Shown here: positions 1 to 34,903 of the stretch, piece after piece | Layout: every line of letters begins with the position of its first letter | Position numbering within the stretch: position 1 is the first letter of the stretch | Assembly (NCBI GenBank): GCA_024640025.1 | Contig: JAHEFT010000017.1 | Span: 1 to 34,903, forward strand | DNA from: Chromatiales bacterium | GTDB lineage: Bacteria > Pseudomonadota > Gammaproteobacteria > Xanthomonadales > SZUA-36 | DNA: 34,903 nt | Reading direction: 5' to 3' | Translations under genes and position numbers: made by a program | The notes under the pieces: model-generated | Database searches by the model: none | Seen by the model: the letters and a program-made list of their open reading frames with translations, nothing else | What the model was told of the DNA's origin: nothing

Positions 1-171
1 AATGGTTTCATCGTCCCGAATATTTTCGTTCCAGGTTTCCTGCAGAAGCGCCAGCTCTGCGCGGACATTGGCCACTTTTGCGGGGTCGGTCATGCGCTCC
101 GACTTAATTTCGAGGATAGTGATTTTGTCCAGGACTTCGCCGGGGGAAACGGGTACGCGCAGGTGATCCAT
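1..171 (-). CDS. DUF6165-like protein, N-terminal part (gene runs off the window)
   Basis: The last 57 codons before the window edge read without a stop from an ATG at 171 and begin MDHLRVPVSPGEVLDKITIL, followed by EIKSERM and an acidic helix-like stretch. This start (VSPGE.LDKITILEIK) matches what I remember of the DUF6165 family, small cytosolic proteins of unknown function seen near surface-polysaccharide genes. A ribosome binding site GGAGAA sits just upstream (175-180), and only 9 bases separate it from the stop of the dioxygenase gene, so it is the last visible member of the phosphonate operon. The 3' end lies outside the window, so length and function cannot be judged. Confidence 0.65.
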   Translation of the reverse strand, partial: MDHLRVPVSPGEVLDKITILEIKSERMTDPAKVANVRAELALLQETWNENIRDDETI

Positions 172-180
172 GAGTTCTCC

Positions 181-945
181 TTAAACCTTGAAACTGTAAT
201 CCTTGTCGGGATCGCGTTCTATGTCAGGCGGATAGCTTTCCCGCTTATCAGTATAGTACTGCTCGCGGGAATCGCCCTCGGCAAGCTTGTTGTAGGTGAT
301 GTAGAGAACGCGTCTGGCATCCGAAGTGCGGTTGGGTTGTGAGCGATGTGGCGCATAGGAATCGAAGAACACCGCGTCACCGGGCCGGCAATGCACGGCG
401 ACATATTCAGCATGTCCCGTGTCGTCGTCGGTCAGCGGCGCCCACATGGAACCGAGCACCCCTTGCCTGTGCATGCCGGCAATCATTTCAAGGCTGCCGT
501 TCGCCTCGTTGGTTTCGTCAATGGCGATCATCGCGGTGATGTGGATGGCAGCGTAATCATCCCAGCCGGCCTGGACGTCCTGGTGCTCCTTGAAACCGTC
601 ACCACCCGGCAGCTTGAAGTTGATCTTGTCCTTGAACAACACCGCTTCCTCGCCGAACAGTTCTGAAACCGCCTGCTGCATGCGGCGAGCGGTGATCAGT
701 CTGGCGAAGCCTTCATGATAGGGCACAAAATTCTCGATGCGGCACAGGATGCGCGAACCGTCGTCCTGGCTGTTCTCGAAATACATCATGGCTTTGCCGG
801 GGACTTCAGGCCGGGCAGCAACCTCGTCGGTCCACTCGCTGATGGCGGCGATTTCTTCAGCCGAATACATGCCCCGCACGACGAGAAAGCCATCGCGTTT
901 GAATTGTTCGACCTGTTGCGGGGTCAGAATTCTCTCAGACTTCAT
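181..945 (-). CDS. PhyH-family Fe(II)/2-oxoglutarate dioxygenase
   Basis: A 254-residue protein of the phytanoyl-CoA dioxygenase family, predicted to hydroxylate a small substrate using Fe(II), O2 and 2-oxoglutarate in the cytosol. The iron triad is visible as H121-Q-D123 and H200 (in SYAPHRSQPNR), with R211/R212 as the likely 2-oxoglutarate ligand. The start at 945 is chosen over a start 13 codons upstream because GGAGGAGT (952-959) lies 6 bases before it and the longer version would run into the preceding gene. Family members include PhnY, which hydroxylates AEP at carbon 1. Lying at the end of an AEP biosynthesis operon, and with no PhnZ-type HD oxygenase in view, it may add a hydroxyl to AEP or to the finished AEP polymer. 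That substrate is inferred from context only. Confidence 0.88.
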   Translation of the reverse strand: MKSERILTPQQVEQFKRDGFLVVRGMYSAEEIAAISEWTDEVAARPEVPGKAMMYFENSQDDGSRILCRIENFVPYHEGFARLITARRMQQAVSELFGEEAVLFKDKINFKLPGGDGFKEHQDVQAGWDDYAAIHITAMIAIDETNEANGSLEMIAGMHRQGVLGSMWAPLTDDDTGHAEYVAVHCRPGDAVFFDSYAPHRSQPNRTSDARRVLYITYNKLAEGDSREQYYTDKRESYPPDIERDPDKDYSFKV

Positions 946-951
946 TTGAAT

Positions 952-959
952 ACTCCTCC
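952..959 (-). promoter_or_regulatory. Strong ribosome binding site that fixes the dioxygenase start
   Basis: GGAGGAGT on the minus strand, 6 bases before the ATG at 945. It lies in the 23-base gap after the YidC-like gene and decides the start in favour of MKSERILTPQ. Confidence 0.75.
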
Positions 960-968
960 AGCGGGATT

Positions 969-2378
969 CTAGCGGCGCGCCCACAGGCTCTTGATGACGG
1001 AAATCAGGTTGTTGGTGGTCCAGTAAAGCACCATTCCCGCCGGGAAGGTGTAGAACAGCACGAAGAACGCGGTGGCCAGTAGCAGCATGTTGCGCACCTG
1101 CTTTTTCCGCAGTTCAGTGGTCAGCGCCAACGGATTGTGCAGGGCCGAGGCAACGACCGAGAGCCCGGTCATCAAAAATGGCAAGGCGTTCAGTTCACTG
1201 CCGAAGAACGGCAGAGTGAACGGCAGGTTGAAGAGGTCATCGGGGCGGGACAGATCGGAAATCCAGAGAAACCCCGTATTCAACAGGTGGATGTTTTCCG
1301 CCAGCATGTCAAAGGCGCCGATAAACACCGGGATCACCACGGCCACTCCCACCAGGCTTTTCAGGCTGTATAGCGGATGCACCCGTTCAGTCTTGTACAG
1401 AGCCAGGATTTTTGCGGACTGCTCCTCCCCTTTGTAATTCTTCTTGATGCGCTGCAATTCCGGAGCCAACCGCGCCTCCGTGTCATTGACCTGGTCCTGA
1501 AAACGTTGGGCGATACGGCTGAGCGGCGTCATCAGGATGTTGACGCCCAGGGACATAGCCATCACCGCCAGGCCCCAGGAAGGGATAAACGCGTGTATGC
1601 CCGCCAGGAAGTGGAACATCGCAAAACAGATCCAGCGCAGCCAGAACCACAAGCCGGCATACAGAAGCTTTTGCAGATCAGGACTCGCATGACTTAATGC
1701 AGTCGGCTCTATTGGTCCTAAATAGAACGTCCATGCGCCATTGGACATATCGATATCAATTAAGGCATCGCTGTTATCTTCGGCCGTCCGCAGCCTGGCG
1801 ATGACCCCGGCAGGCGGCGCCGCCATCAATGTCCAGTAACGGTTGCGGTAACCCACCCACTGGTCGGCTTCCACCTGCGTAGTATCGGTGTCATCGAAAC
1901 CAATCTGGCTGACAGTTCCGGACTGAAGTGCCACGTAGCGGCTTTGCTCCAGCCAGTTACCGAAGCCGGCCGCCTCCCTCGGCCTGAACGACTCACCTGA
2001 ACGGATCGACATGGTGCGAATGCCTGACTGCTCCAGTTCGACCCGGTAGCCGCGCAACGGCACGCGCCACGTCAGTGCCGCACCCGGTTCCTGACGAAAG
2101 GTGAGCTCGACATGAGTATCGGTGCGGTTCTGAAAAGGTATCCACCGCCCTTTTCCAGCGGGCTCAAAACGAATAGCCGAATCATCACTGAACTGCTGGA
2201 TGCGGACGTTTTCACCCTGGCAGGCAGGAAAGCAGGCGAAAGCTGACCTCAGGTTACCCTCGGAATCAAAGGTCAACCGCAGGGTATCCGTGTTGACCAG
2301 GGTTTCCGCGTTGACATCCGAATGCGCGCACACAGCCAGGACTCCCAGAAGCAACCAGTGCACAAGCCGGACTCTCAT
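969..2378 (-). CDS. YidC/Oxa1-like membrane protein (divergent paralogue)
   Basis: This 469-residue protein has a signal-peptide-like N-terminus (1-24), a periplasmic beta-rich region (about 25-225) opening with VNTDTLRLTFDSEGNLRSA like the YidC P1 domain, and a C-terminal YidC/Oxa1 domain (about 236-469). The C-terminal signature FPAGMVLYWTTNNLI (445-459) and the C1-loop segment ILALYKTERVHPL are clear. Gram-negative YidC is usually longer, near 540-560 residues. The position normally held by the groove arginine (VRGIMYPL in E. coli) here reads VNILMTPL, so Arg is replaced by N280. It overlaps the glycerophosphotransferase-like gene by ATGA (2375-2378), implying translational coupling. Housekeeping yidC sits by rnpA/mnmE, so this is probably a specialised paralogue serving the phosphonate pathway; what it inserts or moves is unknown. 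Confidence 0.88.
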   Translation of the reverse strand: MRVRLVHWLLLGVLAVCAHSDVNAETLVNTDTLRLTFDSEGNLRSAFACFPACQGENVRIQQFSDDSAIRFEPAGKGRWIPFQNRTDTHVELTFRQEPGAALTWRVPLRGYRVELEQSGIRTMSIRSGESFRPREAAGFGNWLEQSRYVALQSGTVSQIGFDDTDTTQVEADQWVGYRNRYWTLMAAPPAGVIARLRTAEDNSDALIDIDMSNGAWTFYLGPIEPTALSHASPDLQKLLYAGLWFWLRWICFAMFHFLAGIHAFIPSWGLAVMAMSLGVNILMTPLSRIAQRFQDQVNDTEARLAPELQRIKKNYKGEEQSAKILALYKTERVHPLYSLKSLVGVAVVIPVFIGAFDMLAENIHLLNTGFLWISDLSRPDDLFNLPFTLPFFGSELNALPFLMTGLSVVASALHNPLALTTELRKKQVRNMLLLATAFFVLFYTFPAGMVLYWTTNNLISVIKSLWARR

Positions 2379-3541
2379 GGCTGGCGCCCTCTCCTGGCAG
2401 CCTGTCTTTCATCCGCCAGGCGAACGATCTCCTGCGCGCCATCGGGAATGCTGTGCCCGAGACGAAACACCAGCTTCTCGCGCAGTTCCTGCATTTTCGT
2501 GCGGAACCGTTCGGGTTCGCTCAACAGCCGTTCCACGGCTGCCGGGGCGTCCTGCAACGAATCGGGTGAGACGACTTCCCCGACCCGGGTCCGGATAACC
2601 GCCTCAATCGGCTCAATGCCCAGTTCACGCCAGTTTGGATTGCGTACCCGCCGGGGAACGTCGATAAACAAGACCGGCTTTTCCAGGCCCATCGCGTATT
2701 CCAGCGCCATCGCCGACCAGTCGCTGACGAGTATGTCAGAACGCATGATGGAGTCGGTTTCGCCCATCCGGTCAATGTATTCGAAGCGGTCGTTCCCGGC
2801 AAAGGCCTTCCTGGTCGCAGCGATCACGTCGGGGGTCTGACGGTTGCTCTGGTAATGCGGGCGCATGATCACCCGGTACCCTGCCTCCAGCAGTACGCGG
2901 ATCAATTCCCGGCCGCAAGTGTTGAAGATCGATTGCTCCCCCCAGGTCGGTGCGATCAGCACAGTAGCCGCTTCGGTCAGTGATTTTCCCGCGGTATATG
3001 TGCGGCCTTGTTCAATCACTGCTTCCAGCCTGGGGTGTCCGTAATCAAAAAGGTGCTTGGGCGGCAGCCCCTTCAGCTGTTCGCGCTTCCTGATTTCCTT
3101 CACCTGGTGAGGGCCGGCGCAAAACAGGGTTTCGTAGTGGTCGAACGAGTCTTCATTGTCGACCATGTGGGTACTGCCCATGCTGTGAAACAGGTATACG
3201 TAGTGGACCGGGTAGGTTGACCTTTTAAGGTTGAGGTTGTGCAGATCCATCATGGTCAACACGAAAATATCTGACCGGTTGACCTGAAAAAAAACGGTCA
3301 GGAACAACCCTTCGGGAATCCAGATAGCACGGTAGTTTTCATGCCGGCGTTCCAACCCCGGATCCGCCGGGTCCGATGTGACGTAACAGACTTTGCGCGC
3401 CAGCGGTCCATTCAATTGCTCGATGAGGCCGGAAAACTGGTGCCAGTCCTGGCCGCTTTCCGAGTAGATAACGATGTTTCGCCAATCCCAGGGCAGCTTG
3501 CGGAACTGACGCCACCCCCGCCAGCCGGACATCAGGCCCAT
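2375..3541 (-). CDS. CDP-glycerol glycerophosphotransferase-like transferase
   Basis: A roughly 388-residue cytosolic or peripheral transferase related to the TagF/TagB family, which moves phospho-alcohol groups from CDP-linked donors onto polymers. Numbering from the ATG at 3541, the two family histidines appear as H119 in YLFHSMGSTHMV and H229 in RVIMRPHYQSNR, and the donor-site signature as SDILVSDWSAMALEYAMGLEKP (split here: SDILVSDWSA then MALEYAMG, Ser276). A TTG codon at 3580 would add 13 residues; neither start has a strong ribosome binding site. Because the operon makes AEP and carries cytidylyltransferases, the donor is more likely CMP-AEP than CDP-glycerol, which is inference. The acceptor is not evident; no glycosyltransferase is in view. 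The stop overlaps the YidC-like start by 4 bases. Confidence 0.85.
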   Translation of the reverse strand: MGLMSGWRGWRQFRKLPWDWRNIVIYSESGQDWHQFSGLIEQLNGPLARKVCYVTSDPADPGLERRHENYRAIWIPEGLFLTVFFQVNRSDIFVLTMMDLHNLNLKRSTYPVHYVYLFHSMGSTHMVDNEDSFDHYETLFCAGPHQVKEIRKREQLKGLPPKHLFDYGHPRLEAVIEQGRTYTAGKSLTEAATVLIAPTWGEQSIFNTCGRELIRVLLEAGYRVIMRPHYQSNRQTPDVIAATRKAFAGNDRFEYIDRMGETDSIMRSDILVSDWSAMALEYAMGLEKPVLFIDVPRRVRNPNWRELGIEPIEAVIRTRVGEVVSPDSLQDAPAAVERLLSEPERFRTKMQELREKLVFRLGHSIPDGAQEIVRLADERQAARRGRQP

Positions 3542-3616
3542 GCCGGCGCCCCACGCGTAATCGCAAATGAAGGCTCGCAAGTGCGTCGCCTGCAGCCTCG
3601 TGGCCTTTCCCTTGCG

Positions 3617-3856
3617 TTACTCGGATACATCCTGCGACGAGGAACCGGACTTGTCGCCGCGCTTGAAGAAACCCTTGATCTTGTACCAATAGGTCTTAAC
3701 CGCCAGTGCGATCGAGGCGAAAATACCGACAATAGCCGAAACGACCATGCTGCCGGTGCTGGGGTCCAGGTAGGCAAACGCAGCCGGCGAAACCAGTAGC
3801 GAGCACAGCATCACTGCGCCAAGTATTTGGATAGCGGGTTTATTTGAATGTTTCAT
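3617..3856 (-). CDS. Small YLDP-motif membrane protein
   Basis: A 79-residue protein with a cleavable-looking signal peptide ending in SPAAFA, then a mature N-terminus YLDPSTGSM, one membrane helix (about 36-54, VVSAIVGIFASIALAVKTY) and a basic cytosolic tail WYKIKGFFKRG ending in a Ser/Asp-rich stretch. I have seen short proteins with YLDPGTGS after a signal peptide beside surface-polymer and phosphonate clusters, but I know of no assigned function. Its ATG overlaps the stop of the AEP transaminase by 4 bases (3853-3856), so it is a true operon member. It may be a membrane tether or a partner of the transferase and YidC-like protein encoded next. Confidence 0.82.
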   Translation of the reverse strand: MKHSNKPAIQILGAVMLCSLLVSPAAFAYLDPSTGSMVVSAIVGIFASIALAVKTYWYKIKGFFKRGDKSGSSSQDVSE

Positions 3857-4971
3857 TGCCCGATTTTATCACCCATAGAAGGCTGCCAGGCATCCTGGAA
3901 TAACACCGAGGAAAGCGCCGCCAGCAAGCGTTCCATGTCGTAACGGCTGATGTCCCCCATGGTCGAAATCCGGAACATCTCCGATACCAGTCTGCCCTGG
4001 CCGGCGTAAATGATGAATCCGCGCTGCTTCAGCCCATCGTGGATCTCGGCATAGGTCTTTCCGGAGGGCAGGCAGTAGGCATTGAGCACACAGGATGAAT
4101 CGCCCGGCTCCAGCAGCGGCTTGACGCCCTGCCGGGACAGCGCCCGCCTGACCTGGCCTGCCAGGCTGCTGTAATGCGCATGCCGGGCTTTCCACCCGCC
4201 CTGATTCCGCAATTCCGCCAACGCCTTATCGAGCGCCAGCAGGCTGTTCACGGGAGGTGTAAACGGCGTGCCTTGCTGATCCTGGGCGGTGACCCAGAGC
4301 GGCAGGTGCAGGTACAGGCTGCGCGGCGGCTCGGCGGCTGTTTCCAGGGATGTTTTCCGGGACAGAACGAAACAAAGGCCTGGAATGCCGTGCAGACACT
4401 TGTTGGCCGTGGCGGCACAGGCGATCAGCGCCGGTGATCCAAAGGGAATATTCTCCGCGCCGAAACTTGACACCGTATCGAGCAGTAAACCGGCGCCGGC
4501 CTGTTCACACAATTCCGCCAACCGTCCCATGTCATTCAGGCGCCCGGTCGTGGTTTCATGATGCACCGCTGCCACGTGGGTAAAATCACCCGCGGACAGG
4601 GCCTCCTCGACCCGCTCAAAATCGATGGGGTCCGTCCACTCGTGCTGAACGGCGCTGAATTCAATATTGTGAATGCCGGCGATTCGGCTGATACGCTCGC
4701 CATACACGCCATTCTCAACCACCAGCAAGCGCGCCTGCCGGGGAAGCAGCGAGGAGAGCATGGCTTCCAGGGCAGTGGTTCCGGAGCCGCCAAGTAACAC
4801 GGAAGTCCACTCGTCCGGGCTGCAGTTGTAGACATCCAGCAAACCGCTGCGGATGCGGTCCTGCAAGACGTAATACTCGGGTTCACGATGGCACAGGTCG
4901 GTGGCGACGGCCGCTTTTCTCACGCCATCGCTGATACTCACCGGCCCGGGATTCAGAAGGATATATCGCAT
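3853..4971 (-). CDS. phnW: 2-aminoethylphosphonate:pyruvate transaminase
   Basis: A 372-residue PLP enzyme of aminotransferase class V that interconverts phosphonoacetaldehyde plus alanine and AEP plus pyruvate. The N-terminus LLNPGPVSISDGVRKA, the GGSGTTALEAM phosphate-binding loop (61-71), D165 in LLLDTVSSFGAENIPF and the PLP lysine K191 in CAATANKCLHGIPG are as expected for PhnW. Length is normal for the family. In catabolic clusters PhnW feeds phosphonatase PhnX; here the neighbours are PEP mutase and phosphonopyruvate decarboxylase, so it works in the biosynthetic direction. It lies 11 bases after the methyltransferase gene and overlaps the following small membrane-protein gene. Confidence 0.93.
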   Translation of the reverse strand: MRYILLNPGPVSISDGVRKAAVATDLCHREPEYYVLQDRIRSGLLDVYNCSPDEWTSVLLGGSGTTALEAMLSSLLPRQARLLVVENGVYGERISRIAGIHNIEFSAVQHEWTDPIDFERVEEALSAGDFTHVAAVHHETTTGRLNDMGRLAELCEQAGAGLLLDTVSSFGAENIPFGSPALIACAATANKCLHGIPGLCFVLSRKTSLETAAEPPRSLYLHLPLWVTAQDQQGTPFTPPVNSLLALDKALAELRNQGGWKARHAHYSSLAGQVRRALSRQGVKPLLEPGDSSCVLNAYCLPSGKTYAEIHDGLKQRGFIIYAGQGRLVSEMFRISTMGDISRYDMERLLAALSSVLFQDAWQPSMGDKIGQ

Positions 4972-4982
4972 GCTCTGCCTGC

Positions 4983-5582
4983 TCAGCCGGCCGCGCGGTA
5001 CCAGAGGAGAATACCCGCCCCGACCTCGAAAACGGTGTAGACCAGTTCACCGTTGCGGATCATGGATTGTCGCAAATCCCACTCGGCGTCCGGGTTCGAC
5101 TTCCATTTCAGGCTGGTGGGAAACATGCCCGGAATGTTCCGGCTCCAGGCACGCCATTCATCCCCGAAAATACCTTCCAGCTTGTGATCCTCGTAACGAA
5201 TCGCAGCGGGGTAGTAAAATGCAAAAAAGCAAGCGACCGCGGCCACGACATACCCGTTGCCGGAGGCGATAGCGAAACCCACGAGAATCAGGAAATTACC
5301 AAGGTACAGGGGGTGGCGCACCAGCGAATAGGCCCCGGTAGAAGCCAGTTGCCGGTTCTTGTGAATCACGCCGGCCGCGTAAATTCTCCAGGCCTGGCCA
5401 ATGGCGGCAAGGGCAAAGCCGAGGAAGATTCTGGGCTCGCCTGCCGGCGCGGTGAAATAGGCACAGACCAGCAGGAGGATGAGCCCCAGTCCCTGGCGGG
5501 ACGCTTCATGGTAACGAAGGCGATCGATCAGGCCAGCCAGCCCGGTACGGTTACCCATTTTTTCAATGCGGCTGGATGTCAT
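4983..5582 (-). CDS. Membrane methyltransferase of the isoprenylcysteine carboxyl methyltransferase/PEMT type
   Basis: A 199-residue multi-pass membrane protein with the S-adenosylmethionine signature GAYSLVRHPLYLGNFLILVG (H90-P91) and the C-terminal block YYPAAIRYEDHKLEGIFGDEW (given in two parts: YYPAAIRYEDH, KLEGIFGDEW) typical of ICMT/phospholipid methyltransferases. Membrane helices fall at about 31-45, 50-70, 92-108 and 110-127. AGGAG precedes the ATG. In an AEP operon, by analogy with phosphatidylethanolamine N-methyltransferases, it could methylate the amine of AEP once attached to a lipid or polymer; this substrate is inferred. The family also methylates carboxylates and other groups, so the acceptor atom is uncertain. 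Confidence 0.85.
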   Translation of the reverse strand: MTSSRIEKMGNRTGLAGLIDRLRYHEASRQGLGLILLLVCAYFTAPAGEPRIFLGFALAAIGQAWRIYAAGVIHKNRQLASTGAYSLVRHPLYLGNFLILVGFAIASGNGYVVAAVACFFAFYYPAAIRYEDHKLEGIFGDEWRAWSRNIPGMFPTSLKWKSNPDAEWDLRQSMIRNGELVYTVFEVGAGILLWYRAAG

Positions 5583-5656
5583 GAAATGCTCCTTGTGTGC
5601 GCCGGTATGCTGTGGCCCAGGCGCTATTGTAAGAGTGCAGGTTCCAACTAGCCAGA

Positions 5657-6817
5657 CTATAGCGACAACCAGGGCGCTTCCACACCAAGGTGCCGCATCA
5701 GCCGTTGTTTCACCTCGCGCGGGGAGACATCCGGCCGCGGCAGTCCTTCGGGTATGCCCCGCCGGGTTTTCAATTGCAGCAGAGAAGGTCCCTGAGCCGC
5801 CTTCAGAAAGACGTCGAGTTCCGCACGCGAAACCGATTCGCGGGCCTCACGATATCCACACGCTTTCGCTACAGCGGCGAAACTGACGGCGGGGCTCACC
5901 GTGGCCTGCCCCCCGGTCGATTCATGCACCCCGTTATCAAGCAGCAGGTGCCTGAAATTGCTTTCTCCATAGGCGCCGATGGTCGCCAGGTTGCCCATTC
6001 GCATCAGGGCAGCGCCATCGCCGTCCGCCACCAGGACCTGCTTTTCCGGCAAGGCCAGCGAAAGACCCAGACCCAGCGAAGAGGCGCACCCCATCGACCC
6101 CACCATGTACAGGTGATTGGGCCGGTCGGCGATGGCAAACAACTCCCGACCCGTATAACCGGTAGTACCGATCAGCACGCTCGTATCGACCGGCGTACTC
6201 TCAACCATGGCGCTCAGCGCCTGCTGCCGGCTCAATTCAGGCTCTTCCGTGCAGAAATCCTCCGCTGCAAAACCAGCCGGCCTCGCTTCAGGCAGCCAAC
6301 GAGTGTTCAACTCAGCCTTCTCTACCGAACCTTTTCGCATAATCAGGGCGTAGGGCAATCCGGTTCGCTCCATCTGCCAGGTGGCAACGGTCAACACCCC
6401 TTCAACCTCATCCGCCTGGCGCGGAAACCAGACCCAGGGAATCTGGAGTTCATCCAGTATCCGGCCGGTAATCTGCCCCATCAGTTCGTGTTGCGGCTCA
6501 TCCGGCAGACCGGGCTCGCCACGCAAGGTGATGATCAGCAGGATCGGAACACGAAATACCCAGTTCAGTGAACTCAACGGGCTGACCGCGTTTCCCAGTC
6601 CGGAATTCTGCATCATCGCCACCGTCCGTTGTCCGGCCAGTGCGGCGCCGGTGGCGGTCGCCACGGCGTCACCTTCATTCGAAGACGCGATGTACGTCAT
6701 ATCCGGATCATCGATCACGCTGTTGATGAACGGGGTTAAAAACGAACAGGGCACGCCGGCCCAGGTTTTAAAACCGAAATCCTTTGCGGGATTGATGAAG
6801 TCTGTGGCTTGAATCAT
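5657..6817 (-). CDS. aepY: Phosphonopyruvate decarboxylase
   Basis: A 386-residue thiamine diphosphate enzyme that decarboxylates phosphonopyruvate to phosphonoacetaldehyde, pulling the unfavourable PEP mutase reaction forward. The N-terminal Pyr domain shows the catalytic Glu in SSNEGDAVATATGAALAG (E48) and the block MMQNSGLGNAVSPLSSLN (69-85). The C-terminal PP domain has the ThDP/Mg motif VADGDGAALMRMGNL (GDG 266-268) ending at N295 in LLLDNGVHESTGG. Length matches the family. It follows pepM by 14 bases. No other ThDP enzyme fits this context better. Confidence 0.95.
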   Translation of the reverse strand: MIQATDFINPAKDFGFKTWAGVPCSFLTPFINSVIDDPDMTYIASSNEGDAVATATGAALAGQRTVAMMQNSGLGNAVSPLSSLNWVFRVPILLIITLRGEPGLPDEPQHELMGQITGRILDELQIPWVWFPRQADEVEGVLTVATWQMERTGLPYALIMRKGSVEKAELNTRWLPEARPAGFAAEDFCTEEPELSRQQALSAMVESTPVDTSVLIGTTGYTGRELFAIADRPNHLYMVGSMGCASSLGLGLSLALPEKQVLVADGDGAALMRMGNLATIGAYGESNFRHLLLDNGVHESTGGQATVSPAVSFAAVAKACGYREARESVSRAELDVFLKAAQGPSLLQLKTRRGIPEGLPRPDVSPREVKQRLMRHLGVEAPWLSL

Positions 6818-6831
6818 GGGCGTTTTGGACC

Positions 6832-8469
6832 TCAGGAATCGTGGCGGTGAGCAAAATCACCGGCTCTTTGCAGGTCTTCCAGGTTGTTGATATCCATCCA
6901 GTGGCCGGAAATGTATTGCACCTGCGGGGCGTGACCGTTAAGCACCAGGCGATTGATCAGGTCCGGCAAACCCAGACTGTCGAAGCCGGCACCCGCCTGG
7001 AGCTGCTTCAGCGCTTCCAGCAGATGGGCCCTGCCCCCGCCGCGGGCGCGCATCATTCCAATCCACCGCCCGTCCGGATTGCGGCCATTCCAATCGCCGG
7101 CGCTGCTGATCTGTTCCAACGTGACCTTCTGCTGGTACATGGCGCGATCGTCCGGGGCCGAGCAATAGGCCAGATCGTGCTTGTTTCCCTGCGCCTGATG
7201 AATCGGGGAAGAATCCACCACGACCAGGAGTTCGCCATCCCAGTCCATCAGGTTATTCAGGATGTAGCTGCGGAACAGGAGGTCACCGTAAATCAGCACC
7301 GTGTCCGTCGCAACCGAATCCAGGGCGCAGGTCAGAGAAACCAGTTCGTCGCTGTTTTCCCAATCTTCATTGACCACCAGGGCCGAACCCTGAACGTCAA
7401 TGGCCTCGCTTTGGTATCCACCCACCACGGTGATGTCGTTTATGCCCTGCGCCTTGAACCGGTCCACGTGGCGGCGCAAAACGGTCTTACCGGCCACCGG
7501 GATCATCACCTTGGGGCGGGTGCGGGTCAGTTCATCCATACCCTGTCCCCGACTGGCCGCCAGGATGATCGCCGAGGTGTCCTGCCGAGCGCTTTTTGCA
7601 TAGATTTTTTCCGCCTCGAGCAGTTCGTCCGCCCCCTGCAGGCGAAAAATTTCAGACACCGTGGCCACCCTTCCCTCCACATCGACCAGGGATTCCGATT
7701 CGAACAGCGTGCGCGCCGTAGCCTGCATGGCCGCAATATTGGTTCGTACCAGATGATTGGCCCAGATTACCAGGCTGATTTTGTGCTGACGGAATACCTC
7801 GGTGGGTGTTGAATAATACTTCGTGGGCACGATCACCAGCGGGCAGCGATTACCCCACTCATCGGCGAAAGCCAGGATTTCATCGGGCTGTGACAGCTTG
7901 CTGTGGATCAGGATGGCGTCTGCGCCGGCCTGCCGGTAGGCCTCGCCGCGCTTGACGGCCTCCTCCAGCCCCCAACCGGCGATCAGGGCCTCGACCCGGG
8001 CGACAATGCAGAAATCGTCATCAACCTGCGCATCCTTGCCTGCCTTGATTTTGCCGCAAAATGTGTCGATGTCTTCCAGTTCCTGTTTTTCGCCCTGGAT
8101 GAAACTGTTGGTCTTGGGAAACAGCTTATCCTCGATGCAGACGCCTGCGACGTCACGCTGTTCCAGTTTGCGCACCAACCGACGCATGTTGTTGAAATCG
8201 CCGTAACCCGTATCACCATCCAGCAGGATGGGAATGGCGGTCGCATCAGACATGAATTCCAGCACATTCACGACCTGGGTCCAGCTGAGTTCGTTATTGT
8301 CGCGCACCGCGTGCTGCGCCGATAACGCGAGTCCCGAGGCCCATATACCACTGAATCCGGCCTCTTCGACAATCTTTGCCGAAAGGCCGTTGTGGGCCTC
8401 GAGAATGAACTCTGTCCGGTCGGACAGGAGCAGGTTCTTCAACTGGGTAGGCTTGTTTACCGCGCTCAT
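6832..8469 (-). CDS. pepM: Phosphoenolpyruvate mutase fused to a nucleotidyltransferase
   Basis: A 545-residue bifunctional protein. Residues about 8-290 are PEP mutase, which rearranges PEP to phosphonopyruvate and makes the C-P bond: [13 protein letters not shown] holds the metal-binding region, and [10 protein letters not shown] (113-122) is the mutase hallmark that separates it from isocitrate lyase relatives. Residues about 299-545 are an NTP transferase domain with [19 protein letters not shown] (302-320), a metal-type Asp in LIYGDLLF (D396) and [10 protein letters not shown] near the end. The domain resembles PntC-type cytidylyltransferases that activate AEP as CMP-AEP, and the altered GxGxR loop is what I recall for such fusions. 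The start at 8469 is chosen because an ATG 31 codons upstream would overlap the previous gene and those codons look unlike the family. Confidence 0.94.
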
Positions 8470-8479
8470 TTCCGGGGCC

Positions 8480-9241
8480 TCAAAATTTCGGATAGTCCTT
8501 ACGGATCTCGGGAAGCACCGCTTCGCCCGCCCGCACCACATCTTCAGGGAAGTCGATTTCAATCCACGGCAAACCGGTCACGTCCTCGAATCCGAACCAG
8601 TCCGGCTGCCGGAGTAACACATTCCGCAGGGCTTCCTCGTGCGGCGCATCGCCCAGGCCTTCAGCCTCAAATCGCGCACATTCTGTTGCAATGGCCGCCG
8701 CACACGCGGGCCCGAAGCGGAAAAAGCCGACCGACTCACCGAGCATATCGTATTTCAACCCGTCAGCCAGCTGCTTGCGGAATTCCACCATGGCGCCATC
8801 ACGCACGGCAATCTTGACGGGTTCATCGCCGGGCGTGAAGTCCCGGTCCAGCAGATAGCAATTTTCAACCGGCGTATCCACCAGCCTTTGCAGGATCGCC
8901 GGGTGGTAGAGTACGTCGGCATCCATCACGATCACCGGGGTCCCCGACTCCAGGGTCTCACGGGCCGCCAAAAGGCTCAGAACACTGCCCTGCTCAAAGC
9001 GCGGATTGAAATGGAACGCCACGTCGGGGCGGGAAAAAAGCGTGCCCACGTGTTCGATAATGAGGTCGGCCCCGTAGCCTACCACCAGGTCGGCATGACG
9101 CACGCCGGACTGGTTCAGCACGTCCAGGTGCCGGTCCAACAGGCTGCGGCCGCCAAACTCCATCAGGCACTTCGGATGCCCTTCCGGATTATGTTCCGCC
9201 AGCCGGCTTCCACGGCCGGCAGCAAGGATAATTGCGCGCAT
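8480..9241 (-). CDS. Stand-alone sugar-phosphate/phosphoalcohol nucleotidyltransferase
   Basis: A 253-residue nucleotidyltransferase with an intact signature loop [14 protein letters not shown] (1-14), K24 in [10 protein letters not shown], metal-binding D107/D109 in [10 protein letters not shown], and a C-terminal [15 protein letters not shown] with D230. This form is close to phosphocholine-type or AEP cytidylyltransferases (LicC/PntC-like). It is the first gene of the minus-strand operon and lies 10 bases before pepM. It could make CMP-AEP, or activate a different alcohol or sugar needed for the acceptor, because pepM carries its own nucleotidyltransferase. No Shine-Dalgarno sequence is visible before the ATG; see the promoter entry. 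Confidence 0.88.
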
Positions 9242-9246
9242 GGCTT

Positions 9247-9252
9247 ATTGTA
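9247..9252 (-). promoter_or_regulatory. Possible -10 box placing the transcript start near the ATG of the phosphonate operon
   Basis: TACAAT on the minus strand lies 5 bases upstream of the ATG at 9241, with no ribosome binding site between. If real, transcription would begin about at the start codon and give a leaderless mRNA. The -35 region (around GCCACT) is poor, so support is weak. Confidence 0.25.
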
Positions 9253-9392
9253 GCGCGAACCGTTTTTTAGTGGCTACGGAGACCGCGCTGTGCAGCACCT
9301 CGATTGCCTCTTCGCCGAAGGCTGATAGACTGGTAGATCAGGATTGACTCGACCGTATTCAGAGCACCACCACCAGACAGAGGATTGCGCAC

Positions 9393-10889
9393 ATGACTTT
9401 TCCCAAACCCGAATTCAAGACCCGCTACGAGAACTTCATCGATGGCCAGTGGACGCCGCCGGCCGGTGGTGAATATTTCGACAACTCATCACCCGTGGAT
9501 GGCGCCAACTTCTGCGAGATACCGCGCTCCAGGGCCGCGGATATTGATTTGGCCATCGCTGCAGGAGAGCGCGCCTTTCCAGCCTGGTCCAAAACATCAG
9601 TAGCAGAGCGCAGCGGTATCCTCCTGAAAATCGCAGATCGTATCGAACAAAACCTGGAAATGCTGGCTGCCGTGGAAACCTGGGACAACGGCAAGAGTAT
9701 CCGCGAATGCCTGGCGGCCGATCTGCCGCTGGCGATCGATCATTTCCGCTACTACGCCGGCGTTATTCGCGCCGAGGCGGGTGATGTGGCCAACCTCGAT
9801 GCATCGACGGTTTCGATGGAAGTACACGAACCCCTCGGCGTGGTCGGCCAGATCATTCCCTGGAACTTCCCGATCCTGATGGCGACCTGGAAACTGGCCC
9901 CGGCCCTGGCGGCCGGCAACTGCGTGGTGCTGAAGCCGGCTGAGCAAACCCCGGCCTCGATCCTGGTGCTGATGGAACTGATCAGTGACCTGTTGCCGCC
10001 TGGCGTACTGAACATCGTCAATGGTTTCGGCATTGAAGCGGGTAAACCACTGGCATCCTCCCCGCGCATCGCCAAGGTTGCCTTTACCGGTGAGACCACC
10101 ACTGGACGCCTGATCATGCAATATGCCTCGGAGAACATCATTCCGGTTACGCTGGAACTGGGCGGCAAGTCACCGAATATCTTCTTCTCCAGCATCATGG
10201 ACAAGGATGATGAATTCCTCGACAAGGCGATCGAAGGCTTTGTGATGTTCGCACTCAACCAGGGCGAAGTGTGCACCTGTCCGTCGCGAGCGCTGATCCA
10301 CGAGTCAATCTATGACGCCTTCATGGAGCGCGTGCTGAAACGCGTCGCCGCGATCAAGCAGGGCGATCCGCTGGATCCCACGACCATGATCGGAGCCCAG
10401 GCTTCCAGCGACCAGCATGAGAAAATACTCAGTTACCTGGATATCGGCAAGGCGGAAGGCGCAGAAGTACTGATCGGCGGTGAAGCGGGCAGCGTTGAGC
10501 AATATCCAAACGGCTATTACATCCAGCCGACGGTATTCAAGGGAAACAACAGGATGCGTGTATTCCAGGAAGAGATCTTTGGACCGGTGGTCAGCGTGAC
10601 AACCTTCAAGGATGACGAGGAGGCCATGCAAATCGCCAATGACACGATCTACGGCCTGGGCTCCGGTATCTGGACGCGGGACATCCACCAGGGTCAGGCA
10701 TTCATCAGCGGCATAGAGGCGGGTCGTGTGTGGGTCAATTGCTACCACCTGTATCCGGCGCACGCTTCTTTCGGCGGCTACAAGAAATCCGGCATCGGGC
10801 GCGAAACCCACAAGATGATGCTGAACCACTACCGCCACACCAAGAATGTGCTGATGTCCTTTGACAAAAACCCGATGGGTTTCTTCTAG
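9393..10889 (+). CDS. NAD-dependent aldehyde dehydrogenase (AldB/ExaC-like)
   Basis: A 498-residue aldehyde dehydrogenase that oxidises an aldehyde to its acid. It has the NAD-site block [19 protein letters not shown] (154-172), [10 protein letters not shown], the catalytic Glu E256 in LELGGKSPN and the nucleophile C294 in [12 protein letters not shown]. The C-terminal ending NPMGFF and the GEVCTC active site match the AldB/ExaC acetaldehyde dehydrogenase clade. GAGG about 10 bases before the ATG serves as ribosome binding site. The next gene is DUF779, a known companion of this clade. The region upstream (9242-9392) is shared with the divergent phosphonate operon. The aldehyde used is not determined by the sequence. 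Confidence 0.94.
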
Positions 10890-10904
10890 ACCGGCCAGGG
10901 CACC

Positions 10905-11285
10905 ATGTCGCAGCGGGTCGACATCACGGACGCGGCGCGGGAGGTCATCGACCGCCTGCGCGCGGACCATGGTGAGTTGATGTTTCACCAGAGCGGAGGC
11001 TGCTGTGACGGCTCTTCACCGATGTGTTTCCCGCTGGGCGAGTTTCGCCTGGGCGGCAGCGACGTGCTGCTGGGGCGGATTCACGACTGCCCCTTCTACA
11101 TGGCGCGTGATCAGTTCGAACTCTGGCAGAACACGCATTTGACCGTTGACGTAGTCCCTGGGCGGGGCGCGAGCTTTTCCGCGGAAATCCCGCTGGGCCT
11201 GCGTTTCGTGATCCGTTCCCGCCTGTTCAGTGACGAGGAATTATCCACCCTTCCTGCGGTAGAAAATGCACAAGGCTCTGATTGA
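10905..11285 (+). CDS. DUF779 protein
   Basis: A 126-residue cytosolic protein carrying the DUF779 signature FHQSGGCCDGSSPMC (28-42) with a vicinal Cys pair and a third Cys, plus a later IHDCPFYM. The conserved cysteines suggest metal binding or redox chemistry, but no reaction is known to me. DUF779 genes regularly follow AldB-type aldehyde dehydrogenases, as here, 15 bases downstream of the dehydrogenase stop. Its role is presumably to support or regulate that enzyme. Confidence 0.88.
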   Translation: MSQRVDITDAAREVIDRLRADHGELMFHQSGGCCDGSSPMCFPLGEFRLGGSDVLLGRIHDCPFYMARDQFELWQNTHLTVDVVPGRGASFSAEIPLGLRFVIRSRLFSDEELSTLPAVENAQGSD

Positions 11286-11329
11286 TTCCCGTCAGGCAGG
11301 ATTCGCCGATATTAAGGCAGAATACCGCT

Positions 11330-12814
11330 ATGACCCCTCCTGAAAAACAGGACGTTCTGGACGCCCTCGTCATCGGTGCAGGCTTCTCCGGAATCTGCAT
11401 GGGCAAGCGGCTGCTGGATGCCGGCATTACCAACTTCCGTATTTATGACAGGGCCCAGAAAGTCGGCGGAACCTGGTACTGGAACAGCTATCCCGGCGCC
11501 GCCTGCGACGTGATGTCGCATTTCTACTGTTTTTCCTTTGCGCCCAACCCGGACTGGCCGCGCAAGTATTCCCCCTGGAACGAGATCCAGGCCTACTCGG
11601 AGCGCTGTGTCGACAGCCTGGGACTGCGGCCATACATCGAGCTGGGAACAGGGGTCGAACTGTCCCGGTTCGACGATCAAAGCGGGCTATGGGAAGTGAC
11701 GCTGACCAGCGGCGACCAGGTTCGGGCCCGGCACGTGATCGATGGCTCCGGCGCCCTGCATGTACCCCTGACCCCTTATATTAAGGGAGCGGAGACGTTC
11801 GAGGGCGAGCATTGGCATTCATCCTTGTGGCGGCACGATGTTGACCTGGCAGGCAAAAACATTGCGGTGATTGGTTCCGCCGCCAGTGCTGTCCAGATCG
11901 TGCCGGAAATCGCAAAATCAGCAGCCCGGGTCAGCCTGTTCCAGCGCACGGCCAACTACCTGATCCCACGCCACGATCGCGCCTATACGGCGTTTGAGAA
12001 ATGGTGTTTCCGACATGTTCCGCTGTATGGAAAGCTCTACCGCCTGTTCCTGTTTCTCCGGTACGACTGGCTCGCTTACCCCATCGTCAGGACCCCTACT
12101 GAAAATTTCGCCCGCCGTTACGCCATGCGGCAGTTTCGCGGGCTGCTGAAAAAAAGCGGCGCAGATCCCGCGCTGATCGAAAAACTCACGCCGGACTACC
12201 CGATCGGCTGCAAACGTGTCCTGATTTCCGACGAGTTCTTCTCTTCGCTCACGCGGGAAAATGTCTCGCTGATCACCGAGGGTATCGAGCGCATCACGCC
12301 CCGGGGCGTAAAGACCGCAGACGGCCGTGAACACGCGGCGGACGTGCTGGTCTATGCCACCGGCTTCGATACGCAGGGCCACCATACGGATGAGCGGGTC
12401 ATCGGCCCGAACGGCCACTCACTGGCAGAAGCCTGGGCCGATGCACCGATTGCCTATGAGGGCACCATGGTCGCGGGTTTTCCCAATTACCACTTTGTGA
12501 CCGGTCCGAACACCGGCGTCGGATCGACTTCAATCATTTTCATGATCGAACAGGCGGCCAACCTGATCATGAATTGCATCAAGGCCGCTGGAGACGACGG
12601 ATTGATAGCCCCTACCGAAGAGGCCATGCTGGCTTACGACGCTGAAATTCAGGCGGCACTGGCCACCACCGTCTGGGCGACTTCCTGCAGAAGCTGGTAC
12701 AAGCGTGAGGACGGCCACATCACCATCCTCTACCCCTACAACGCACAGACCTACCGGAAGCGGCATCTGAAATTCAACCGGGACCATTTCGAAATTCGCC
12801 AGCGCTTGACCTGA
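11330..12814 (+). CDS. Flavin-containing Baeyer-Villiger type monooxygenase
   Basis: About 494 residues, FAD- and NADPH-dependent. The FAD loop is VIGAGFSGICMG (14-25), followed by the GGTWYWNSYPGAACD block. The Baeyer-Villiger fingerprint FxGxxxHxxxW is present as FEGEHWHSSLW (157-167), and the NADPH loop is VIGSAASAVQIV. The closing ATG region GPNTGVGSTSI is usual. These features predict insertion of oxygen next to a ketone or oxidation of a soft heteroatom; the substrate is unknown. A TTG at 11282 overlapping the DUF779 stop would add 16 residues; I prefer the ATG at 11330, which has AAGG upstream and starts MTPPEKQDVLDALVIGAG. Placed with an aldehyde dehydrogenase, it may form a short ketone or terpenoid degradation route. 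Confidence 0.9.
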   Translation: MTPPEKQDVLDALVIGAGFSGICMGKRLLDAGITNFRIYDRAQKVGGTWYWNSYPGAACDVMSHFYCFSFAPNPDWPRKYSPWNEIQAYSERCVDSLGLRPYIELGTGVELSRFDDQSGLWEVTLTSGDQVRARHVIDGSGALHVPLTPYIKGAETFEGEHWHSSLWRHDVDLAGKNIAVIGSAASAVQIVPEIAKSAARVSLFQRTANYLIPRHDRAYTAFEKWCFRHVPLYGKLYRLFLFLRYDWLAYPIVRTPTENFARRYAMRQFRGLLKKSGADPALIEKLTPDYPIGCKRVLISDEFFSSLTRENVSLITEGIERITPRGVKTADGREHAADVLVYATGFDTQGHHTDERVIGPNGHSLAEAWADAPIAYEGTMVAGFPNYHFVTGPNTGVGSTSIIFMIEQAANLIMNCIKAAGDDGLIAPTEEAMLAYDAEIQAALATTVWATSCRSWYKREDGHITILYPYNAQTYRKRHLKFNRDHFEIRQRLT

Positions 12815-12898
12815 TCCCTTTTTATCGTTGTTTTTCATCCAATTTTTCCCGCAAAAGGGCAATAATTGCGCAAACAGAATTCCCGGCGCCCAGGAACA

Positions 12899-14191
12899 AT
12901 GGAAGAAAAAGACCAGCGCAAATATTTCCGCAACCTGCTGCTGCATTTCAGGCCCAGCACGGTTCCGGAACGCACGCTCAGGCTGTCACTGACCTGGGGT
13001 CTCGGCGGCATGGCCGTTGTGCTGGTATTTCTGCTGATCGCAACGGGCCTGTTGCTGAAGTTCATTTACGAACCCGTGCCGGGATCAGCCTATGACTCAA
13101 TCCTTTACCTGCAGAGCCGGGTTCCCTTCGGGCAACTGCTCAGAAACCTGCACCGCTGGAGCGGAAACGCGCTCATCCTGTTGACCTTCCTGCATTTTTT
13201 GCGGGTCTTTTACACCGGCGCTTTCGATCCGGCCCGCCGTTTCAACTGGACGATCGGGTTGATCCTTTTTGCCGCCGTGGTGTTTTCCAATTTCACCGGC
13301 TACCTGCTGCCCTGGGACCAGATCGCTTACTGGGCGATTACCATCAGCACGTCCATGCTGGATTACCTGCCCGTTGTCGGAGTGGGCATTAAACGGCTGA
13401 TCCTCGGGGGAACAGAGCCCGGCACTGCTACCCTGATGAATTTCTATGCCATCCATACGGCAATCCTGCCGGCCCTGTTGCTCTTCATTTTGCCTTTTCA
13501 CTTCTGGCGCATCCGCAAGGCGAACGGCCTCGTCATTCCACGTTCGCCTTCAGAGGATACCGGGTACCCGGGTCCGCAAGTGGATGCCATGCCCCACCTG
13601 ATCGTGCGCGAGGTCACTACAGCGCTCATTCTGCTCGCAGTGATCCTGCTGATCTCAATGTTTTATAACGCTCCGTTGGCAGACCAGGCCAATCCCGGTT
13701 TAAGTCCCAATCCGACCAAGGCGCCCTGGTATTTCATGGGTATCCAGGAATTGCTGATGCATTTTCACCCCGTTTTCTCTCTGCTGGTTCTGCCATCAAT
13801 GCTCATGGTCGGGCTTTTCGCACTGCCGTACATCGACGACCCGACTGAAACAGCGGGGACCTGGTTCCGTTCCCGCAAGGGCCGGAAGATGGCCCTGATC
13901 GCTATGGGCGTTTCAATAATCGGCACGGTGGCCGGCGTGTTGCTCGATGAATTTCAATTCGGCCTCAACCCGTCCGGCCCGCCCGATATGATCACCAACG
14001 GTCTTTGGCCGTTTGCCATCATCCTGGCGTTCTGTGCGGGATTTTACTTGCTGATGAAAAAGCTATTTTCCGCGACGGGCAGTGAGGTGATCCAGGCGAT
14101 CTTCACACTGCTGGCAACCGCTTTCGTCGTTTTGACCGTCATAGGCATCTGGTTCCGCGGCGCCGGCATGCAATTGATGTGGGCAGGATAA
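12899..14191 (+). CDS. Cytochrome b, fused N and C domains, of a bc/b6f-type complex
   Basis: A 430-residue membrane protein that oxidises quinol and carries electrons across the membrane through two b haems. The haem ligands are H85 and H99 (LHRWSGNALILLTFLHFLRV, a 14-residue step) and H186 and H201 (IHTAILPALLLFILPFHFW, a 15-residue step). The 15-residue step is the cytochrome b6 pattern rather than the mitochondrial one. Residues about 225-430 are the subunit IV-like part, with NPTKAPWYFMGIQELL where PEWY is found in other families. An in-frame TTG at 12866 is rejected because AGGA precedes the ATG at 12899. It forms a unit with the Rieske gene (2-base gap) and the octaheme gene. Confidence 0.93.
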   Translation: MEEKDQRKYFRNLLLHFRPSTVPERTLRLSLTWGLGGMAVVLVFLLIATGLLLKFIYEPVPGSAYDSILYLQSRVPFGQLLRNLHRWSGNALILLTFLHFLRVFYTGAFDPARRFNWTIGLILFAAVVFSNFTGYLLPWDQIAYWAITISTSMLDYLPVVGVGIKRLILGGTEPGTATLMNFYAIHTAILPALLLFILPFHFWRIRKANGLVIPRSPSEDTGYPGPQVDAMPHLIVREVTTALILLAVILLISMFYNAPLADQANPGLSPNPTKAPWYFMGIQELLMHFHPVFSLLVLPSMLMVGLFALPYIDDPTETAGTWFRSRKGRKMALIAMGVSIIGTVAGVLLDEFQFGLNPSGPPDMITNGLWPFAIILAFCAGFYLLMKKLFSATGSEVIQAIFTLLATAFVVLTVIGIWFRGAGMQLMWAG

Positions 14192-14193
14192 GG

Positions 14194-14721
14194 ATGGGGA
14201 ACAAAAAAAGCCAGGAAGCCACAGACTCGGGCGCCCCGATTTCCCGCCGCGTGCTCCTCAACAGAATATGGGCCCTGGCGGGCGGTCTCGCGTTTGCCGA
14301 ACTTATCATCCTGCTGATTGCCTTTTTCAGGCCGCGCAGACCCAGGTCGGATATTTCGGCACAGGACGCGGTCATCATTGCCGGAGCGGTCGACCGTTTC
14401 GAGCCCGGCACGGTCAGCGCCTTTGTCCAGGGGAAGTTCTATCTGGCCCGCCTGGAAGACGGCGGTTTCCTGGCCATGTCCCGCACCTGCACCCACCTCA
14501 GCTGCACGGTTCCCTGGGTGGCCGGGGAAGACCGTTTCATCTGTCCCTGCCATGCATCGGAATTTGATATCCGGGGCGATGTGATCAATCCGCCCGCCCC
14601 CCGGGCGCTTGACCTCTATGCCGTGAGCATCGAAAACAATGTGCTCAAAGTGGACACCGGAAAGCTCACCAGGAGATCTGAATTTTCCACCGACCAGGTT
14701 ACCTATCCGAAAAGCACATGA
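14194..14721 (+). CDS. Rieske 2Fe-2S protein
   Basis: A 175-residue membrane-anchored iron-sulfur subunit that takes an electron from quinol at the Qo site. A twin-arginine-like start ISRRVLLNR precedes one membrane helix (about 25-45), and the cluster ligands are C99-T-H101 and C117-P-C119-H120, with C104 of CTHLSC and C119 of CPCH in the usual disulfide/ligand arrangement. The second box reads CPCHASEF rather than CPCHGS. The start at 14194 has AGGATAAGG directly before it; a start 5 codons earlier would lie in the cytochrome b gene. The stop overlaps the octaheme cytochrome start by ATGA. Confidence 0.93.
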   Translation: MGNKKSQEATDSGAPISRRVLLNRIWALAGGLAFAELIILLIAFFRPRRPRSDISAQDAVIIAGAVDRFEPGTVSAFVQGKFYLARLEDGGFLAMSRTCTHLSCTVPWVAGEDRFICPCHASEFDIRGDVINPPAPRALDLYAVSIENNVLKVDTGKLTRRSEFSTDQVTYPKST

Positions 14722-17039
14722 AGCGGCCATCCAACACAACTTCGACCTGGGAATGGACGGGACTTGCAGCCGCCCTGGTCATCGTGGTGTCACTTCCACT
14801 TTATTACATGTTTTTTGTTAAGAATAATATATATCCCATTGAATTACATACTGAATATAAATTCGTTGGTAGCACTCAGTGCCGCGACTGCCACAACCGG
14901 GAATTCGACAGCTGGGAAGGCTCGCACCACGACCTGGCCATGGCTGTGGCCAGCGAGGAAACCGTGCTGGGGGACTTCAACAACACGGAATTCACCCTCC
15001 ACGGGATCACCTCGCGTTTCTTCAGAAAAGACGAAAAATTCTTCGTATATACCAATGGCCCGGGCGGCGAAATGGGTGAGTTTGAAATCACTCATACGTT
15101 CGGCTGGTTTCCCTTGCAACAATATTTGATCCCCTTCCCCGGCGGCCGGCTCCAGACCCTGCATATCGCCTGGGACTCGCGCGACAACCGCTGGTTCCGG
15201 GTGCCGCCCGAGGGACCCATCGACCCGGACGACTGGCTATACTGGACCAATGCGGCCCAGAACTGGAACGGCATGTGCGCCCAGTGTCACAGCACCAACC
15301 TGGAAAAGAATTACGACCCCGTCGCTGACAGTTACAACACCACCTGGTCGGATATTGATGTCGGCTGTGAAGCTTGCCACGGTCCCGGGTCGCTGCATGT
15401 CGACTGGGCGGAAATGTCTGAAATGGCCAGGCCAGTGACCGCCAACTACAAGTTGGCCGTGCAGACATCCGGTATTGACTCCAGGCAGCTGGTGGAATTG
15501 TGTGCGCCCTGCCATTCACGCCGCGGTGCCATGGGCGATTATCAGCACACCGAAACGGACCTGTTGGACAATTTTCTGCCCAGCCTGCTGAACGAGGAGC
15601 TGTACTTCGCCGATGGGCAGATACAGGATGAGGTATACGTGTACGGATCTTTTACCCAGAGCAAAATGTACCGGCACGATGTGCGCTGCAACGACTGCCA
15701 TGACGTTCATTCGATTGAACTGATCAAAGAAGGCAATGAACTCTGCCTGCAGTGCCATCGAGAGGAACAATACGACACCACCGACCATCATTTTCACAAG
15801 CAGGAATTCGAGCAGGGTGACCCGATACGCTCCGCCGATGGAGAAGTGTTGTTCGAGGTGGGGACTGGCGCACAGTGCGTCCAGTGCCACATGCCGGGGC
15901 GTTATTACATGGGCGTTGACTACCGCCCCGACCACAGTTTCCGGATTCCTGATCCTGCTCTGGATGCCGCCATCGATGCCCCGGACGCCTGCCTGCGCTG
16001 CCACATCGACGAGGATTCCTCGTGGTCGCAGGAAACCATGATCGAGTGGTATGGACCCGGGCGCAGAAAGCATTATGGTGAAATCATTGCCCGCGCCAGG
16101 TCAGGCGACCCGAACGCCGCAACCAGCCTGATCCGTTTGGCGGGCGATGCGCTTTACCCGGTGAACGTGCGGGCCACGGCCTTATCACTGCTGGCCGGTT
16201 ACCCGGGACCCGCGACGCAACAGGCGATGGAAATCGCCCTGATGGATGAAGAGGCCCTGATCCGCCACAGCGCCGTGTCTTCCATCCAGCCCTCCACCCC
16301 GCAGGAACTGGCAAAACTGCTCGGCCCGGTACTCTATGACCCGGTCAAGACGGTTCGTATCGAGGCCGCAAGACGGCTGGCCGGGGATATCAGCCAGCAA
16401 CTGGATGAAGACCAGCGCATGGTATTCCGGGACGTATTGCAGGAGTTTGAAGACGCGATGCTGTACACCGCTGATTTCTCATACTCGCGCCACAACCTGG
16501 GCAACCTGTATGCCAGCCTGGAGCGGCCGGAAGAAGCGATCACGCAATACCGGGAAGCCATCCGGATCGACAATCAATTTTATCCGGCAAAGGTCAACCT
16601 CGCACTCCTCTACAACCAGCTTGGGCAAAATGAGCAAGCCGAACTGCTGTTACGGGAAGTGGTAGCTGCCGAACCCGCGCAATTCGAACTGGCCTATTCC
16701 CTGGGCCTGCTGCTGGCAGAAATGCAAAAGTACCGTGAAGCCGTCCCCTTTCTGGAACAGGCCTCGGCCGGCCTGCCCGAACGGGCCCGTATTCACTACA
16801 ACCTTGGCTTGATTTACCAATACTTGCAGAACATGGTGAAAGCCGAGAGCGAACTTCGCGCCGCGCTCGAACTCGAACCGATGAGCCTGGATTTTCAGTA
16901 CGGTCTGGCCGATCACTATCTGAAGCAGGGACGGTTCGAGGACGCCAGACCGATTGCGGAGGACATGGTTTTCATGCACCCGGAAAACCCCATCGGCAGC
17001 CAGATGCTGGAATTCATCCGGCGCAACACGGGCCGGTAG
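14718..17039 (+). CDS. Membrane-anchored octaheme cytochrome c with HEAT and TPR tail
   Basis: A 773-residue protein with a single N-terminal membrane helix (about 14-34) and eight CxxCH haem sites starting at residues 55, 187, 217, 262, 324, 343, 387 and 425, in the cytochrome c554/multihaem family. After the haem part come HEAT-like helices (about 465-560) and TPR-like repeats (about 585-760). It is translationally coupled to the Rieske gene by ATGA, so it very likely receives electrons from the cytochrome b/Rieske pair in place of cytochrome c1 and passes them to a periplasmic partner. The tail probably binds another protein. A short AT-rich stretch (about 14810-14870) just after the membrane helix differs in base use from the rest. 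Whether it also has its own catalytic haem is not visible: all sites are plain CxxCH. Confidence 0.9.
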   Translation: MKRPSNTTSTWEWTGLAAALVIVVSLPLYYMFFVKNNIYPIELHTEYKFVGSTQCRDCHNREFDSWEGSHHDLAMAVASEETVLGDFNNTEFTLHGITSRFFRKDEKFFVYTNGPGGEMGEFEITHTFGWFPLQQYLIPFPGGRLQTLHIAWDSRDNRWFRVPPEGPIDPDDWLYWTNAAQNWNGMCAQCHSTNLEKNYDPVADSYNTTWSDIDVGCEACHGPGSLHVDWAEMSEMARPVTANYKLAVQTSGIDSRQLVELCAPCHSRRGAMGDYQHTETDLLDNFLPSLLNEELYFADGQIQDEVYVYGSFTQSKMYRHDVRCNDCHDVHSIELIKEGNELCLQCHREEQYDTTDHHFHKQEFEQGDPIRSADGEVLFEVGTGAQCVQCHMPGRYYMGVDYRPDHSFRIPDPALDAAIDAPDACLRCHIDEDSSWSQETMIEWYGPGRRKHYGEIIARARSGDPNAATSLIRLAGDALYPVNVRATALSLLAGYPGPATQQAMEIALMDEEALIRHSAVSSIQPSTPQELAKLLGPVLYDPVKTVRIEAARRLAGDISQQLDEDQRMVFRDVLQEFEDAMLYTADFSYSRHNLGNLYASLERPEEAITQYREAIRIDNQFYPAKVNLALLYNQLGQNEQAELLLREVVAAEPAQFELAYSLGLLLAEMQKYREAVPFLEQASAGLPERARIHYNLGLIYQYLQNMVKAESELRAALELEPMSLDFQYGLADHYLKQGRFEDARPIAEDMVFMHPENPIGSQMLEFIRRNTGR

Positions 17040-17059
17040 AATTCCGCGAACCAGTGGAA

Positions 17060-17482
17060 CTAGCGTACGGTGCAGGCGCCAAAAACCAGGAAGCCTATCT
17101 CCTCTCCCGCTGCAGTCAGCGTCATGCTGCCGGATTCTTCCGAGATGATGGCGCTCCATGAGTACTGCCCGTCATCGCCCTGCAAACTTAACCTCCCGTT
17201 AGGCAGGTGATCTACTGATTCAATTTTGGAAACCCGATTATCCTTGTTCTGCCGGGTCGTGGAAACGGTTTGAGTCTTGAAATCCACTTCCGAAAAAACC
17301 GGGAGGTTAAAATTCCATGGCGGCCCGGAAACACAATCCTGGGATTCTGCACGGCATTCGGTCGCAAAAAGAGAGGCGCAAACCAGGGGTTTGGATCCGT
17401 CGAAGTCACCGGCTGAAGAGGCCAGCGGTGTCAAGGCGGCGATGAGAAAGGTAACCAGGCTGGAACTCATTGATTTCGTCAT
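17060..17482 (-). CDS. Secreted protein of unknown function
   Basis: A 140-residue protein starting MTKSMSSSLVTFLIAAL with a signal peptide probably cut after LASSA. The mature part has about five Cys residues (CASLFATEC, CVSGPPW, FGACTVR), which could form disulfides, and a beta-rich pattern (GRLSLQGDDGQYSWSAII). I do not recognise the family. GAGAGGTGTGAA precedes the ATG; an upstream extension of 38 codons overlaps the glycine-zipper gene and looks non-coding. It lies 14 bases after that gene and is convergent with the octaheme cytochrome gene, with no clear hairpin in the 20-base gap. Confidence 0.75.
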   Translation of the reverse strand: MTKSMSSSLVTFLIAALTPLASSAGDFDGSKPLVCASLFATECRAESQDCVSGPPWNFNLPVFSEVDFKTQTVSTTRQNKDNRVSKIESVDHLPNGRLSLQGDDGQYSWSAIISEESGSMTLTAAGEEIGFLVFGACTVR

Positions 17483-17496
17483 TTCACACCTCTCGT

Positions 17497-17985
17497 TCAA
17501 TTGACGGTATAGCCACGGCCGCGAAGGCAGGTGGCGTATGCCTGGTTGAAGTTGTTCTGGGACTGCGCATACTGATCGGCCTGCTGCTGCGCCCATGCCT
17601 GCTGTTGCGCATTGGCATTTGCGGCCTGGTCGCGGCCGCGTGCTCCGCCAACCAACGCTCCGGTACCCGCGCCGATGGCAGCGCCTTTTCCGGCGTCACC
17701 GGCAATGGCGCCAACCGTGACCCCTACCAGTGCGCCACGCAGCAAACCCCTGCCGGCGCTGGAAGTTGGCGCCTGGGTCTGTGGTGGAGGCGTGGTCGTC
17801 TGGAGCGGCGCGGTCGGGTCAAATCCGGTCTGGCCGGATGCCCAACTCATGCAGGCGCCCTCGTCTTCCTGTTGTTTTTCAGGACTTTGCCCGCCTGCGG
17901 GATACACATACAGGCCAGCCTGAGCCAGTGCAGGAGCAATCAGCGCAACGGCCAATCCAACTGCAATTAAACATTTCCGAATCAT
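17497..17985 (-). CDS. Secreted glycine-zipper protein
   Basis: A 162-residue protein with a signal peptide (1-about 22, ending ALAQA), a linker rich in Pro, Thr and Gln, a glycine-zipper segment (about 79-118: GALVGVTVGAIAGDAGKGAA and GAGTGALVGGARG) and a Gln/Ala-rich C-terminus ending CLRGRGYTVN. Glycine-zipper proteins of this kind sit in the outer membrane or periplasm and are annotated as YMGG-like. CGGAGA lies before the ATG at 17985; an extension 17 codons upstream is disfavoured because it lacks a ribosome site and spoils the signal peptide. Its exact role is unknown. Confidence 0.85.
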   Translation of the reverse strand: MIRKCLIAVGLAVALIAPALAQAGLYVYPAGGQSPEKQQEDEGACMSWASGQTGFDPTAPLQTTTPPPQTQAPTSSAGRGLLRGALVGVTVGAIAGDAGKGAAIGAGTGALVGGARGRDQAANANAQQQAWAQQQADQYAQSQNNFNQAYATCLRGRGYTVN

Positions 17986-18040
17986 TAAATTTTCTCCGTT
18001 CCGAATGTATGTAAATACAGCGATCAAGCACTTCATTGTC

Positions 18041-19498
18041 TCACAGCACAGGCCCGAGCATCCCCATTAAATTGTTCCAGAAGCGCCTGGTGACTGACCA
18101 CGCGTCAATATCTCCCAGGGTCACCGGGTTTGAAGACGCCAGGTACTGATCCTGTCGACCACGCACGGCGAAAGTAAGTTCCGGATCGCATAACAGGATG
18201 TTGTTTTCATAGTTGAGATCAAAGCTGCGCCGGTCCATGTTCGCCGAACCGATCAGGGCAATATCATCATCGACCGTCATGGTCTTGGTGTGCAGCAAGC
18301 CGCCAACGTACTCGTGAACCTGAACCCCTGCCGCAACGAGTTCGCGGTAATAGCTGCGACTGGCGGCGGCTACCTGCCAGGAGTCGTTGCGCGCCGGAAA
18401 AATGATGACTGTATCGACCCCGCGACGCGCGGCTGCACATAATGCCGCCTGCATTGACTCGTTCGGCACAAAATACGGTGTCGTAATCAGCAGTCTTTTC
18501 CGGGCGGTGTGCATCAAAGACGTAAATACCTCGGGCATCGCAGAATTTCGAACCGTGGGGCCTGTCGCAATAACCTGGGCTGGAAAACCCGCTTGGCCCG
18601 GCGCTACCGGCGCCTCCAGTATCTGGCGAATGTCTTCATTAACATCTGTCATCCAGTCGCCAACGAAGACGTGCTGATTCTGACGCGCGATCGGTCCCTC
18701 GAAGCGCACCAGAATGTCCACCCACGGCGCGAATTTCGGCTTTACCCGGAACTCGGGATCGGCGCAGTTCTGGCTGCCGCAGTAGGTGATCCGGTCATCG
18801 ATGACGACGATCTTGCGATGGTTGCGCAAATCAATCCGGCCCTGGAAGGGACGCAGCAGCGGATTGGTAAGGGGAAGAGCGATTGCGACATGAACACCGG
18901 CTGCACTCATATCCTTCCAGTGCGTGGAGCGAATCATTGCACGCGAGCCCAGCCCATCGGCCATGGCGCGGCAGGCCACGCCGCGCGCCGCTGCGCGTTT
19001 TAGCGCCGCGGCCACTTTCAGGCCATTGTTGTCTTCCAGCCAGATATAAAAAATCAGGTGAATGTGATCAGTGGCGGCGTCCATGTCGGCGACCATGGCA
19101 TCGATGCCGGAATTGGAATCCGCCATCAGCTCTGCCGAATTGCCGCCCACGGGCCGGAAGCCATTGACCGATTCACCCAGCCGGAACAGGGGCACGTGCC
19201 GGTCGGAAAATGAAGGTTGATTGCGGGGGTCGGTCTCGAAAGAAGCCGGCGCTGCAGGCGGCAGGTTGCGCATTATTTCACGGGCACGCGCCACGCGTTT
19301 GCGCCCGATGTTTGTCTCACCCAGCAAAAGGTAAAGAAGCATCCCCAGCCCCGGCAAAGCGGCAATGACGGCTATCCAGGCAATTCGCGACGCCGGTTCC
19401 CGGTGAGGCCGCAAGACCGCCCGCGCCAGCACGGCCAGCCAAAGCAGCACAAATGCCGTGTACGCAAGCGCAAGCCCTATGGGAAACGCCTCGTTCAC
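18041..19498 (-). CDS. cls: Cardiolipin synthase (two phospholipase D motifs)
   Basis: A 485-residue membrane enzyme that joins two phosphatidylglycerols into cardiolipin plus glycerol. Two N-terminal helices (about 6-28 and 38-60) are followed by a PLDN-like GETNIGRKR and two HKD motifs: H227-R-K229...D234 in LRNHRKIVVIDD and H403-T-K405...D410 in LLHTKTMTVDDDIALIGSANM. The GTG start at 19498 is used because a TGA lies two codons upstream in frame and the first residues align with E. coli ClsA. A GGAGG lies further upstream than usual (about 23 bases). It stands alone, divergent from moaB. Confidence 0.93.
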   Translation of the reverse strand: MNEAFPIGLALAYTAFVLLWLAVLARAVLRPHREPASRIAWIAVIAALPGLGMLLYLLLGETNIGRKRVARAREIMRNLPPAAPASFETDPRNQPSFSDRHVPLFRLGESVNGFRPVGGNSAELMADSNSGIDAMVADMDAATDHIHLIFYIWLEDNNGLKVAAALKRAAARGVACRAMADGLGSRAMIRSTHWKDMSAAGVHVAIALPLTNPLLRPFQGRIDLRNHRKIVVIDDRITYCGSQNCADPEFRVKPKFAPWVDILVRFEGPIARQNQHVFVGDWMTDVNEDIRQILEAPVAPGQAGFPAQVIATGPTVRNSAMPEVFTSLMHTARKRLLITTPYFVPNESMQAALCAAARRGVDTVIIFPARNDSWQVAAASRSYYRELVAAGVQVHEYVGGLLHTKTMTVDDDIALIGSANMDRRSFDLNYENNILLCDPELTFAVRGRQDQYLASSNPVTLGDIDAWSVTRRFWNNLMGMLGPVL

Positions 19499-19747
19499 AA
19501 TTCAGGCTCAATAAACAGGAAACCTCCTAACCTTTCTTCTCTGCTATGTAGTCAAGCACCAGTTCTTCCAGCAGGCAGCCAACAATCGTGAGTGTTTTCC
19601 TGATCATAATCGAGGGATTGGGGTGAATAAAGTCTCAGTTTATCGCAACCTTAATACATTGGCATCATTAGAGAGTCATGGATTTTTCATAATCCGTACC
19701 ATCAATTTCTTTTATACTTGAACAGTAGGAAAAGGATCCAGCGAATC

Positions 19748-20278
19748 ATGAGCAGAACCCAGTCCGGCGCCAAGTTCATCCCTCTACGCGTGGCCGTAGT
19801 CACCATTTCTGACAGCAGGACACCCGACAACGACGCTTCGGGCGACTACCTGGCAGGTTCCTTACAGGAAGAGGGCCACAAGCTCGCGCACCACAAGATT
19901 ATCAAGGATGACAAGTACGTGTTGCGAGCCGAATTCTCCGCGCTGATCATCGACGAGGAAGTCGATGTCATCCTGAGTACCGGCAGTACCGGCCTGACCG
20001 GCCGGGATGTTGCACCGGAGGCCCTGACGCCCTTGTTCGACAAAACTATCGAAGGATTTGGCGAGTTGTTCAGATCGGCTTCCATTCCCGATATTGGCGC
20101 CGCCACCATACAGTCGCGCGCCTTTGCAGGTTTAGCCAATGGCACGGTGATTTTCTGTGTTCCGGGTTCTCCGGGGGCCTGCCGAACTGCCTGGGAAGAC
20201 GTCATCCGTCCACAGCTCGACTCACGGACCAGACCCTGCAACCTGGCCAACCTGATGCCGCGTTTCCTGGAGCGTTGA
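19748..20278 (+). CDS. moaB: Molybdenum cofactor biosynthesis protein MoaB/MogA family
   Basis: A 176-residue protein of the MoaB/MogA family, which adenylylates molybdopterin before metal insertion. Visible are VAVVTISDSRTPDNDASGDY (close to the N-terminus), STGSTGLTGRDVAPEAL with the substrate loop and a C-terminal FCVPGSPGACRTAWEDVI. The ATG at 19748 is preferred over a TTG 30 bases earlier. A TATACT box (19713-19718) lies 29 bases upstream with no convincing -35. The 249-base region between cls and moaB otherwise shows nothing I can name. No other molybdenum cofactor gene is in the window. Confidence 0.92.
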   Translation: MSRTQSGAKFIPLRVAVVTISDSRTPDNDASGDYLAGSLQEEGHKLAHHKIIKDDKYVLRAEFSALIIDEEVDVILSTGSTGLTGRDVAPEALTPLFDKTIEGFGELFRSASIPDIGAATIQSRAFAGLANGTVIFCVPGSPGACRTAWEDVIRPQLDSRTRPCNLANLMPRFLER

Positions 20279-20331
20279 GTCTCCGACTCCGTCCGGAAAG
20301 GCATCTTGCAACCACCGACCGGTAGTCTCCG

Positions 20332-20979
20332 ATGCTGATTGAATTCCCAGTGTGGATAACGATTTGCGCCCTTGGTGTGATTCTTTCGCTGGCGGGCGAG
20401 CATCGCTCAAACCCGGTCCTTGCCGCTACGGGCAAACTCGTCGCTGCCACCGCATATCTGGCGGCGGCATGGTCGCTGGGCGCCACCAGCACGGACTACG
20501 GCCGGGTTCTGCTATCAGGCATGGCCTTGTGCTGGATGGGCGACCTTTTCCTTGTTTCCAACAACCGCCCCAGGCTGTTTCTGATGGGCCTGGCGAGTTT
20601 TCTGCTGGGACACGTTGCTTACATCGCCGCATTCGCGGTTCGCGGCGTATCAAATACGGCGCTGCTGACTGCAGGATTTTTGATGGCACTCTTCGCCTGG
20701 CAGGTTCTGCGCTGGTTGAATCCGTTTCTGGATGACCGCATGCGGCGACCCGTGTGGCTTTACGTGACGGCCATTTCCCTGATGATGACATTGGCAGTCG
20801 GAACGTACGCCTTCGATGAAAACTGGACGATCCCTGCAGGCGCTTTGCTGTTCCTGCTCTCGGATCTTGCCGTCGCCCGTGACCGCTTTATCGCCCGGGG
20901 CTTTATCAACCGGGCCTGGGGATTACCGCTGTACTTCTGCGGCCAGTTAGTTTTGGCTTCGTCTGTGGATTACTTGTAA
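20332..20979 (+). CDS. YhhN-family membrane protein (lysoplasmalogenase-like)
   Basis: A 215-residue protein with about eight membrane helices. The acidic motifs MALCWMGDLFLVSNN, FLLGHVAYIAAF and FLLSDLAVARDRFI match YhhN/TMEM86, whose animal members hydrolyse the vinyl-ether bond of lysoplasmalogens. Bacterial substrates are not settled. No strong ribosome binding site precedes the ATG. It is 53 bases downstream of moaB and may share its transcript. A hairpin lies after it. Confidence 0.85.
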   Translation: MLIEFPVWITICALGVILSLAGEHRSNPVLAATGKLVAATAYLAAAWSLGATSTDYGRVLLSGMALCWMGDLFLVSNNRPRLFLMGLASFLLGHVAYIAAFAVRGVSNTALLTAGFLMALFAWQVLRWLNPFLDDRMRRPVWLYVTAISLMMTLAVGTYAFDENWTIPAGALLFLLSDLAVARDRFIARGFINRAWGLPLYFCGQLVLASSVDYL

Positions 20980-21000
20980 ACCGGGCCGACGTTCAGGTTG

Positions 21001-21028
21001 GGCGCAGCCTGACCCCGCAGGCAGCGCC
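21001..21028. terminator. Imperfect hairpin between convergent genes
   Basis: GGCGC-AG-CCTG, loop ACCCCG, CAGG-CA-GCGCC: a 5 + 4 base-pair stem with one internal mismatch pair of bases, followed on the plus strand by TACTCTTAATTTT. It sits between the YhhN-like gene and the convergent orphan gene and could terminate both. Confidence 0.45.
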
Positions 21029-21053
21029 GGGCGTTACTCTTAATTTTCTGCCT

Positions 21054-21557
21054 TCAGCAACCGGGAATGTTCCTGAACCCACTCACCGTTGATGCGATTT
21101 CCTCATAAACCTCAATGATCCGGTCCTGGTCCATATCGAACTCGCCACTGTCGGCGACAGCTTTGGCAGCACCGAAAACGTCGGATTCCTGTCCCGCTTT
21201 CCGTTGACTGCATAGTTCGTTGGCCACGGCGATGGCAACTCTCAGATCGTGCAGATAGCTGCAGGTGTCTTCCCAATGTCCTTTATGGGGCTTGAATTGG
21301 ACAGCTTCCAGGACGATGTCCCGAAGATGATCACCGCTGCCTGTGCATTTGCTGAGTTGACGATGCATGTCGGCCAGAAGCATCTTGCCGTGTTCAGTCA
21401 ACCAAAGCTTGCCTTCAGCCATTTCCCGCTCGATAAGCATCGAGTCCAGCAACTCATGTAATTTACGCGCATGGAGGGCGTCACCCTCCTGCGCATCATG
21501 CAGAAAAGCATCCAGAGAGGCGTTGATGGCGCCTTCACTCATTCGCGTGGTAATCAT
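21054..21557 (-). CDS. Orphan helical protein of unknown function
   Basis: A 167-residue soluble, mostly helical, acidic protein beginning MITTRMSEGAINASLDAFL and ending in SGFRNIPGC. It has no signal peptide, membrane segment or motif I recognise. Features include a His/Leu-rich stretch HARKLHELLDSMLIERE and three Cys residues. AGGAGGAG (21563-21570) lies 5 bases before the ATG, an unusually strong site, and supports real expression. The 178 bases upstream contain no clear promoter. It lies between two convergent or tandem groups with no functional hint from neighbours. Confidence 0.75.
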   Translation of the reverse strand: MITTRMSEGAINASLDAFLHDAQEGDALHARKLHELLDSMLIEREMAEGKLWLTEHGKMLLADMHRQLSKCTGSGDHLRDIVLEAVQFKPHKGHWEDTCSYLHDLRVAIAVANELCSQRKAGQESDVFGAAKAVADSGEFDMDQDRIIEVYEEIASTVSGFRNIPGC

Positions 21558-21735
21558 GATTTCTCCTCCTGAACAGACGATTCGTTCTATCAGTTTCGAC
21601 TTCAGCCACTTTCGGCCCGGGAGGCTATCGGATTTTTATTCGCGCATTGGTATGGGTAGCCTGGCGAACAAGCAGCACACTATCAGTATGCGCCTGCAAG
21701 CTTAACAGGAGCTTAAAATGGTCAGCACCCCGCTA

Positions 21736-22482
21736 TTAGTCGACTTCCCAGTCAAGGCAACCCCTGAGGGCGGGGTCAATCTCAGTTTCCAGCAGTGCTA
21801 CCAGTTGGCGGTGTGACACATTGCGGGCAGCGCGAAATATAAACGTGACCCTTGCTTTTTCAGGGTTCTTTTTTTCGCTCATGATCAGGCTGCCTTTCTT
21901 CTCGAGGGCGGCGCGATAGGAAGAAGCTGCTTCGGCCACCCGCTCGAGAGGAAGCGCCCTGATATTGATGCGATAGGTGATACGGGAATTGAGGACATAG
22001 ATCAGGACAAATCCGAATGCAGTCGCCAGGACTGCCACGTGCGGCAGGTCCAGCCCGCACGACAGGCCGATAAGCGTGACAAAAATAACGTGACCGGTCA
22101 GGCTCGCTGAATTAAGGACCGTGCGAAAACGGATCAATCCTCCGATACCGAACAGCACAAACCCCACGACCAGGCCATACTTGATGACCATGATGCCGAT
22201 AAGGGCGCCAATCACGGAATAAGTGATGAAAACCTTGGGCGCTTCGATTTCTTTCAGCGTATCCGCTGTTTGCAGGTGCTTGGGATGGAAGGCGATCACG
22301 GCGCCCAGAACAGCTGCCAGGGTGAGCGTCAACAGGGCATTGATCATGAAGCCCACATCGGTAAAGCCTTTCCACCCTTCCCCCATGGAACCGGGTTGCT
22401 GAGCAAAGAACTCGGGCACATGCTGCGCCCATGCCGTAGATGCGAACAGCAGCAAGCTGAACGCAAGCCAAAGAATTCTCAT
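21736..22482 (-). CDS. MgtC/SapB- or DUF4956-like integral membrane protein
   Basis: About 248 residues with a signal-like first segment ending TAWAQ, then some five membrane helices and a soluble C-terminal part (about 185-248). The core VGFVLFGIGGLIRFRTVLNS resembles both the MgtC GIGFLGAG region and the DUF4956 FGLFALFSILRFRT region. The C-terminal part (ARVTFIFRAARNVSHRQLV) has the pattern of a small ACT-like fold. No function is certain; MgtC relatives influence ATP synthase and magnesium stress, DUF4956 proteins accompany polyphosphate genes. A GTG directly before the ATG is an alternative start. It precedes no obvious partner; carD-like gene lies upstream on the same strand with a 51-base gap. 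Confidence 0.72.
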   Translation of the reverse strand: MRILWLAFSLLLFASTAWAQHVPEFFAQQPGSMGEGWKGFTDVGFMINALLTLTLAAVLGAVIAFHPKHLQTADTLKEIEAPKVFITYSVIGALIGIMVIKYGLVVGFVLFGIGGLIRFRTVLNSASLTGHVIFVTLIGLSCGLDLPHVAVLATAFGFVLIYVLNSRITYRINIRALPLERVAEAASSYRAALEKKGSLIMSEKKNPEKARVTFIFRAARNVSHRQLVALLETEIDPALRGCLDWEVD

Positions 22483-22533
22483 CACTCGTCAATCCTCGCG
22501 CAACAGGTTTTGCATGGCCCGGGGATTATCCCG

Positions 22534-23007
22534 TTATTCGCTGGCAATCTGGTCCCTGGCCTGCTCTGGTGTCTCTCCGAGCGCCACGGAAACTTCCTCG
22601 ACCAGTAAAGCCAGTGACTTTTTCATGTGTTCACGGTCTGTAGCCCGCAGGGAACCCTCAGCTTCGAGCTTGCTCAAACCTTTGTATACATCTGCATAAG
22701 CGAACGGGTCACCCGCTTCCATCGCCACCTGGTTGGCATTAGCGCGGGATTTCCACTCTTTCCTGACGTTCCCGTCCCATCCGTCGAGATGGTCCAGCAA
22801 CTGCTTTGCCTCGGTGGCGCTGATGGGTTTGCGAACAGTCTCTGCAAGATCTTCTTCGCGCAACATCAGCGTCAGACCCTCACGTTCGAAAAAAACCTGT
22901 GCAAACGTGGTTTCCTTTTCTCCTGAAAAACTTCTCTTGCGAATGGATTGAACCTTACCGATTCCGTGGATGGGGTGGTGGACGTCATCTCCTTGCTTGA
23001 TGCTAAT
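22534..23007 (-). CDS. CarD-family protein with an apparent ATT start
   Basis: A 157-residue protein. The first 55 residues (ISIKQGDDVHHPIHGIGKVQ, then a beta-rich stretch to FFEREGLTLML) look like the RNA-polymerase-interacting CarD/CdnL N-terminal domain, and the rest (LDHLDGWDGNVRKEWKSRAN, VYKGLSKLEAEG, DREHMKKSLALLVEE) matches the helical CarD tail. CarD proteins bind RNA polymerase and stabilise the open complex at promoters. No ATG, GTG or TTG exists in frame between an upstream TGA and residue 48; the frame upstream reads AGG AGA ATA GCC ATT AGC ATC AAG, so ATT at 23005-23007 with AGGAGA 6 bases before it is the best start. The first ATG in frame, at 22866, would remove the whole CarD domain. 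Confidence 0.82.
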   Translation of the reverse strand: MSIKQGDDVHHPIHGIGKVQSIRKRSFSGEKETTFAQVFFEREGLTLMLREEDLAETVRKPISATEAKQLLDHLDGWDGNVRKEWKSRANANQVAMEAGDPFAYADVYKGLSKLEAEGSLRATDREHMKKSLALLVEEVSVALGETPEQARDQIASE

Positions 23008-23013
23008 GGCTAT

Positions 23014-23019
23014 TCTCCT
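23014..23019 (-). promoter_or_regulatory. Ribosome binding site pointing to an ATT start
   Basis: AGGAGA on the minus strand ends 6 bases before ATT (23005-23007), the ideal spacing for initiation there. It is the reason for the non-standard start given to the CarD-family gene. Confidence 0.6.
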
Positions 23020-23060
23020 GGAAAGTATTTGGTGGGCCGTATATGTATTTATTAATCAAT

Positions 23061-23089
23061 ATGTTACACGATTTTTTCAATTCGAGCAA
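23061..23089 (-). promoter_or_regulatory. Putative sigma-70 promoter of the CarD-family gene
   Basis: TTGCTC (23084-23089) and TAACAT (23061-23066) are separated by 17 bases in a locally AT-rich stretch (about 23035-23090), giving a leader of about 45 bases before the ATT start. An overlapping TTGAAA is an alternative -35. Both boxes deviate from consensus. Confidence 0.4.
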
Positions 23090-23151
23090 TGTAAATCTGC
23101 AGTCACAGTGCAAATGAACGAACAAAATCCCGGGAGGCGGGCCGCCAGGGG

Positions 23152-24798
23152 TCAGTGAATACGGTCGAGCAAAGCCTGGAATCGCTTGTCTTTACGCAAA
23201 GAATCCAGGTCGCTGTCTGTCTCCAGCCAGGCACGGTCGCCCCAGCCGCTTTCAACGGCGCGTTCGAGCAATTCAAGTGCGCGCTCAGAGTCCCCGCTCA
23301 TGGCAAAAAAACAGGCGATGTTGTAGAGCACCAGCGGTTCATTCTCTTCACGCGACAGCGCTTCCTCGGCCATCGCCATTCCCCTGTCCAATTCACCGAC
23401 GTTACTCAGTTGATTGGCAGCCATGCACAGGGCCCTGGTGTCATGCGGATTCATTATGAGGTGACGTTCGATCAGGTCGATCGAATAGAGGCGCGCTTTC
23501 ATCTCTTCATGTCTTTTGCCGAGCGAGTGGTATGCCTGGCCCAGAAAAACAGCCGGCTGATAATCAGTCGGACTGACTTCCATCGCTTTCTTGTACATAC
23601 CGACGGCCCGATCAAAGTCGCCTTGCGAGGTGAATGCCAACCCCGAGTAGTAGTAAGCCTCGAACAGGTTTGGATTGAGTTCGATTGCCTTGCCAAATTC
23701 CTGCTCGGCCTCGGTGTATTCTTCGCTGATGAACATCGCCAAGCCGCGTGAGGCGCGCGCTTCAGCAGAGTCAGGATCCAGGGCAATGGCTTTTTCACTG
23801 GCTTGCCTGGCGTTTTCCGCATTCTCATGGCTGGCGTCCGCATACCGGAACATGTGCGAATAAGCGTCTGCAATCCCCGCGTAGGCCAGCGCATACTTGG
23901 CATCCAATGCGATCGCCTGGTTGAACATACCGATGGCATGCTCATAGTCACGCTGCGTCATGGTGTACATATAGCTTCGGCCGCGCAGGTAAAAATCGTA
24001 GGCCCTGGCGTCCGAGGTGGCGACATTCTGAATGGCCCGACGCTCTTTCGGCGAAAGGGTAAGCTGCAGGGCGTCGGTGATGCTTTGGGCAATGTCGTCC
24101 TGGATGGCGAACACGTCCTTCATCTCCCGGTCATAAGTTTCTGACCACAGGTGGGAATCGCTGCCCGCATCAATCAACTGGGCCGTGATACGCACGCGAT
24201 CTCCCGCCCGTCGAATACTGCCTTCCAGCACTGAACTGACCCGCAATTCTTTCGCCACCTGGGGAATGCTGACTTCCTTGCCCTTGAAAATGAACGATGA
24301 GGTTCTTGAAGCCACCCGCAGTTCCGGCAGCTTGACCAACAGGTTCAGTATTTCCTCGGATATCCCGTCGCTGAAATATTCGTTTTCGACATCACCGCTC
24401 ATGTTGACAAAGGGCAAAACAGCGATGGACTTACGGTGGTCAATTTCAGCTGGGGCTGCGCGAGCAGCGGGTGGGGCTGTCGCGGGTTCAGGGGACGATT
24501 GTTCGCTGAGCCGGTGTTGATTTGTCTCAGCAGGCGGCCCGGAGTCACGGTGTACGCCTCCCGGACCAATGTCGAATGCCCAGGCCAGCATGATGGCGAT
24601 GAAAAACCCCAACACAACCAACACGGTAACCAGGGTCGAGGTCCAGTCCGGCAGGTTCAGATTGGGTAAAACCGTGGAGGCTACTTCGATGACAAACCAG
24701 CCGGCGATGGCGTACAGAACGATGACCCGAACCACTCTCCGGCGTTTCAATTCTGCCCACAAACCACCTATTGAGGACTGACCGGGTTGTTCACCCAT
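23152..24798 (-). CDS. Membrane protein with TolB-like N-domain and TPR repeats
   Basis: A 548-residue protein with a short cytosolic start (LWAELKRRRVVRVIVLYAIA), two membrane helices (about 22-42 and 54-76), a Pro/Ala-rich linker, a FlgO/TolB-like domain (about 120-245, IAVLPFVNMSGDVENEYFSD and GISEEILNLL) and about six TPR repeats (about 265-545). The same layout occurs in adenylate/guanylate cyclase-linked and winged-helix-linked proteins, but here no cyclase or DNA-binding domain is present. It is probably a scaffold or sensor facing the periplasm; partners are unknown. GGAGCGAGAATAG precedes the ATG. Confidence 0.85.
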   Translation of the reverse strand: MGEQPGQSSIGGLWAELKRRRVVRVIVLYAIAGWFVIEVASTVLPNLNLPDWTSTLVTVLVVLGFFIAIMLAWAFDIGPGGVHRDSGPPAETNQHRLSEQSSPEPATAPPAARAAPAEIDHRKSIAVLPFVNMSGDVENEYFSDGISEEILNLLVKLPELRVASRTSSFIFKGKEVSIPQVAKELRVSSVLEGSIRRAGDRVRITAQLIDAGSDSHLWSETYDREMKDVFAIQDDIAQSITDALQLTLSPKERRAIQNVATSDARAYDFYLRGRSYMYTMTQRDYEHAIGMFNQAIALDAKYALAYAGIADAYSHMFRYADASHENAENARQASEKAIALDPDSAEARASRGLAMFISEEYTEAEQEFGKAIELNPNLFEAYYYSGLAFTSQGDFDRAVGMYKKAMEVSPTDYQPAVFLGQAYHSLGKRHEEMKARLYSIDLIERHLIMNPHDTRALCMAANQLSNVGELDRGMAMAEEALSREENEPLVLYNIACFFAMSGDSERALELLERAVESGWGDRAWLETDSDLDSLRKDKRFQALLDRIH

Positions 24799-24885
24799 CT
24801 ATTCTCGCTCCTTGGCGCCAGTTGATTGAGCCATGATCATACAGGCAACACGTGAATGGGTGTAGGTCTATGTCCCGCTGAGCCA

Positions 24886-25512
24886 CTAACGCGCAGAGGT
24901 CGCCAACTTCAGCGCCAGCCCCACGAAAATCGTTCCGGCGATACGGTTCAGGATGACTTGTGCCCGCTGTGACTTGCCCAAGCGCTCACCCAGGAAACCG
25001 GCAAACCAGGCGATCGAACCAAACACCAACAACGCAGCCACGATAAAGATGGCGCCAAACAACACAAGTTGCAGGGGCAGTGAGCCGCGCGAAGGATCGG
25101 CAAACTGTGGCAGAAAGGCCAGAAAAAAAATGGCTACTTTCGGGTTAGTAACATTCATGACCACACCGCGCGCATACAGGTGGTGCGACGGGATCGCCGT
25201 ATTTCTTTCTTTCAGGATGTCAGTTGCACCCGCCCTGAACGCCTGCCAGGCGAGATACACAAGGTACCCGGCGCCAATAAACTTCAACGCGTTGAAAGCG
25301 ACCGCGGAAGTGGCGAATATAGCGGCTACGCCAAGGGAAACCGCCGCGGTGTGCACCAGGAGTCCGGTACACAGCCCCAGCGTCACGTAAAGCCCTGCCG
25401 CCTTGCCCTGGATCGCCGATTGAGTGAGCACATAGATATTGTCGGGTCCCGGCGCCAGCGCCAATGCGACGGACGCGGCAAAGAAGACGGCTATGCTCTC
25501 AAATGGAATCAT
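24886..25512 (-). CDS. LysE/RhtB-family amino acid exporter
   Basis: A 208-residue protein with about six membrane helices and the LysE signature LALAPGPDNIYVLTQSAIQG (17-36) followed by GLYVTLGLCTGLLVHTAAV. The family exports amino acids or homoserine lactone-type compounds; the substrate is not predictable here. GAGG lies about 10 bases before the ATG. It is between the membrane hydrolase and the TolB/TPR gene on the same strand, with gaps of 57 and 87 bases. Confidence 0.92.
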   Translation of the reverse strand: MIPFESIAVFFAASVALALAPGPDNIYVLTQSAIQGKAAGLYVTLGLCTGLLVHTAAVSLGVAAIFATSAVAFNALKFIGAGYLVYLAWQAFRAGATDILKERNTAIPSHHLYARGVVMNVTNPKVAIFFLAFLPQFADPSRGSLPLQLVLFGAIFIVAALLVFGSIAWFAGFLGERLGKSQRAQVILNRIAGTIFVGLALKLATSAR

Positions 25513-25569
25513 GAAATCCAGAACCTCGATGAATGCCTGCCATGATATCCGAATGTTTTGCAGACTCGT

Positions 25570-27408
25570 TCACAGCGGCAGGTAAAAAACCGTATTGGAT
25601 ATCAGCACCATGATGAAAATCAGGCAGGTTACCATGGGGCCCAGGTAGATACTTCCTGTCACCCTGAAGAAGTAGCGGTTGAAATACGGAAGCACGAACA
25701 TCATCGGCACCACGGCGAACAGCAGGTTCACGTAAAGCCATCCATCGGTCCAGTACACCGTTCCGGTGACCGCGAACGCGATGTACTGGACCAGGACGAT
25801 CAGGAAAAGCCCCAGTGAATTGGCCACGCCGGATAACAGCATACCCTTCCATTCCGGATCACCCTCAAAACGCATTGCGCCGTTAACCCGCAGGGAATTG
25901 GACAGGAAGAAGATGAAAAAGAACGGGACATACATGCCCAGCAGCACCAGCAATTCCGGACGGAAAACCCGCACGCCCATGAACAGGAAGTTGTAGTCCA
26001 CGTGGAACAGGAAATAGTCCAGGAAAACCAACAGGAAGTAGTAGAAAAACAGCGTAAGGGCCAATAAAAAAGTCCTGAACAGCAGAGGCCGGCTGATGCG
26101 TGCGCCCCACATTTCCGGTCTGACCCCATGCCGATTTCCGTAAAACCGGTAACTGAGGAAAAACAGCAGGTAGCCCAGGGACCCGTTCAAAACAGCCCAG
26201 AGCATGACCGCGTTATTCATTCTTTGCGGGAAAAACCAGGTCATCTGGCGGCTCGATGCATCGACAAACAGTTGCTGGGACAACTCGGCCATCGGGATAT
26301 AGGAAAAACAGGCCACCAGAGCCGCGAAGACAAATAGGCCCCAAAAAATCGCCCTGCCCCGGCCCCTGGGGCGAGGTAGAGCCGGCGGCAACGGCTTCAC
26401 AAGGGGCGAAAAATAAGGGGCTTGCAACAGTATCCGGGATAGCGGGATCAGCGAAACCAGTGCCGCAATCAGTGAAATGGCGCCCAGCAGTTCCTTCCAG
26501 TACCAGACCTGGTCACGGCTCGACAGGCCGCTGTCCAGACCGAACACGCGCTCGAAGTACTCTAACTGGTTGGCCGTGGCCTCCGGCATGTAGGGCTGAA
26601 ACGGGTGAATAATCCGTTCGTTGTGAATGACTCGCTGGGTCCTGTTCCCGGGCTCGCCGTAATACTGTCCCAGCTCCACCTCGGTGATCGCCGGCATTCC
26701 CGGCGCCCGGCCCAGGTTGACCACGCGCAGAGCCTCGGGTGCTACCCGCATATCTCCGTTCTTCAACTCGTTACGATAAGCGCCTTCATCGTAAAAGGCG
26801 TAACTCACGCCTATGTTGGAGCGGACATCGCGCAGAACGTCCTCGGTAAGCGTCAGCACGTAACCGGACACGAAAACGGAATGCAGCTTGCTGAGCCCGC
26901 CGCTGAGCTGCGCCTGTCTGCCGAAATAGCTGGCGCCGCGAATGGCTGCGTTACCGCCTGCCGAATGGCCCGTCGTTCCGATCCGGCCTTTGTCGACATA
27001 ATTCAGGTTGTCAGTCCCTGCCGCGTAGTCCACAACAGCGAACATGCCATAACCCTCGGTGGTTGCGGCCATGCGGCTCAGGGAAGTGCTCGAGCGTCCC
27101 TGCGCATAGGGGTCAATCGAGATGACCACGATACCCCGGCGGGCCAGCTCGATCGAGATATTGGCCAGCGCCTCCCTGGAGCGCTGGAAGCCGGGAACGA
27201 CCACCACCAGCGGCGCAGGATTTTCACTGGTGGCTGAGCGTGGTTTGAACAGGTCGCCTGCCACCCACTGTCCGTTCTGGGTCGGGATCTTGATGTCGTT
27301 GATCACCACGCGCCCGCCAGCCGTTTGGACGCGTGATGAAATCATCCCGGCAAAAAAAACAATTGCGACAAGGGCGAATAAGAGGCGACTATCCGGGTTT
27401 TTCAGCAT
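25570..27408 (-). CDS. Alpha/beta hydrolase joined to a polytopic membrane domain
   Basis: About 612 residues. After one membrane helix (about 9-26) comes a periplasm-facing alpha/beta hydrolase: oxyanion region VVVVPGFQRSRE, IDPYAQGRSS and the nucleophile elbow GTTGHSAGGNAA with Ser149. From about residue 330 to the end there are eight or so membrane helices, some with aromatic-rich faces (LTLFFYYFLLVFLDYFLF). The ATG at 27408 is chosen; another at 27447 adds 13 residues but would leave only 9 bases to the divergent gene. The substrate is unknown; a membrane lipid or hydrophobic ester is plausible from the architecture. I do not recognise a named family for the membrane half. Confidence 0.82.
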   Translation of the reverse strand: MLKNPDSRLLFALVAIVFFAGMISSRVQTAGGRVVINDIKIPTQNGQWVAGDLFKPRSATSENPAPLVVVVPGFQRSREALANISIELARRGIVVISIDPYAQGRSSTSLSRMAATTEGYGMFAVVDYAAGTDNLNYVDKGRIGTTGHSAGGNAAIRGASYFGRQAQLSGGLSKLHSVFVSGYVLTLTEDVLRDVRSNIGVSYAFYDEGAYRNELKNGDMRVAPEALRVVNLGRAPGMPAITEVELGQYYGEPGNRTQRVIHNERIIHPFQPYMPEATANQLEYFERVFGLDSGLSSRDQVWYWKELLGAISLIAALVSLIPLSRILLQAPYFSPLVKPLPPALPRPRGRGRAIFWGLFVFAALVACFSYIPMAELSQQLFVDASSRQMTWFFPQRMNNAVMLWAVLNGSLGYLLFFLSYRFYGNRHGVRPEMWGARISRPLLFRTFLLALTLFFYYFLLVFLDYFLFHVDYNFLFMGVRVFRPELLVLLGMYVPFFFIFFLSNSLRVNGAMRFEGDPEWKGMLLSGVANSLGLFLIVLVQYIAFAVTGTVYWTDGWLYVNLLFAVVPMMFVLPYFNRYFFRVTGSIYLGPMVTCLIFIMVLISNTVFYLPL

Positions 27409-27456
27409 GTTATTTTGGCCCGCATTTGGCGCGTTAAAAGATAACATTTTCCCGTC

Positions 27457-28464
27457 ATGAACGTGGACAGGAAATGTACTGCATGGACGGCTAAACTAGC
27501 GGCATGGAAAGACCGCCAAAATTCGTTCGTGCAGAGACCGGGCCCGCATGGCCCGCAATATCGTGAATTGGGACCCCCGTTGAAAACTTTCAGAGAAAAG
27601 CTGCAGGGAACAGGGTTCCCGATCACTGCCGAACTTTCTCTTCACCGTGACACAACGGTTGACGAAGCACTGCGACAAGCTGAACTGCTGTCCGGGTCTG
27701 CGGATGCCATCCAGGTAACAGAAAGCCCCGGTGACCGGGCCCAGGTCGCTCCGCTGGCGCTGGCCGCCCTGCTGATCCGGCAGGGAATCGACCCGGTTCC
27801 CAGGCTTTCCTGCCGTGACCGTAATCGTATTGCCTTGCAGAGTGACTTACTGGGCCTGCGGGCACTGGGCGTCAGCACCCTTGTTTTGATCAATGGTAGT
27901 GCTCTTCCCGAGGAAAACGCTCTCAACGCCAAACCGGTTTTTGAAGTCACCTGCCCTGAACTGGTGGCCATGGCGCAGAGCATGAACGAGGAAGACTGGT
28001 CCGAGACCGCTCATGAATTCATCATCGGAACCGGCGCCACGGTATTTGCGCCAGAGCAAGGCTGGACTGCCGACTCCTTGCGGGCCCGCGCCTCCGCTGG
28101 CGCCCGCTTCCTGCAGACCCAGCCATGTTTTAACCTGAAACTGCTGCGCGGGTATATGCAAGGGTTGGTCGCGGCCAGGTTAACCTGGAAGTACTCGGTT
28201 GTTGTCACGCTGGCGCCGCTCCCTTCTGCGGATACGGCGCGTTGGCTGGCTGAAAACCAGAGAAATGTACTGATTCCCGGTGCGTTGATCGACCGCCTGG
28301 AAAATTCCACCGATCCCGTGCAGGAGGGAATTGATATCTGTGCAGGGCTGATGAAAGAATACGCGGCACTTCCCGGGGTTTCCGGTATCAATCTCCTTTC
28401 CCCGGGCGACCCTGGTGCTGTGATCGCGGCAATCGATGCTTCAGGCCTGAAATCTGACCAATGA
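27457..28464 (+). CDS. Divergent methylenetetrahydrofolate reductase-like protein
   Basis: Up to 335 residues with a MetF-like TIM-barrel pattern: FPITAELSLHRDTTVDEAL (the Glu of E. coli MetF Glu28 type), ADAIQVTE, and PLALAALLIRQGIDPVPRLSC followed by CRDRNRIALQSDLLGLRALG. MetF interconverts methylene- and methyl-tetrahydrofolate with FAD. The RGD-like loop that carries Asp120 in E. coli reads LVLINGSALP here, so that Asp seems absent. The true start is uncertain: the ATG at 27457 has no ribosome site and gives 41 residues without family resemblance; TTG at 27580 (LKTFREKLQGTGFPITAEL) looks like the usual family start. Its stop overlaps the DmdA-like ATG by ATGA, so the two proteins almost surely act together. 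Confidence 0.8.
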   Translation: MNVDRKCTAWTAKLAAWKDRQNSFVQRPGPHGPQYRELGPPLKTFREKLQGTGFPITAELSLHRDTTVDEALRQAELLSGSADAIQVTESPGDRAQVAPLALAALLIRQGIDPVPRLSCRDRNRIALQSDLLGLRALGVSTLVLINGSALPEENALNAKPVFEVTCPELVAMAQSMNEEDWSETAHEFIIGTGATVFAPEQGWTADSLRARASAGARFLQTQPCFNLKLLRGYMQGLVAARLTWKYSVVVTLAPLPSADTARWLAENQRNVLIPGALIDRLENSTDPVQEGIDICAGLMKEYAALPGVSGINLLSPGDPGAVIAAIDASGLKSDQ

Positions 28465-29657
28465 GTTACCAGGAACCCGTGAACAACGACAAAAACCACA
28501 GCACACCCACAAACAGCCCCATGATCAGCATCGGCCCCAGGGTTCGAAAATCACCCTATTTCGACGCGACCATTCGCTGTGGCGCCAGGGCCTTTACGGT
28601 TTACAACCACATGTACATGCCGACGCACTACGGTGACCCGGTTTCGGAATACTGGAGCCTGGTCAAAGACGTCACGCTTTGGGACGTCTCCTGCCAGCGG
28701 CAGATACTGGTTCGCGGGCCTGATGCCAGGGTCTTCATGGAATTGCTGACGCCCAGGGATCTTTCAAATTGTCCTTCCCATCGCTGCCTCTATGTGCTTT
28801 TGACCGATAATGACGGCGGCATCGTCAATGATGCGGTCCTGATGCACATGCGTGAGAACGAGTACTGGCTGTCACCCGGCGACGGCGATGTGATTCTCTG
28901 GGCCCAGGGCATCGCCACCCGGTCCGGCATGAATGTAAAAGTCTCGGAAGGTGATATTTGTCCGTTGCAGCTTCAGGGACCCAAATCGCCGCATGTTGCT
29001 TACAAGCTGTTTGGCCAGGCAGCGCTTGACCTGGGTTATTACCATGTCATCGAAACCGATTTGAACGGCCTCAAAGTGGCACTCAGCCGCACCGGATGGA
29101 GCGGTGAACTGGGCTACGAGTTGTACCTGGAGGACCATATTCACGGCAACGAATTATGGGATTCCGTAATGAAAGCCGGCGAGGAGTTCAATATCGCACC
29201 CGCAGCCCCCAACACGATTCGCAGTATCGAAGGAGGGCTGTTGTCGTATGTTTCTGACATCCGCCGCGAGGACAACCCCTACACGTTTGGTCTTGATCGC
29301 CTGGTCAACCTGGATAAAAAGGCTGACTTCATCGGCCGTGAGGCATTGCGCCGGATCAGGGCAGCAGGAAACTTCCGCCGGCTGGTAGGCATCGAGATCG
29401 AGGGCGAACCCATCAGCCACAACGAGAGTTACTGGCAAATTCTTGAAAACGGAGAGCGTACCGGCCACGTGAGTCGTTGCGTGTGGTCACCGCGACTTGA
29501 AAGAAACATCGGCTGGGCTAACGTCCCGGCATCATCTACATCTCCGGGCTCGCACCTGGTTGTCACGTGCCCGGACGGTCCGAGGAACGCGATGGTCGTC
29601 GAAGCGCCCTGGTTCCCGGCTGAGAAAATCATTCCTCCGGGGATCGGTAAAAGCTGA
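28461..29657 (+). CDS. GcvT-family tetrahydrofolate-dependent methyltransferase, DmdA-like
   Basis: A 398-residue protein of the aminomethyltransferase fold that takes a methyl or aminomethyl group from a substrate onto tetrahydrofolate. The order FTVYNHMYMPTHYGD, VTLWDVSCQRQILVRGPDA, LTPRDLSNC, YWLSPGDGD and SRTGWSGELGYELYLED is closer to DMSP demethylase DmdA than to glycine-cleavage GcvT, judged from memory of DmdA. If so, it makes methylmercaptopropionate and methyl-tetrahydrofolate; other GcvT relatives demethylate dimethylglycine or methoxy-aromatics, so the substrate stays open. It overlaps the MetF-like gene by 4 bases and is 14 bases before the MetY-like gene. Confidence 0.82.
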   Translation: MSYQEPVNNDKNHSTPTNSPMISIGPRVRKSPYFDATIRCGARAFTVYNHMYMPTHYGDPVSEYWSLVKDVTLWDVSCQRQILVRGPDARVFMELLTPRDLSNCPSHRCLYVLLTDNDGGIVNDAVLMHMRENEYWLSPGDGDVILWAQGIATRSGMNVKVSEGDICPLQLQGPKSPHVAYKLFGQAALDLGYYHVIETDLNGLKVALSRTGWSGELGYELYLEDHIHGNELWDSVMKAGEEFNIAPAAPNTIRSIEGGLLSYVSDIRREDNPYTFGLDRLVNLDKKADFIGREALRRIRAAGNFRRLVGIEIEGEPISHNESYWQILENGERTGHVSRCVWSPRLERNIGWANVPASSTSPGSHLVVTCPDGPRNAMVVEAPWFPAEKIIPPGIGKS

Positions 29658-29671
29658 AAAGGTAAAACCAA

Positions 29672-30967
29672 ATGACCAAGATAAAATCCTACGAGATGGA
29701 AACGTTGAGCCTGCACGCTGGACAGCGCCCCGACACGACTACAGGTGCGCGGGCGACGCCCATTTATCAAACCGCTTCCTACGTGTTCAAAGACACTGAC
29801 CAGGCCGCTTCCATTTTTAACATCGAACGCACGGGCCACGTCTATTCCAGGATTTCCAATCCGACCAACGCGGTGCTGGAAGAGCGCATCAGCGCTCTGG
29901 AAGGCGGCGTCGGCGCGATTGCCACCGCCAGCGGGCAGGCTGCCATGCACCTGGCTATAGCAACCTTGATGGGCGCAGGCTCTCACATCGTCTCTTCCCA
30001 ATCCCTGTATGGCGGCACACACAACCTGCTGGCGTATACCATGCCGCGTTTCGGTATTGATACGACATTCGTCGATCCTCGCGATCCGGAAGCTTTCAAA
30101 GCGGCAATCCGTCCCAACACGCGACTGCTGTTTGGCGAAACGCTGGGGAACCCGGGCCTTGAAGTGCTGGATATTCCCCGGGTCGCCAACGTGGCGCACA
30201 TGGCCGGTCTGCCGCTGATGATCGACTCCACGTTCACCACGCCGTACCTGTGCCGGCCGTTCGACCTGGGCGCCGATATCGTGATGCATTCAGCAACCAA
30301 GTTCCTGAGCGGCCACGGCGTGGTGATCGGTGGACTGTTGGTGGACGGCGGTGTGTTCGATTGGGAAGCTTCGGGCCTGTTTCCTACACTCACTGAACCC
30401 TACGAAGGATTTCACGGCCTCGATTTTGCCGAGGAATTCGGCCCGGCCGCCTTTATTACCAGGGCCCGCAAGGAGGGTGCCCGTGATTTTGGCGCCTGCA
30501 TGAGCGCGATGACCTCCTTTCTGATCCTGCAGGGCATGGAAACCCTGCCCTTGCGGATGGAGAAACACGTCGACAACACGCGCAAGCTGGTCCGGTACCT
30601 TGACCAGCACGAGGCCGTTGAGTGGGTAGTCTACCCGGAGCTCACCGGACATCCCGACCATGAACTTTCTAAGAAGTTATTACCCAGGGGTTGCGGCGCC
30701 GTTTTCAGTTTCGGTGTGAAGGGAGGACGGAAAGCGGGGCAGCGTTTCATAGAGAAGCTCCAACTGGTTTCCCACCTGGCCAATATCGGTGACGCCAAGA
30801 CCCTGGTCATCCACCCGGCCAGCACCACCCACCACCGCATGGATGCCGAAGCGTTGAAAGCCGCAGGTATCTCTGAAGGCCTGGTTCGAATATCGGTGGG
30901 GATCGAAAATATCGATGACCTGATCGACGATATCGCGCATGGCCTGAAAGCATCCCAAAAAGCATAG
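29672..30967 (+). CDS. metY: O-acetylhomoserine sulfhydrylase / methionine gamma-lyase family PLP enzyme
   Basis: A 431-residue PLP enzyme of the Cys/Met metabolism family. The Schiff-base lysine is K210 in MHSATKFLSGHG, the phosphate-binding Y58 and R60 come from the neighbouring subunit (GHVYSRISNPTN), and GETLGNPGLEVLDI is the D/N cofactor region. The length and the block PYEGFHGLDFAEEFG fit MetY (O-acetylhomoserine plus sulfide or methanethiol to homocysteine or methionine) better than the shorter MetB. Beside a DmdA-like gene it could recapture methanethiol or sulfide. GAAAAGG lies upstream of the ATG. Confidence 0.9.
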   Translation: MTKIKSYEMETLSLHAGQRPDTTTGARATPIYQTASYVFKDTDQAASIFNIERTGHVYSRISNPTNAVLEERISALEGGVGAIATASGQAAMHLAIATLMGAGSHIVSSQSLYGGTHNLLAYTMPRFGIDTTFVDPRDPEAFKAAIRPNTRLLFGETLGNPGLEVLDIPRVANVAHMAGLPLMIDSTFTTPYLCRPFDLGADIVMHSATKFLSGHGVVIGGLLVDGGVFDWEASGLFPTLTEPYEGFHGLDFAEEFGPAAFITRARKEGARDFGACMSAMTSFLILQGMETLPLRMEKHVDNTRKLVRYLDQHEAVEWVVYPELTGHPDHELSKKLLPRGCGAVFSFGVKGGRKAGQRFIEKLQLVSHLANIGDAKTLVIHPASTTHHRMDAEALKAAGISEGLVRISVGIENIDDLIDDIAHGLKASQKA

Positions 30968-30981
30968 GAACGGGTAAATAG

Positions 30982-31770
30982 ATGCAACTGCAGATCAATG
31001 GCCATGACGTCTTCGTGGCGACCGGAAACCGCGTTCCAGACCCCAAAAAAGAGACCGTGATATTCGTACATGGCACAGGTCAAGACCACAGCATTTGGGT
31101 GTTGCCAACCCGCTATTTTGCACGGCATGATCGCAATGTACTCGCGGTGGACCTGCCCGGGCATGGTCGCTCCGGCGGACCGCCCCTGGAGTCCATCGAA
31201 GCGATAGCGGGCTGGCTGATCGCGGTGCTCGATGCAACAGGAATAATTCGCGCAGCTATTGTCGGGCACAGCCTGGGTTCGCTGGTAGCGATCGCAGCCG
31301 CCGCGCAGCAACCGCAACGCGTTCGAGCGATCGCATTGGTCGCCACCACGGTGCCGATGCCGGTTTCAGAATATTTACTCGAGAAGGCGAAGGAGAACAG
31401 TCACGAGGCGATAGAGATGCTGAATTTCTGGGGTTTCAGCAAATCCGCTCAGCTCGGCGGAAACGCGACCCCCGGAAACTGGATGTTGGGGCATGGCCTG
31501 CGCCTGCTGGAAAACGCCCGGCCGGGCGTCATCTACAGCGATCTGAAAGCCTGTAATGAATATCTCGGGGGGATGGAGCATGCAGCCTTGGTGAAATGCC
31601 CCGCCCTCCTGATACTGGGCGAGCGTGACATGCTTACGCCCGTCCGCTCGGCGATGAAGGTAGCCGAAGCGTTACCACAAGCTGAGAAAGTTGTTCTGGA
31701 GGGCTCCGGCCACGCACTTTTGGCCGAACGGCCCGATTCCGTTTTGGACCAATTGATCAGGGTGGTATGA
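30982..31770 (+). CDS. Alpha/beta hydrolase
   Basis: A 262-residue cytosolic hydrolase with a complete catalytic triad: Ser97 in VGHSLGS, Asp216 in LGERDMLTP and His244 in GSGHALL, and the oxyanion segment FVHGTGQDHSIW. It may hydrolyse an ester or thioester made by its neighbours, but the substrate is not visible. It is too short and different from homoserine O-acetyltransferase MetX. AGGAACGGG lies before the ATG, 14 bases after the metY stop; gdhA starts 3 bases after its own stop. Confidence 0.88.
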   Translation: MQLQINGHDVFVATGNRVPDPKKETVIFVHGTGQDHSIWVLPTRYFARHDRNVLAVDLPGHGRSGGPPLESIEAIAGWLIAVLDATGIIRAAIVGHSLGSLVAIAAAAQQPQRVRAIALVATTVPMPVSEYLLEKAKENSHEAIEMLNFWGFSKSAQLGGNATPGNWMLGHGLRLLENARPGVIYSDLKACNEYLGGMEHAALVKCPALLILGERDMLTPVRSAMKVAEALPQAEKVVLEGSGHALLAERPDSVLDQLIRVV

Positions 31771-31773
31771 GAA

Positions 31774-33129
31774 ATGAGGAATAACACAGCAGGTTCGATT
31801 ACCAATTTCATGGAAGGCGTAAGGCATCGCAACCGGGCGCAAAAGGAATTCCAGCAGGCGGTAGGTGAATGGGCGCATGATGTGTTTCCCTGGGTGAGCC
31901 AGAACCCGGCTTACCAGGGGCACAACCTTTCAGCACGCATGACCGAGCCGGACCGGATCATCATTTTTCGTGTCACCTGGGAAGACGATAACGGACGTTT
32001 CCAGGTCAACAAGGGCTATCGTGTTCAGCACAGTAATGCAATCGGCCCCTACAAAGGCGGCCTGCGTTTCCACCCGAACGTCAATCTCAGCATTCTCAAG
32101 TTTCTCGCATTCGAGCAGGTTTTCAAGAACAGCCTGACCGGACTGCCCATGGGCGGCGCCAAGGGCGGGGCCAACTTCGATCCAAAAGGAAAATCAGACG
32201 GCGAAATTATGCGTTTCTGCCAATCTTTCATGAATGAACTGTACCGCCATATTGGCCCCTTCACGGATGTTCCCGCCGGTGACATCGGGGTGGGCGCGCG
32301 CGAAATCAGTTACCTGTTCGGCCAGTACAAACGCCTCAGCAATACGTTTACCGGCGTGTTGACCGGCAAAGGCCTGTCGTTTGGCGGCAGCGAGATTCGC
32401 GTTGAAGCCACCGGCTATGGAACGGTCTACTTTATGGAGGATATGCTTCGTCACCAGAAAAAGAGTATCGAAGGCAAGACCTGCCTGGTATCCGGGTCCG
32501 GCAACGTCGCCATTTACGCCACAGAAAAATTGATTCAGCACGGCGCCAAGCCGGTGACATTGTCCGATTCAGGCGGCTTTATCCATGACCCGGACGGGAT
32601 CACCCAGGAAAAACTGGCCTGGGTCAAGGACCTCAAGGAAAAACGTCGCGGCCGGATTTCCGAGTATGCCGATGAATTCGGCGTCAGGCACTATCCGGGC
32701 GAACGGCCCTGGTCTGTCCCCTGTGATCTGGCATTTCCTTGCGCAACCCAGAATGAAATCAACGGTGATGAAGCTGAAACCCTGATCAGGAATGGCTGCG
32801 AGGGGGTCGCGGAGGGCGCTAACATGGGCTCCGACGCCGACGCCATTGCCGTTTACCGTAAAGCCAGGATCCTTTATGGCTGCCCCAAGGCCGCCAATGC
32901 CGGAGGCGTCGCCGTTTCCGGCCTGGAGATGGCGCAGAACAGCATGCGCATGTCGTGGAGCCGCAAGGAACTCAACCAGCACCTGGGCGACATCATGAGA
33001 GGCATCCATGAGCGTTGCGTGGAATACGGCTCGGAACCCGACGGATACGTGGATTACCTTCGCGGCGCCAACATCGCGGGCTTCAGGAAAGTCGCGGATG
33101 CGTTGATTGCCTACGGCACCTCGGCCTAG
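31774..33129 (+). CDS. gdhA: Glutamate dehydrogenase, hexameric class I
   Basis: A 451-residue NADP-type enzyme that makes glutamate from 2-oxoglutarate and ammonia. Substrate-binding residues are in GPYKGGLRFHPNVNLSILKF and LPMGGAKGGANFDPKGKSDGE (the active-site lysine is in GGAKGG), the nucleotide fold in CLVSGSGNVAIYATEKL, and the cofactor region at LSDSGGFIHDPDG. Length is typical. It starts 3 bases after the hydrolase stop, so it is read with the upstream genes, although in function it may simply supply glutamate. Confidence 0.95.
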   Translation: MRNNTAGSITNFMEGVRHRNRAQKEFQQAVGEWAHDVFPWVSQNPAYQGHNLSARMTEPDRIIIFRVTWEDDNGRFQVNKGYRVQHSNAIGPYKGGLRFHPNVNLSILKFLAFEQVFKNSLTGLPMGGAKGGANFDPKGKSDGEIMRFCQSFMNELYRHIGPFTDVPAGDIGVGAREISYLFGQYKRLSNTFTGVLTGKGLSFGGSEIRVEATGYGTVYFMEDMLRHQKKSIEGKTCLVSGSGNVAIYATEKLIQHGAKPVTLSDSGGFIHDPDGITQEKLAWVKDLKEKRRGRISEYADEFGVRHYPGERPWSVPCDLAFPCATQNEINGDEAETLIRNGCEGVAEGANMGSDADAIAVYRKARILYGCPKAANAGGVAVSGLEMAQNSMRMSWSRKELNQHLGDIMRGIHERCVEYGSEPDGYVDYLRGANIAGFRKVADALIAYGTSA

Positions 33130-33150
33130 AAGCGAGTTTTTCACGTCATT

Positions 33151-33174
33151 TCCGCTCCCTAAACGGGGAGCGGA
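33151..33174. terminator. Hairpin between gdhA and the sulfatase gene
   Basis: TCCGCTCCC (33151-33159) pairs perfectly with GGGAGCGGA (33166-33174) over 9 base pairs around the loop TAAACG. It lies between two convergent genes and is symmetric, but neither strand has a clear T run after the stem, so Rho-independent action is uncertain. Confidence 0.5.
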
Positions 33175-33197
33175 CAGCGATGAGAAACCCCGGAGCT

Positions 33198-34748
33198 TTA
33201 CTCCTGGCTCTGCATGAATCGTTCGGTCAACTTGTCGACCGACCATGAATCCGCCCGTTGGCTGGGCGGATATTCTCCGAATGTCTGCAGGAATTGAGTG
33301 GTCGTGGCCAGTCCCAGGTATATATGGGGCGCCTTGGTGATCACCCAGTCCCAATACGTATTGGAATTGTGATCGGCACGTTCGAACGGGTCACGGCGCA
33401 GATTGAAAATCTTCGGCATCTTGAGCACCACCATCGGCTCGGCCCACAGGGCCAGGGTCTGGGCACGCTGTTCCGCGTAAACCAGCTTCCAGTCTCCCAC
33501 ACGAACACCGACGGGCATCCCCGAGTCTTCCAGGTAGTGAAACACCTGCCGTGGACCGTGCTCCACCTCGCCTGTCAGGTAAGGCAGGAAGTTGTAGCCA
33601 TCGAGGTGAACCCTGTACTGCTTTCCATCAACCGTCTTCCCTGCTTTCAGCGATTCGATGATGTCAGGGTCGCCGGCGGCCGCCATCAGGGTCGGTACCC
33701 AGTCCAGGTGGCTCATGATATCGTTGTACACGATGCCCGCTGGAATCCGACCCGGCCAGCGCACCATGGCGGGCACCCGGTACGCGCCTTCCCAGTTACT
33801 CATTTTCTCGCTTCGGTACGGTGTGATTCCCGAATCCGGCCAGGTATTGAAGTGCACGCCGTTGTCGGTGGAATACATCACGATGGTATTGTCCGCAATG
33901 CCCAGCTCATCCAGCTTGTTCAGGAGCACGCCAACCGTATCGTCATGCCCCATCATCGTGTCGTTATAAGGCCCCTGTCCGGATCGGCCGACATCAGACG
34001 GCTTGGTGTGGGTGCGGAAATGCATATGGGTCGCGTTGAACCACACAAAAAACGGCTTGTCGGCAGCCACTGCGCGATCCATGAAGTCCAGGCTTGCCGC
34101 GAGAAATTCTTCGTCCACGGTTTCCATGCGCTTGCGCGTCAGGGGGCCGGTATCCTCAATAGCGCCATCAGCGTAGGAATGGATCACGCCCCGCGGGCCG
34201 AATTTAGCCTTGAACCACGGCTGGGTCGGGTAATCCGCATCTTCGGGTTCCTCCTCGGCATTCAGGTGATAAAGATTGCCGAAAAATTCGTCGAATCCGT
34301 GGGCTGTTGGCAGGAATTCATCCTTGTCACCCAGGTGGTTCTTTCCGAACTGGCCGGTCGCATAACCTTCCGACCTCAACAGGGTCGCCAGGGTCACATC
34401 GCGGTCCTGCAAACCGATATCGGCACCAGGCAAACCCACTTTGCTGAGTCCGGTCCGGAGTGGCGACTGCCCCGTTATAAAGGACGAGCGGCCGGCTGTG
34501 CAGCTCTGGTCGCCATAGTAATCAGTAAACCGCACACCTTCAGCAGCTATACGGTCGATATTGGGGGTGCGGTAACCCATGGCGCCGTCGTTGTAGGCAC
34601 TGATGTTGTAGACCCCGATATCGTCACCCCAGATGATCAGGATGTTGGGTTTGTTTTCCTGCGCCCATGCGGTAGCTGAACCGACCAGGCAGGCACCGGT
34701 AAGCAACAGCCCCCGGAGTACTCTCATACCAGGATTTGAAGACATCAT
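33198..34748 (-). CDS. Secreted arylsulfatase-type sulfatase
   Basis: A 516-residue sulfatase with a signal peptide (1-about 30, ending TAWA) that would act in the periplasm or outside. The metal site starts at WGDDIG, and the catalytic loop is SCTAGRSSFITGQ with Cys83, to be converted to formylglycine, and Arg87. The third position is Ala rather than the usual Pro or Ala of CxPSR/CxASR, but Cys and Arg are present. Later GKNHLGDKDE and MYSTDNGVHFN carry the expected His and Asp/Asn ligands. The sulfated substrate is unknown. No formylglycine-generating enzyme is in view. Two tandem ATGs start the gene with AAGGG upstream. Confidence 0.93.
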   Translation of the reverse strand: MMSSNPGMRVLRGLLLTGACLVGSATAWAQENKPNILIIWGDDIGVYNISAYNDGAMGYRTPNIDRIAAEGVRFTDYYGDQSCTAGRSSFITGQSPLRTGLSKVGLPGADIGLQDRDVTLATLLRSEGYATGQFGKNHLGDKDEFLPTAHGFDEFFGNLYHLNAEEEPEDADYPTQPWFKAKFGPRGVIHSYADGAIEDTGPLTRKRMETVDEEFLAASLDFMDRAVAADKPFFVWFNATHMHFRTHTKPSDVGRSGQGPYNDTMMGHDDTVGVLLNKLDELGIADNTIVMYSTDNGVHFNTWPDSGITPYRSEKMSNWEGAYRVPAMVRWPGRIPAGIVYNDIMSHLDWVPTLMAAAGDPDIIESLKAGKTVDGKQYRVHLDGYNFLPYLTGEVEHGPRQVFHYLEDSGMPVGVRVGDWKLVYAEQRAQTLALWAEPMVVLKMPKIFNLRRDPFERADHNSNTYWDWVITKAPHIYLGLATTTQFLQTFGEYPPSQRADSWSVDKLTERFMQSQE

Positions 34749-34769
34749 TCTTTTACCCTTCTCTCTCAG

Positions 34770-34798
34770 ATTAAGGAAATTGACAGACTCTGACTCAA
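34770..34798 (-). promoter_or_regulatory. Putative promoter of the sulfatase gene
   Basis: TTGAGT (34793-34798) and CTTAAT (34770-34775) are separated by 17 bases on the minus strand, about 22 bases before the ATG. Each box matches the sigma-70 consensus at 4 of 6 positions. A short inverted pair CAGA-G-TCTG lies in the spacer. Confidence 0.4.
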
Positions 34799-34903
34799 AA
34801 CCAGATGGTGTGCCGGGCCTGTCATTCTATTGGAAAAGCCCGGTCAATAATTGCCATACAGCTTACATCAACAGGAAGCGTGCCATAGAGATGAGACGCC
34901 GAT

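Follow-up and report, generated by a model that had tools for sequence, protein, structure and literature searches.

Why does an operon for phosphonate synthesis carry a YidC paralogue of its own, and what might this protein do next to a transferase and a small membrane protein? The question was raised by the window, i.e. the whole stretch of 34,903 nucleotides analyzed here. The route of activated phosphonates to and across the envelope is unsettled, and the locus offers a conserved parts list, namely a transferase, an anchor, a YidC paralogue, and a DUF3413-sulfatase. In PMC6697681, PntC-type activation to CMP-AEP (AEP, 2-aminoethylphosphonate) belongs to the Pnt pathways of cell-surface tailoring, and the abstract states that the tailoring steps after phosphoenolpyruvate (PEP) mutase, PepM, "remain enigmatic".

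Gene content of the operon

The operon lies on the minus strand, running from position 9241 to position 1, where it is truncated by the end of the contig (Table 1). The genes named in the sequence-only reading, i.e. PepM, phosphonopyruvate decarboxylase (Ppd), AEP transaminase, two nucleotidyltransferases, the YLDP protein, the TagF-like transferase, and the YidC-like protein, are all confirmed on this strand. That reading overlooked the methyltransferase, the dioxygenase, the DUF6165-like gene, and a YejM-like DUF3413-sulfatase partner, and it placed the end of the operon at the YidC-like gene, which is in fact followed by the dioxygenase and the DUF6165-like gene. It had also described the YLDP, transferase, and YidC genes as overlapping, which holds for the transferase and YidC genes (4 bp) and not for the YLDP and transferase genes; the AEP transaminase and YLDP genes share another 4 bp. 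The same order of nine genes occurs in L019, L020, and L022, with 62-87% identity, and the operon is therefore not a chance arrangement.

Table 1. Genes of the operon, in the order of transcription, with the profile matches or features on which the names are based.
Product	Position	Strand	Length	Match or feature
LicC/PntC-like MobA-type cytidylyltransferase	8480..9241	-	253 aa	Leads the operon; PF12804, 57.2 bits
PEP mutase fused with a second MobA-type nucleotidyltransferase	6832..8472	-	546 aa	TIGR02320, PF12804
Phosphonopyruvate decarboxylase (Ppd)	5657..6817	-	386 aa	TIGR03297, 423.2 bits (cut-off 312.5)
PEMT/ICMT-type membrane methyltransferase	4983..5582	-	199 aa	PF04191, 36.9 bits; PF04140, 30.1 bits
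AEP transaminase	3853..4971	-	372 aa	TIGR03301, 386.8 bits (cut-off 360.8)
YLDP small membrane protein	3617..3856	-	79 aa	AYLDPSTGS; no Pfam family above cut-off
TagF-like GT-B transferase	2375..3541	-	388 aa (from ATG 3541)	PF04464, 35.4 bits (cut-off 22.1)
YidC paralogue (YidC2)	969..2378	-	469 aa	PF02096, 96.3 bits (cut-off 35)
PhyH-family dioxygenase, phosphonate-hydroxylase relative	181..945	-		PF05721, 100.9 bits
DUF6165-like gene	1..171	-	First 57 codons	5' part; contig ends inside the gene

The PepM part of the fusion reaches 386.8 bits with TIGR02320 (cut-off 319.55), matches the PEP mutase 1m1b in the PDB (E 3.3e-121), and includes ten residues that match EDKXXXXXNS, given as a PEP mutase motif in PMC6697681. 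With PepM, Ppd, and AEP transaminase each above a curated cut-off, the locus is an AEP biosynthesis operon. Both MobA-like domains exceed the PF12804 cut-off of 27, the one in the fusion with 45.7 bits, and the PDB matches of the separate cytidylyltransferase are weak but include PntC (6pd1, 24.3 bits) and LicC (1jyk, 24 bits). One or both nucleotidyltransferases may activate AEP as CMP-AEP; a PntC-type enzyme would prefer AEP to phosphocholine.

The methyltransferase scores 55.7 bits against the model of the lipid A 1-phosphate O-methyltransferase LmtA, whose cut-off is 325. The dioxygenase, whose reading frame opens at GTG 984 and whose start at ATG 945 was picked from homologues, reaches 191.4 bits with the methylphosphonate hydroxylase (PhnY*) model NF052437, below the cut-off of 500; by sequence it is a relative of PhnY*/methylphosphonate hydroxylase and is not assigned as that enzyme. 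Homologous DUF6165-like frames lie behind the PhyH or YidC2 gene in L019 and L021-L029, and the label of the truncated gene comes from homology to such frames, the score of 32.8 bits with PF19662 being that of the homologue in L029.

The operon resembles the Pnt pathways in its PepM fused to a MobA-like nucleotidyltransferase, the second nucleotidyltransferase nearby, the AEP genes, and the envelope context. Nevertheless, the enzymes named for the Pnt pathways are LicD-like phosphotransferases or glycosyltransferases, whereas here we find a TagF-like transferase with YLDP and YidC2 and, in relatives, a DUF3413-sulfatase (PMC6697681). The main text of that paper contains no mention of YidC, glycerophosphotransferase, insertase, or TagF, and YidC is also absent from the main texts of PMC8931226 and PMC9381506. 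Among the matches listed in the open-licence literature for YidC with phosphonate or polysaccharide, no paper appeared relevant from its title and the start of its abstract.

Transferase, YLDP protein, YidC2, and DUF3413-sulfatase

The transferase, whose reading frame opens at TTG 3580 with the alternative start used in Table 1, is a PF04464 member with a predicted GT-B fold. Its AlphaFold2 model (mean pLDDT 90.9) has TagF (3l7l) as best Foldseek match (E 1.8e-12) and aligns to TagF with a VIA Z of 21.2, TagF being tied with UDP-GlcNAc 2-epimerases in VIA-align; the PDB sequence search returned only beta-galactosidases, at E 0.15 or worse, among the matches listed. PF04464 and the GT-B model are shared with the TagF/TarL wall teichoic acid transferases. 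Unlike in these enzymes, the membrane anchor is on a separate or fused YLDP protein and the donor-side motif varies with gene context, being E-S-x-Q-D-W-H in 16/16 transferases of the pepM-linked type and E-x-x-x-Y in the other 6. CMP-AEP, the donor proposed in the sequence-only reading, remains our candidate.

The YLDP protein comprises a signal-peptide-like start, the motif given in Table 1, a single hydrophobic stretch, and a basic tail, with Y29, D31, P32, S36, and W57 invariant in 13 sequences. We rejected it as a piece of an ABC-3 transporter (18.2 bits, below the cut-off of 20.1), and the motif YLDPGTGS was not found in the open-licence literature searched. In L017, YLDP is fused to the transferase.

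YidC2 scores 99.9 bits with TIGR03592 (cut-off 84.3) and combines a periplasmic P1-like beta domain with the YidC membrane core. Its AlphaFold2 model (mean pLDDT 89.4) matches E. coli YidC (6al2) with an E of 1.3e-20 and a VIA Z of 24.8 across 415 residues, so that the whole fold is alike, including the P1-like domain. A housekeeping yidC with 30% identity adjoins mnmE on another contig (C139) of the same genome, which rules out that the operon gene is the housekeeping copy, and YidC2 stays below the NCBIfam housekeeping equivalog cut-offs (best 106.9 vs 479). Unlike E. coli YidC, it has a few extra residues before TM4, a TM2 signature (LW-x-W-[LM]-R), and N280 in place of the basic residue of the hydrophilic groove (arginine R366 in E. 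coli). The groove position is N or G in 12/12 window-clade rows of the tree set, whereas K, H, and Q are each seen once in additional genomes of the family. In a pattern-free search of the order, 28 YidC2 loci have a letter at the last position of the TM2 signature, namely R in 24, A in 3, and G in 1; in the pattern-found loci described below the signature is partly selected, because one search pattern covers it. By cut-offs, locus, and groove residue, YidC2 is not the housekeeping orthologue, and a second YidC copy in this operon suggests that the family was recruited for bacterial surface decoration.

The genome also encodes a YejM-like DUF3413-sulfatase outside the operon, on contig C57, with 150.8 bits for DUF3413 (cut-off 27.1). 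Like YejM/PbgA/LapC, such proteins have DUF3413, a sulfatase domain, and residues of the alkaline phosphatase (AP) type. They differ in falling below the cut-off of the YejM/LapC model NF038282 (278 and, for the C57 copy, 270.1 vs 825), in tracking pepM within the family, and in being operon-borne in relatives. By tblastn, a relative lies between the transferase and YidC2 genes in L026, L029, L031, L033-L041, L046, and L050, and the Pfam check covered L023, L029, L031, and L033; no DUF3413 gene is found in the operons of the window, L019, L020, and L022. In addition, YidC is fused to a sulfatase in L017 and L015, although the sulfatase match of L015 is below cut-off (22.8 bits). E. coli YejM is described as a magnesium phosphatase of the LtaS/EptA kind (PMC7576196). 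The YejM-like DUF3413-sulfatase is a likely further membrane partner, and the YidC-sulfatase and YLDP-transferase fusions support the earlier proposal of a membrane unit.

Distribution of the module

Among 35 sampled genomes of the same family, the transferase is found in 16/17 with pepM and 2/18 without, the DUF3413-sulfatase in 15/17 and 1/18, and YidC2 in 13/17 and 6/18. Fisher tests give 6e-7 each for transferase and DUF3413 with pepM, ignoring kinship, and absence here means no match at the search threshold in assemblies that may be incomplete, several being incomplete MAGs. The 39 YidC2 loci, gathered with two short patterns, include pepM in the same locus in 14 cases; L012, L013, and L014 duplicate L045, L051, and L053, and L231 duplicates L024. 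These loci and the order genomes are partly the same assemblies, as seen for the genome of L019 (G299) and G357, with identical DUF3413 coordinates. The co-occurrence with pepM predicted in the sequence-only reading is thus borne out.

Its suggestion of a YidC dedicated to phosphonate is not. In five own-family genomes YidC2 is retained while pepM, transferase, and DUF3413 all lack a match, and YidC2 is under purifying selection in such loci (dN/dS about 0.14). Sets that lack pepM and comprise YLDP, YidC2, a sulfatase-type protein, and in many cases the transferase are found in Bacteroidota, Acidobacteriota, Pseudomonas, and exopolysaccharide clusters, and YLDP, transferase, and YidC2 are together in 8/8 pepM-free genomes of other families. 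Isolates with a pepM-free version include Methylohalomonas lacus (L045, with no transferase match) and Pseudomonas canadensis Feb-92 (L056). With such sets in several phyla, we rejected the module as phosphonate-specific. Nor did we retain it as a common feature of phosphonate producers: in the class sample, the stretch around pepM has YLDP/YidC2 in 0/20 other pepM genomes (three contigs being <9 kb and a second pepM copy of G047 left out). In the same sample, L104 combines a DUF3413 relative (35% identity) with a weak transferase match (45 bits), and on another contig than pepM G196 has YidC2 and G097 has YLDP-transferase and YidC-sulfatase fusions. Elsewhere in the order, YidC2 and transferase are absent from 3/4 pepM genomes (G376, G429, G452). 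In family f2, DUF3413 occurs in ten genomes that have no pepM. Overall, the earlier interpretation is partly supported.

For the YidC tree, the fragments L030, L046, L055, and L057 were dropped, L015 and L017 were trimmed to 240 residues, and the frame-broken L039 was entered as a 364-aa frame; only three housekeeping YidC were included, and the class-level G216 (locus checked) and G188 (tree position only) were taken as housekeeping. L024, which has no pepM, pairs with L023, which has pepM in its genome, inside the window clade (support 100/99), and this pairing fits a loss of phosphonate genes.

Acceptor, product, and role of YidC2

GT9 and Kdo-kinase genes lie downstream in most window-clade loci, although the 3-5 kb available at L021 and L238 contain no GT9 gene, and the LPS core emerges from the locus as a candidate site. 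We favor, with a probability of roughly 0.6, the reading that AEP is synthesized from PEP by enzymes of the operon, coupled to CMP for activation, and then joined to a lipid or glycan of the envelope, the LPS core region being the probable place. As for substrates, acceptor, and direction of transfer, we infer the following. AEP would be made by PepM, Ppd, and the transaminase, and CMP-AEP by one or both nucleotidyltransferases; YLDP would anchor the transferase on the inner side of the membrane, where a membrane-bound acceptor would receive the phosphonyl group; the methyltransferase and the dioxygenase may modify the product (methyl- or 1-hydroxy-AEP); and YidC2 and the YejM/LtaS-like protein of the alkaline phosphatase superfamily, encoded elsewhere in the genome, would pass it on, in the membrane and at the outer side. 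The set is probably a machine for envelope decoration that here receives CMP-AEP and acts on LPS core or lipid.

YidC2 might contribute to headgroup passage or act as an assembly or insertion factor for the complex; we give the latter slightly more weight, and about as much again goes to other roles. A plausible alternative, tentatively held and differing from the favored reading in the YidC2 part only, is a dedicated insertase or chaperone for YLDP and the multi-span DUF3413-sulfatase, moving neither lipid nor phosphonate. The likeness to E. coli YidC over the whole protein, periplasmic domain included, is consistent with this role, as is the presence, in many loci, of neighboring membrane proteins that are small or polytopic (YLDP, DUF3413, other sulfatase-type). 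However, YidC2 is retained in the five genomes without transferase or DUF3413 match, no YLDP is seen at the L024, L025, L027, and L028 loci, N or G replaces the groove arginine in the 12 window-clade rows of the tree set (although K, H, and Q each appear once elsewhere in the family), and the sulfatase fusion (L017, weakly L015) would be odd for an insertase with a free client.

Within the favored reading, a scramblase-like passage of a lipid-linked headgroup across the membrane is a possible, if rather unlikely, role of YidC2. The set is analogous to Arn- and LtaS-type routes, which activate a group, load it on a lipid, flip it, and transfer it outside, in that it would combine a cytosolic transferase, a membrane protein, and a periplasmic AP-type enzyme. 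A preprint describes lipid scrambling by E. coli YidC in vitro (PMC10491306). Movement of lipid headgroups by YidC2, if true, would give the Oxa1 superfamily a matching biological role in lipid transport, and YidC duplicates in polysaccharide clusters, called insertases by profiles, would then merit re-examination. A broader proposal, which we regard as unlikely, is a widespread machine in which a YidC/Oxa1 branch gave up protein insertion: the YLDP-anchored transferase would load a headgroup, AEP in this case and different CDP/CMP-linked groups in others, on a lipid-linked acceptor, YidC2 would scramble the lipid by way of its groove, and transfer of the group on the outside would fall to an LtaS/YejM-type enzyme that in some cases is fused to YidC2.

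It is improbable that YidC2 and DUF6165 are simply part of the lineage's LPS-core pathway and the phosphonate genes mere neighbors. Such an arrangement would account for the series PEMT-YidC2-DUF6165-GT9-Kdo kinase, which persists in L025, L027, L028, and L232, with no pepM match in these genomes. Nevertheless, a second gammaproteobacterial clade (L033-L036, L039-L041) has no PEMT or DUF6165 match in its loci and still has YidC2 behind pepM, transferase, and DUF3413; the joint occurrence in the eight pepM-free genomes of other families and the L024-L023 pairing also argue against it. Finally, it is very improbable that the product is a small phosphonate, free or exported, or that the genes serve AEP breakdown: the dioxygenase is related to PhnY*, which starts an oxidative route of AEP breakdown (PMC8154272), but no PhnX, PhnA, or PhnZ was recognized by eye among the listed frames of the window, PepM, Ppd, and AEP transaminase share their operon with cytidylyltransferases and envelope genes, and the relatives show linkage to LPS genes.

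Gene content of the operon

The window makes up all of contig C37 of its assembly (2.9 Mb, 82% complete), which has Lysobacterales/Xanthomonadales MAGs as its closest named relatives in a scan of species genomes. A single tightly packed operon occupies the minus strand from position 9241 to the contig end, with an aldehyde dehydrogenase gene diverging from it. The operon genes named in the sequence-only reading are correctly identified. That reading ended the operon at the YidC-like gene, but a dioxygenase gene and the beginning of one for a DUF6165-like protein come after it; these two and a methyltransferase had been missed. The nucleotide-binding starts of the two nucleotidyltransferases are unlike, AAGRGSRL in the free enzyme and [11 protein letters not shown] in the domain fused to PepM; the pair may differ in the phosphonates they use, or one of them may lack activity. 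Elsewhere on the contig, by eye, there is a gene resembling a sulfatase whose start looks like a signal sequence; it is distant from the operon and shows no sign of linkage to it.

Features in the window and in loci of other genomes (L numbers); operon genes in order of transcription
Sequence	Position	Strand	Feature
Window	starts 9393		aldehyde dehydrogenase, divergent from operon
Window	8480-9241	-	MobA-type cytidylyltransferase (free nucleotidyltransferase)
Window	6832-8472	-	PepM (PEP mutase)-nucleotidyltransferase fusion
Window		-	Ppd (phosphonopyruvate decarboxylase)
Window		-	PEMT/ICMT-type methyltransferase
Window		-	AEP (2-aminoethylphosphonate) transaminase
Window		-	YLDP, small membrane protein
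Window		-	TagF-like transferase
Window	969-2378	-	YidC2, YidC paralogue
Window		-	PhyH/PhnY*-like dioxygenase
Window	to contig end	-	DUF6165-like gene, start
Window	33198-34748	-	sulfatase-like gene
L035	783-1526		PhnY*-like dioxygenase near pepM
L092	16192-16965		PhnY*-like dioxygenase near pepM
L105	16570-17310		PhnY*-like dioxygenase near pepM
L106	16407-17165		PhnY*-like dioxygenase near pepM
L042	7688-9112		SFRDPSGF protein
L045	7489-8949		SFRDPSGF protein
L044, L048, L049, L054, L233-L235			SFRDPSGF proteins
L056	3417-6485		1022-aa PEP-utiliser/PPDK-type protein
L039	4630-9648		operon genes matching in pieces

Distribution with and without pepM

Each of four genes was searched for in one set of 200 genomes from the window's order, with matches to YidC2 in 31, pepM in 21 (20 above the family cut-off), the transferase in 27 and the DUF3413-sulfatase, a YejM/PbgA-like protein, in 27. 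The window's own family contributes 35 genomes, 17 with and 18 without pepM. In this family the transferase is found in 16/17 pepM-positive versus 2/18 pepM-negative genomes (Fisher 6e-7), DUF3413 in 15/17 versus 1/18 (6e-7), and YidC2 in 13/17 versus 6/18 (0.018), all uncorrected for relatedness. The four pepM-positive genomes lacking a YidC2 match all break off within the operon. In G428 the start of YidC2 matches weakly (35 bits) at a contig end, the contig of G423 stops in Ppd, and the transferase is cut by the contig end in G472 and G487. Among the six pepM-negative genomes with YidC2, G492 (65% complete) has both transferase and DUF3413, and G328, G350, G371, G438 and G482 gave no match to either. 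A smaller test on genomes with YidC2, using assemblies partly the same, found DUF3413 in 6/6 with pepM and 0/4 without.

The link is weaker outside the family. One of the four other pepM genomes of the order, G312, has all genes, and G376, G429 and G452 show no YidC2 or transferase match. DUF3413 occurs without pepM in ten genomes of family f2. Eight pepM-free genomes match both YidC2 and transferase (G310, G327, G337, G379, G389, G404, G414, G419), and in all eight YLDP, transferase and YidC2 share one locus; G330, G359 and G479 have YLDP and YidC2, the transferase missing. In the class sample, 21/274 genomes have pepM, and neither YLDP nor YidC2 occurs in the stretches fetched around it in the 20 other pepM genomes; YidC2 relatives lie on contigs other than that of pepM in G196 and G097. 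The proposed co-occurrence with pepM is borne out in the window's family, and most pepM clusters of the class sample lack the module. In two class-sample pepM loci without the YidC2 module, L092 and L100, neighbours read by eye as hopanoid/isoprenoid genes (DXS-like, radical SAM HpnH-like, squalene/phytoene-synthase-like), and a phosphonate-modified hopanoid is possible for such clusters.

An alignment of five paralogues, used to scan 84,980 species genomes, yielded 39 YidC2 loci, many of whose missing genes reflect contig ends. In 14 of them pepM shares the locus, three of the copies being partial (L026, L030 and L046). The transferase does so in 24, YLDP in 28, and a sulfatase-type (alkaline-phosphatase-superfamily) protein in 26, three of which (L051-L053) rest on likeness to an L013 protein whose own sulfatase match is below cut-off. 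Searching the whole genomes of the 25 pepM-free loci found pepM elsewhere in 6, including that of L031, as two halves at contig ends, and no match in 19. The loci of Bacteroidota, Methylohalomonas and relatives lack the transferase; in these, a protein with SFRDPSGF near its start adjoins YLDP, YidC2 and the sulfatase-type protein. Members of this family (~465-500 aa) accompany YLDP and YidC paralogues across several phyla; the one protein tested against Pfam (L042) and the one against NCBIfam (L012) gave no match. In L056 (Pseudomonas canadensis), the 1022-aa protein has a nucleotidyltransferase-like start and lies near a nucleotidyltransferase-transferase-YLDP-YidC2 set. In L039, a Woeseia sp. 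record, the AEP transaminase, nucleotidyltransferase, transferase and DUF3413-type genes each align as fragments, which makes this copy look frame-broken or badly assembled.

Several results speak against the suggestion that YidC2 is dedicated to phosphonate. DUF6165 and YidC2 persist in loci without pepM; four of these (L025, L027, L028, L232) retain the methyltransferase beside them. No pepM or transferase match was found anywhere in the assemblies of L024, L025, L027 and L028. In the YidC2 tree, L024 pairs with L023 (100/99), and L025, L027 and L028 fall together with L026 and L029 (100/100), placements that fit loss of the phosphonate genes with YidC2 retained. Pairwise YidC2 dN/dS, with synonymous sites near saturation (dS 1.0-1.7), is 0.14 for window/L019 (pepM in both), L023/L024 (with/without pepM) and L025/L028 (in neither), and 0.17 for L027/L028.

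The YidC paralogue and its probable membrane partners

YidC2 is a second copy in its genome. The housekeeping yidC adjoins mnmE on another contig (C139), and its product is 30% identical to YidC2 over residues 217-464. In a 42-row tree, the only three housekeeping YidC rows make up a clade of their own (100/100), set off by a long branch; with the root placed there, the paralogues would be one group. The AlphaFold2 model of YidC2 (26 sequences, pLDDT 89.4) matches E. coli YidC (6al2) over the whole protein, including the periplasmic domain (Foldseek E 1.3e-20; VIA Z 24.8, 4.4 A over 415 residues). Two sequence features set YidC2 apart. At the position of the E. coli groove arginine, which we take to be R366, the window's clade (12 aligned rows) carries N seven times and G five times. 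The residue is K in the 11 rows of a second gammaproteobacterial clade and in the three housekeeping rows, and either R or K in 14 other unfused paralogues. A pattern-free set of 16 own-family loci with a letter here gives eight G, five N and one each of K, H and Q; loss of a basic groove residue is therefore frequent in the family, not universal. The second feature, LW-x-W-[LM]-R, lies in the membrane core's first helix and has its R in 34/37 unfused rows and 0/3 housekeeping rows; the motif overlapped one search pattern, and pattern-free loci still have R in 24/28.

The transferase model (22 sequences, pLDDT 90.9) is closest to TagF (3l7l) by Foldseek (E 1.8e-12), and by VIA-align the TagF likeness (Z 21.2) ties with UDP-GlcNAc 2-epimerases. 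Sixteen of 22 rows show E-S-[GSR]-Q-D-W-H near residue 28; pepM is in the locus for 14 of these, L031's genome has the pepM halves, and none was found in L050's genome. The remaining six (L051, L052, L053, L056, L057, L017) have E-x-x-x-Y; five of their genomes gave no pepM match, and that of L017 (G097) has partial matches on other contigs. This motif difference hints at a donor switch, which it does not prove.

In L017 a YLDP segment forms the transferase N-terminus, and a single protein joins YidC and sulfatase domains. The YidC protein of L015 is fused in a similar way, its sulfatase match of 22.8 bits falling short of the cut-off of 25. YLDP itself has a signal-like start, YLDPxTGS, one hydrophobic stretch and a basic tail. 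By our own topology reading, this layout and the L017 fusion would place the transferase on the cytosolic side.

By tblastn, a YejM/PbgA-kind protein lies between transferase and YidC2 in L026, L029, L031, L033-L041, L046 and L050, and adjoins YidC2 in L023 and L032 (cut by the contig start). Pfam confirms DUF3413 and sulfatase domains in L023, L029, L031 and L033, and sulfatase alone in L032. None is present in the operon of the window, L019, L020 or L022; a single DUF3413 protein is encoded on another contig (C57) of the window's assembly and is 55% identical to the L029 operonic copy. These observations suggest that the DUF3413-sulfatase is a further membrane partner. It resembles YejM in both domains and in alkaline-phosphatase-type residues, D279, S314, R316, D485, H486 and H500 (L029 numbering) being identical in at least 8/9 compared copies. 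Residue 315, which by our reading would match Thr302 of E. coli YejM, is S in seven copies and T in two. E. coli YejM is described as a magnesium phosphatase with active-site Asp268 and Thr302 (part of PMC7576196).

Probable site of action and possible roles of YidC2

In the window's clade, a GT9 heptosyltransferase-type gene and a Kdo/WaaP-type kinase lie behind DUF6165. GT9 is found in 11/13 loci with at least 3 kb behind the YidC2-PhyH end (L019, L022-L029, L232, L240), and is missing from the 3.1 kb available in L021 and the 5.1 kb in L238, where DUF6165 is missing too; ten of the 11 have the kinase, L026 ending before its position. Together with the lipid-type methyltransferase, these neighbours point to the LPS core or a membrane lipid as the site of action. 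No GT9 or kinase match was seen in L033-L041, so that the acceptor may differ there.

What the analysis shows directly is the genes present and their order, their co-occurrence, the fusions and the predicted folds. PepM, Ppd and the transaminase yield AEP. CMP-AEP would then be the donor for the TagF-like enzyme, YLDP its putative anchor, and the headgroup would be hydroxylated and methylated. Some PF12804 enzymes make CMP-AEP (part of PMC6697681), and this chemistry, phosphonate surface tailoring via CMP conjugates, is of an already known kind. YidC2 might pass a lipid-linked product across the membrane, in line with lipid scrambling by E. coli YidC in vitro (part of preprint PMC10491306), or it might be an assembly factor for the complex. 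The altered groove position, taken together with the fusion to an alkaline-phosphatase-type domain, favours a change of role; that YidC2 persists where the other genes are missing does not clearly favour either mechanism. The open-licence literature matches listed did not include this membrane set and its YidC paralogue, and a YidC2-based machine would be a larger novelty if the transport role is true.

PhnY* forms R-1-hydroxy-AEP, and hydroxy-AEP has been reported from an amoebal polysaccharide and from bacterial phospholipids (part of PMC8154272). We also observe PhnY*-like dioxygenases (53-60% identical) near pepM in clusters without a DUF6165 match, suggesting that hydroxylated AEP may be more common.
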